A DNA stretch of 40,165 nucleotides from a virus, in IMG/VR virus record IMGVR_UViG_3300049811_000549, positions 1-40,165 of that record, one strand, 5' to 3'. Under the pieces are notes generated by a model. The model was not told the DNA's origin, did not search any database, and saw nothing but the letters and a program-made list of their open reading frames with translations. The translations under genes were made by a program, and so were the position numbers. Of the stretch, positions 1 through 40,165 are shown piece after piece. Positions within the stretch are counted from its first letter, which is position 1. The number at the start of each line of letters is the position of its first letter.

Positions 1-385
1 CCACGGTCGGGGGCTCGACCGTGGGGATAGTCCCCACGGTGGCGTGGGGATAGTCCCCACGCTCACACTCGTTCAGCGTGGGGATAGTCCCCACGGTCGA
101 CCGTGGGGATAGTCCCCACGGTCGGGGGCCGTCGACCGTGGGGATAGTCCCTACGGTCGGGGCGGGCTCGACCGTGGGGATAGTCCCCACGGTGGCGCCC
201 TCGGATTGGTACCTCTCGCGGGCCCTCTTGAGGGCCTTGGACGCGGTGCTCCGGTCCATCTCCAGGAGCTTCACCAGGTCGTTCGGGACGATCTCGGCGC
301 CGGCCCCCTTGAGCCGGAGCAGGCAGTAGGCCACCACGGCGGCGGGGCACTCCCTGGGGTTGGCCCGGTGCCAGGCGGCAAGCAT
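1..385 (-). CDS. O-like replication initiator, N-terminal part (gene continues across the window edge at 40165)
   Basis: This is the first part of a protein that most likely binds the phage origin and recruits the replication machinery, as lambda O does. An ATG at 385 is preceded by a clear GGGAGGA Shine-Dalgarno site; an in-frame ATG at 406 has none. About 65 residues form a helix-turn-helix-like domain (VPNDLVKLLEMDRSTASKAL), followed by a repetitive linker of TVGTIPTV-type peptides encoded by palindromic DNA repeats. No stop occurs before position 1. The same frame continues at 40165 into the C-terminal part ending at 39675, giving about 291 residues. The family assignment rests on architecture (winged-helix-like start, iterons inside the gene, next gene overlapping by one base), not on recognised sequence identity. 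Confidence 0.75.
   Translation of the reverse strand, partial: MLAAWHRANPRECPAAVVAYCLLRLKGAGAEIVPNDLVKLLEMDRSTASKALKRARERYQSEGATVGTIPTVEPAPTVGTIPTVDGPRPWGLSPRSTVGTIPTLNECERGDYPHATVGTIPTVEPPTV
21..190. repeat. Six palindromic iterons, candidate replication origin inside the initiator gene
   Basis: Six copies of the 17-bp near-palindrome GTGGGGATAGTCCCCAC start at 21, 44, 78, 103, 138 and 174; only the copy at 138 differs, by one base (C to T at 152). Arms of seven bases flank a three-base centre, and flanks often extend the symmetry (CGACC/GGTCG). Centre spacings are 23, 34, 25, 35 and 36 bp. Four copies read TVGTIPT in the gene, the copy at 103 reads PWGLSPR and the copy at 44 reads RGDYPH. 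Since the DNA is conserved while the frame changes, selection appears to act on the DNA. In lambda-type phages, iterons inside the O gene are the initiator binding sites of ori. Confidence 0.8.
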
Positions 386-492
386 GTTGATGTCCTCCCG
401 CTTCATCGGGGGTTCGCTTCCGGGTTTGTCGCTCGCCGCGCGTCGCCGCCCGGCCCCCGGCGCGGGCGACGCGCCGGGGGCCGCCAGTGCCG

Positions 493-1188
493 TCACGAGA
501 GGAGGGTGTAGATCAGCCAGCACAGGCCCATCCCCCCCAGCGCCAGGGCCGCCGCGAGCGCCGCGGCCGCGCCGCCCGCCGGCGCGTCGCCGCCCGGCGC
601 GGCATGATGGAGAGGGTGGGGTGGGGGGGCGGACGAACGAGCATCCTTGCCCGGCCGCTGAGACCCGCCCCCCTCCCCCCCTGCAGCCGCCGTCTTGGCG
701 GCTGTCCCCCCTGGCCCGCCGCTCGCGGCGGCGGGCGTCTCCGGCGTGCGACCGCCGGAGTGGGCTCGGCTGGGGGAGCCCGGCCCGGATTGCGGTGGGT
801 AGATCCTGAGCTGTCCGTCACGGGCCCCCCCGCGGTTGCCGCCGCGGGGGGGCCTCTCTCGTTCGCGTTCGCGTTCGGGCGGCGTGTCGCCGTCGTACAC
901 GGTGACGACGCACTGGTTCTGCGGGTCGGCGATCACGTTGAGGCCGGCCCAGGCCCGCATGGCCGGGGGGACGCCCGCAGCGCGGACCTCGGGGGCCAGG
1001 GTGTAGCGCCGGCAGCCGCCGCCGGCCGGCATCCAGTGGCCGCCGCGCAGCACGGTGGTCACGGCCCAGTAGGGGACGCCCAGCCGCTGGAGCTTGCCGG
1101 CGGCGTGGTTGGTGACCTCGTAGCGCTCCGGGGGCAGCTCGCCGGGCCGGCGCAGCCCCCGCTTCGGGGGAGGGCTGACTTCAGCCAT
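493..1188 (-). CDS. Hypothetical protein with DUF4258-like N-terminus and C-terminal membrane helix
   Basis: The gene is 231 aa and starts eight bases before the end of recT (ATGGCTGA overlap), so it is translationally coupled to the recombination genes. Residues of about 20-105 (motifs NHAAGKLQRLGV and VVTVYDGD) have the pattern of the small alpha/beta DUF4258 fold, found in toxin-like and uncharacterised proteins. The middle is low-complexity, rich in Gly, Pro, Ala and Arg. The last 25 residues (LAAALALGGMGLCWLIYTLL) form one transmembrane helix ending at the C-terminus, like a tail anchor. The DUF4258 resemblance is by eye and function is unknown. The low-complexity middle leaves some doubt that the whole frame is one protein. 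Confidence 0.55.
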   Translation of the reverse strand: MAEVSPPPKRGLRRPGELPPERYEVTNHAAGKLQRLGVPYWAVTTVLRGGHWMPAGGGCRRYTLAPEVRAAGVPPAMRAWAGLNVIADPQNQCVVTVYDGDTPPERERERERPPRGGNRGGARDGQLRIYPPQSGPGSPSRAHSGGRTPETPAAASGGPGGTAAKTAAAGGEGGGSQRPGKDARSSAPPPHPLHHAAPGGDAPAGGAAAALAAALALGGMGLCWLIYTLLS

Positions 1189-2062
1189 TGCGGCCCCCTT
1201 CCGTGTCGTGGATGGAGTCGTCGTAGCCGGGATCCTGGGTGGCGTACTCGGCGGGCACGATCTCGGCCTGGGGCGTGTCCTCGGCCGGGGCCTCGAGGGC
1301 CGGCGTCGGGGCGAGGCGGGCGCCCAGCGCCGCGGATCTGCTCGAGGCGGGCGGCGGCGTGAGCGCGGCGGCCGGGGGCTGGTACTCCTGGTTGTCCCAG
1401 GCGATGGCGCTCTGCAGCTCCACCGAGCGGGGCAGGGCCTTGCAGAGCCGCTTCAGCGCGGTCTTGCGCGCCATCTCCGCCCAGTCGGTCCTCCACGGGC
1501 CCTCGTCGGGGCTCTGGCTCCGGGCCCGGACCGCCTCGACCTCCTCGGCCGACAGGTACTCGACGATGTGGGTGCCGTCGGGCGTCTGGCCGGTGGCGTA
1601 GACCCCGACGATGCCGCCCCGCGGGCCCGTCGCCGGGATGTGCTGCAGGACGAGCTCGGGGTCGTAGCGGTAGGTGAAGGTGTCGTTCTGGTAGACGACG
1701 GCCGACCGGATCCCCCTGCAGCCGGCCTGCCGGGCGAGCTTGACCAGCCCCTGGTAGCCGACCATGAACGTGCAGACGTGGCGGCCGGCGTGCTTGTTCC
1801 AGCGGGGGATGAGGTAGCCCTCCATCATCCCCGTCGTCAGGTCCAGGCCGAGGCTGGCGGCCTTAAGGAGCGAGGCCAGGACGCTGCCCTGGTCGCACTC
1901 GGCCAGCTTCGGGTTCTCGAAGGCCATCGCTGAGACGAGCTGGATCAGCCGCTCGGGGCCGAGGTGCCGGGGCAGGGCCTCGGCCAGCCGGTCGCGCGCC
2001 GACTCCAGGAACACCCTGAGGTCGCGCGGCGGGGTCTTGGCGGGCGTCGCGGCGCGTGTCAT
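1181..2062 (-). CDS. recT: RecT-family single-strand annealing protein
   Basis: RecT proteins coat single-stranded DNA and anneal complementary strands during phage recombination and concatemer formation. The protein is 293 aa, usual for the family. Recognisable blocks are ASLLKAASLGLDL (63-75) and FMVGYQGLVKLARQAG (99-114), plus the C-terminal signature DWAEMARKTALKRLCKALP (193-211). A Pro/Ala-rich acidic tail follows. The ATG at 2062 overlaps the stop of the YqaJ nuclease gene by four bases (ATGA), so the two are coupled, as expected for an exonuclease-annealase pair. Confidence 0.95.
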   Translation of the reverse strand: MTRAATPAKTPPRDLRVFLESARDRLAEALPRHLGPERLIQLVSAMAFENPKLAECDQGSVLASLLKAASLGLDLTTGMMEGYLIPRWNKHAGRHVCTFMVGYQGLVKLARQAGCRGIRSAVVYQNDTFTYRYDPELVLQHIPATGPRGGIVGVYATGQTPDGTHIVEYLSAEEVEAVRARSQSPDEGPWRTDWAEMARKTALKRLCKALPRSVELQSAIAWDNQEYQPPAAALTPPPASSRSAALGARLAPTPALEAPAEDTPQAEIVPAEYATQDPGYDDSIHDTEGGRNG

Positions 2063-2955
2063 GCGTCGTCCCTCCTCGGCTTGTGGGTGAGCCGGACGTA
2101 GGAGTAGGCCCTGGTGGTGACGGTCTTCTCGGCGACCTCGACGACCTTCCGGACGAAGACGTCGCCGTCGATGGTCCGGGCGGTCTCGGCGTCGCCCATC
2201 GCGGCCAGGAAGTGCGCTTTCGCGTTGGCGAGCTGGTCCTTCGCGCGGCTGGCCTCGCGGGCGGCCTCGGCGTAGGCGTCGGCCCAGAACTGGCCGTCGC
2301 CCGTCAACGTGACCTCGCGGCCCGGCGCGGGCCGGACGCGGGAGAGGACCTCGGCGTCGGCGGCCGAGGGCTCGGGCATGACCCGGGGGACGACGTGGCG
2401 GTCCCAGAACCGGCAGACGCCGTCGGCCACGGCGCGGGCCAGCGCGGCGTCCCGGCGGACGTCGTACAGCCGGAACTCCTGGCCGCCCACCAGCACGCCG
2501 AAGTGCACGACGTCGGAGCCGGCGACGACCATCTGCTGGTGGGCCTGGACGAGCCAGTGCTCCGGCAGCTCGTCGGTGCCCTCGTCGCCCAGCCGGCCGC
2601 GGGCGGCGTGGGCGCCGATCGTCTTCAGCTCCACGATCTCGCCGGCCGAGTCGATGCCGTCGAGCGTGGCGAGCAGGCAGGGCCTGCCCGGGTCCCGGAG
2701 GAAGACCTGCGACCGCTCGACGCGGCGGCCGGTCCGCTCCTCGTAGGCTTCGGCCAGCAGGGGCTCGAGCCGGGTGCCCCACCGCATGGCCTCGCTCTCC
2801 GCGTGCTCGCCGGCCAGGCCGACCTTGCGGAGGTAGAGCGACAGCGGGGTGTCGTAGGGGGAGACCCCCAGGGCGGCGGCGGCCTCGCTGGCCCCCACCC
2901 CCGTCAACCTCTCCTCGAGCCAGGCGGCCCTCTCCGCCGCCGACATCGTCGACAT
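2059..2955 (-). CDS. YqaJ-family viral recombinase exonuclease
   Basis: YqaJ (lambda-exonuclease-like) enzymes resect double-stranded DNA ends to make the single strand used by RecT. The 298-aa protein has the expected restriction-enzyme-like core: VGASEAAAALG (20-30), GTRLEP with Glu64, Asp99 in ATLDGID, the E-x-K pair Glu109/Lys111 in EIVELKT, and QAHQQM (137-142). All catalytic residues appear present. The ATG at 2955 is preceded by AGGAGG at good spacing; a second in-frame ATG lies at 2946. It overlaps recT by four bases downstream. Confidence 0.95.
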   Translation of the reverse strand: MSTMSAAERAAWLEERLTGVGASEAAAALGVSPYDTPLSLYLRKVGLAGEHAESEAMRWGTRLEPLLAEAYEERTGRRVERSQVFLRDPGRPCLLATLDGIDSAGEIVELKTIGAHAARGRLGDEGTDELPEHWLVQAHQQMVVAGSDVVHFGVLVGGQEFRLYDVRRDAALARAVADGVCRFWDRHVVPRVMPEPSAADAEVLSRVRPAPGREVTLTGDGQFWADAYAEAAREASRAKDQLANAKAHFLAAMGDAETARTIDGDVFVRKVVEVAEKTVTTRAYSYVRLTHKPRRDDA

Positions 2956-2966
2956 CGGTGCCCCTC

Positions 2967-3182
2967 CTAGTCGCCCCGCGCCGCCGGCGGCGTCGGGACG
3001 CTCTGGATCACCACCAGCGGCGGCTCCGGCTCCGACGCCGGGACCGCCGACTCGCTGACCGGCACGGGCCGCTCGCGCCACCGCGACGCGACGACCCAGC
3101 CCACGCCGGCCCAGAAACACGCGGCCGAGGCGAAGATCAGCCCCCACGCCACGCCCCGCACGACACGGTCGCCCATCTCCAT
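2967..3182 (-). CDS. Small single-pass membrane protein
   Basis: This is a 71-aa protein with one hydrophobic helix at about residues 11-31 (GVAWGLIFASAACFWAGVGW), then a basic stretch and a Pro/Glu-rich tail. The start may be at 3182 or at the second ATG at 3176; GGGGAGGG lies directly upstream and suits the latter better. It sits 11 bases before the YqaJ gene in the early operon. No family is recognised. Confidence 0.6.
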   Translation of the reverse strand: MEMGDRVVRGVAWGLIFASAACFWAGVGWVVASRWRERPVPVSESAVPASEPEPPLVVIQSVPTPPAARGD

Positions 3183-3191
3183 CCCTCCCCC

Positions 3192-3575
3192 TCAGTTCAG
3201 CCGCGGGTCGGCCTCGCCGCCGTCGAAGTCGGCGACGGCGTCGGCGGTCGGGAAGGGGACGATCGTCGGGCCGCCAAAGCACTCGCGCATCGTCTCGGCG
3301 AAGTCGGCGAAGCGGCCGTTGAACGAGGCGAGCTCGGCCTTGAGCGCCGCCACCGCGGCCCCCGGCGCCGCGTCGCGCTCCAGCCGCTCGACCCGGGCGT
3401 ACACGGCGCCCATCTCGCGGCCCTGCGCCTCGTTCAGGCCGCGGAGCCGGTCCTCGGCCCACCGCCTAACGGCGTCGACCTGGTCGTCCCTCCTCCACCT
3501 CGCCAGCCAGGCGCCCGCCGCCCCGCCGACCGCCGCGCTGGCCAACATCGCCAGCCAGTAGCCCTGCGTCTCCAT
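3192..3575 (-). CDS. Membrane-anchored coiled-coil hypothetical protein
   Basis: The protein is 127 aa. An N-terminal helix (YWLAMLASAAVGGAAGAWLA, 6-25) followed by basic residues predicts membrane anchoring with the rest in the cytoplasm. Residues of about 30-95 are a charged heptad-like helical region, and the C-terminus is acidic. The ATG overlaps the stop of the previous gene by one base (TGATG). The architecture resembles small early inner-membrane phage proteins, but no function can be given. Confidence 0.65.
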   Translation of the reverse strand: METQGYWLAMLASAAVGGAAGAWLARWRRDDQVDAVRRWAEDRLRGLNEAQGREMGAVYARVERLERDAAPGAAVAALKAELASFNGRFADFAETMRECFGGPTIVPFPTADAVADFDGGEADPRLN

Positions 3576-3988
3576 CACGCCGCCACCTCCTCCCCGCGTC
3601 GCTCCAGCCGGGCGAGATAGGCCCGCTCCGCGCGGAGCGCCAGGGCCCTCGCCCGCCCCTCGTGCGCCCGGCGCACGAGCAGCACGTCGGTCGCCCACCG
3701 GGGCTCGGACAGCCCGAGCCGCCCGGCCTCCCCGCACAGCCCGTCGGCCAGCGCGCCGACCTCGCGGCGGCGCCGGGCCAGGCGCCCCGAGGGGTCGCCC
3801 TCCCGCGCCGCCCGCAGCCCGAGGGCGTGCCAGGCCGCCAGCAGCCCGCCGGCCCGCCGCAGCCTCGCGGCCATCAGCCACAGCGCCGCCGGCGAGCCCC
3901 GCCGCGGCGTCAGCCAGTCGCGGGGCGGGTCGTCGCCCCAGTCGGCCTCCGGCGCGGAGGCCAGCTTCCAGGAGTCGTAGCCGGTCAT
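3575..3988 (-). CDS. Arg/Ala-rich helical hypothetical protein
   Basis: This is a 137-aa, strongly basic, almost wholly helical protein (many Arg-Arg and Ala-Leu runs) with a short acidic N-terminus (MTGYDSWKLASAPEADWGDD). No membrane helix and no known motif are seen. It is joined to the next gene by a TGATG overlap and belongs to the early operon. A role in nucleic-acid binding is possible from the charge, but that is only inference. Confidence 0.6.
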   Translation of the reverse strand: MTGYDSWKLASAPEADWGDDPPRDWLTPRRGSPAALWLMAARLRRAGGLLAAWHALGLRAAREGDPSGRLARRRREVGALADGLCGEAGRLGLSEPRWATDVLLVRRAHEGRARALALRAERAYLARLERRGEEVAA

Positions 3989-4013
3989 GGCCCCAGCCCT
4001 CCCCGCGTCAGGG

Positions 4014-4370
4014 TCAGACGGCCTCGGCCGGGGTGAAGGGCTCGACGCGCGGGCCGAGCTTCTCGGCCGTCCCGATCTCGTGGATCTCCAGCACCGGCGG
4101 GCCGACGGGCAGCTCGCGGACCTGGTAGACGCGGCTGTAGTCGTGCACCAGCCGCACGCCGGCGCCGAGCATGCGGGCCCGCAGCTCGTCGGCGAACCGC
4201 TGCTTGCGCGCCATCCACAGCTCGGCCTCGGCCTGCGCCTTGTCGCGGGCGTCGACGCAGCTCGCCTGCGAGCAGTCCGCCATCCTGAGCTGCCGCATCA
4301 GCTCGTCGGCCGTCAGGCCGCGGATCTCGCCGTCGGCCAGCTCGCGGCCGGGTTCCTGGCTCAAATACAT
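4014..4370 (-). CDS. Hypothetical protein with central coiled coil
   Basis: The protein is 118 aa. Residues of about 17-68 form a charged helix (ADELMRQLRMADC, then ARDKAQAEAELWMARKQRF) with two cysteines six apart (CSQASC is the core). The C-terminal half looks like a small beta region (VRLVHDYSRVYQVRELPV). It follows the antirepressor gene after a 113-base gap in which no promoter is obvious. No family is recognised. Confidence 0.6.
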   Translation of the reverse strand: MYLSQEPGRELADGEIRGLTADELMRQLRMADCSQASCVDARDKAQAEAELWMARKQRFADELRARMLGAGVRLVHDYSRVYQVRELPVGPPVLEIHEIGTAEKLGPRVEPFTPAEAV

Positions 4371-4483
4371 CGGGGCTCTCCCTCGCTCGGCGCGGACGGC
4401 GATCGGGGCCGCCCGCGCGGTCTCGTGTGGCGAAATCGGAACGTGTCAGACTTTGCCGGCCGCGCAACGGCGGGGCCGGCGAA

Positions 4484-5362
4484 TCACTGCTGCGGCGTGG
4501 CCGGCGGCGGCAGCGCCGCGGGGATGGGCACCACGTCGATGATCCGCCCCCGCCTCTCGTCGTCCACCAGGCCGAAGCGGCGGCCGGGGCCGAGCTTCGC
4601 CAGGGTCTCCGACGTGATCTCCCGGCTGATCGATTCGAGGAGGGCGGGTTGCTTCTCGACCGGGACGGACTGCTCCAGGCTGGCCCGCCTCGCGACCGCC
4701 TTCGCCAGCCGGTTGGCGGCCAGCGGGACCTCGCCCATGCGGTCCAGCGGCGTCTCCCAGGCCCGCTGGCCGAGGGCCCCGCGCAGCTCGGCCGCGGTCC
4801 GGCCGAACTGGCCGCGGTAGCCGGCGTTGTGCCAGTCGGCCAGGTCGCCGACGTCGGCGCCGTCGGCCAGCATCCGGGCGCGGTCGGCCTTGTTGGCGTC
4901 GAGCTGCTTGACGCGCTCGCAGGCGGTGGCGGGGTCGCACTTCAGCCTGCGGCGGACCTTCTCGGCCCGCGGCATCTGGTATGTGCCCGTCTTCCGGAGC
5001 GTCGGGAGGATGTGATGGAACACCCACCTGCGGAACTGCTCGGCCTCGGGCTTCCGGCTCGTGAAGATCAGCCGATAGAGCCCGGGCTCATTGACGACAA
5101 GCATCTGCTGCTCGCCGCCGGGGGTGTAGACAGCTTCTACCCCCTTCTCGTCCTCGGCCACCTGCTTCGCGAGGGTGTCTCGCGGGTTCTGGATGTCGAG
5201 GATCCGGCAAACGTCTTTGGCGACCCACCAAGGCTCGCCGTTCTTCATGACGACCCGCACCTTGCTGTCTTCGTACGGAAGACGCAGGACGGGGTCTCTC
5301 GGCCTCTCCTCGATGGGGTTGCCGAACAAATCGAGTTCGCGCGGGGCCTTGGCCTTCGTCAC
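4484..5362 (-). CDS. BRO-N domain phage antirepressor
   Basis: Phage antirepressors of this type bind DNA or the lysogeny repressor and favour lytic growth. In this 292-aa protein residues of about 24-128 are a BRO-N domain, with PWWVAKDVCRILDI (44-57) and NEPGLYRLIFTSRKPEAEQ (91-109) followed by FRRWVFHHILPTLRKTG. The remaining 165 residues are a basic, mostly helical C-terminal domain I do not recognise; it is not an obvious KilA-C/ANT domain. The start is GTG at 5362, just after the small regulator gene ending at 5366. It is the second gene of the leftward early operon. Confidence 0.9.
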   Translation of the reverse strand: MTKAKAPRELDLFGNPIEERPRDPVLRLPYEDSKVRVVMKNGEPWWVAKDVCRILDIQNPRDTLAKQVAEDEKGVEAVYTPGGEQQMLVVNEPGLYRLIFTSRKPEAEQFRRWVFHHILPTLRKTGTYQMPRAEKVRRRLKCDPATACERVKQLDANKADRARMLADGADVGDLADWHNAGYRGQFGRTAAELRGALGQRAWETPLDRMGEVPLAANRLAKAVARRASLEQSVPVEKQPALLESISREITSETLAKLGPGRRFGLVDDERRGRIIDVVPIPAALPPPATPQQ

Positions 5363-5365
5363 GGC

Positions 5366-5587
5366 TCAGGCCTCCCGCGCCAGGGTCACGTCCCTGGGCT
5401 TGGGCTGCTTCAGCCGCCGGAGCTGCGGCTCGATCTCGCGGACCTGCTCGGGCGTCAGCAGCCACGAGTTGCCGGTGGCCATGAAGTCCACCCCGGAGGC
5501 CCGGATGACCGTGGCCACCTCGTGGACCCGGAGGCCCCACTCCCTGGCGATGCTGCTGGCAGTTCGGAGCACTTCATCCCTCCCCAT
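5366..5587 (-). CDS. Small winged-helix-like early regulator (Cro/excisionase-like)
   Basis: This is a 73-aa protein starting at ATG 5587. It has a helix-turn-helix-like first half (EWGLRVHEVATVIRASG), a short beta-turn resembling a wing (FMATGNSWLLT) and a final recognition-type helix (PEQVREIEPQLRRL). It is the first gene of the leftward operon and lies opposite the repressor, the place of cro in lambdoid phages. The frame stays open upstream to 5638, but that start would lie in the candidate promoter, so 5587 is preferred. There is no good Shine-Dalgarno site and the predicted leader is only about 15 bases. Fold assignment is by eye. Confidence 0.6.
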   Translation of the reverse strand: MGRDEVLRTASSIAREWGLRVHEVATVIRASGVDFMATGNSWLLTPEQVREIEPQLRRLKQPKPRDVTLAREA

Positions 5588-5609
5588 GCAACGTTTGTCG
5601 CACGAGAGA

Positions 5610-5638
5610 AGGTTACAACCATAAGTTCTAAAGGTCAA
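5610..5638 (-). promoter_or_regulatory. Candidate early leftward promoter
   Basis: On the minus strand TTGACC (5638-5633) and TAACCT (5615-5610) are separated by 17 bases. The -35 box is 5/6 and the -10 box 3/6 to the sigma-70 consensus. It lies in the AT-rich island between divergent regulators, directly upstream of the gene starting at 5587, and would drive the early operon. Confidence 0.45.
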
Positions 5639-5665
5639 TACTCCAGGTTTTAATTCTCAGCATTT

Positions 5666-5679
5666 ATTCCAACTGGAAT
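5666..5679. promoter_or_regulatory. Dyad operator candidate in the lysogeny switch
   Basis: ATTCCA-AC-TGGAAT is a perfect six-base inverted repeat with a two-base centre, 35 bases upstream of the repressor start. Related half-sites ACTCCA and TGGAGT occur at 5640-5645 and 5687-5692. Its place between the divergent repressor and early genes suits a repressor operator. Confidence 0.5.
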
Positions 5680-5714
5680 TGCACTATGGAGTTGCGATCG
5701 TGATCCTCATCCAT

Positions 5715-6086
5715 ATGACCATCGGCGAGAAGCTTAAGCTGCTGTCCGACCACTACCGCCTGTCGCAATCCGCGCTCGCGGAAGCCGCCGGAGTATCGCA
5801 ATCTCAAGTCTCTAAATGGTTTCGCAATGTGAACACGCCTGATGTTTATCAAGCATTTCGAATGGCGAGGAAGCTTAACGTCCCTCTGGAATTCCTGGCG
5901 GACGACGAGCAGAACGTCCTGGCCAGCGAGGAGGCCAGGCGACTAGAGGCCGACATCCTGGAGGCAGCGAGAGACCTGGGGTATGAGGTGGCGAGAGCTA
6001 GGCTCCGCCGCCCATCTCCGGGTGAGTTGACATATGGGCCAAATCGAGTCCCGGCGGCACCTGATCGGACGCGGGAGCGAGAGTGA
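5715..6086 (+). CDS. cI-type lysogeny repressor (XRE-family HTH)
   Basis: This is a 123-aa DNA-binding protein with a clear XRE helix-turn-helix at residues 17-36 (LSQSALAEAAGVSQSQVSKW), followed by FRMARKLNVPLEFLADD, typical of Cro/CI-type regulators. The C-terminal 50 residues are basic and disordered-looking. There is no peptidase S24 autocleavage domain, so inactivation probably depends on the antirepressor rather than RecA. The ATG at 5715 is chosen because upstream TTG starts add residues that do not fit the family. It is divergent from the early operon. Its local base composition is less GC-rich than the rest. Confidence 0.85.
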   Translation: MTIGEKLKLLSDHYRLSQSALAEAAGVSQSQVSKWFRNVNTPDVYQAFRMARKLNVPLEFLADDEQNVLASEEARRLEADILEAARDLGYEVARARLRRPSPGELTYGPNRVPAAPDRTRERE

Positions 6087-6243
6087 CGACAAAAAGGCTG
6101 CGCCCGCTCTCGCTGGGCTGGGCGAGGTCGCGGTGGTGTTCGGGCAGCTTTAATCGGTCGGACGTGCGATAGGCCCAGACGATATGCTCGATTTGCCCCA
6201 GTTGGATGCGGTATTTCTCGGGCTTCAGGTTCGCTTCCGCCAT
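5998..6243 (-). CDS. Small hypothetical protein convergent with the repressor
   Basis: The 81-aa frame starts at ATG 6243 behind a strong GGGAGG site. The first 55 residues look like ordinary protein (KPEKYRIQLGQIEHIVWAYR and SLFVVTLAPAS), possibly a short beta-rich domain. Its last 89 bases overlap the repressor gene on the other strand. No family is recognised. The strong ribosome site is the main support. Confidence 0.45.
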   Translation of the reverse strand: MAEANLKPEKYRIQLGQIEHIVWAYRTSDRLKLPEHHRDLAQPSESGRSLFVVTLAPASDQVPPGLDLAHMSTHPEMGGGA

Positions 6244-6587
6244 CGCTGCCTCCCGAATCCTTCGATGTCTCTAGTGCGATGATCGAACGCGCGTCGCGGC
6301 GGCTTGCAGCCCATCCATTCAAACCCGGCGGCGATTTTACATCGCCCCGGCGCAATCGATACGGCCGGCAGGATCGCCGCCGGCCCCGCAGGAGGCCCGC
6401 GAAAGCCCGGGGAACCGCCCGCCCGGTCGGGTCCAATTTGCCCCCGCCGCATTCCTCGCCATCACCCACCCCCGTCGTCGGGGCCAGCCGCACAGAGGGA
6501 CTCCACGGGGATAGTGTACGTCGGGACAGTGTGGGTGCAAGCGGGGAGGGGGGGGGTAGCTGGGCCCTTGAAGAAAGGAGACCGCAA
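6244..6587. other. Gene-free stretch upstream of the 6588 gene
   Basis: These 344 bases hold no convincing coding frame. They separate a leftward gene start (6243) from a rightward gene start (6588), so divergent promoters are expected. I see no boxes good enough to name. AAAGGAGA near 6575 is the ribosome site of the 6588 gene. Confidence 0.4.
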
Positions 6588-7130
6588 GTGCTCGAAGTCG
6601 AGATGGACCCCCGCGCGGGGGTGCTGATGGATCTCCTGGAGATCGGCCAGGATCGGGTCCGCAAGGTGCTGAACGAGCCGGGCCCGTACGAGGTGAGCGG
6701 GGACGGCGCGATCTACACCGCGCTGCGCGACCTGGGGGGAGGCCGCCTGTTCTTCGCGGAAGCGTCGATTGCCGACGCCGGCCTGGTCGGCGGCCTGGTC
6801 GAGCCCAGGCGGGTGCGCGTGCATCTGGCGCTCGAGCTCGCCGCCGAGCTACCCGCCGGTTGGGTCGACATCAACTCGCCGATGGGGGTCGTTCTCGACC
6901 GCGTGGCACGCAGCTTCGGTTTCCGGGTGAGCGGGCACCCAGACCGGCCCTTCGCTCACGTCTACGTCGGGCCCATGGACGGTGCCCTGCGCCTCGACCC
7001 GGAGCCGGCCGACGGGAGGGACGTGGTGAACTTCGCCGTCTTGACCGGTGACGGCCGCGGCTACTCGGTCGCCTACGCCATCGACGTGGCGAAGTACCGC
7101 CGCTGGTTCCGCGGCGAGGGGGTTGGGTGA
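6588..7130 (+). CDS. Hypothetical protein of the lysogeny region
   Basis: The protein is 180 aa and starts with GTG at 6588, eight bases after AAAGGAGA; the frame is open further upstream but without a ribosome site. It has an acidic alpha/beta composition without membrane helices. Visible segments are LMDLLEIGQDRVRKVLNEPG (residues 13-32), a middle region with FGFRVSGHPDRPFAHVYVGP, and a YSVAYAIDVAKYRRWFRG ending. Being transcribed with the repressor strand, it may be a lysogenic-conversion or defence gene. No family is recognised. Confidence 0.6.
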   Translation: MLEVEMDPRAGVLMDLLEIGQDRVRKVLNEPGPYEVSGDGAIYTALRDLGGGRLFFAEASIADAGLVGGLVEPRRVRVHLALELAAELPAGWVDINSPMGVVLDRVARSFGFRVSGHPDRPFAHVYVGPMDGALRLDPEPADGRDVVNFAVLTGDGRGYSVAYAIDVAKYRRWFRGEGVG

Positions 7131-7140
7131 GCGGGATCGC

Positions 7141-7338
7141 TCAGCCCGGCCCCGGCTTCTGCCAGATCTCCGACGCGGGTACTTCGCGGGTCTCGGCCCT
7201 GTAGCCGGCCCCGGTCGCGACGTAATCGACGATCGTCGCCCTCATCTCGGGCCATGGCCCGTGGACGAGGATGGTCCTGCCGGGGGGCCGTCCCGGGCCC
7301 GGCCTCACGTCGTCGGCCCTGCCGTTGAACTCGGTCAT
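7141..7338 (-). CDS. Small hypothetical protein
   Basis: This is a 65-aa protein with ATG at 7338 preceded by AAAGGAG at seven bases. It has a Pro/Gly-rich start (RPGPGRPPGRTILVHGPWPE) and a short alpha/beta end (MRATIVDYVATGAGYRAETR). It converges on the 6588 gene with ten bases between stops. No function is recognised. Confidence 0.5.
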   Translation of the reverse strand: MTEFNGRADDVRPGPGRPPGRTILVHGPWPEMRATIVDYVATGAGYRAETREVPASEIWQKPGPG

Positions 7339-7453
7339 GGGACGCTCCTTTCTCGACTACACCATCGCGTCAGCCGGGCGTGCCGCTGACTCTTTTTCGC
7401 GCGGGCCCCCCCCCGGCGCCCTGGCGCAGCGCCCGATTCCCCGGGGAGGGAAA

Positions 7454-7482
7454 TGGACACCGCCGGGCCGGTTTCCTACGAT
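7454..7482 (+). promoter_or_regulatory. Candidate rightward promoter, upstream copy
   Basis: TGGACA (7454-7459) and TACGAT (7477-7482) are 17 bases apart, a reasonable sigma-70 match in very GC-rich DNA. It lies in the 302-base gene-free stretch (7339-7640) ahead of the 7641 gene. Confidence 0.35.
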
Positions 7483-7523
7483 CCTTTCGGGTGGCGGCCC
7501 GCCTCGGAGGGCGTCGGCCGGCC

Positions 7524-7551
7524 TTGCCCGATCCGGCCCCGCGGGTACGAT
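7524..7551 (+). promoter_or_regulatory. Candidate rightward promoter, downstream copy
   Basis: TTGCCC (7524-7529) and TACGAT (7546-7551) are 16 bases apart. The -10 is the same TACGATCC word as the copy 69 bases upstream, suggesting tandem promoters for the 7641-8364 gene pair. Confidence 0.35.
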
Positions 7552-7640
7552 CCCGGCGAACGGGGCCCCCAACTTGCAGCTTCAGCCATCGCCAGCCCCA
7601 CCTCACGGCCGTACAGCGGCCCGGGACGGGGGGACTGTTG

Positions 7641-7913
7641 ATGGGAGTCCGTCGCATGCCGATCACATTGCCGGATGCTCGCCGGGGCCAGCAGATCGCC
7701 GAACAGGCCGTGTGCCGCCTCAAATCGGAGGGCTACCAGATCCCGGCGGACGCCGAGGGGGCCATCCGCCAGGAGATACTGCGCCGGTACATGGAGGCGA
7801 TGCTGGCGCAAGAACTTCGCAGGATGGCCCGCCGGCAGATCCGCCCATCGCTGGGCAACCTGCGGCGGCTCTGCAGGAAGCTGCGACGGATCGACGGGGC
7901 CGCCAATGACTGA
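7641..7913 (+). CDS. Small basic hypothetical protein
   Basis: This is a 90-aa, Arg-rich helical protein (QQIAEQAVCRLKSEGYQIPA, then repeated RRxxR segments). The ATG at 7641 follows a GGGGGGA site; a second ATG at 7656 is possible. It overlaps the next gene by eight bases, so the two are co-translated. No family is recognised. Confidence 0.5.
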   Translation: MGVRRMPITLPDARRGQQIAEQAVCRLKSEGYQIPADAEGAIRQEILRRYMEAMLAQELRRMARRQIRPSLGNLRRLCRKLRRIDGAAND

Positions 7914-8364
7914 TGCCGCGGGGAGCCCTGAGCCCGCCGCCCTGGTGATCGGACCGGGTGTCGGGCCGGTCGAGCAGGCGACGACGGCCCAGCCGCAGCC
8001 GGTCCCCGCCGCGGACCCCCGGAACGTCATCGCCCAGATCGCGTTCGGTCCGCAGGCGGCCCCCGACCCGATCGCGGCCAAGCTCACCCCCGAGCTGCTC
8101 GGCCGGATGATCGACGCGACGGGGGAGGATTCCCGCGGCAATCGCCGGCACGAGCTGAACAGGCAGATCCTCGCCGCGGTCGTCCTGCTCGGGATCCTCG
8201 TGTTCACCGGCGTGATGATCACCGTGTGCTTCGCGTACCAGCAGGCCCAGATGGCCGAGAAGATCCTGACGCACACGTTCATGCTGGGGGCCGGCGCGGC
8301 CGGTGGCTATGGCCTGCGTGCGGCGACCCACCGGGCCGCCCCCCAGCCCCCGAGCGACGACTGA
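7906..8364 (+). CDS. Two-helix membrane protein
   Basis: The 152-aa protein has a Pro/Ala-rich soluble N-terminus of about 75 residues, one strong membrane helix (ILAAVVLLGILVFTGVMITV) and a second hydrophobic, Gly-rich helix (TFMLGAGAAGGYGL). It converges with the late operon at 8374. As a membrane protein expressed beside the repressor it could act in superinfection exclusion, or be a misplaced holin. Neither is shown. Confidence 0.6.
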   Translation: MTDAAGSPEPAALVIGPGVGPVEQATTAQPQPVPAADPRNVIAQIAFGPQAAPDPIAAKLTPELLGRMIDATGEDSRGNRRHELNRQILAAVVLLGILVFTGVMITVCFAYQQAQMAEKILTHTFMLGAGAAGGYGLRAATHRAAPQPPSDD

Positions 8365-8373
8365 CCCCCGCCC

Positions 8374-8667
8374 TCAGCCGCCCCCGCCCTCCGCCCTCCT
8401 CAGCGCCACCTCCGCCTGCCCCTTCGCCCTCGCCTCCGTCCCTCCCCTGCCCGTGCTGGCGTCCACCGTCCGCCCCGCGTCGTCCACCACGCGCCAGGCC
8501 CAGCCGACCACGGGGCCGGCGTGCCACACCTCGGCCCGGTGGCGCGACCCGGCGAGGGTGTAGCGGCGCGGGCCGGCGGGCGTCCAGCGGGGGGACTCGA
8601 GGGGGATCACGGCGGTGCAGCCGGCGACCAGGGCGGAGACCAGGGCGGAGAGGAAGAGGCGGCGCAT
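8374..8667 (-). CDS. Small lipoprotein, last gene of the late operon
   Basis: The protein is 97 aa with a short signal peptide and lipobox (MRRLFLSALVSALVAGC), predicting a Cys17 lipid anchor. The mature part is a small beta-type domain (YTLAGSRHRAEVWHAGP, WAWRVVDDAGRTVD) with a charged helical end. Its end-of-operon position suits an outer-membrane spanin or an exclusion lipoprotein, but no partner inner-membrane spanin was identified. Confidence 0.6.
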   Translation of the reverse strand: MRRLFLSALVSALVAGCTAVIPLESPRWTPAGPRRYTLAGSRHRAEVWHAGPVVGWAWRVVDDAGRTVDASTGRGGTEARAKGQAEVALRRAEGGGG

Positions 8668-8681
8668 GGGGGGCAGGTTCC

Positions 8682-8963
8682 TCAGAGCGGCGGGGCCTCC
8701 GGGCACGCCTCGCAGTCGAGCGGGGTCACGCCGCCGTTGGGCCTGGCCGACCGCCCGCGCAGGCACCTGTACCAGCAGCCGCACCCCTCCCGCTCGGCCT
8801 CGGGGATCGCGGCGGCGCACCCCTGCGCGATCGCCAGCCGGCCGAGCCGCACGAGCCGCACGGCGCGGCGGGCCTCGTCGCTCGCGGCCGACTCGGCGGC
8901 CCGCAACGCCTCGTCGGTGCCGGGCTCGACGCCCAGCAATCTCGCCGCTTTCGGAGTGAGCAT
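8682..8963 (-). CDS. Cys-containing hypothetical protein
   Basis: This 93-aa protein has a helical first half (residues 1-50) and a cysteine-rich second half with six Cys (GCGCWYRCLRG and LDCEACPE), possibly a metal-binding tail. It overlaps the preceding gene by one base (TGATG), so it is probably produced with the distal tail proteins. No family is recognised. Confidence 0.6.
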   Translation of the reverse strand: MLTPKAARLLGVEPGTDEALRAAESAASDEARRAVRLVRLGRLAIAQGCAAAIPEAEREGCGCWYRCLRGRSARPNGGVTPLDCEACPEAPPL

Positions 8964-9628
8964 CAGGGGCAGAACCGGATGTCGACGAGGCCGACCACGC
9001 CGGGCCAACGGGACTGGAAGGTGACGCAGCGGGGCGGGCAGCCCGACGACGCCGGTTCGAGGTCGATGGTCGGGACGGCCAGGGCCCCCGAGTAGGTGTT
9101 GGGGCAGCCCCGGAAGTCGTAGGCCCCCGGCGGCAGCGGCGGGAGGTCGAGCACGGGGATTCCCACCGCGTCGTTCGGGCAGATCGGCGTGTTGAGGAAG
9201 GGCCAGAGGCACGAGGCACAGGCGAAGAACAGGCTCTCCAGCCGCCAGAAGTCGCCGCTGGGGCCGGTGCCGCTGGTGATCCGCACGCACGAGACCGTGG
9301 CCGTCCAGGTCGCCACGCCCGCGGCGGTCGGCTGCTGGGCGCAGCACTTGGTGGTGGAGTCGCCGAGGTAGACCTCGCCCGGGAAGCCGCCCGAGGGCGG
9401 GATCACGGTGTAGCCGATCCCGGTGACGGGCACGGCGATCGAGCCCGTCCACGTCCGCGTGACGCAGGCCCCGGCCGGCGTGCGGGTCGTGGTCGCGGCC
9501 AGCGTGATCGTGCCGGCCGGGGTCTGGAGCGTCGGGGACTCGGGCCAGGCGCAGGTGCAGCAGATGCTGCTGCCGACGTCGGTCGCGTCGCAGCAGGGGC
9601 AGCCGGGGTTGCCGGACTTGAATGCCAT
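8963..9628 (-). CDS. Cys-rich beta-type distal virion protein
   Basis: The 221-aa protein has about 18 cysteines spread over its length (GCPCCDATD, CCTCAW, KCCAQQ, CASCLW, CPPRCV) and beta-strand-like Thr/Val/Gly segments. Its place downstream of the tape measure suggests a tail-tip or adhesion protein. This many Cys is unusual for a phage structural protein made in the cytoplasm and points to metal binding or late oxidation. The family is unknown. Confidence 0.65.
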   Translation of the reverse strand: MAFKSGNPGCPCCDATDVGSSICCTCAWPESPTLQTPAGTITLAATTTRTPAGACVTRTWTGSIAVPVTGIGYTVIPPSGGFPGEVYLGDSTTKCCAQQPTAAGVATWTATVSCVRITSGTGPSGDFWRLESLFFACASCLWPFLNTPICPNDAVGIPVLDLPPLPPGAYDFRGCPNTYSGALAVPTIDLEPASSGCPPRCVTFQSRWPGVVGLVDIRFCP

Positions 9629-9635
9629 CGCCGCC

Positions 9636-10178
9636 TCAGTTCAGCAGCCCGAGCACGACGAGGTTGGCGAACGCCAGGGTGAGGTTGTTGGCCGCCGTGT
9701 CGTTGCGCACCCACAACCCCAGGTAGTCGTTGGTCGCCACGGTCGTCAGCGCCACCACGCACCCCTGCCCCGGCGCCGAGCCGGTCGTGCCCAGGTAGAC
9801 CTTCTGGTCGCCGCCGGCCACGACGCTGCCGTTCTTCGTGATCGCCACCCGGCACGATTGGGACGACGAACCGCACTCCAGCGTGAAGTGGGCGACGACC
9901 AGGGCGAGCTGCGTCGGCGCCCCGTCGTACCGCAGCCGGTTGTCGGCCTGCCGTGTGAAGTTCCGGGCCGCCGACCCGAGGGCCCACGTCCCGGCCGCCT
10001 CGTAGTACACGCCGGAGCTTCCGACTGTCGTCGCGGCCGAGCTGGTGACGTAGAGCTGCCCCGCGTTCGGCGCGGCGCTGACCAGGCAGTCGCGCAGGTC
10101 CTGCGCGGTGATGTCATTTGTCGTGTTGTCGGCGAGCAACCCCTGCAAGGTCGCCATCGTCCTCTGGGTGTCTGCCAC
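9636..10178 (-). CDS. Putative tail fibre / receptor-binding protein with beta C-terminal domain
   Basis: This is a 180-aa protein. A short helical start (TMATLQGLLADNTTNDITAQDLRDCL, split here: ATLQGLLADN and DITAQDLRDCL) resembles the attachment helix of small fibre proteins, and is followed by a beta-sandwich-like domain (LALVVAHFTLECGSSSQSCR, then DYLGLWVRND) reminiscent of C1q/TNF-like trimer heads. The start is GTG at 10178, or ATG at 10157 in the same frame. Location after the distal tail genes supports host recognition. The fold guess is by eye. Confidence 0.6.
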   Translation of the reverse strand: MADTQRTMATLQGLLADNTTNDITAQDLRDCLVSAAPNAGQLYVTSSAATTVGSSGVYYEAAGTWALGSAARNFTRQADNRLRYDGAPTQLALVVAHFTLECGSSSQSCRVAITKNGSVVAGGDQKVYLGTTGSAPGQGCVVALTTVATNDYLGLWVRNDTAANNLTLAFANLVVLGLLN

Positions 10179-10192
10179 GGTTCAGGCTCCGG

Positions 10193-10744
10193 TCACGGGG
10201 GCGGCGGCGGCGGCACCGGCACCAGGCCCGACCCGCCGAACGACAGGACATCGAAGTCGCTGCTGAACTCGGCGCCGGCGACCAGCGTCCCCTCGACGGC
10301 CGCCTGGTTGGCGAAGTCGGCGGCGAACTGGGCGGCGGCGAACTGGCTGGTCGGCGGGGCGGACGTGGGCGTGTCGCAGTGGTCCACGTCGATGACAAGG
10401 AACCCGTTGATCCGTTTGAGCTGCACGAACCGGCCCGAGCCGATGATCCCGGTCGAGGTGTTGTAGATGGTCCGCCCGGTGATGGACGCGACCCACCGCA
10501 CGTTGTCGCCGTCGCGGTAGAGCCGGTAGACCGTCGCCGGCCCCTTGCCGAGCGTGTCGCCGACGCGGGCCGAGACCTGGCTGGTCGTCAGCGCGACGAA
10601 GCCGAACGACTGGTACGCGGCGAAATCGCCCGCCACCGACATCTGGAGCCGAGAGATCGCGTCGTACGCCTCGTTGAAGTGGCGCGGCGTGATCTCGTCG
10701 CCGCTGCGGACGCGCGGCAGCTTCGGCCGGTTCTTGCGGCTCAC
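10193..10744 (-). CDS. Putative distal tail protein with polyproline end
   Basis: The protein is 183 aa, GTG at 10744 overlapping the preceding stop (GTGA). It has a basic N-terminus (SRKNRPKLPRVRSGDEIT), a central beta region (TVYRLYRDGDNVRWVASITG) and a C-terminus ending in a run of prolines. Its neighbours are a tail protein upstream and a fibre-like protein downstream. No family match is recognised. Confidence 0.6.
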   Translation of the reverse strand: MSRKNRPKLPRVRSGDEITPRHFNEAYDAISRLQMSVAGDFAAYQSFGFVALTTSQVSARVGDTLGKGPATVYRLYRDGDNVRWVASITGRTIYNTSTGIIGSGRFVQLKRINGFLVIDVDHCDTPTSAPPTSQFAAAQFAADFANQAAVEGTLVAGAEFSSDFDVLSFGGSGLVPVPPPPPP

Positions 10745-11616
10745 AGCTTCACCAGGTCGCGGTGGTCGGCCAGGCCGTAGCGATAGCCGCCGCCCGGCCC
10801 CCGCACGTAGTCGAACGCGTCCGCGTCCTGGGGCAGCTTGTCGGGCAGCAGCACCTTGTTCCAGCTGTAGGGCCGGTAGCGGAACTCCATCATGACCTGC
10901 TGCTTCAGCCCGCCCGCCGTGTCCCACTCGCGCCGCGTCCGGGCGCCGACGAACATGACGGTCTCTGCGGCGCACCCCAGGAAGACCGCCGAGTTCAGCT
11001 TGTTCTGGCGGGATCGGATCGCGGACGCCGGCAGGTACGGGATCTGGTGGAAGGTCAGGTACATGACCTGGACCGGGATGTCGATCTGCAACGGGCTGTC
11101 GAGCGGCCGGCCGCTGGTCTGGTAGGTGTAGCGGTGCGACTCGACCGCCAGCGTCTCGGTGAGGTAGTCGATCTCCTGGGTGCACCAGAGGATCGGGTCG
11201 CTGCGGCTGATCTGGTGGAGCCAGCCGGGGTCGTCGCCGGGCGCGATCACGCCGCCGCCGCCGACCGCGCCCGAGGCGACCGGCGAGCGGTAGGTGGCCC
11301 GGATCACCGCGCCGTCCTGGTAGTCCGGGAACCCGAACCCCGAGCCGCCCCCCAGCGTGGGCCGCCCCCGGCCCACACACCGGGCCGCCGCGCACATCAG
11401 GTTCGGCGAGAGCGGGTGCCGGTGCGGCGTGCCGTAGGTGGTCGACGTGCCGCTGTAGGTCGAGATGCCCAGCAGCGCGTTGATGAAGTCGTCGGCGTCC
11501 TCCCAATCCTCGATCTGGTACTCGACCTCGTAGAAGGGCCCCTGCTGGTCGATGCCCTTCTCGAAGTACTGGACCGAGTGGACGAACGTGATCCCGGCCA
11601 GGACGTTGGTCGCCAT
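10741..11616 (-). CDS. Distal tail / baseplate-type structural protein
   Basis: This 291-aa beta-rich protein follows the tape measure, where siphophages encode the distal tail and tail-hub proteins. Visible features are FVHSVQYFEKGIDQQGPFYE (10-29), a Gly-rich loop and a Tyr/Arg-rich C-terminal part (MMEFRYRPYSWNKVL). It has no helical fibre region. The gene starts two bases after the tape-measure stop. The structural role rests on position and composition; the precise identity is open. Confidence 0.65.
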   Translation of the reverse strand: MATNVLAGITFVHSVQYFEKGIDQQGPFYEVEYQIEDWEDADDFINALLGISTYSGTSTTYGTPHRHPLSPNLMCAAARCVGRGRPTLGGGSGFGFPDYQDGAVIRATYRSPVASGAVGGGGVIAPGDDPGWLHQISRSDPILWCTQEIDYLTETLAVESHRYTYQTSGRPLDSPLQIDIPVQVMYLTFHQIPYLPASAIRSRQNKLNSAVFLGCAAETVMFVGARTRREWDTAGGLKQQVMMEFRYRPYSWNKVLLPDKLPQDADAFDYVRGPGGGYRYGLADHRDLVKL

Positions 11617-11617
11617 G

Positions 11618-13039
11618 TCACTCGGGCCCCTCGACGACCAGCCGCCGCCTCACCTTGTCGTCGCGGTTCTTCGGCTTGCTGATCTGCTCCAGCAGCTTGT
11701 TGGTCTTCTGCTGCTCGCGGACCATCTGCTTGGCCGGGTCGTCGCCGCCCTTGAGGGCGTCGAGCTGGAGCCGGCGGGCGCCCTCGAGCGGGTCGGTCCA
11801 CTCGGACGCTAGGGCCGATTTGCGGGCGAGCCCGGCCGCCGCCCCGGCGCCGGCCATCCTCGCCGCGGCGGCCAGCGTGGCGGCCATGCCCCCCGCGCCC
11901 GAGCCGCCGGCGGCCCCCGCCCCCGCCGCCGCCAGCCGGCTGGCGGCGGGGGCCGATGCGGGCCCGGCGGCGGCGCCGCCCATCGCGTTCAGGGCCGCCT
12001 CCACCATCGACTCGCGCAGCCTGTCCGACGCGCCGGTCAGCCTGCCGAAGACGGGGATCAAGCCACCCAGCGGGCCGAAGAACCCGCGGAGCAGCTGGCC
12101 GCCGACGTTGCCCTCGTCCATCGCCGCCGCGGCGGCCGACCCGCGCACCGTGCCCCTCGTGTCGGCGGCCAGCATCCTCGTCGCGCCGATCGCGCCCTGG
12201 AGCGCCCCGGCGAAGCCCTCGACCACGCCGGTGTCGAACGCCGACCGGAACGCGTCGTTCAGGTCGCCCGCCAGGCCGACCAGCTCCCTCATCGCCGGCA
12301 CCAGCTGCTCGCCGATCTCGACCTTCAGCTCCTCGAAACGGCCCGCGAGCTCCTTCTGGCTGTTGGGCAGGCCCTCCTGCGTCCGCTTCAGGTCGCCCGA
12401 CGCCTTGGCCAGCCCCTGGGTGATCAGGCTGGCCCGGGCCATCACCTTCTGCTGGTCCGTCAGCTTCTCGCCCACCCGGGCGATCCCGGCCCGCAGGGCC
12501 TCGGCCTGCACGCCCGCCTCGGACAGGTTGACGCCGAACGCCCGCAGCGGCTCGGCCTCGCCGACCAGGCCGGCGCGGATCTTCTCCAGCGCGTCGGCCA
12601 CGGGCACGTTGTAGAAGCTCGACGCGTCGGCGGCGAGCATCACGAGCCGCTGGGAGAGCTCGGCCGAGGCCTCGGCCGAGAGGCCCATCCCCTGGGTGAT
12701 CAGGCCGAAGTTCGCGGCGGCGTCGAGCGAGACGTTCTGGACGATCCCGAACCGGTCCGACAGGTCGCGGGCGAAATCCTTGACGCCCCGCGCCGAATCC
12801 CCGAACGTGACGGAGACCTTGTTCATGGTCTCGGCCAGGTCGGCGGCCTTCTGCGTGGCGTCGAAGAGGAACGCCGTGGCTGCGGCCGCGCCCGCCCCCG
12901 AGGCGATGGCGAACGGGATCGTGAGCGTCGACCGGGCCGAGGCGGCGAACTGGCCGAGCCGCCCCCGCACCGTGTCCAGCTTCCGGCCCAGCGGCCGGTC
13001 GTCCCCCAGGATCTCGACGAACAGCTCGGCCAGCTTCAT
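11618..13039 (-). CDS. Tail tape measure protein
   Basis: Tape measure proteins fix tail length and pass into the host during infection. This one has 473 aa. It opens with MKLAELFVEILGDDRPLGRK, has a hydrophobic stretch near 40-60 (IPFAIASGAGAAAATAFLF), and the family's FGVNLSEAGVQAEALRAG motif near 175-192. An Ala/Gly-rich low-complexity region lies at about 350-410, with a charged end. By the rough rule of 1.5 angstrom per residue the tail would be about 70 nm, which is short. It directly follows the G/GT chaperone pair apart from an inserted plus-strand gene. Confidence 0.9.
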   Translation of the reverse strand: MKLAELFVEILGDDRPLGRKLDTVRGRLGQFAASARSTLTIPFAIASGAGAAAATAFLFDATQKAADLAETMNKVSVTFGDSARGVKDFARDLSDRFGIVQNVSLDAAANFGLITQGMGLSAEASAELSQRLVMLAADASSFYNVPVADALEKIRAGLVGEAEPLRAFGVNLSEAGVQAEALRAGIARVGEKLTDQQKVMARASLITQGLAKASGDLKRTQEGLPNSQKELAGRFEELKVEIGEQLVPAMRELVGLAGDLNDAFRSAFDTGVVEGFAGALQGAIGATRMLAADTRGTVRGSAAAAAMDEGNVGGQLLRGFFGPLGGLIPVFGRLTGASDRLRESMVEAALNAMGGAAAGPASAPAASRLAAAGAGAAGGSGAGGMAATLAAAARMAGAGAAAGLARKSALASEWTDPLEGARRLQLDALKGGDDPAKQMVREQQKTNKLLEQISKPKNRDDKVRRRLVVEGPE

Positions 13040-13050
13040 GGGGAGCCCCG

Positions 13051-13515
13051 ATGAACCGCGCGCCCGGAGGTTGGATCGACCACGACCGGCTCGTCCCGGT
13101 CGGCGTCCCGCTGGCGATCACCGCGGCGGTGGTCGCCCTCGCCGTCGTGTCGTGGCGCCGGGGGGCGGCCGGGCCGGAGCCCGCCACGTCGGCCTACTAC
13201 CCGCCCCCCGCCGCGACGGCCACCGGCCAGCCGGCGCCGCCCGCGGTCGCGGCCGGCGGCCGGGTGCGGCTGGGCACGACCGGGGGCGGCGCGATCGTCC
13301 TGGCCGACCCCGCGGACTTCGACGCCCTGCTCGACGCCCAGAACGCCGGCGACCCGAACGTCCGCAACCTGATCGCGGCCGGGCGGGCGTTCGCCGTGGC
13401 GGGCGGGACCGAGGCCGTTGTGACCGGGACCTCTTTCGGCGCCGTCGACGTCTACTTCGAGGGCAGCGGGAAGTCGGGCCGGGTGCAGCGGGAGCTGGTC
13501 ACGCCGATCCCCTAG
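13051..13515 (+). CDS. Opposite-strand moron-like membrane protein between tape measure and chaperone
   Basis: The 154-aa protein lies on the plus strand inside an otherwise wholly minus-strand late operon, with ATG at 13051 and GGGGAG six bases upstream. Residues 15-35 form a membrane helix (VGVPLAITAAVVALAVVSW), followed by a Pro-rich linker and an alpha/beta domain (GRVRLGTTGGGAIVLADPAD, then VDVYFEGSGKSGRVQ). Its last 17 bases overlap the GT reading frame on the other strand. Position and orientation fit a moron, a gene expressed from the prophage for host benefit. Function is unknown. Confidence 0.6.
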   Translation: MNRAPGGWIDHDRLVPVGVPLAITAAVVALAVVSWRRGAAGPEPATSAYYPPPAATATGQPAPPAVAAGGRVRLGTTGGGAIVLADPADFDALLDAQNAGDPNVRNLIAAGRAFAVAGGTEAVVTGTSFGAVDVYFEGSGKSGRVQRELVTPIP

Positions 13516-13732
13516 CCACCCTGCGGCACCACCAGGCGATCTCGTCCTCGCTGGCCCGCCGCTCGCCCCGGCCGCCGTCGAGCAGCGCGGCGGCCTGCGG
13601 GATCGTCAGGCCCAGCGCCTCGCCCCAGGACAGCCCGTGCCAGGTCACCAGCGAGGCGATCACGCCCCCCCAGTCGTCCCGCTCGGGGTCGGGCCGGGCC
13701 GGCTCGGCGCCGCCGGCCCCGCCGATTTTGGG
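13499..13732 (-). CDS. Tail assembly chaperone, T extension reached by -1 frameshift
   Basis: In lambda-type phages a fraction of ribosomes slip at the end of gene G to make a longer G-T fusion that binds the tape measure. Here the -1 frame entered at CCC-AAA continues for 75 residues (PERDDWGGVIASLVTWHGLS, GEALGLTIPQAAALLDGG, EIAWWCRR) to a stop at 13499, giving a fusion of about 224 aa. The extension has no ribosome site of its own. Its end overlaps the opposite-strand gene by 17 bases. Confidence 0.85.
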   Translation of the reverse strand, partial: PKIGGAGGAEPARPDPERDDWGGVIASLVTWHGLSWGEALGLTIPQAAALLDGGRGERRASEDEIAWWCRRVARGSA

Positions 13733-14172
13733 GCCGGCAACTTCCCCAGCAACACCACGCTTTCGAGGGCCGCGACTTCGTCTGGCGAGGCCGACGCGGC
13801 GAGGCGCGTTGCGTCGTCGCGGGCCAGGCCCGGGTTGTCTCGACGGAGCGAGTGCCAGAAGAACTCGGCCACCCCGCCCTCGACCCCGTCGATCCCCCGG
13901 AGCCACTCGACCGTCCCGATCCTGGGCGGCCAGACCGCCGACGCAGCGATCGCCTGGTCGGCGAGCAGCTCGGCCACCGGCGCCGGGATCGGCTCGCCCC
14001 GGTCCTTCGCCGCGGCGATCGCCCGCGCCACCCTCTCGAGCGGCGACGGCACGGCGCGCTTGTACCACGCCTGGAGCTCCCCCCATTCGGAGAGCTTGAG
14101 CGCCCGGGCGAGGAAGGGCTCCCCGCCGAGGAGGATCTCAATCGGCTGGTTCGTCGCCTCGGCCAGGTCCAT
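13660..14172 (-). CDS. Tail assembly chaperone, G-type (unshifted product)
   Basis: The 170-aa protein holds tape measure monomers soluble during tail assembly. It has MDLAEATNQPIEILLGGEPF, a helical body with VERVARAIAAAKDRGEPIP-like segments, and a low-complexity Pro/Ser/Gly tail that begins just after the slippery site. The tail is therefore the short read-through of frame 0. It is placed immediately before the tape measure and just after the tail tube candidates, as usual. Confidence 0.85.
   Translation of the reverse strand: MDLAEATNQPIEILLGGEPFLARALKLSEWGELQAWYKRAVPSPLERVARAIAAAKDRGEPIPAPVAELLADQAIAASAVWPPRIGTVEWLRGIDGVEGGVAEFFWHSLRRDNPGLARDDATRLAASASPDEVAALESVVLLGKLPAPKSAGPAAPSRPGPTPSGTTGGA
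13696..13732 (-). promoter_or_regulatory. Programmed -1 ribosomal frameshift signal
   Basis: The heptamer C-CCA-AAA (13732-13726, frame-0 codons CCA AAA) allows re-pairing as CCC-AAA after a -1 slip. Six bases downstream begins a perfect eight-base GC stem, GGGCCGGC (13719-13712) with GCCGGCCC (13703-13696) and an eight-base loop. Slippery heptamer, short spacer and strong stem are the three parts of a classic -1 signal. Confidence 0.9.
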
Positions 14173-14175
14173 CGG

Positions 14176-14667
14176 CTACGCCTCGCTCCCCTCGCCGAAG
14201 ATCAGGACTTCGTACACGTAGCCGCTCGCCCCACCCACGGCGATCGTGTCGCCCGTGCCAGCGGTCACCGCCCATGCGTTGGCAGCAGGGGACCCCAGGA
14301 AGAAGATCGCCCCGGGGTGCAGCGTCACCACGCCGTTGACGGGGGTGGTGAATCCGTTCGTGGTGTTGAAGGTGAGGGTGACGTTGCCGGCGTTCGCCGT
14401 GGATGCGAAGAACAGGATCCCCTTCACGTCGGTCAGTGTGACCGTCTTTCCCTTGGCGTTGACCAGCGAGCCGGCGAGGTCGAGGTTCTCGCTCGCCCCT
14501 CCCATGGTCCGGCTGCCGCGGTATTGCACCTGCGCAGCCAGCGCACCAGTACCGTTGGTGAACTGCAGGTCCTCGTTGAAGTTGAGCGAGTCGGTCAGCG
14601 TGCCGCTGCCGGCCGTCGACGAGTCGGACAGCTGAACGGTGACCTGCGCGAAGACGGAGAGCGACAC
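14176..14667 (-). CDS. Beta-rich tail structural protein
   Basis: This is a 163-aa Thr/Ser/Gly/Val-rich protein without helices (VTVQLSDSSTAGSGTLTDSL, VTLTFNTTNGFTTPVNGVV), consistent with a tail or virion surface protein. The start is GTG at 14667, with GGAGGG about ten bases upstream. It lies between the tube candidate and the chaperone, three bases from the latter. It could be a second tube or decoration protein. Confidence 0.6.
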   Translation of the reverse strand: MSLSVFAQVTVQLSDSSTAGSGTLTDSLNFNEDLQFTNGTGALAAQVQYRGSRTMGGASENLDLAGSLVNAKGKTVTLTDVKGILFFASTANAGNVTLTFNTTNGFTTPVNGVVTLHPGAIFFLGSPAANAWAVTAGTGDTIAVGGASGYVYEVLIFGEGSEA

Positions 14668-14685
14668 GGGCCGGGCCCTCCAGGA

Positions 14686-15099
14686 TCAGGCGGTCGGGTA
14701 GGTGATCGAGCCGTGCTGCCGGAAGGAGACGCGCCAGATCAGCCGCTCCTTCGTGCCGCCGTTGACCAGCTCGCACTGGGTGATCCGGGCCGGAACCACG
14801 AACGACTTGTTGGCGGTCTTGGCCGCGTCGGTGTACAGGTTCAGGGTCAGGGCCGTGCCGGGCTTGACCGTGCCCTGGGCGGACAGGTGCGGGGGGGCGG
14901 CCTCGTCCCAGTAGAGCGACAGGCTGCCCTCGGCCACCTCCTGGGTGACCATCGTCTGCACCCCGTCGCGGAAGTTGTCGACCTCCTGCGGGTTGCCGTT
15001 CAGGGTCAGGGTCCAGTCGAAGCCGGGGATCGCGATGTCGCTCGACGCGTTCTCGATCTCGGCCACGGCGAACTTGCCGGCGACGGGCGTGAAGGGCAT
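14686..15099 (-). CDS. Major tail (tube) protein candidate
   Basis: The 137-aa protein contains MPFTPVAGKFAVAEIENASS, WTLTLNGNPQEVDNFRDGVQ and LSLYWDEAAPP, a layout resembling small single-domain tail tube proteins. It lies after the tail terminator and before the G/GT chaperones and tape measure, the usual tube position. Identification is by position and the beta-type composition. The adjacent 14176-14667 gene is the alternative. Confidence 0.65.
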   Translation of the reverse strand: MPFTPVAGKFAVAEIENASSDIAIPGFDWTLTLNGNPQEVDNFRDGVQTMVTQEVAEGSLSLYWDEAAPPHLSAQGTVKPGTALTLNLYTDAAKTANKSFVVPARITQCELVNGGTKERLIWRVSFRQHGSITYPTA

Positions 15100-15115
15100 G
15101 GGTCGGGCTCCTTGG

Positions 15116-15532
15116 TCAGTCGGTGGGCCAGGTGATCAGGAAGTCGCAGGTCTGCTGGAAGACGGGCCCGCCGGCGGGGGACGGCGTGGGGTCGATCTGT
15201 CCCGACCCGCCCTCGACGAACACCTCCCTCGTCGCCCGGCCGCCGATCGTCAGCGTGGCGAGCCGGACTCGCTCGCGGATCTCCCGGATCCCACGCATCG
15301 CCTCGGCCCTGGTCGCGGCGAAGTAGCTGATCTGGACCGTCTGCGTCAGCGTGTAGCCGGCCCCGTGGTTCAGCTCCTCGACCGGCCCGGAGACGGTCGT
15401 GGCGACGGCGTACGGCAGCGCCGTGCCGGCCGGCGCCTCGTCGGCGAAGAGCCGACGCCCGGAGCACAGGACCTGCAGGCCCGGCTCGGAATTCCACAGG
15501 CCGCACAGCGCCGCGATCGCGTCGTCGGCCAC
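15116..15532 (-). CDS. Tail terminator / completion protein (DUF3168-like)
   Basis: The 138-aa protein resembles the minor tail proteins that cap the tail tube: IAALCGLWNSEPGLQVLC start, LPYAVATTVSGPVEE in the middle, AMRGIREIRERVRLATLTI helix and a final beta strand FQQTCDFLITWPT. Its position immediately before the tube candidate supports this. The start is GTG at 15532. Confidence 0.7.
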   Translation of the reverse strand: MADDAIAALCGLWNSEPGLQVLCSGRRLFADEAPAGTALPYAVATTVSGPVEELNHGAGYTLTQTVQISYFAATRAEAMRGIREIRERVRLATLTIGGRATREVFVEGGSGQIDPTPSPAGGPVFQQTCDFLITWPTD

Positions 15533-15536
15533 CTCG

Positions 15537-15857
15537 TCACCTCAGGATGTAGTTGACGAAGCCCCGCACCGCCACCGCCCCGTTGACGTTCATCACCAGG
15601 GCCTGGCCGGCGGCGGTCTCGAAGTAGCCGTGCGGGCTGAACGACAGCCCCAGCCCGGGCGGCTCGTCGGTGCCCCGGAACCCGCCGAGGTCGACGATCT
15701 CCGTCGAGCCCGACTTGAACACGAGGTCCGTCTCCGCCGCCGGGTTGAGCACCAGCGCGCAGACCAGGATCCTCTTGCCCGCCACCGCCGCGACGACCGT
15801 CTGGTCGCCCGAGGTGGACGTGTCGACCTGCGCGAAGCGGACGGACGAGCCGAGCAT
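15537..15857 (-). CDS. Small beta-type virion protein
   Basis: This 106-aa protein is almost entirely beta in pattern (VRFAQVDTSTSGDQTVVAAV, KRILVCALVLNP, VNGAVAVRGFVNYILR). Similar small proteins occur among head-tail and decoration genes of GC-rich phages. It lies between a lectin-like protein and the tail terminator. The exact role is unknown. Confidence 0.55.
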   Translation of the reverse strand: MLGSSVRFAQVDTSTSGDQTVVAAVAGKRILVCALVLNPAAETDLVFKSGSTEIVDLGGFRGTDEPPGLGLSFSPHGYFETAAGQALVMNVNGAVAVRGFVNYILR

Positions 15858-15859
15858 GG

Positions 15860-16675
15860 TCAGGCCCCCAGGAAGCCGGAGAGGGAGAGCGGATCGCCCA
15901 GCAGGCCGGACCTCGCCCCCGGGCCGGAGGGCGGCGGCGGCGTCGCCGCCGCGTACACCGGCGCCGCGTCCGACCCGTAGGGCGGCGACACCGGGGCGTG
16001 CGCCCGCCAGCCGACCGTGCCCACGACCGTCGCGTGCGGGCCGCCCCGCACCATCTCGTTGACGTTGCCGGACGAGCCCAGCATCGGGTAGTGCAGCCGG
16101 GCCGAGAGCCGCCGGGGGCTCGCGCCGCGGGCCAGCGCCGACCACTCGCCGGCCGAGAGCGCCCGCAGCCAGAACCCCCACTCGGCCAGGCCGCCGTCGA
16201 GCTGCTCGGCCGGCACGCCGGCGCCCCAGGAGGCGCCCATCATGTCGTTCGAGGTCGGGGTGCCCGGGGTGTAGCTCGCCGCGCCGAACGCGACCGACCC
16301 CCCGTTCTCGGCCGCGCCGTTGACCCGCGGCGTGATGGTGCCCGCGGCGAAGTTGATCTCGGCCCCGACGTGGTGCCACTGGCCCGTGGCGAGCGCCGTC
16401 GTGCCGTTGCGGGTCTGGAGCGCGTCGGCCGGCGCGCTCCGGGCCAGCACCCGCAGCACGGCCGAGGTGCCGTCGTGCAGGCTGAGCGAGACCCCCGAGC
16501 TGCCCGCGTTGATGAACACCACGAACAGGCGGTTGTCGTTGGTCGCCGGGTTGATCGCGTCCGCCCAGACCCAGCCCGCGACGGAGACCACCGCGGCGCC
16601 GGACAGCACCGGGTTGATCGCGGCCACGCCGAAGCTGGCGTAGTTGGACGCGTTGCGGCTGAAGTCCCGTGCCAT
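15860..16675 (-). CDS. LamG/concanavalin-like virion protein
   Basis: The 271-aa protein has the marks of a LamG-type jelly roll in residues of about 1-200: VVSVAGWVWADAINP, DNRLFVVFINAG, then TGQWHHVGAEINFAAGTITP and DGGLAEWGFWLRALSAGEW. Such domains bind carbohydrates. The C-terminus is Pro/Gly-rich. Overlapped by one base with the preceding gene, it is placed among head-tail genes rather than at the fibre end, so it may decorate the virion surface. Confidence 0.75.
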   Translation of the reverse strand: MARDFSRNASNYASFGVAAINPVLSGAAVVSVAGWVWADAINPATNDNRLFVVFINAGSSGVSLSLHDGTSAVLRVLARSAPADALQTRNGTTALATGQWHHVGAEINFAAGTITPRVNGAAENGGSVAFGAASYTPGTPTSNDMMGASWGAGVPAEQLDGGLAEWGFWLRALSAGEWSALARGASPRRLSARLHYPMLGSSGNVNEMVRGGPHATVVGTVGWRAHAPVSPPYGSDAAPVYAAATPPPPSGPGARSGLLGDPLSLSGFLGA

Positions 16676-17181
16676 CAGGCGTCCGCGTACTGGAGCCGCA
16701 GGTCGAACAGGAACGCCGTCGCGGCCATCGTGTCGGCCGCGTCGGCGCCGTCGCGGAACAACGTGAACTGCACCGTGTCGCCCGCGGCCAGGTTGGCCGA
16801 GGTCAGGTCGATCGACCGCTCCAGCCGCCGCCAGGCCGCGCCCGGCGCCGCGTCGGTGCCGGTCACGCTCTCCTGCGTGCCCGCCTGGTCGAGCGACTCG
16901 GCGTCGTCGCCGCCGACGGCCCGGTAATCGAAGTCCCAGACGACGTTGCCGCTGGTGGCCGTGCTCGTCCACACGACCACCAGCTTGGCCGTGCCGGCGT
17001 AGTTCTGGGGCACCTCGAACGAGCCGTGCAGCCCGATGCGGGTCGAGGTGTCCGCGAACGCGAAGACGAGGTGGTCCCACACGTCGTTCGACGCCGACAC
17101 GTCGAGCGGCTGGAGGTAGACGTTGCCGGACGTGTCCGGCACCGTGGCGAACCCGAGGATCGGGAGCCGGTGCGTGGCCAT
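16675..17181 (-). CDS. Beta-sandwich virion protein
   Basis: This is a 168-aa protein with ILGFATVPDTSGNVYLQPLD, HLVFAFADTSTRIGLHGSFE and LVVVWTSTATSGNVVWDFDY, a strand-rich pattern like a carbohydrate-binding or jelly-roll module. Its TGATG overlap with the LamG-like gene suggests joint assembly. No named family is recognised. Confidence 0.6.
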   Translation of the reverse strand: MATHRLPILGFATVPDTSGNVYLQPLDVSASNDVWDHLVFAFADTSTRIGLHGSFEVPQNYAGTAKLVVVWTSTATSGNVVWDFDYRAVGGDDAESLDQAGTQESVTGTDAAPGAAWRRLERSIDLTSANLAAGDTVQFTLFRDGADAADTMAATAFLFDLRLQYADA

Positions 17182-17183
17182 GC

Positions 17184-17501
17184 TCAGCCCCTCGTGGTCC
17201 AGTCGTTGATCAACGCATTAACGACAAATTGCACGTCATTGTCGGTCGCGGACTCGGGGGCCGCCGCGATCGTGGCATTTTCGAGCACCTGGACGAGCAC
17301 GCGGTCCGCGAACTCCTCGAGGCCCCGCACGCCGCCGGACCTGATCCGCTGCGCCCACAGCAGCCGGGCCGCGTGGTTGGCGGTGCCGGCCGACTCGTTC
17401 ACGATGTCCTGCGCGGCCTTGGCGGTGGCCGCCATGACCTGTCGGTACAGGTTGCCCGACTTGTTGCGGGCCGCGTCGATCCGGTCGGTGTACGCGCTCA
17501 C
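17184..17501 (-). CDS. Helical hypothetical protein in the head-tail module
   Basis: The 105-aa protein is mostly helical (RIDAARNKSGNLYRQVMAAT, LEEFADRVLVQVLENATIAA), GTG at 17501. It lies between the gp10-like completion protein and the virion surface proteins, where small head-tail accessory proteins are common. The family is unknown. Confidence 0.6.
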   Translation of the reverse strand: MSAYTDRIDAARNKSGNLYRQVMAATAKAAQDIVNESAGTANHAARLLWAQRIRSGGVRGLEEFADRVLVQVLENATIAAAPESATDNDVQFVVNALINDWTTRG

Positions 17502-17518
17502 TGCGAGGCCCCTCCCCG

Positions 17519-17965
17519 TCAGATGCCCGGCGGTCTTCGTGCCAGGATCGCCCTCACCCGCGAGAGCGACTCGTTCAGCGCCCGCCTCAGCCACGGGCGG
17601 GCCGCCATGTTCTGGGTGCCCAGCTCGAGCCAGCGGCCGTACTTCACGTTCGTCCCGACCCGCGCCGCCAGCCGGCCCTCGTCGGCCTCGCTGGCGACCG
17701 ACGCCCGCAGCCGGCCGAACTGCTTGCGGGGCGGCTCGCCGGGGTCGGAGACCACGGCGCCGTAGACGGTGCCCTTCTTGCCGACCTTGAACTTGAAGCC
17801 GCCGTAGCGGTATTCCATCTTCCGGATCGCCTTCGCCGTGCCCGGCACGCTCACGAGCACCTTGGCCCGGTTCTTGACGACGATCGCCGCGGCCTTGAGG
17901 TTGCGCAGGAACGCCGCCCGGATCAGCCGCTTCGCCTGCTCGCCGTCCCACTTCCTGACGGCCAC
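17519..17965 (-). CDS. HK97 gp10-like head-tail completion protein
   Basis: The 148-aa protein shows the pattern of HK97 gp10-type tail completion proteins: an N-terminal helix KRLIRAAFLRNLKAAAIVVK (rich in Lys/Arg), beta strands KFKVGKKGTVYGAVVSD, then the conserved RVGTNVKYGRWLELGTQNM near residues 102-120 and a C-terminal RPWLRRALNE helix. It joins the connector region to the tail. The start is GTG at 17965. Confidence 0.8.
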   Translation of the reverse strand: MAVRKWDGEQAKRLIRAAFLRNLKAAAIVVKNRAKVLVSVPGTAKAIRKMEYRYGGFKFKVGKKGTVYGAVVSDPGEPPRKQFGRLRASVASEADEGRLAARVGTNVKYGRWLELGTQNMAARPWLRRALNESLSRVRAILARRPPGI

Positions 17966-17968
17966 GGC

Positions 17969-18301
17969 TCAGTCGGCCCTCGTCGCGTAGATCGTCCACA
18001 TCGCCCCGCGGCCCGCCTCGTCGACGGCCGGGGCGGCGACGGCCAGCGCCGTGCCGTCCGGCAGCTCGACCAGGTCGCCCGCCCGGACGTCCGGGTCCGA
18101 CGGGAAGTGGACCTGGTAGGCCAGCCGCCCGGTGTCCCGCAGGTGCTCCGGCGTCCGCTCGGCCGAGAGCGGCTGGGCGCTGGCCCGCAGCGTGGCCGCC
18201 GACGCCGCGGCCGGCGTGCGGCCGCCCGCCGCGTCGGCGTTCCACGACCGCCGCCGCACGACCACGTCCAGGTTGAAGAGCCGGGGTCCCGGCGGCCTCA
18301 C
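17969..18301 (-). CDS. Head-tail joining (stopper-type) protein
   Basis: The 110-aa protein starts with GTG at 18301, overlapping the connector gene by four bases (GTGA); there is no ATG in the frame. The second half reads GRLAYQVHFPSDPDVRAGDL then VELPDGTALAVAAPAVDEAG, a small beta-barrel pattern like SPP1 gp16/HK97-type stoppers. Position between connector and gp10-like gene agrees. Confidence 0.7.
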   Translation of the reverse strand: MRPPGPRLFNLDVVVRRRSWNADAAGGRTPAAASAATLRASAQPLSAERTPEHLRDTGRLAYQVHFPSDPDVRAGDLVELPDGTALAVAAPAVDEAGRGAMWTIYATRAD

Positions 18302-19218
18302 GCCCGCAGGTCCCGGTAGGGGGCGACCATCCGCAGCACGCTCTCGGGCAGCCGCACGCCCTTCTCGCGGAAGTCGTAGCTGTAGCTGTACTGCCCGGCC
18401 GACTCGGCCGAGACCGTCGGGTCGAGCGCCAGGCCCACCAGCGCCGCCTTCACCGCCTCGACGCAGGCGTCCTGCAGCCCGGCCGGGATGGCCTGGTACC
18501 CGGCGTTGTAGGAGACCCGCACCTCGGCCCTCGACGCGCGGCCCGCCGGCAGCCCGTCGAAGTAGGGGTCGTGCACGCCCGCCCGGGGGGAGACCAGCAG
18601 CACGCCCGCGCCCCGGTCGAGCGTGTAGTCGGCCGCGCCGAGGTCCTCGGCGAAGACGTCGAGCGTGGCCCCGGCCCCGAGGGCCCCCTGCGCCGCCTCG
18701 CCCCCGGCCAGGTCGGAGCTCGCCCAGAGGGCGTAGCCGCTCTCCACCTCGGCCGACCACCCGCCGCCGAGCGCCACGACCGCCGCCGCCAGCTCGGCCA
18801 GCGTCGGGTAGGTGGCGAACAGGAGCGTGGACGAGGCGGAGACCGCCGAGGCCGCCCGCGTCAGCAGCAGCCCGGTGGGCGTCAGGCCCGTCTCCAGGTC
18901 GGCCGTCGCGCCGTAGCTGAAGGCCACGGTGGCCCGCTGGTTCAGCCCGGACCCGTTGCGGATCGCCAGCGCGCCCCGGCGGCCCGAGGCGACCCGGGCC
19001 ACCGAGTTGACCGGGTAGTGGCCGAGCAGCGCGGTCCCGTCCCAGCCCGGCAGCAGCACCTCGTCGCGGTCGGCCCGCGCGAACGACCGCCGGCAGTGCC
19101 GCTCGATCGCCTCGCTCGCCGACGAGATCGCCGCCGGCAGCGCCGCCAGCTGGGCCGCCGAGAGGCCCAGCGGCGCCAGCTGCTGCTCCGCGTACACCTG
19201 GGTGATCAGGTCGGCCAC
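18298..19218 (-). CDS. Head-tail connector (adaptor) protein
   Basis: This 306-aa protein begins with a helical adaptor region (LPAAISSASEAIERHCRRSF, 28-47) typical of HK97 gp6/SPP1 gp15-type connectors: a short set of helices beginning near I-x-x-AS-x-x-IE-x-x-CxR. A long beta-rich insert follows, then a C-terminal helix QDACVEAVKAALVGLALDP. At 306 residues it is two to three times the usual adaptor length because of the middle insert. Confidence 0.7.
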   Translation of the reverse strand: MADLITQVYAEQQLAPLGLSAAQLAALPAAISSASEAIERHCRRSFARADRDEVLLPGWDGTALLGHYPVNSVARVASGRRGALAIRNGSGLNQRATVAFSYGATADLETGLTPTGLLLTRAASAVSASSTLLFATYPTLAELAAAVVALGGGWSAEVESGYALWASSDLAGGEAAQGALGAGATLDVFAEDLGAADYTLDRGAGVLLVSPRAGVHDPYFDGLPAGRASRAEVRVSYNAGYQAIPAGLQDACVEAVKAALVGLALDPTVSAESAGQYSYSYDFREKGVRLPESVLRMVAPYRDLRA

Positions 19219-19221
19219 CGG

Positions 19222-19977
19222 TCAGGCCTCGTACACCTGGAGGACCCGGTAGGGCTTGAGGTGCATGATCGGGTCGTTCGTCCCGCCCGACTGGCACACG
19301 AAGCTCGGGTAGAGCGCCACGATCGGCACGTTGGCCGTCGCCACCGCCGTGCCCGTCGCCACGCCGTTGACGTACTGGGTGATCGAGGACACGCCGTCGA
19401 CCACGAACCCGAGGCGGACGTAGGTGTCCTCGGCGATCGTGACGGCCGCCTGGGTCGCGCCCGCCCCGGCCTTCTCGGCCGTGAACAGCAGCACCCCGTC
19501 GTCCGTCACGCACTGCCAGCCGATGTGGTTCGCGCTGCTGTTGGCCGAGCTGGCGATCAGCGTCGTGTCCAGCTCCGACAGGCCGACGAAGATCTCGGCC
19601 TTGTCGAAGGTATCGACGATCTTGAACTCGAACTCCGCCCAGATCTTCGACCCCGCCGCCGGGACGATGGCGGCCTTGGCCCGCTGCAGCGTGGCCCCCT
19701 GGGTGGCGGTCGTGCTGTTGGAGTCCAGCTCCAGCACGCTCGAGCGGGCCGTCGAGATCGCGGCCGCGCCCGTGGTCGCCTGGGTCAGCACGTAGTCGCC
19801 GGTCGTCGCCGCGGCGTTGTAGCTGATCCAGCGCTCGTGCACGTCCACGAAGCCGCAGGGGTTCTGCTCCAGGGCCAGCAGCGGGGCCGACTCCCAGAGG
19901 GACCGCCCCTTGCGCGGCGAGTAGTCGGTGTCGCGGTAGGCCCGGTTGCGGCCCCGGTAGAAGACCTCTGTCGCCAT
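19222..19977 (-). CDS. Jelly-roll-like virion protein near the capsid gene
   Basis: The 251-aa protein has a basic N-terminus (YRGRNRAYRDTDYSPRKGRS) and a beta-rich body (SKIWAEFEFKIVDTFDKAEI, TYVRLGFVVDGVSSITQYVN) resembling concanavalin-like surface domains. Lying between capsid/decoration and connector genes, it is probably a head fibre or decoration protein. No family is recognised with certainty. Confidence 0.6.
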   Translation of the reverse strand: MATEVFYRGRNRAYRDTDYSPRKGRSLWESAPLLALEQNPCGFVDVHERWISYNAAATTGDYVLTQATTGAAAISTARSSVLELDSNSTTATQGATLQRAKAAIVPAAGSKIWAEFEFKIVDTFDKAEIFVGLSELDTTLIASSANSSANHIGWQCVTDDGVLLFTAEKAGAGATQAAVTIAEDTYVRLGFVVDGVSSITQYVNGVATGTAVATANVPIVALYPSFVCQSGGTNDPIMHLKPYRVLQVYEA

Positions 19978-20027
19978 GGCTGGCGCTCTCCTTCTTCAGG
20001 ATCCGAGAGGGAGGTGTCGGGACGGGG

Positions 20028-20480
20028 TCAGTTGATCTTCTGGACGATCTCGTCGACCGAGCTCAGGTCGAAGTCGCTCGCCGGCTTGTACCGCAGCCGG
20101 CCCTGCAGCGCGATCGCGCCGCAGTCGCTCGTCGCCGTGCCCACGGTCATCACGCCCTTGATGTGCGTGTAGCCGAGGCCCAGGTTCTCGATGTACTCGT
20201 TGCTGATCTCCAGGACCACCTGCTTGTCGCTGTCGCTGCCGGCCTGGGTCAGCTGGGTGATCGAGGCGCCGCTGATGTCGGCGTAGCTGCCGCCGCTGGA
20301 CGTCGCGCCCTGGACCTTGAAGTCCAGCGTGGCCGAGCTGCCCAGGTCGCCGGCCATGACGACGAAGACGACCCGGCGGCCGTTCTCCAGGGCGATCACG
20401 TCGGTCTCGTAGCTGTTGGCGGCGTAGGCGTCGGGGTCGATCGTGCCGACGATCGCCAGCTCTTCGCTCAGGCTGTTCAC
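20028..20480 (-). CDS. Putative head decoration / capsid accessory protein
   Basis: The 150-aa beta-type protein (ELAIVGTIDPDAYAANSYET, RRVVFVVMAGDLGSSATLDF, YRKPA-like end) lies directly downstream of the major capsid gene, where siphophages encode decoration proteins. The start is GTG at 20480. A strong hairpin (20519-20541) separates it from the capsid gene, which could tune the ratio of the two products. Confidence 0.6.
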   Translation of the reverse strand: MNSLSEELAIVGTIDPDAYAANSYETDVIALENGRRVVFVVMAGDLGSSATLDFKVQGATSSGGSYADISGASITQLTQAGSDSDKQVVLEISNEYIENLGLGYTHIKGVMTVGTATSDCGAIALQGRLRYKPASDFDLSSVDEIVQKIN

Positions 20481-20518
20481 GGTCTCTGTCTCCGGACACT
20501 CGGGGGGCCGGGCGACTC

Positions 20519-20541
20519 GGGGGCGGGACGGTCCCGCCCCC
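20519..20541 (-). terminator. Strong hairpin after the major capsid gene
   Basis: GGGGGCGGGAC (20519-20529) and GTCCCGCCCCC (20531-20541) are perfect 11-base inverted repeats around one base. In the RNA the stem would close with a small loop. There is no U-run, so it is either a partial terminator or an mRNA-stabilising 3' end that favours capsid message. Confidence 0.55.
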
Positions 20542-20578
20542 GCTCGCGTCCGGGTTGGTCAGGTCAGGTCAGGTCAGC

Positions 20579-21919
20579 TCAGCTCAGCTGCACGAAGCCG
20601 CTCATGGCCGTGTTCGACCCGTCGGCCAGCTTGTACGTCCCCTTCAGCCACGGCTGGCCGTCGTTCCGGATCTTGGCCCGGTAGGCGACCATGTCGGTGC
20701 TGAAGAGGAAGTCCTCGCTGACGCCGATCTCGACGCCCTGGCGGAGGCCTTCCAGGTACAGCCCGGGGACGACCAGGTTCAGGTCGCCGGCCGTGCCGAG
20801 CGCCGGAATCTTTTCGGTGAACCGGACGGGGCGACCCATCAGGGTCGGCGGCAGCTCGCCCGCCGCGCCCGACTGTCCGTTGATCCAGATCGCGTTGCCC
20901 GCGTCGTCCTTGAGCGAGGCCAGCTGCGGCAGCGCCGTCGGCGCCGCGAGCCACACCGACTGCATCATGTAGGCCGGCAGGACCTTCGAGAGCATGGTCA
21001 GCACGTCGTAGTAGCTGATCCCGCCCGTCGACTCGCGGGCCACCTGGATCAGCGCCGGGCACTCGAAGAAGCCCAGCGGGCCGCCGCCGCCGGCGCCCCG
21101 GATGAAGTCGTAGTCCCGCCGCCAGCCCAGGGCGCCGCGGATCAGGCTCATGAAGTCGGCCTCGGCCCCGGGGGCGTCGGCCAGCAGGTCGCGGGTCGCC
21201 TCGGTGTAGGCGATCAGGTCGGTGGCCTGCAGCTCGACCTCGTCGAAGCTGGCCTCGGACGCCGTCCGGGCCGCCTTCTCGCTCTTGCGGTACGTCCGGA
21301 TCCCGCCGTGCGCGGCCGAGGCCCCGCTCGCCGGGTTCGACGTCTGCCGCAGCGCCGGGTACTTCTTGACCGGCGAGCCCATCGGCACCGTCCGCACGCC
21401 CGCCGCGAAGACGTCGGACTCGGGGTCGAGCTTCAGCAGCTCCGCGCCGTACTCCTCGCCCACCAGGAAGCCTCCGGTCGCGCCGGCCGCCCCCTCGTGC
21501 GCCCGGATGATCTCGCCGTTGCGGTCGACCGGGGTCGCCCTGTACACCTTCACCAGGCGGTCGAACGACTCCTGGTCGCCCCGCTTCTGGAAGCGGGTGA
21601 TGTGCAGGACCTGGTCGTGGAACGACTTCGTCTTGTCCGCCTCGCTCTCGCCCGGGTCGACCCGGACGATCGAGCCCGAGGCCTTCTTCAGGTCCTCGGC
21701 GACCGTCTTGAAGCCCTTGGCCACCTCGTCGGTGACGGCCTTCATCTGGTCCTGGAACTCCTTGAGGGCGGTCGCCAGGAGCGCCCGCTGGGGCTCCTCC
21801 GACGCCTCGGCGTAGCCGGCGGCGATGTAGGCGTCGCCGATCGACTTCTCGACCTCGACCAGGTCGCCGGCCCTGTGGCCGCCGTAGTCCTTGGTCAGCT
21901 TGATCCAGATCTTGCCCAC
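20579..21919 (-). CDS. HK97-fold major capsid protein with N-terminal delta-like domain
   Basis: This 446-aa protein forms the head shell. Residues of about 45-95 are a charged helical scaffold-like segment (KEFQDQMKAVTDEVAKGFKT), expected to be removed by the prohead protease. The HK97 fold follows: GGFLVGEEYGAELLKL, SFDEVELQATDLIAYTEATR, RDLLADAP, LIRGALGWRRDYDFIRGAGG and PALIQVAREST, then the P-domain segment NLVVPGLYLEGLRQGVEIGV. The start is GTG at 21919 after an AGGA; the frame stays open upstream to 21988 without a ribosome site. The stop lies in a TGACC/TGAGC pentamer repeat that gives stops in all frames. Confidence 0.9.
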   Translation of the reverse strand: MGKIWIKLTKDYGGHRAGDLVEVEKSIGDAYIAAGYAEASEEPQRALLATALKEFQDQMKAVTDEVAKGFKTVAEDLKKASGSIVRVDPGESEADKTKSFHDQVLHITRFQKRGDQESFDRLVKVYRATPVDRNGEIIRAHEGAAGATGGFLVGEEYGAELLKLDPESDVFAAGVRTVPMGSPVKKYPALRQTSNPASGASAAHGGIRTYRKSEKAARTASEASFDEVELQATDLIAYTEATRDLLADAPGAEADFMSLIRGALGWRRDYDFIRGAGGGGPLGFFECPALIQVARESTGGISYYDVLTMLSKVLPAYMMQSVWLAAPTALPQLASLKDDAGNAIWINGQSGAAGELPPTLMGRPVRFTEKIPALGTAGDLNLVVPGLYLEGLRQGVEIGVSEDFLFSTDMVAYRAKIRNDGQPWLKGTYKLADGSNTAMSGFVQLS

Positions 21920-22039
21920 GGGTTGAGTCCTCGCTCGTCGTCGTGTGGGGCTCAACCGGCACGCCCCCGGCCCGCCGCGGCTGCACACCTCGAGGGCGGC
22001 CCCACCGCTCCGGCGCCTGGCGGCCCGATCAGCTTCGAT

Positions 22040-22309
22040 CTATCCCTCGGCCCGACCGTCGGGCCGCATGGCTCGCTTGTGTCGCCACTGGTTGCAGTCG
22101 CCCCGGACCTCCGTGTTCCAGGACGCCCAGCTCCAGACGTGCCCGAACACGAAGTGGCACGCCCGGCACAGGGTCAGCAGGTTGTCCGGGTCCAGCTCGC
22201 GGCCCGGCCGCACGTGGACCGGCTCGACGTGGTGGACCTCCAGGCCCCGCCGCGTCCCGCAGGCCTGGCACTCGGGCTGCCGGGCCAGGTGCGCGGCGCG
22301 GGCGGCCCT
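22040..22309 (-). CDS. HNH endonuclease domain without a standard start codon
   Basis: The open frame encodes an HNH nuclease: ECQACG, LEVHHVEPVHV with the catalytic His pair, DNLLTLCRACHFVFGH with Asn and the second Cys pair. It ends at TAG 22042-22040. No ATG, GTG or TTG lies between the upstream TGA (22312-22310) and the catalytic core; the first likely start is CTG at 22288 (82 aa). The frame is the same as that of the preceding small membrane protein, so stop readthrough would fuse the two. HNH nucleases normally help terminase in packaging, but those genes are usually next to terL, not the capsid gene. Confidence 0.65.
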   Translation of the reverse strand, partial: RAARAAHLARQPECQACGTRRGLEVHHVEPVHVRPGRELDPDNLLTLCRACHFVFGHVWSWASWNTEVRGDCNQWRHKRAMRPDGRAEG

Positions 22310-22522
22310 TCAGAGGGGCGAGCGGCCCCCGCGGATCCGCGGGTCGTCGTCCGCCGCGTTCTTGCCGACGTAGAAGAGGGCGATGCCCTGCCCGATCAGG
22401 CCGCCGATCGCGCCCAGCGCGGTCAGCAGCGACTCGTCCAGGGTCACGCCGAGGGCCACGGCCGCGGCGCCGGTGATGGCGCTGACGCCGCCGAGGACGC
22501 CGCCGATCGTCGTCTTGCTCAC
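22310..22522 (-). CDS. Small Gly-rich two-helix membrane protein (holin candidate)
   Basis: The 70-aa protein has two hydrophobic Gly/Ala-rich helices (TTIGGVLGGVSAITGAAAVA and LTALGAIGGLIGQGIALFYV) and a charged tail (KNAADDDPRIRGG). Size, two helices and polar C-terminus suit a class II holin. The start is GTG, overlapping the previous gene by four bases. No endolysin-like gene is directly adjacent, so holin is only a suggestion. Confidence 0.6.
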   Translation of the reverse strand: MSKTTIGGVLGGVSAITGAAAVALGVTLDESLLTALGAIGGLIGQGIALFYVGKNAADDDPRIRGGRSPL

Positions 22523-22995
22523 TGGTCGCTCTCCGATGGTGCCGGGGCGTCCTGCCCGTGGCAGCGGGCCTTGCCGTCCTTGCCGCCGAACGGGCAGGCC
22601 ACCCGGTCGACCCGCTCGACCAGCTCGGCCAGCCGCTCGTGCAGGTCCTCGCGGTCGTCCGCCGACCGGTCGGTGCGGGTGGCCAGCACGTCCAGCCGCC
22701 GCACGATCTCGTCGCGGGCCTCGGCCGCCCGCCGCTCCTCGTCCTCCCGCCGCCGCGCCCGCGCCCGCTGGTACAGCAGGATCGCCGTCGAGCCGAGCGT
22801 GATCAGGGCCGTGTTGAAGACCTGGATCCACTCGTTGACCGCCTCGGGCGACGGCGCCGCGAAGGCCACCAGCACCGGCCCGCCGGCCAGCAGCCGGCCG
22901 AGCCACAGGCCCAGCTGGTTCAGGCCGGCGACGGCGAAGCCCAGCAGGGCCAGCCAGCCGAGCGGCGGGGTGTGGTCGTGCGGGGTCGGGATCAC
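22519..22995 (-). CDS. Membrane protein with coiled coil and Cys/His end
   Basis: This is a 158-aa protein with two hydrophobic helices (LGWLALLGFAVAGLNQLGLW and NTALITLGSTAILLYQRA), a long charged coiled coil (ARARRREDEERRAAEARDEI onward to ELVERVD) and a CPFG...CH ending. The topology resembles an i-spanin or a membrane-anchored coiled-coil protein. It sits in the accessory block between protease and capsid, coupled to its neighbours. Confidence 0.6.
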   Translation of the reverse strand: MIPTPHDHTPPLGWLALLGFAVAGLNQLGLWLGRLLAGGPVLVAFAAPSPEAVNEWIQVFNTALITLGSTAILLYQRARARRREDEERRAAEARDEIVRRLDVLATRTDRSADDREDLHERLAELVERVDRVACPFGGKDGKARCHGQDAPAPSESDQ

Positions 22996-23002
22996 GGCCG
23001 GG

Positions 23003-23149
23003 TCACTCCGTCTCGAGCCAGAACAGGGCGGCGAAGCCGGCGATCAGCGCGACCGCCAGCCACTTCCACAGCGCGTCCAGGCCCCGCGCCGGCTCGCGGC
23101 CGACCAGCGCCGCGAGGCAGAGCAGCGCCGCCGGCACGCCCCAGCGCAT
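23003..23149 (-). CDS. Very small membrane protein
   Basis: A 48-aa protein with two hydrophobic stretches (VPAALLCLAALVG and LWKWLAVALIAGFAALFWLE). ATG at 23149 overlaps the previous stop by one base (TGATG), which supports translation despite its size. It may be a holin or antiholin; not established. Confidence 0.55.
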   Translation of the reverse strand: MRWGVPAALLCLAALVGREPARGLDALWKWLAVALIAGFAALFWLETE

Positions 23150-23571
23150 CACTCGCCGACCAGCTCGACCGACGGCTGGCCGGGCCGGGCCGGGGGGATC
23201 GTGTCCGCCGCCGCGAACGAGAGCAGGTCCGACGGCTCCGAGCGGTTGCCCGCGTCGTCCACCTGGACCTCGGACACCGTGACGACCGACCCCTCGGGCG
23301 CCTCGAACTCGGCCGACTGGCCGGGCTGGATCGCCAGCGGCGTGGCCGCGACGCCGCCGATCGTCAGGCTGACCTCGTGCACGACGACGTCGGGGGCGGT
23401 GGGGGGCGCGGGCGTGACCCTGTAACGCATGAGCGGTCCTCGATTGGGGATCTGCCGGACCGAAGGCCGGCGGGGGCGCGGGGGCGGGGTGTGGGCCAGG
23501 ACCCGGCGGGCCACGTAGCGCCACCAGGCGGCGGAGAGATCGGACACGAGGGCCTGCAGGTCGCCCGACAT
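23149..23571 (-). CDS. Ig-like-domain hypothetical protein
   Basis: The 140-aa frame has a short basic helical N-terminus (DLQALVSDLSAAWWRYVARR), a Pro-rich linker and a C-terminal domain from the in-frame Met at 23430 with an immunoglobulin-like strand pattern (VVVHEVSLTIGGVAATPLAI, VVTVSEVQVDDAGNRSEPSD). The shorter form from 23430 is also possible. Small Ig-like proteins often decorate phage virions. Confidence 0.6.
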   Translation of the reverse strand: MSGDLQALVSDLSAAWWRYVARRVLAHTPPPRPRRPSVRQIPNRGPLMRYRVTPAPPTAPDVVVHEVSLTIGGVAATPLAIQPGQSAEFEAPEGSVVTVSEVQVDDAGNRSEPSDLLSFAAADTIPPARPGQPSVELVGE

Positions 23572-23849
23572 CAGGCGACCGGCCGGGCCAGGGAGACGAT
23601 CTCGGCCGCCCCGTTGGGCTGGCCCCGCTCCTGGCCGAAGCCGACCAGGATCTCGGCCACGCGGCGGAACGACTGCTGGTCGAAAACGAACTGCTGCGGC
23701 AGGCCCCGGGCCTGCAGCAGCTGCAGGGCCTGGGCCGCCACCACCGGCGGCGGCCGCAGCCGCGGCCCGAAGATCTGCCCGGCGACGAGCGGCCCATCGG
23801 CGGGCTCGGGGGCCGGGTCGGGCGGGGTCAGGTCGTCGATCTCGGCCAT
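23571..23849 (-). CDS. Hypothetical protein downstream of the papain-like protease
   Basis: A 92-aa protein: acidic Pro-rich first third (MAEIDDLTPPDPAPEPADGP), then a helical part (AAQALQLLQARGLPQQFVFD, RRVAEILVGFGQE). It is joined by one-base overlaps on both sides. No family is recognised. It could be a small partner or inhibitor of the protease. Confidence 0.55.
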   Translation of the reverse strand: MAEIDDLTPPDPAPEPADGPLVAGQIFGPRLRPPPVVAAQALQLLQARGLPQQFVFDQQSFRRVAEILVGFGQERGQPNGAAEIVSLARPVA

Positions 23850-24748
23850 CAGAGCACCTCGCTCCAGGATCGGACCTTCGGGGCCCAGTCGCCCTCGACC
23901 TCCGAGACGACGCACGCCTCGGACTCGCCGCGGGAGAGGTTCGCGTCGGACAGCTCCCGCTCGAACGCCCGCAGGCTCGTGTAGCCGACGTTCTTGCGGC
24001 CCTGCCAGCCGCCCCAGCCGGCCCGCTCCCAGCTGTTGCCGACCACGACCAGGTCGCGGTCGAGGTCGTAGCCGAGCAGCTCCACCGCGTGCCCGCCGTC
24101 GCGGGCCGTGCGGCCCGACCAGGGGAACCGGCCGTCGGCCGCCGTGCTCATCGCGGCCCGCGGCCAGCCGACCCCGACCCAGACCGAGTACCCGCCTGCC
24201 AGGTACTCCAGGACCTGCGCGAACCGCTCCAGGATCCGCACGTCGCCGACCGCACGGACCTTGGGGGCGTCCGCGGCCTCGCGGGGGATGCGGCCGTCGC
24301 GGTAGGCCCGCTCGTTCTCGGGCGTGCCCGGCCAGGCCTCCCACCGCACGAGGCCCGACTCCCTCACGGCGGAGAGCGCGTGCGTGACGATCGCCCCCTC
24401 GCCGTCGTAGATGCCGGGCATGCCGTGGTCGGCCGAGTACTTCCGGGCGATCGCGTAGACCCAGAGCGGGCTGAGGTCGACCGGCGCGTTCGGCTCGCTC
24501 GACTCGTCCAGCGGGCTCGGCGTCCTGACCGTCGTCTCGGCCATGGCGGCGCCCGACTGGCCGACGCACGTCCCCCGCACCTGGTCGCGGTACCTCGTGT
24601 TCCGGAACCGCGACAGGTCGATGCTCCTGCGGGGCGGGTCGCCGGCCAGCAGGCGGGGGGCGACCGGGACCGTGTCCCGCGTCAGCTCCCAGGCGCCGGG
24701 GACGGAGGCCGGGGAGATCCGGCCGAGCGGGAGCGGGCTCGTCATCAT
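23849..24748 (-). CDS. Papain-like (C1-type) cysteine protease
   Basis: Papain-fold enzymes cut peptide bonds with a Cys-His-Asn triad. All parts are visible in this 299-aa protein: DQVRGTCVGQSGAAMAE with oxyanion Gln56 and nucleophile Cys61 at a helix start, GGHAVELLGYDLD with His220, and VVVGNSWERAGWGGW with Asn238. There is no signal peptide; a propeptide of about 45 residues may precede the domain. It lies in the head module between the prohead protease and the capsid gene. It may mature a virion protein, attack the host envelope at lysis, or act on host proteins; the sequence does not decide. Confidence 0.85.
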   Translation of the reverse strand: MMTSPLPLGRISPASVPGAWELTRDTVPVAPRLLAGDPPRRSIDLSRFRNTRYRDQVRGTCVGQSGAAMAETTVRTPSPLDESSEPNAPVDLSPLWVYAIARKYSADHGMPGIYDGEGAIVTHALSAVRESGLVRWEAWPGTPENERAYRDGRIPREAADAPKVRAVGDVRILERFAQVLEYLAGGYSVWVGVGWPRAAMSTAADGRFPWSGRTARDGGHAVELLGYDLDRDLVVVGNSWERAGWGGWQGRKNVGYTSLRAFERELSDANLSRGESEACVVSEVEGDWAPKVRSWSEVL

Positions 24749-25359
24749 CGACCCCCCATCGCGGCGGCGGCCCGCTCCAGCGCGGCCGCGTAGTCGGCCG
24801 CCCGCAGGATCTTGCCGCCCTGGTCGAACATCCCGGCCGTCGCCGCGTCGATCGCCCGGCCGTAGTCGGCCCTGGCGGGCCCGACCGCCGCCAGCACCAC
24901 GTCCTGCGCCTCGCCGACCGTGCGGGCCCGGCCGTCCCGCACCCGGGCGGCGGCCTCCCGGAGGGCGACCGGCACGGCCCGGGCGTACGCCGCCGCGGCC
25001 CGCTCCAGGTCCCCCGCCGGCTGCGGCTGCGGCTGCGGCGATGGCGGGGGGGGCGGCTGCGGCTGGGGGCCGCCCGCGAAGGTGATCGTGGCCGAGAGGA
25101 ACAGCGGCTTGCCGCCGGCCGTCGCCGCGGCCAGCACGGTGTAGGTCCCCGGCGGGGCGGCCAGCACGCAGGCCTTGCCGTCGGGCGACGGCTCCACGTC
25201 GGCGACGCCCACCGGCACGACGATCCAGGCGGCCGACTCGACGCCCGTCGCGCGGAGCCGGGCCAGCCGGTGGGCCGGCACCGGCGCGGCCGGGGCCTCG
25301 ATCGACTGGGCCGGGCCCGGCCCGGCGAGGAGCAGCAGCAGGAGGGTCGCTCGCGTCAT
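24745..25359 (-). CDS. Secreted hypothetical protein with signal peptide
   Basis: The 204-aa protein starts with a typical signal peptide (MTRATLLLLLLAGPGPAQS). The mature part has a beta domain (CVLAAPPGTYTVLAAATAGG), a Pro/Gln repeat linker, and an Ala-rich helical C-terminus (YARAVPVALREAAARVRDGR). Export to the periplasm just before the papain-like protease gene hints at an envelope or lysis role. ATGA overlap with the upstream gene. Confidence 0.65.
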   Translation of the reverse strand: MTRATLLLLLLAGPGPAQSIEAPAAPVPAHRLARLRATGVESAAWIVVPVGVADVEPSPDGKACVLAAPPGTYTVLAAATAGGKPLFLSATITFAGGPQPQPPPPPSPQPQPQPAGDLERAAAAYARAVPVALREAAARVRDGRARTVGEAQDVVLAAVGPARADYGRAIDAATAGMFDQGGKILRAADYAAALERAAAAMGGR

Positions 25360-25766
25360 GGCCGGACTCGGTACTCGATGGGGACCCGGATCTCGCCCTC
25401 GACCGTCACCGGCCGCTCCCGGCGGAACCGCACCGCCTGCCAGGCCACCCGGAGGTTCCGGCCGCCCGGGGTCGCGTCGGCCCGGCGGTGGACATAGACG
25501 GCGAGGTCCAGCTCGTCCGGCCAGGCGTCGGTGGGCAGCGTCAGCAGGTGGTCCTGCTCGTAGCCCCGCATCCCCTCCCAGCCGGGCGCCGATTCGTACG
25601 GGGCCGAGGCGGCCACGAGCGGCCAGCCGGCCACCGGGATCACCGATCGCCACGTCGACCCGGCCAGGTCGGCCGGGTCGAGCCAGGACAGGTCGTCCAG
25701 CCGCCGGACCCGCGCGAACAGGGACTCGCCGGTTGGCAGGGCGAGCCCGGAAAAGAAGAGCCTCAA
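25356..25766 (-). CDS. Hypothetical protein with TTG start
   Basis: The 136-aa protein begins with TTG at 25766, overlapping the preceding stop (TTGA); no other start fits before FFSGLALPTGESLFARVRRL. It is a compact alpha/beta or beta protein (STWRSVIPVAGWPLVAASAP, DELDLAVYVHRRADATPGGR). Translational coupling to the sigma-like gene explains the weak start codon. No family is recognised. Confidence 0.6.
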   Translation of the reverse strand: MRLFFSGLALPTGESLFARVRRLDDLSWLDPADLAGSTWRSVIPVAGWPLVAASAPYESAPGWEGMRGYEQDHLLTLPTDAWPDELDLAVYVHRRADATPGGRNLRVAWQAVRFRRERPVTVEGEIRVPIEYRVRP

Positions 25767-26233
25767 GCGCGGGCCTCCAGGTCGTCGGGGAGCGGCGCGA
25801 ACCGCCGGCGGGTCTCTCGCCGCAGCACGTCGGAGCAGGCGCCCAGGATCCGGGTGCGGATCAGGCCGGGCAGGCTGCCCTCGCGGCCGGGCTCCAGGCG
25901 GCCGACCAGCCGCACCAGCTCGATCCCGGCCTCGCTGTCGATCTCCTCCCAGAGCCACGGGTTGCGGGCCCGCGCGGGGCGGGTGAGCTTGCGGGCGAGC
26001 GGCCAGAAGCGGGCGGCCAGCTCGCGGGCCTGGTCGTCCAGCCGGCCCTCGGGGGCCGCCGCGACGCCGGCCAGCAGCTCGGGCAGCAGCCGCCGCAGCG
26101 CAATTTCGGGGTCGGGGTGCCGGGCGGCGGCGAGGCAGGCCGCGGCGAGGGCCCGGCCGAGCGCGGCGCGGCGGGCGGGGAACCGGCGGTAGTACGGGCC
26201 CGCCAGCCGCCGGGCGGACGCGAGGCAGGCCAC
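25763..26233 (-). CDS. Sigma-factor region-2-like protein
   Basis: This is a 156-aa basic helical protein. Its last third (EIDSEAGIELVRLVGRLEPG, then LPGLIRTRILGACSDVLRRE) closely follows the pattern of sigma-70 region 2, where a RNA-polymerase- and -10-binding helix reads roughly G-L-x-x-A-x-x-F-D-P-x-R-G ... I-R-G-x-x-x-D-x-L-R. No region 4 follows; the protein ends 16 residues later. It could be a cut-down sigma, an anti-sigma-type decoy, or a helical protein with chance likeness. The start is GTG at 26233, in the head-gene operon. Confidence 0.5.
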   Translation of the reverse strand: MACLASARRLAGPYYRRFPARRAALGRALAAACLAAARHPDPEIALRRLLPELLAGVAAAPEGRLDDQARELAARFWPLARKLTRPARARNPWLWEEIDSEAGIELVRLVGRLEPGREGSLPGLIRTRILGACSDVLRRETRRRFAPLPDDLEARA

Positions 26234-26234
26234 G

Positions 26235-26483
26235 TCAGCCGCCCCGCCCGCTCTTCCAGTCGGCGACCACGTCGTCCGGGATGTCCCCGGTGTACAGCCC
26301 GTCCGCCCGCAGCGGGCCGAGGACCTCGTCCACCGAGTGCCGGCCGGCGCGGGCGTCCAGCAGGAAGTACTGGATCGCCCACAGGACGATCTGCACGATC
26401 AGCGGCCAGGGGACCATCCGGGCGACGAGGCGCCGCCTGCGGATGGTCGACGCGTACCGCTCGGCCAGGGCCCGGTGATCCAC
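26235..26483 (-). CDS. Small single-pass membrane protein
   Basis: An 82-aa protein: basic N-terminus (RYASTIRRRRLVAR), membrane helix MVPWPLIVQIVLWAIQYFLL, and a soluble tail (DEVLGPLRADGLYTGDIPDD). It is the first gene after the prohead protease, GTG at 26483. Function is unknown. Confidence 0.6.
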   Translation of the reverse strand: MDHRALAERYASTIRRRRLVARMVPWPLIVQIVLWAIQYFLLDARAGRHSVDEVLGPLRADGLYTGDIPDDVVADWKSGRGG

Positions 26484-26485
26484 GG

Positions 26486-27193
26486 TCAGACCCTCCCCAT
26501 GACGCGGTCGATCCCGTCCCGCAGCACCCGCGCGGCGAGGCCGCCCGACCCCGACCGGATCTCGCGCAGCAGCTCGGCGTGCGCCGCCTGGAAGGTGCGG
26601 CCCGCCAGCGGCGGCAGGGCCGGCGGCGGCGCGGGCCGCTCCTGCGGGGCGGGGGGCGCCGGCGCGGCGGCCCCCACTCCGAGCCGCCGCCGGGCCCCGT
26701 CCGAGAGCGCGAGCCCCCGGCTGATCGCGGTCGCCAGCGCCTCCGGGTTGGCCGGCACCGCGACGCACGACAGCTCGGTCAGCTCGATCTTGCGCCAGAC
26801 CCACTTGCACTCGGCCAGCTCCGGCCGCTTGCGGACCTCCTCCGGCGTCGGCGGCGAGCCCTCCCTCGGCCGGGCCCCGATCGAGAAGGCCTTGAGGAAG
26901 CCCCCCTTGTAGAGCTGCCAGACCTCCTCGGCGTCCCCGGTCTTGGCGAACTCGACCTTGGCCACCAGGCCCCGCCTGGCCTCGTCCGGCTTGACCCACA
27001 GGCACCGGCCCACCGGCGGCTCGCCCTGCTCGTGCGACCACAGCACCACCGGGTTCTTCCGGTAGGCCGCCAGGTCGATCCCCCTCGGCAGGATCACCTC
27101 GCCGTACCGGTCGACCGCGTCGGTGGTCATGGTGCAGACGAGCGTCCGCTCCCCCGCCTCCAGGTCGAGCGTCGCGTCGTAGGCGCGTTCCAT
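26486..27193 (-). CDS. Prohead maturation protease (HK97-type, U35)
   Basis: The enzyme cuts the scaffold segment of the capsid protein during head maturation. Residues 1-160 show the fold: VDRYGEVILPRGIDLAAY, NPVVLWSHEQ with His54, LYKGGFLKAFSIGARP with Ser104, and IELTELSCVAVPANPEAL. A Pro/Ala-rich linker and a helical C-terminus complete 235 aa. It follows the MuF-type protein gene, in standard order, but 4.5 kb of other genes separate it from its capsid substrate. Confidence 0.92.
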   Translation of the reverse strand: MERAYDATLDLEAGERTLVCTMTTDAVDRYGEVILPRGIDLAAYRKNPVVLWSHEQGEPPVGRCLWVKPDEARRGLVAKVEFAKTGDAEEVWQLYKGGFLKAFSIGARPREGSPPTPEEVRKRPELAECKWVWRKIELTELSCVAVPANPEALATAISRGLALSDGARRRLGVGAAAPAPPAPQERPAPPPALPPLAGRTFQAAHAELLREIRSGSGGLAARVLRDGIDRVMGRV

Positions 27194-27196
27194 GGT

Positions 27197-28138
27197 CTAG
27201 CTCACCCTCCCCGGCTGCGGCTCCGGCGCCTCGCCCGGCGGCCTGTAATCTTCCGGCGGGTCCGGCTGGTCCAGCGTCGCCCCCCACTCCGGGCCCTCCG
27301 GCCCGCCGTACTCCGGCAGCAGGACCTCGATCGCCGTGCACATGCACCCCGGGTGGGCCGGCGGGTGCCGGATGTCGCGGTAGTCGGGGTGGTCCCCGAC
27401 TACCGCGAACTTCTGCCCAAGCTTGACCTGCTTGACCTCGGCCGCGATCTGGACGCAGAGCGGGCAGGCGTCGCCGCTGACCAGCCACTCCAGGCCCGCC
27501 ACCACGCCGCTCTCGATCGCGCTCTCCAGCTGGGCCGCGTGCACGGCCCGGGCCGCCTCGGTCCGGGCGATCCGGAACGCCCGCCACTCCTCGGCCGCGT
27601 CGAAGACGCCGTTGACCCGGTCGGTCAGCTCCCGGAGCGTCTCGCCCTCGCCCAGCAGGCCCGAGACGAGCTCCTCGCGGAGCTTGTCCAGGGCGTCGGC
27701 CAGGTCGAGGGAGGTCGTCTCGTTGGTCGCCTTGCAGAAGGCCAGGCTGGCCCCGCGGATCTTCTCCTCGAGCTTCGGGTCGGTGACCTTCCACTCGTCC
27801 GGGTCGAGCCCAAGCCGCTCCCGGACCTTCTTCCCGCTCTCGTCCCAGTAGAGACCGAGGATCGGCGTGAACGCCGCCTCCATCGGGTCGTCGTAGTTCG
27901 TGAGCGAGGGGAAGTCATTCCTCAGGTCCGCCCCGATCGTCGGGATCGTCCCCAGGATCTCCTCCCGCTGCTCCTTGAACCACCGCCGCAGGGTCCGCCT
28001 GATCGGCTCGCCATCCGGCAACCCATAGGTGTTCTCCGCCTCCTCCTTTGGCGGCTCCCGCGTCAGCAGCAGCTCGGCCAGCGCGGCCGAGGCCGCGGCG
28101 AGGGCCAGCAGGGTCGGTGTCGGTCGGGGTCGTGCCAC
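27197..28138 (-). CDS. MuF/SPP1-gp7-type minor head protein
   Basis: The 313-aa protein is a minor head protein that associates with the portal. Diagnostic features lie in the C-terminal half: FRIARTEAARAVHAAQLESA, EWLVSGDACPLCVQIAAEV and RHPPAHPGCMCTAIEVLLP, with the conserved C-P-x-C and H-P-x-C pairs. The N-terminal 75 residues are read from DNA that also encodes the end of the portal frame. GTG at 28138 is the only plausible early start and has a weak ribosome site, so a later start cannot be excluded. Confidence 0.85.
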   Translation of the reverse strand: MARPRPTPTLLALAAASAALAELLLTREPPKEEAENTYGLPDGEPIRRTLRRWFKEQREEILGTIPTIGADLRNDFPSLTNYDDPMEAAFTPILGLYWDESGKKVRERLGLDPDEWKVTDPKLEEKIRGASLAFCKATNETTSLDLADALDKLREELVSGLLGEGETLRELTDRVNGVFDAAEEWRAFRIARTEAARAVHAAQLESAIESGVVAGLEWLVSGDACPLCVQIAAEVKQVKLGQKFAVVGDHPDYRDIRHPPAHPGCMCTAIEVLLPEYGGPEGPEWGATLDQPDPPEDYRPPGEAPEPQPGRVS

Positions 28139-29597
28139 GGGCCAGCCTGCCCTCGAGGGTGCGGAGGATCGAGGCCGCGGCGCCCAGAAGGGCCTTCTCG
28201 GCGTCGGCCTGGTCGTCGGCCGGCCCCGGCTCGGGCTCGGGCTCGCTTTCGGGCGCGGGGCCGGGCGGCGGCGCGGCCGGCTTCGGCTCGGGCCGCTCCT
28301 CGCTCGGCTGCCGGAGCGTCGCGGCCAGCCAGGGCTCCTCGCCCCAGGGGACCGGCTCGTACCCGCCCTCCAGCCGCACTTCGTTGATCGTCAGCGACCC
28401 GTTCTTGAGCCTCGTGTCGGCGACCTTGGACTCGCGCTCCTCGTCCTCGGCCACGGCCGGGTCGAAGGCGAAGAAGAGGCGGGGGTCGAACCGCCGGGCC
28501 CAGAGGGTCAGCGCCCCGGCCAGCAGCACGCAGCGGGGCTCGACGGCGTGCCGGCCGTGCTGCAGCTCGGCCGCCTGCAGGTTGGCCAGGTTCGTCTCGC
28601 CGGTCAGGAACGGCAGCGGCACGCCGAAGCAGTTGGCCGTCCGCTCCAGGTTGTACCGGCCGATCTCCAGGCCCGAGAGGTCCGTCGGGCGGTAGGACAG
28701 CGGCGTGTAGGTGTAGGCGTCGTCCACGACCAGCACCCCGCCCGCCGCGGCCCCGGCCTGGCGGGAGCGGAAGAGGGCCTCGATCCGGCGCCGGGCCTCG
28801 TCCCCGAACGGCTGCTTGGGGTCGCTCGGGCCCACCATCGCCTGCGGCGCCGGGCCCCGCCCCAGGATCTGGTCCTGGATCGAGACCCACTTGTCCTCCA
28901 GCCCGGCGTAGCCGGCGGCCGCGGCCGCCGGGGCGTAGCCCGACCCGTACGGCTCGCGGAGCGACAGGTGGCGGAACCGGACCAGGCCCGCCGCCGGGAT
29001 CGTCTCGCCGAGGTAGGTGTAGCTCTCGGGGGCGGCCGAGGCCCCGGCGACCGGCTTGACCAGGTGGGCCTGCAGCGGCCAGAGCCGCTCGGGCGGCAGG
29101 CCGGCGGCGCCCTCGGGCCGGACGTAGGCGGTGCCCACGACGTCGAGGCAGAGCACCAGGTAGGCCAGCAGGCCCGGGCGGTCGAAGTGCGGGTTGGGCC
29201 GGTCCAGCGCGTCCAGCAGCGGGTGGGCCGTGATCTCGTCGACGGACTCGGCCGCCGCCATCTGCCGGGCCAGGTAGGGCAGCCGGGCCAGCCGCTCCAG
29301 GCGGCCCCGGCGGCCGACCCGGACCGGGCCGGCGAACGCCCGCGGCCGGGCCTGGCCGGCGCCCGTGGTGGCGTACAGCCGCAGCGGCACCCGCGCCACC
29401 CCGCCCGCGTTGAGCGTCGCGCAGGCGTAGACCACCTGCTTGAACGACTCGACGAGCCGGGCCGGCGCGGGCCCCCGGCGCGACAGCCAGGCGTCGCCGA
29501 AGACGGGCCCGCCGGTCGGGCCGAAGGCGTCCGCCCTCGCCCCGCCCCGGCCCGCCAGCGCCGCCCAGGCCTGGCCGATCCGGTCGAGGAGGGTCAC
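27915..29597 (-). CDS. Portal protein (HK97-type)
   Basis: The portal forms the DNA entry ring. The 560-aa frame has the family's SFKQVVYACATLNAGGVARV and PLRLYATTGAG start, NPHFDRPGLLAYLVLCLDVV, GTAYVRPEGAAGLPPERLWP, LSYRPTDLSGLEIGRYNLER, NCFGVPLPFLTGETNLAN and the glutamine/aromatic end. After about residue 480 the frame turns Gly/Ala-rich, and its final 224 bases overlap the minor head gene in another frame. The true C-terminus may therefore be shorter, or a frameshift may join the two. The start is GTG at 29597, overlapping the preceding stop (GTGA). Confidence 0.88.
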   Translation of the reverse strand: MTLLDRIGQAWAALAGRGGARADAFGPTGGPVFGDAWLSRRGPAPARLVESFKQVVYACATLNAGGVARVPLRLYATTGAGQARPRAFAGPVRVGRRGRLERLARLPYLARQMAAAESVDEITAHPLLDALDRPNPHFDRPGLLAYLVLCLDVVGTAYVRPEGAAGLPPERLWPLQAHLVKPVAGASAAPESYTYLGETIPAAGLVRFRHLSLREPYGSGYAPAAAAAGYAGLEDKWVSIQDQILGRGPAPQAMVGPSDPKQPFGDEARRRIEALFRSRQAGAAAGGVLVVDDAYTYTPLSYRPTDLSGLEIGRYNLERTANCFGVPLPFLTGETNLANLQAAELQHGRHAVEPRCVLLAGALTLWARRFDPRLFFAFDPAVAEDEERESKVADTRLKNGSLTINEVRLEGGYEPVPWGEEPWLAATLRQPSEERPEPKPAAPPPGPAPESEPEPEPGPADDQADAEKALLGAAASILRTLEGRLARGTTPTDTDPAGPRRGLGRAGRAAADAGAAKGGGGEHLWVAGWRADQADPAAVVQGAAGGDPGDDPDDRGGPEE

Positions 29598-29734
29598 GCC
29601 GGGTCCATGTAGACGGCCGTGTGGGTGATCGCCACGCCGAAGCAGTGAGGTCGCCTCATCGCGAGCAGCGTGAAGCAAGTCTCCTCCTGCGACAGGGCGA
29701 CAGACCAGCTCGGCACGAAGCCCCGCCAGGCCAT
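29594..29734 (-). CDS. 46-residue hypothetical protein between terminase and portal
   Basis: The ATG at 29734 lies 17 bases past the terminase stop, and the TGA at 29596-29594 overlaps the portal GTG by four bases, the linkage used throughout this operon. The product begins MAWRGFVPSWSVALSQEETC and contains PHCFGVAITHTAVYMDPA. GGAGGA lies directly before the ATG, closer than usual. No family is recognised; coupling to the portal is the main support. Confidence 0.5.
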   Translation of the reverse strand: MAWRGFVPSWSVALSQEETCFTLLAMRRPHCFGVAITHTAVYMDPA

Positions 29735-29753
29735 CTCCTCCGAGTCGTACCGC

Positions 29754-31175
29754 TCACCCGAACCAGTGGTCATTGAACGGGTCCCTGTGCTCGGACTCGG
29801 CGGCGGCCCGGCCGGCGGCGGCCTCGAGGGCGTCCATGGCCAGCTCGCCGGCGAGGTCGGCCGCGGGCCTCGGGGCGGCGCGGCCCCGGTCGATCGCGGC
29901 GACCAGGTACCGCAGCGCCGCCAGGGCGTGGTTGTCCCGGTCGAGCGGCCGCTCGGTCTGCTGGTCGTAGCGGTACTTCCCCGCCTCGTCGATCAGGTGC
30001 CCCAGGTCCCCGCGGACCCGGAGGCGGCCGGTGCGGATGCGCCGGGTCACCAGGTCGATGCCGTGCTGCAGGGGCTGCTGGCCGATGTGGGTCGAGGCGA
30101 CCACGTCGTGCCCGTGCCGCCGCAGCTCGGCGACCTGGTCGGCGCCCGCCGGGTCGGCCCACCAGCGGACCTCGCCCCCCGGCAGCGCCAGGGCGTGCTC
30201 CCCCAGCGTGATCCGGCTGCCGTACCGCTCCCAGTGCAGCCAGAGGACGTCGTCGCGGTCGAGCGTGCCCAGCACCGCGGCGAACGGGTTGTTCCAGCCC
30301 CAGTCGATCCCACCGACGTCGGCGCCCGAGATCCTCGCCGGCCAGGCCTCCCGCTCGACGACGCAGCGGCCGAAGTCGGGGTAGACCAGGCCCTCGTTGA
30401 CCACGTCCCAGTCGCCGTCCAGCAGCCGCGCCCGCTCGACGGGGGGCAGCGCCCGCAGGTTGGCCAGGTAGCCGGGGTCCTTGGCCAGCAGGACCTTGTT
30501 GTCGTGGACGCTGGCCCGGACGAAGGTGCAGCTCTTGGGCAGCTCGTCCTCGCCGAACCGGGCCCGGAGCTCGCCGGGCGACCGGGCCCAGTGGATCTCG
30601 CCGCCGACCCGCACGAACCAGCGGATCTCGCCGGAGGCGGCGGGGTCGGGGTGGCGCCGGTCCAGCCAGGGGGCGAGGAACCGCTTGACCCAGCTCCCCG
30701 CGTCGGGGTTGGTGCTGGCCCGCACGTAGGGGCGGACGCCGCAGACCGACCGGTTCCGCGAGAGGAGGTAGAAGAACTGCGACTCGCTGAAGTGGGTCAG
30801 CTCGTCGAAGCAGATCAGCGGGATCTGCGAGCCCTGCCAGGCGTGCTTGTTGGACTCGTGCTGCAGGTGGCGGAAGCTGACCCGGCTGCCCCTGGGGAAG
30901 ATCCATTCGGTGTCGCCGACCCTCGCCCTCGCGCCGAGGCGGCCGTAGAGCTTGTCGGCCTCGTCCCAGAGCCCGCCCTCGTTGGTGATCTCCGGGAAGG
31001 TGCGGCGGAAGAAGACCGCGCCGAAGTCCGGGTTCTCGACGTGCCGGAGCGGCTCGAACAGCAGCGCCCAGCTCTTCCCCCCCCCGGCCGCCCCGCCGTA
31101 GACGGCCACGTCGGCCGGGCTAGAGAGGAACGCCTCCTGGGGCCCCGGCTGAGGTCGGATCTCCACTCGCTTCAC
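29754..31175 (-). CDS. terL: Terminase large subunit
   Basis: The motor and nuclease that packages DNA. In 473 aa: Walker A GGAAGGGKS (27-35), FFRRTFPEI after the first strand, Walker B PLICFDEL with Asp124-Glu125, coupling motif ASTNP (153-157), and the RNase-H-like nuclease core starting GGIDWGWNNPFAAV with Asp291, continuing WADPAGADQVAEL and later acidic residues. Start is GTG at 31175; it overlaps the small subunit gene by 56 bases in a different frame, longer than the other overlaps here. Confidence 0.95.
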   Translation of the reverse strand: MKRVEIRPQPGPQEAFLSSPADVAVYGGAAGGGKSWALLFEPLRHVENPDFGAVFFRRTFPEITNEGGLWDEADKLYGRLGARARVGDTEWIFPRGSRVSFRHLQHESNKHAWQGSQIPLICFDELTHFSESQFFYLLSRNRSVCGVRPYVRASTNPDAGSWVKRFLAPWLDRRHPDPAASGEIRWFVRVGGEIHWARSPGELRARFGEDELPKSCTFVRASVHDNKVLLAKDPGYLANLRALPPVERARLLDGDWDVVNEGLVYPDFGRCVVEREAWPARISGADVGGIDWGWNNPFAAVLGTLDRDDVLWLHWERYGSRITLGEHALALPGGEVRWWADPAGADQVAELRRHGHDVVASTHIGQQPLQHGIDLVTRRIRTGRLRVRGDLGHLIDEAGKYRYDQQTERPLDRDNHALAALRYLVAAIDRGRAAPRPAADLAGELAMDALEAAAGRAAAESEHRDPFNDHWFG

Positions 31176-31578
31176 GGCCGTTCTCGGGCATGTAGACCAC
31201 CGTCTGCACGGGCTGGCCGCCCGACGTCACGTCCACCTGCCCCTTGTCGCCGTAGACCGCGCGGCGGTGGGCCTTCAGCAGGAAGATCGTCAGGGTGTCC
31301 GAGTACTCCCTGACCGACCCGACGTGCTCGCCCCCCTGGTACACGGGCTTGACCGTGCCCTGGTAGGCGCGGCGGTAGGCCTCGCCGACCAGGTTGTCGG
31401 TCGACTCCTCGACCGCGTCGTCCCAGGCCTTGCGGAACTCCTCGTCCTCGCCGCGCAGCTGGTAGGCCGTCTTCCGGCTGACGCCCGCCGCGCGGCACGC
31501 GGCCGAGACGTTCGGGCTCTCGCCCAGCGCCGCCAGGAACTCTCCCACCCACGCGCCGGCCATTTTTTCGGGCGCCAC
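31120..31578 (-). CDS. terS: Terminase small subunit
   Basis: The protein recognises the packaging site and hands DNA to the large subunit. It is 152 aa with an N-terminal helix-turn-helix (GESPNVSAACRAAGVSRKTA, 19-38), the usual central helices (EFRKAWDDAVEESTDNLVGE, LTIFLLKAHRRAVYGDK) and a short beta/acidic end. GTG at 31578. It directly precedes terL. Confidence 0.9.
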   Translation of the reverse strand: MAPEKMAGAWVGEFLAALGESPNVSAACRAAGVSRKTAYQLRGEDEEFRKAWDDAVEESTDNLVGEAYRRAYQGTVKPVYQGGEHVGSVREYSDTLTIFLLKAHRRAVYGDKGQVDVTSGGQPVQTVVYMPENGREASGDPTSAGAPGGVPL

Positions 31579-31582
31579 CCTG

Positions 31583-31759
31583 TCACCCTCGCCGCTTGAT
31601 CACCTTCCACCGCTCCAGCTTCCGCCGCTCCTGCCGGCAGAGCCGGAACTCCGGGCGGCCGGCCGGGCCTTCCCGCCGGGTTTCGCCCGGCCCCTGGCCC
31701 GCCTGGGCCGGCATGATCCGCACGTCCTCGGGGCGGGTGTACTCGCGGTCCTGGCTCAT
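31583..31759 (-). CDS. Small basic hypothetical protein before terS
   Basis: A 58-aa frame from ATG 31759 (MSQDREYTRPEDVRIMPAQA start; QERRKLERWKVIKRRG end), very rich in Arg and Gln. It ends five bases before the terS start. No family is recognised; tight spacing in the operon supports it. Confidence 0.45.
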   Translation of the reverse strand: MSQDREYTRPEDVRIMPAQAGQGPGETRREGPAGRPEFRLCRQERRKLERWKVIKRRG

Positions 31760-31765
31760 GGCGGG

Positions 31766-31882
31766 TCAGTCACGCCTCCCGAAGCGGTGGACCAGCAGCT
31801 CGCACAGGGCCGCGACGGCGAACGCCCCGACGCAGAAGAGGACGCAGAAGACGACCGACGGCGCCAGCTCGGGGTCACCCAC
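31766..31882 (-). CDS. 38-residue membrane peptide
   Basis: GTG at 31882 overlaps the preceding gene by eight bases and the frame ends at 31766. The product is one hydrophobic helix (VVFCVLFCVGAFAVAALCEL) with short charged ends. Its place in the coupled gene chain ahead of terS supports expression. Function is unknown. Confidence 0.45.
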   Translation of the reverse strand: MGDPELAPSVVFCVLFCVGAFAVAALCELLVHRFGRRD

Positions 31883-32135
31883 GCGACTCGCTCCTGCGCC
31901 TGCGGTGCTCCCGCCACCGGGCGAGCTCCGCGGCGTCGACCTGGTCGAGCAGCAGGCCCAGCAGCGCCCGCACCCTGCGGGGCCCGTCGGCGGCGTGCTC
32001 GACCTCGTCCAGCGCCAGCGCCACGGCGTCCAGGGTGGCGGCGATCAGCAGCTCGGGGGACGGATTCGGCCCGGCCTCGGCCAGGACGAAGCCGGCGAAG
32101 TCGGTGGCCAGCGAACCGGCCAGCGGGCCGCTCAC
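31875..32135 (-). CDS. Helical hypothetical protein ahead of the terminase
   Basis: An 86-aa helical protein (GSLATDFAGFVLAEAGPNPS, LIAATLDAVALALDEVEHAA, RRVRALLGLLLDQVDAAELA) with a basic tail. GTG at 32135 overlaps the HTH gene by four bases. No family is recognised. Confidence 0.55.
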   Translation of the reverse strand: MSGPLAGSLATDFAGFVLAEAGPNPSPELLIAATLDAVALALDEVEHAADGPRRVRALLGLLLDQVDAAELARWREHRRRRSESRG

Positions 32136-32323
32136 CCGGCCAGCCCCCGCACGGCGTCGCGCAGCTCGCGCGACCAGCGGTAGACGGTGCGCTCGGACAC
32201 GCCGAGGGCCTCGGCGATCGCCGCCGGGGGCCACCGCGCGGCCATCAGCGCCACCGCCGCCGACTTCTTGCGGTCGGAGGTCGGGTCGCAGGGATCGGTC
32301 TCTGGTGCGGTCGTCGTCGTCAC
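32132..32323 (-). CDS. HTH protein, first gene of the late operon
   Basis: A 63-aa DNA-binding protein with a clear helix-turn-helix (AAIAEALGVSERTVYRWSRE, 34-53), similar to HTH_23/resolvase-type domains. GTG at 32323. As the first gene of the late operon, downstream of the CTTACCCTC repeats, it may autoregulate late transcription or be an accessory terminase DNA-binding protein. Confidence 0.7.
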   Translation of the reverse strand: MTTTTAPETDPCDPTSDRKKSAAVALMAARWPPAAIAEALGVSERTVYRWSRELRDAVRGLAG

Positions 32324-32360
32324 AGGCGGCGTTGCCTGGTGCGGGATCGTGCGCAGTCCC

Positions 32361-32399
32361 CTTACCCTCTACCGGGACGGCTGACACCAGCTTACCCTC
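32361..32399. repeat. Direct repeat upstream of the late operon
   Basis: CTTACCCTC occurs at 32361-32369 and again at 32391-32399, exactly 30 bases apart, about three helical turns, in the gene-free 173 bases between the divergent genes at 32323 and 32497. It suits two binding sites for one regulator. No convincing promoter boxes were found beside it. Confidence 0.45.
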
Positions 32400-32496
32400 G
32401 ATTCATCGCAACGAGTGACAATGCCGTCGCTTGAAGATTTTCGTAGCACTGACACGCCTATCATTTTTGGCCGGGCCGGGCCGAGGGGGCGCAGCC

Positions 32497-32928
32497 GTGG
32501 CGACCTACAACGCGACCGACGCCGGGATCCGCCTGGAGAACACCGCGGACCCGGCGCAGCCGGACCCGGCCTCGCTCGACTGGGACGCGCCGCCCGGCGC
32601 CCCCGGCTCGGCCGGGCTGCACGTCTACCTCCTCGGCTGCCGGGCCTGGGAGGCCTGGGAGGACGACGACCCGGCGGCGCTGCTGGCCCGCGCCGACGCC
32701 GTCGAGGCGGCGGGCGGGGGCGCCTCGATCGAGATCGGCCGCTGCCGCTGCTGCGGGGGCCGCCCGCTCCGCTGGTCGCACTACTGCTGCCGGTGCGACC
32801 GCGCGGGCAAGGACGGCCGGGCCCGCTACCCGGGTCTGCCGGTCGGGTCGGCGATGCGGCCCGACTGGGTCGGCGACGACCGGCCGAAGTACGCCCCCCA
32901 CCCGTCGCTCCGGGGCGGGGTCGCCTGA
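32497..32928 (+). CDS. Zinc-ribbon-like hypothetical protein
   Basis: The 143-aa protein starts at GTG 32497 behind GAGGGGG. Its C-terminal half has Cys pairs (GRCRCCGGRPLRWSHYCCRC) fit for zinc binding, followed by DRAGKDGRARYPGLPVGSAM. The N-terminal half is acidic and helical. It is on the plus strand, divergent from the late operon and ahead of the integrase. Role is unknown. Confidence 0.6.
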   Translation: MATYNATDAGIRLENTADPAQPDPASLDWDAPPGAPGSAGLHVYLLGCRAWEAWEDDDPAALLARADAVEAAGGGASIEIGRCRCCGGRPLRWSHYCCRCDRAGKDGRARYPGLPVGSAMRPDWVGDDRPKYAPHPSLRGGVA

Positions 32929-32947
32929 CCGGATCGCGACAGGGGTT

Positions 32948-32963
32948 TCCTGGGGCCCCAGGA
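32948..32963. terminator. Perfect 16-bp palindrome after the zinc-ribbon gene
   Basis: TCCTGGGGCCCCAGGA begins 20 bases after the stop at 32928. It could fold as a terminator hairpin (no U-run) or be a protein binding site near the attachment region. Confidence 0.4.
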
Positions 32964-33173
32964 GCGGCCGGCACGGCCGGGCCGCCCCCGGACGTCCACC
33001 CGGCCCCCGCGGGGCCCGTGGCGGGCCTCCTGGCGATCCTGGCGCGGCCCCCGCCGGGCGGGCCCCCGGCCGCCGCGCCGGGCCCGCGGCGGGGCCGGGG
33101 GCCGCGCCCAAGGCCGCGCCCAAACAGGGGGCCGCAACCCCCGATTTGGGCCCGATTTCGGCCGTTCCCGGCA

Positions 33174-33310
33174 CGCGATTATCGCGGGGAATCCGTTGCA
33201 GGGCTTGCGTTTGCGGCGATTCGTCTGGATATTATTCGAGTTTAGACACCCACGCTTTTCGCTCGCAAGTAGTGTACGAGATCATTGCGGCGCAAAGACT
33301 TGCGGCGATG
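33174..33310. other. Candidate attP region upstream of the integrase
   Basis: The gene-free stretch 32929-33388 (460 bases) becomes AT-richer after 33170. It holds the perfect inverted repeat CGCGAT-T-ATCGCG (33174-33186), a possible crossover core, and three copies of TTGCGGCG (33211, 33285, 33300), two of them extended to TTGCGGCGAT, a possible set of integrase arm sites. The position directly before the integrase gene is typical of attP. The true core cannot be proven without the host junction. Confidence 0.45.
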
Positions 33311-33388
33311 CACCTACTGTACGGGGCGGGCGACGTCGGTTTGCGCCCAAACGGGGAACAAAAGTCGGGCCAACGAGGGGGGTGGGCC

Positions 33389-34492
33389 GTGGCCTCAAAG
33401 ATCCTGTGGGATACCCGACGCCGCTGCTGGTACATGAAGTTCTGGGACGGCGAGCGGTGGCGCAAGCGGGTGCTCGGCCGGCCGCCGAAGGGCTGGAAGG
33501 GCAAGGGCGAGCCCACCCCCACCCCGGACGTGCTGGAGAAGGCCGGCGAGCTGATCGAGGCCGAGCGCGCCGCCCGGTCGCTCGTCGAACCGGCCGCGGC
33601 CCAGGGCCTGGAGACCTTCCTCGCCGGGTACCGGGAGGTCTACGCGCGGCGGAGCGCCAGCGGCAGCGCCTACCAGCTCGACAACATCCGGCGGATCTTC
33701 CTGGCCTGGGCGGCGGCGCGGGGGGTGACCGAGGTCCGGCAGGTGACGCGGGCGGTGGCGGCGGCGTTCCTGGCCCACCTCGCCGCGGAGGGCCGGGCCC
33801 ACGGGACGATCAAGGCCCAGCTCGGGATCCTCTCGGGTGCCTGGTCGGAGGCGGTCAAGCTGGGGAGGCTCGACCGCAACCCCTGGCTGAAGCTCCCCAT
33901 GCCGACGCGGGCCGAGCGCGGCCGGAAGCGGGGGAGCTGGACGCCGGAGCAATTCGAGCGGCTCGTCGCGGCCGCCGAGCCGTGGCTCCGGGACATCCTG
34001 GTGCTGGGGACCCAGACCGGGCTGAGGATCACCGCCCTGGCCGGCGTCCGCTGGCGGGACGTCGAGTGGCCGGCCGGCGGGGCGAAGGGGTTCGGCCAGC
34101 TCCGCGTGCCGCCCGAGCTGGACAAGATCGGGGTGGGCTACGTCGTGCCGCTGTCCCGGCGCGCCCACGAGCTGCTCGCCCGGCTCTTCGCCGAGCGGGG
34201 GGACGACGGCGGGCCGATCCTCCGCGGCAAGCTGGGCAGGCCGACCCGCAAGGGCGCGACGGCCCTGGCCATCACCAGGGCCTGCAACCGCGCCGGGCTG
34301 CCGGCCCCCGACTCGCCGAACCACCACATGCGCCGATCTTTCGGCCGGTGGGCCATCCAGGGGCACCTCACCGGCCGGCCTGTGCCGCTCTACGTCGTCA
34401 GCCGGTGGCTCGGCCACTCCAGCACGACGATGACCGAGCTCTACCTCGACCTGGACAAGGACACGTCGGCGGACTGGATGGAGGAGGCGTGA
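33389..34492 (+). CDS. int: Tyrosine-type integrase
   Basis: The 367-aa recombinase integrates and, with an excisionase, excises the phage. It has an N-terminal arm-binding-like part, a core-binding domain (residues ~72-170, NIRRIFLAWAAARG) and a catalytic domain with Arg213 (TQTGLRITAL), Lys246, His312-x-x-Arg315 (HHMRRSF), His343 (RWLGHSS) and the nucleophile Tyr352 (TELYLDL). All are present, so it should be active. The start is GTG at 33389 with GAGGGGGG eight bases upstream; the frame is open earlier, but without a ribosome site. Confidence 0.95.
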   Translation: MASKILWDTRRRCWYMKFWDGERWRKRVLGRPPKGWKGKGEPTPTPDVLEKAGELIEAERAARSLVEPAAAQGLETFLAGYREVYARRSASGSAYQLDNIRRIFLAWAAARGVTEVRQVTRAVAAAFLAHLAAEGRAHGTIKAQLGILSGAWSEAVKLGRLDRNPWLKLPMPTRAERGRKRGSWTPEQFERLVAAAEPWLRDILVLGTQTGLRITALAGVRWRDVEWPAGGAKGFGQLRVPPELDKIGVGYVVPLSRRAHELLARLFAERGDDGGPILRGKLGRPTRKGATALAITRACNRAGLPAPDSPNHHMRRSFGRWAIQGHLTGRPVPLYVVSRWLGHSSTTMTELYLDLDKDTSADWMEEA

Positions 34493-34493
34493 G

Positions 34494-34769
34494 TCACCGG
34501 ACGCCGGAGCCGCGGCAGACGTCGCACGAGCCGTGGCCCACGAAGGGGAGCCACCGCTTTCCCCGGCCGCCGCACGCCGCGCACTTGCGGGCGTGCCTGG
34601 CGATGACCGCGCCGACATGGCTCCGCCACTCGTATTCGTCGGCCGCCGGGTCCTGCTCGGCCTGGCCGGCCGCCATCGCCTCGCCGTCGATCCGCTCCAT
34701 CTCGCGGTACAGCTCCCCGGCCGCCTCCCAGGCCCACGCGGGCATCCCCTCCGGCCGATCCGCGTTCAC
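34494..34769 (-). CDS. DnaJ-type zinc-motif small protein
   Basis: A 91-aa protein with a helical N-terminal half (AWEAAGELYREMERIDGEAM) and a C-terminal CxxCxGxG pair (CAACGGRGKRW and CDVCRGSGV), the zinc-binding pattern of DnaJ and many phage early proteins. It is the last gene of the leftward early operon and meets the integrase stop head-on with one base between. Confidence 0.65.
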   Translation of the reverse strand: MNADRPEGMPAWAWEAAGELYREMERIDGEAMAAGQAEQDPAADEYEWRSHVGAVIARHARKCAACGGRGKRWLPFVGHGSCDVCRGSGVR

Positions 34770-35077
34770 TCCCCACCCCCTTCGGCCGGCGGGGCGAGGA
34801 CGGCGGCGAGGCGAACCAGGATCGACGGGTCAATCCAGGACTCGCACCCGGCCTGTTCGAGCCGGTCGAAGTAACCCTCGATCGCCTCCTTAGCGGCCTC
34901 GCACGCCCCTCGCAGCCGGTCCCGCTCCCGCTCCACCTCGGCCAGCCGGGCGGCGAGGCGGTCGCGGTCGGCCACGACTTTCAAGTAGTCGTCCATCCCT
35001 TGAATCATCTCCTCCGCGAAGCGCTGTGGGTCCTGGATTGCCTTTCGTCGCATCACACTCCGGCTCTGCGCGTCCAT
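34766..35077 (-). CDS. Coiled-coil hypothetical protein
   Basis: A 103-aa helical protein: residues of about 30-75 (DRDRLAARLAEVERERDRLR) form a strong coiled coil. ATG at 35077; the end overlaps the next gene by four bases. No family is recognised. Confidence 0.6.
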   Translation of the reverse strand: MDAQSRSVMRRKAIQDPQRFAEEMIQGMDDYLKVVADRDRLAARLAEVERERDRLRGACEAAKEAIEGYFDRLEQAGCESWIDPSILVRLAAVLAPPAEGGGE

Positions 35078-35149
35078 CCCTCTCCCCTCCCTCCCCCGGC
35101 CCCGCCCGGCCGGGTCGATGTCTGGCCCCGGGGCGGCGGGGCGGGGGTG

Positions 35150-35476
35150 TCAGTCGGCCTCGGCCGGGATCGTGAACCACTCGAACCGCCCGCGTTCGAC
35201 CCCCTCGCGGCCGGGCAGCGGGTTGGCCCGGCACCACGCGGGCGACGACAGGCAGCGGCGCCAGACGCCCGAGCCGCCGCAGTGGTCGCACGGGACGTTG
35301 GGCTCGGGGGCCAGGCACGGGCAGCAGTCCTCGCCGCAGTCGTGCCCGGCGTACCCGTCCTCGCACTCGCCGCAATGTTCGGACTCGACCGACGAGCCGC
35401 AGCGGGCGCAGCAGCAGTCGATCTCCAGGCCCGAGGCGTACATCTCGGGCGTCGGCCGCTCGGCGAATCCGGACAT
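35150..35476 (-). CDS. Cys-rich small protein (about 14 cysteines)
   Basis: A 108-aa protein dominated by Cys: EIDCCCARCGSSVESEHCGE, DCGEDCCPCLAPEP and PCDHCGGSGVWRRC. The last part is a CxxCxGxG zinc motif. It is probably a multi-zinc protein with a nucleic-acid or protein-binding role. ATG at 35476 overlaps the excisionase-like stop. Confidence 0.6.
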   Translation of the reverse strand: MSGFAERPTPEMYASGLEIDCCCARCGSSVESEHCGECEDGYAGHDCGEDCCPCLAPEPNVPCDHCGGSGVWRRCLSSPAWCRANPLPGREGVERGRFEWFTIPAEAD

Positions 35477-35757
35477 CACTTCGCCCTCCCTTTGGCCGCG
35501 CTCTCCGCCGGCCACTTCCCGGTCGCGCGGAAGTGCTCGTAGTGGTCGCGCCTCCAGACCTTGGTCCGGCCGACGGAGGCCCACTCGCGCGGCCAGTGCC
35601 CGGCCTTGACCCAGTCGCCGATGGTGTCGGTCGAGACGCCCATGTGGTGGGCCAGCTCGATCAGCGTGATGAAGTCCGGCGGCGCCGGGGCGGGCCCGTC
35701 GCCGGCGGCCTGGCGGGCGGTGTTGCGGCTCGTGCGGACCCTGGCTCGCGCGCTCAT
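35476..35757 (-). CDS. Excisionase-like helix-turn-helix protein
   Basis: A 93-aa protein with a winged MerR/excisionase-type DNA-binding domain (ITLIELAHHMGVSTDTIGDW, then VKAGHWPREWASVGRTKVWR, residues 30-70). Such proteins bend attachment-site DNA to direct excision. Location 1.3 kb from the integrase gene agrees with an Xis role; a plain transcription regulator is the alternative. Confidence 0.65.
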   Translation of the reverse strand: MSARARVRTSRNTARQAAGDGPAPAPPDFITLIELAHHMGVSTDTIGDWVKAGHWPREWASVGRTKVWRRDHYEHFRATGKWPAESAAKGRAK

Positions 35758-36023
35758 CGCCCGTCGCCTCCCCCCTGCCCTCCCCGCGCCGCCCGCCCGG
35801 CGGCGGCCACGCGCCGCCCGACCTGGCCGGCGACCGCCCGGCGGTGCTGCGAGAGCGGGCGCCACCGCACGCCGCCGGGGCTGTAGGCCCGCTCGCGCCA
35901 CTCGGCCGCCACGTCCAGCGCGGCGTCGAGGGCGCCGCGGAGCTGCTCGGGCCCGAGGCCCTCCAGCACCCCGGCGCCCGGGCCCAGGGCGTTGCGGATC
36001 AGGTGCTCTTCTTCCACGTCCAC
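35754..36023 (-). CDS. Small hypothetical protein
   Basis: An 89-aa protein, helical N-terminal two-thirds (EEEHLIRNALGPGAGVLEGL, RGALDAALDVAAEWRERAYS) and a Gly/Arg-rich basic tail. GTG at 36023; four-base overlap with the excisionase-like gene. No family is recognised. Confidence 0.55.
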   Translation of the reverse strand: MDVEEEHLIRNALGPGAGVLEGLGPEQLRGALDAALDVAAEWRERAYSPGGVRWRPLSQHRRAVAGQVGRRVAAAGRAARGGQGGGDGR

Positions 36024-36057
36024 TCTCCCCTCCCGTTCGTGCCCGCGTTCGTTGCTT

Positions 36058-36141
36058 GCCCCATCGGGGCGGGCCGGGGTCGAACCGGCCTCGGGTCGTC
36101 AGCCCGTTTCCCCTCGCCCCGCTGGCCGGGTTTAGCCGGCC
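36058..36141 (-). other. Structured tRNA-like stretch in the gene-free part of the early operon
   Basis: Within 36024-36417 (394 bases, no convincing gene) the minus strand folds into several perfect stems. One is a T-arm-like unit GCCGG-TTCGACC-CCGGC (36089-36073) with the invariant TTC and A. Ahead of it is CGGG-CTGACGA-CCCG (36106-36092), like an anticodon arm reading GAC. GGGGCGA (36120-36114) can pair with CCGCCCC (36072-36066) as an acceptor stem with one mismatch. The D-arm is missing (only GGGGAAA) and the variable loop is too short, so it is not a normal tRNA. Another hairpin (GGCCGG/CCGGCC, 36124-36141) lies upstream, and GCCCC-ATC-GGGGC (36058-36070) overlaps the 3' end. Confidence 0.35.
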
Positions 36142-36417
36142 GGCGCATAACCCACCCCCTCTCTGGCGTTGTCGGTCCCAAGGAACTCCCGGCCGACCCG
36201 GCGGCCCCGACCAGACGCGGACTCACGGCCGTGGGTGGCTACCCCTTGCTCCCGGGCGGTGGCCTGGCGAGCACCTTCCGCCGACGCGGCGTCGGCCACC
36301 CCGCGCCCGGCTGGGTCCCTTGGCCGAGGCGGCGGGCCGGCGAGGGGGGCGAGGCGGGCCAGGTGCGGCGGGTGTGGGGCCAGCCCAGCGGCGCCGCGGG
36401 GCCGTAGTCGCCGGGCC

Positions 36418-36708
36418 TCACGGCTCGATCTCCCCGTCGTCCTCTCGCACCTCGACGCCGGCCTGCGCCGCCTCGACCGTCTCGTGGTGCTCGCCGCAGT
36501 AGTCGACCGTGTGCGTCTCGCAGCGCCGGCCCCGGCCGCCGGGCCCGGCCTTCTGGAGCCGGATCCAGCCGTGGTTGCGCGAGTGCGCCTCGCACATCGG
36601 CCGGTCGCAGCTCCGGTACTCCTCGCCTTCGCCGAGCCCGGAGACCGGGAAGTCGCAGAGCTTCGTCGCCGGGGCGCCGCACTCCCAGCAGCGGGGTCTC
36701 TCGGCCAT
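36418..36708 (-). CDS. Zinc-finger-like small protein
   Basis: A 96-aa protein with a Cys/His series: RCWECGAPATKLCDFPVSG, YRSCDRPMCEAHSRNH, RRCETHTVDYCGEHHETVE. The spacing suggests two interleaved zinc sites as in AN1 or B-box-like fingers. ATG at 36708 overlaps the RusA gene by one base. It may be an early regulator or DNA-metabolism accessory. Confidence 0.65.
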   Translation of the reverse strand: MAERPRCWECGAPATKLCDFPVSGLGEGEEYRSCDRPMCEAHSRNHGWIRLQKAGPGGRGRRCETHTVDYCGEHHETVEAAQAGVEVREDDGEIEP

Positions 36709-37151
36709 CACGCCACCTCCTCGACCGCCAGCCTGAGGCCCGGGGCCTCCCCGGGGCAGGCGTAGCGCTTCGCCGCCGTCTGCCGGACGATCTGCGTGTC
36801 GTCGCGCCACAGCACGCCGGTCAGGGCGTCCTCGGCGGCGCGGACGAGCTTGGTGGTGTCGGGCTTCACCGTCGGGTGGGCCGGGGCCGAGGGCCGGACC
36901 CGGCCCGAGTGCCGGCCGGCGCCGTAGTGCCCCTTGGGCCTGGCGAGCACGAAGGTCATCGTCAGCGCCAGCGGCCCCTCGAGCGGCGGGCCCGGGTGCG
37001 CCTCCCGCGCGAAGCTGGCCACCCGGTCACGCCACGGCCCGTTGCGGCGGCAGTCGTCCTTGACCACCGCCCGGCCGTTGACCACGAAGGCCCTCTTCGA
37101 CCCGCCCGGCGCCGGCTCGCCCGGCACGAAGACCTCGACCAGCCGGCCCAT
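36708..37151 (-). CDS. rusA: RusA-family Holliday junction resolvase
   Basis: RusA cuts branched DNA, letting packaging proceed on recombined or replicating concatemers. The 147-aa protein has PGEPAPGGSKRAF (10-22) and the active-site block VKPDTTKLVRAAEDALTGVL followed by WRDDTQIV (residues 95-122). Asp98, Asp108 and Asp117/118 are present; the second Asp of the usual P-D-x-D-N motif is Thr100. ATG at 37151. It lies in the replication operon beside the YqaJ/RecT system. Confidence 0.88.
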   Translation of the reverse strand: MGRLVEVFVPGEPAPGGSKRAFVVNGRAVVKDDCRRNGPWRDRVASFAREAHPGPPLEGPLALTMTFVLARPKGHYGAGRHSGRVRPSAPAHPTVKPDTTKLVRAAEDALTGVLWRDDTQIVRQTAAKRYACPGEAPGLRLAVEEVA

Positions 37152-37152
37152 C

Positions 37153-38601
37153 TCAGCTCGCCTCCTTCCGGGCGGCTTCCTCGGCCAGCCGCTCGGCCCG
37201 CTCGACGCGGTGGGCCGCCACGCGGTCCTCGTAGCTGTCGCGGGGGACCTCCTCGACGCGGGCGCCCTCGGGCGGGCTGTCGGCGTTGACCGGCCAGACG
37301 CCGGAGACGTCCTTGCCCCAGTGGGCGTCCGCATACTCGACGGCGGCCATCTTGCTGTTGGCCCACAGGTAGGCGGGCGGCCTGGCCTCGCCGCCGCGCC
37401 TGGGCTTCCTGAACTCGACCTTGAACAGCAGCCTCAGCAGCGTCGGGTCGACCCACCAGGCCGGCACGTCGGCGGCGAAGCCCTCGGCCTGGCCCTCGTT
37501 CTCGCGGTAGGAGAGCAGCGCGAACCGCACGGCGCGGGCCTGGTCGCCGGAGAAGCAGGTGGGCTCGCCCTCCACGTCGGCGAGGCTCAGGTCTTCCAGG
37601 TCCATCCCGCCGTCGCGGGTGAGCTGGTCGACGAGCTGGCCGAGGGTCTGGATCGGCGGCGCACCGTCGAGGGGCCGGGCCAGCGCCTCAACGGCCTGGT
37701 CGTAGTGGCCTATCGTGCCGGCCGGCCAGCCCCGCACGGGGAGGAACTTCAGCGGGCGGTGTCGCCAGGTGTAAGCCTCCTCGCCGCCCTTCGCCTCGCC
37801 CTCGCGCTCCAGCGCCGGGTCGATCCAACGCGGCGGGAAGTCCCCCGCGATCCCACGCGCCTCGACGAACCGCAGCAGCGCCTCCCGGAGCGCCCCGCAT
37901 TCCTCGTCGCTCAGCGTCCGCAGCCCGCCCGAGTCGTCCACCTCCAGCTCGGCCAGGTCGTCGCCGTTGGACAGGAAGTCCGCCAGCGCCCCGGCGGTGC
38001 CGATCTCCTCGGCCACCAGCAGCCCGGCGAGATGGGCGTGGCCGGGGCCGAGGATCTCCTCGACTGGCGTCGACTGCCAGTCGGCCTCGGGCTTCACGTC
38101 GCCGGCGTCGGGCGGCTGTGCCGGCCGGCGCGCCGCCCAGAAGCCCTCCAGCGCCAGCTCGATCTTCTCCGCCGATGCGGGGCCGATGCCGTCGAGGTCG
38201 ACGAGCCGCCCGCCCGAGGCCGTGTGGTCGGCGATCGCGCCGATGTTCGTGATCGCCGCGTCGGCCAGCTTGGTCAGCAGCGCCGGCGAGAGCCCGTGCT
38301 CGACCAGGGCGTCGATGGGCACGAGCCGCCAGCTCTCGTCCTCGGCCGGGGCCCCGGCCGGCGCGGGCTCCGCCCTCGACTTGCCGGGGCCCGCGAAGAG
38401 CGGCAGCTCCTTCGCGCTGTCCTCGACCAGCTTGTTCAGCTCCTCCTGGAGCGCCTCCCACCGCTTCTTCGCGTTCTTCGCCAGCTCGTTCTTCCGCTCG
38501 TAGTCGCCCTGCGCCTCGCGCACGTCGCGGTTCTTCGCCTGGATCCGCCGCAGCAGCTCCTCGGCCTCCGTCTCGACCTCGACCAGCTCGGCCGTCGCCA
38601 T
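37153..38601 (-). CDS. Coiled-coil protein with tandem helix-hairpin-helix repeats
   Basis: The 482-aa protein starts at ATG 38601 (or GTG 38607). Residues 8-65 are a coiled coil. Residues 97-158 carry a helix-hairpin-helix ending in VDLDGIGPASAEKIELAL, the hallmark of sequence-independent DNA binding. Two weaker copies of the same plan (hydrophobic start, I-G/L-G-x-L-x-D, then an A-x-x-x-x-A-L helix) appear at about 186-250 and 313-368. The C-terminal 110 residues are charged. Downstream of the initiator and loader and next to RusA, it is probably a DNA-binding replication or recombination factor; no exact family is known to me. Confidence 0.65.
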   Translation of the reverse strand: MATAELVEVETEAEELLRRIQAKNRDVREAQGDYERKNELAKNAKKRWEALQEELNKLVEDSAKELPLFAGPGKSRAEPAPAGAPAEDESWRLVPIDALVEHGLSPALLTKLADAAITNIGAIADHTASGGRLVDLDGIGPASAEKIELALEGFWAARRPAQPPDAGDVKPEADWQSTPVEEILGPGHAHLAGLLVAEEIGTAGALADFLSNGDDLAELEVDDSGGLRTLSDEECGALREALLRFVEARGIAGDFPPRWIDPALEREGEAKGGEEAYTWRHRPLKFLPVRGWPAGTIGHYDQAVEALARPLDGAPPIQTLGQLVDQLTRDGGMDLEDLSLADVEGEPTCFSGDQARAVRFALLSYRENEGQAEGFAADVPAWWVDPTLLRLLFKVEFRKPRRGGEARPPAYLWANSKMAAVEYADAHWGKDVSGVWPVNADSPPEGARVEEVPRDSYEDRVAAHRVERAERLAEEAARKEAS

Positions 38602-38608
38602 GGTCACC

Positions 38609-38782
38609 TCACCTGTCGAAGAGTGTTCCCTGCTCGAAATGGTCCGCCAACGCCCGGTCGACCTCGCGTTCCAGCCGCTTGGACTCGGACAGCGCCGCGC
38701 GGTCCTCGCCCTTGGACCGGAACCACCGCCGCTGCTGCTCGCGCAGCTCCCGCACCAGCCGGTAGAACTCCTCGCACGTCAC
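38609..38782 (-). CDS. Small charged helical protein
   Basis: A 57-aa protein (CEEFYRLVRELREQQRRWFR, SESKRLEREVDRALADHFEQ), mostly one amphipathic helix. GTG at 38782 overlaps the preceding stop by four bases. It may be an accessory replication factor; unknown. Confidence 0.55.
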   Translation of the reverse strand: MTCEEFYRLVRELREQQRRWFRSKGEDRAALSESKRLEREVDRALADHFEQGTLFDR

Positions 38783-39675
38783 GCCGTCGCCCTCCTGGAC
38801 TCGATCTGCCGCCTCAGCTCCTCGCGCCGCCGCTCGGCCTCCTCCAGGTCCGCCGCCGACGGCTCGACCGCCGGGGCCGGGCCCTGCCGCCGGCCGATGG
38901 CCGCCGCGGCGCCCGGCCGGGCGGCCAGGTCGCGCATCCCGGCCCAAGGGTCCGCCTCGTACACCCGCTGCCCGAGGTAGCAGGCTCTGGCCGCCAGCGA
39001 CTCGGCGTAGGCCCGCGGCCAGGCCCCGCACCCGCGCGACGCCACCGCCTCGGCCAGCCGGGGCAGCCGATCGAAGGTCTCCATACGCCACTCGGCCCGC
39101 TCCAGGTCGCCCAGGGCCGCCCAGTGCTCGGCCACCCGGTCGTCGAGGTCCGCCTGCGCGGCCTCGGCCGCCAGCCGGGCCCGGTCGGACGCCAGGTCCG
39201 GGAAGCGGGCCGCGAGCTGCCGGTCCTTGCCGCGGTCGATCCGGTCGCGCATCCAGCGGCCGGCCGGGCAGACGCACGTCGCCGCCACCATGCGGCCGTC
39301 GGCGGGGTGGGGCGTCGACGCCAGCCCCCCGCCGCCGCAGTGGACGCAGCCGCGGGACGCCGCCTCGGCCTCGGCCCGGTCCTCGAACCGGCCGCCGGCC
39401 GCCCCCTCCTCGCGCCGGATCCCGCCAAGGATCTTCAGCAGCGCGGGCAGGTGGTCCGACAGGTACCGCGGCGGGTCCTCGGCCAGCGCCACGCTCGCCC
39501 GCTCCGCCTGGTCGGCCGTCGCGCCGGCCTTCGCCAGCGCCGCCTTCCAGGGCGCGAAGAACTCCTTGCGGGCCTGCGCGTCCTCGGGCCAGGCCCCGTG
39601 GGGGAACCGCTCCTGGTGCGCCGCGATGAAGCCGCGGAACCACAGCGCGATGTCCCGCTCGCCGCTCGTCGCCAT
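38779..39675 (-). CDS. Putative helicase-loader-like replication protein (P position) with zinc motif
   Basis: The 298-aa protein directly follows the initiator with a one-base overlap (TGATG), the O-P arrangement of lambda. Residues 1-90 (FFAPWKAALAKAGATADQAE, LAEDPPRYLSDHLPALLKIL) resemble the helical N-terminus of phage P/DnaT-like loaders. A Cys motif (SRGCVHCGGGGL ... CVCPAG) near 108-140 probably binds zinc. The rest is a charged helical region. There is no Walker A, so it is not a DnaC-type ATPase. The loader role is inferred from gene order. Confidence 0.6.
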   Translation of the reverse strand: MATSGERDIALWFRGFIAAHQERFPHGAWPEDAQARKEFFAPWKAALAKAGATADQAERASVALAEDPPRYLSDHLPALLKILGGIRREEGAAGGRFEDRAEAEAASRGCVHCGGGGLASTPHPADGRMVAATCVCPAGRWMRDRIDRGKDRQLAARFPDLASDRARLAAEAAQADLDDRVAEHWAALGDLERAEWRMETFDRLPRLAEAVASRGCGAWPRAYAESLAARACYLGQRVYEADPWAGMRDLAARPGAAAAIGRRQGPAPAVEPSAADLEEAERRREELRRQIESRRATA

Positions 39676-40165
39676 CAGATGCCCTCCAGGTCGGCCATCA
39701 GCTTCTCCCGCCACGCCGCGTAGTCCTCGCGTTTCGACGGCGGCCCGCCGCCCCTGGGGGCGCGCCGGGGCCGCGGGGCGGCCGGCGCGACCGGCCGCGG
39801 CTCCCAGGGCCCGGCCAGGTCGCGGGCGATGCCCATCAGGTACTTGAAGGCGGTCCGCGCCCTGCGGCACCGGACCTCGTGCTCGATCTCGCTCGAGCAG
39901 AACTTCCGCGCGGCCGAGGCCAGGCGCCACCCGTCCGAGGCGACCGCCACCACGTCCGCCGCCGCCGACTGCTGGCAGAGGTAGCCGGCGACGTGGCCGG
40001 TGTTCGGGTGCCCCGACAGGACCTCGACCGCCGCGGCGATGTCCTCGCGTGCGCGGGCGCAGGCGTCCGCGCCCCCGCTCGCGTCCACGCGGGCGCCCGC
40101 GGGCGCGTCGGTCGCTGTCTGTCTAACTAAATCTCCTGGCTCTTGGGGTTGATAAGGGGGGGGCT
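39675..40165 (-). CDS. O-like replication initiator, C-terminal part (continues from position 1)
   Basis: The frame enters from the left window end without interruption: codon GAG uses bases 40165, 40164 and 1, and the peptide reads PTVEPPPYQPQEPGD across the join. The C-terminal domain of about 135 residues has AREDIAAAVEVLSGHPNTGH, VASDGWRLASAARKFCSSEI, ARTAFKYLMGIARDLAG and a basic linker ending SKREDYAAWREKLMADLEG. In lambda O this part binds the loader P. A GTG at 40088 is an internal start only if the window were linear. The stop overlaps the next gene by one base. Confidence 0.75.
   Translation of the reverse strand, partial: PPPYQPQEPGDLVRQTATDAPAGARVDASGGADACARAREDIAAAVEVLSGHPNTGHVAGYLCQQSAAADVVAVASDGWRLASAARKFCSSEIEHEVRCRRARTAFKYLMGIARDLAGPWEPRPVAPAAPRPRRAPRGGGPPSKREDYAAWREKLMADLEGI
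40115..40156. other. AT-richer tract beside the iterons, candidate unwinding element
   Basis: These 42 bases are about 55% A/T, in DNA otherwise over 70% G/C, and lie some 30 bases beyond the first iteron once the circle is closed (iteron at 21-37 of the other end). Lambda has a comparable AT-rich tract next to its iterons inside O. Here it codes for the linker QPQEPGDLVRQ. Confidence 0.5.

Follow-up and report, generated by a model that had tools for sequence, protein, structure and literature searches.

A near-palindromic iteron array within a putative initiator gene of a GC-rich phage as a probable self-encoded replication origin

The DNA analysed here, hereafter the window, is the complete IMG/VR virus record IMGVR_UViG_3300049811_000549 (40,165 bases), and its per-kilobase profile gives a GC content of approximately 74% over the record. 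Searches against Pfam and PHROGs showed that it encodes a terminase, a major head protein, a tyrosine integrase, a Bro/Ant antirepressor, a YqaJ exonuclease and RecT, and this combination of terminase, head, integrase, antirepressor and recombination genes marks it as a temperate-type tailed phage. Both recombination genes are on the minus strand: the gene for the RecT-family annealing protein (1181-2062; PF03837, 4.6e-38) lies upstream of, and has the same direction as, the putative initiator gene described below, and the gene for the YqaJ/RecE-like exonuclease covers positions 2059-2955 (PF09588, 1.3e-30; phrog_434, 2.3e-66). The Bro-N/Ant-type antirepressor gene (4484-5362) is located close to this replication cluster.

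The putative initiator gene is a minus-strand open reading frame that has its start codon at 406, extends past base 1 and continues in the same frame from 40165; it encodes 298 amino acids and is complete only with the record ends joined. Its 5' part (1-406, minus strand; 135 codons) includes the probable helix-turn-helix (HTH) region (197-406) and the iteron-bearing linker (1-196), and its 3' part (39675-40165, minus strand) carries an AT-richer tract, linker and the C-terminal part, with the TGA stop codon at 39677-39675. A preliminary description of the window had placed the repeats between the HTH domain and the C-terminal domain at positions 1-200; the array does lie in the linker, but the C-terminal part is at 39675-40165 and neither in nor beside 1-200 of the linear record. 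The join is supported by the two open partial frames, which are on the same strand and meet in phase when the ends are joined directly, and by the peptide motif TVEPP, which runs on across the junction (TVEPPTVEPPP). Since the record ends have no terminal repeat of at least 10 bases and its first bases already belong to repeat sequence, the circular join is something that we infer. Along the joined gene the codon-position signal is strong-weak-strong, with GC3 values of 0.97 before, 0.80 within and 0.92 after the array, and the weaker signal in the middle is what an array maintained at the DNA level would show.

The array consists of six direct copies of the 17-bp near-palindrome GTGGGGATAGTCCCCAC within positions 21-190, all in a single orientation. 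In gene order, iterons 1 to 6 are located at 174-190, 138-154, 103-119, 78-94, 44-60 and 21-37 (all minus strand), where iteron 2 reads GTGGGGATAGTCCCTAC and has one mismatch; the start-to-start spacing, counted upwards from position 21, is 23, 34, 25, 35 and 36 bp. Every iteron forms an inverted repeat, its arms being 7-12 bp long and its centre 3 nt. Allowing for up to three mismatches, and counting both strands of the near-palindrome, we observed 12 matches compared to 0.14 expected from shuffled sequences, and 12 matches were reached in none of 100 shuffles. The first 14 bases of the record (1-14) repeat positions 116-129, i.e. the record opens within the repeat region, and it ends in a G-run (40156-40165). 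This start in repeat sequence together with the G-run at the end suggests that the assembly may have been broken or collapsed at the iterons, in which case the true copy number may be above six, and extra iterons may have been lost in the gap between the record ends.

On the coding strand the phases of iterons 1 to 6 are 0, 0, 2, 0, 1 and 0, and the corresponding peptides are TVGTIPT for iterons 1, 2, 4 and 6, PWGLSPR for iteron 3 (phase 2) and RGDYPH for iteron 5 (phase 1). The six copies with frame-dependent peptides reported in the preliminary description were accordingly recovered, at a frequency far above that in shuffled sequences. That one 17-mer is kept in three reading frames with varying spacers argues for conservation at the DNA level, as had also been proposed. 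The use of all three frames, which had been emphasised, holds in so far as phases 0, 1 and 2 are all present, but it is not distinctive: with phases drawn at random, six copies would occupy all three frames in 74% of cases, and the phases are 0, 2, 2 and 1 both for the iterons annotated in the lambda record and for the repeats that we located at the annotated origin in P22 gene 18 (the first P22 copy starts one base ahead of that origin). In the orientation used, the iteron has no stop codon in any frame, while the opposite orientation has TAG in one frame.

Linkers accept insertions in any frame, and in-gene arrays that are not conserved as DNA occur commonly at other phage loci; the repeats could be a mobile or slippage-grown palindrome that expanded in a disordered linker and has no role. 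We find this rather improbable, since the 17-mer has been kept while the spacers diverged and all copies share one orientation, which suggests selection. Moreover, the 40,165-base window has no further copy outside the array (up to two mismatches), and scans of GTDB and IMG/VR contigs with the exact paired-repeat pattern gave no relevant second array, only a single match in Prochloron and a single viral one, both unrelated. Dispersal of the repeats in host genomes, which had been put forward as the mark of an unrelated mobile element, was likewise not seen in so far as the GTDB and IMG/VR contigs were scanned with this exact pattern. Exact matches to the 17-mer in L007 and L008 and paired matches in L009 and L010 were dismissed, as all were in unrelated contexts; L007 (IMGVR_UViG_3300037770_000097), an unrelated viral contig, starts with the exact 17-mer palindrome at positions 1-19, in a context unlike that in the window.

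As RNA, each copy folds with about -14 to -25 kcal/mol, and a row of strong mRNA hairpins might affect translation or stability. However, such folding is common to any GC-rich palindrome, and no Rfam family matched in the window. Hardly any variation is seen in the 17-mer, even in its loop, whereas selection for a hairpin would permit compensatory changes in the arms, and the lambda and P22 iterons, which occupy the same position in the gene, are sites that act at the DNA level. A role as mRNA hairpins appears to us highly improbable.

The AT-richer tract, a candidate unwinding region, is located at 40107-40146 (minus strand); its AT content of 47.5%, compared to 26% on average, ranks it among the top 1.25% of all 40-bp windows. 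It is beside the array only if the record ends join; across that join, the AT-richer tract adjoining the array that had been noted earlier is indeed present. The next gene (38779-39675, minus strand) starts within the stop codon of the putative initiator gene (TGATG) and encodes a protein of 298 amino acids with four helices in its N-terminal part and a middle region rich in Cys. By position only, this product is a candidate helicase loader. It matched no family in Pfam or PHROGs, including the lambda P-type loader family PF06992, to which lambda P itself was assigned in the same search (6.4e-62), and BLASTP against lambda P was insignificant (E=2.3). GC skew, which had been suggested as a check of the origin, showed no turn at the array, and since 38% of shuffles reached its detrended range it gave support neither for nor against.

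Searching with the putative initiator protein gave no match to PF04492 (Phage_rep_O) in Pfam and no O-like match in PHROGs, while lambda O (5.7e-36) and P22 gp18 (6.9e-38) were both recovered with PF04492 in the same search; BLASTP against lambda O was insignificant (E=0.83). This supports the initial impression that the protein is apparently unrelated to phage O proteins. Judged by its sequence, it cannot be assigned to the lambda O family and is best read as representing a new lineage, outside the detectable O family. Relatives of the protein were found neither by tblastn in phages or plasmids nor in 28 complete records that carry RecT or terminase relatives, nor by peptide-pattern scans of IMG/VR, which need exact 8-residue matches and could miss distant relatives; such scans of IMG/VR with the downstream gene, or with RecT alone, led to none either. 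One match to the C-terminal part (L155; phmmer, 2.7e-5) was rejected as Arg/Pro-rich and derived from an apparently non-coding frame.

The structure model of the N-terminal part is of low confidence (pLDDT 62-83) and has helices at residues 3-15, 22-33, 41-48 and 52-70, which is compatible with an HTH, and fold searches using the low-confidence models gave no significant match. The best sequence leads were to MarR/SlyA HTH proteins and not significant; the MarR_2 match was weak and below the cut-off. Leads to this class of regulators would also suit an array that is a control site (operator or partition-like), recognised by the encoded HTH protein or some other regulator of the phage, e.g. for the early operon, as would the palindromes with their 3-nt centre, which fit any dimeric regulator, and the nearby antirepressor gene. 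Operators are, however, usually found at promoters, and the array is approximately 220 bp inside the gene; moreover, an origin would better explain six sites that adjoin an AT-richer tract within a cluster of replication and recombination genes. We consider a control site unlikely.

It is established that the origins of lambdoid phages can have four or six iterons midway along the O gene, beside an AT-rich tract (PMC7466680). The window shares with lambda O/ori that the iterons are placed mid-gene in the initiator gene and use all three frames, that the AT-rich tract is on the C-terminal side of the array, and that, as for lambda O and P, the next gene overlaps the stop codon of the initiator gene. 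Lambda O has its HTH in the N-terminal half; the N-terminal helices modelled for the window protein would fit an HTH. The likeness to lambda O/ori noted in the preliminary description is in this respect supported, with a putative HTH at the N-terminus, the iterons in the linker, the AT-rich tract, the C-terminal part and the overlapping next gene following in the same order. In contrast, lambda has four 18-bp iterons spaced 20-24 bp apart and the window six 17-bp iterons spaced 23-36 bp, the lambda tract is far more AT-rich (78% compared to 47.5%), and lambda O and P have no detectable sequence relation to the window proteins. The repeat had also been called unrelated to that of lambda; its sequence does differ, but this is expected anyway, as the lambda and P22 iterons already differ from one another. 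P22 gene 18, an initiator gene with four in-gene repeats and an origin annotated there, resembles the window in its layout and differs in that its product is a PF04492 O-family member and its iteron is another one; it is followed by a DnaB-type helicase gene, where the window has the candidate loader gene. The Shiga-toxin phages P27 and 933W have six iterons inside O, the two extra iterons adding 13 residues to the protein (PMC7466680). Likened from the literature alone, their origins match the window in having six in-gene iterons but encode true O-family proteins and carry lambda iterons.

On these grounds we regard the array as probably a self-encoded lambda-like replication origin, lying in the linker of the gene for its initiator. 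The iterons cluster inside the gene, provided that the open reading frame encodes the initiator, and the AT-rich tract is found across the record join. Our reading is based on an array that is far above chance and confined to the initiator gene, a repeat that stays constant in three frames between varying spacers, the codon-position GC that weakens across the array, N-terminal helices that would fit an HTH, the RecE/RecT recombination genes just upstream, the lambda O-P-like stop-start overlap, the AT-richer tract on the same side as in lambda, and the same layout and frame spread in lambda and P22, together with the established lambdoid origins. Against it we count the absence of a family for the putative initiator and the downstream protein, the low-confidence models, the inferred join of a record that ends in a repeat region, where assemblies often break, the lack of a GC-skew turn, and that no relative was found for comparison of the array. 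If the array is an origin, one would expect the initiator to contact the six near-palindromic iterons with an HTH domain at its N-terminus, probably with one dimer on each iteron, and the complex so formed to separate the strands of the AT-richer tract, which follows on the C-terminal side. The host helicase would then be recruited by the C-terminal part of the initiator, perhaps together with the protein encoded by the overlapping next gene.

The in-gene layout of lambda is already known, and what appears to be new here is the protein and the repeat. If our interpretation is right, a high-GC environmental phage with an unfamiliar initiator joins the list of self-encoded origins, and a replicon and an iteron become available for testing from a phage without close relatives in the collections searched. 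The case is also relevant to why phages have origin and initiator combined in a single gene, although the principle as such is already known. Somewhat doubtful, in our judgement, is the further suggestion that an initiator lineage having no common ancestry with lambda O placed the origin in its own gene independently; if true, the lambda layout would recur because initiator and origin stay together during phage recombination.

Two IMG/VR phages found by RecT, L039 and L078, encode PHROG-matched initiators that lie downstream of RecT and have an array of repeats in the linker that follows their N-terminal domain, and these linker arrays suggest that the in-gene layout may extend beyond O-family proteins; no sequence relation of either initiator to the window protein was found. 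The L039 array (12708-12851) has at least nine 12-bp units GGACGTCTCGGG, all in one frame and giving the peptide DVSG, and is a possible in-gene origin. As its repeats keep one frame they could be kept at the protein level, whereas those in the window use three frames. Long in-frame arrays of short units are also present in other phage genes, in L031 (3621-3891 and 7026-7420), L062 (1841-1933), L067 (1136-1419), L070 (6805-7056) and L076 (16203-16361), and these (e.g. RASLRASL, GARVYGEA, RDQVGAQV) look like protein-level repeats, unlike the iterons in the window.
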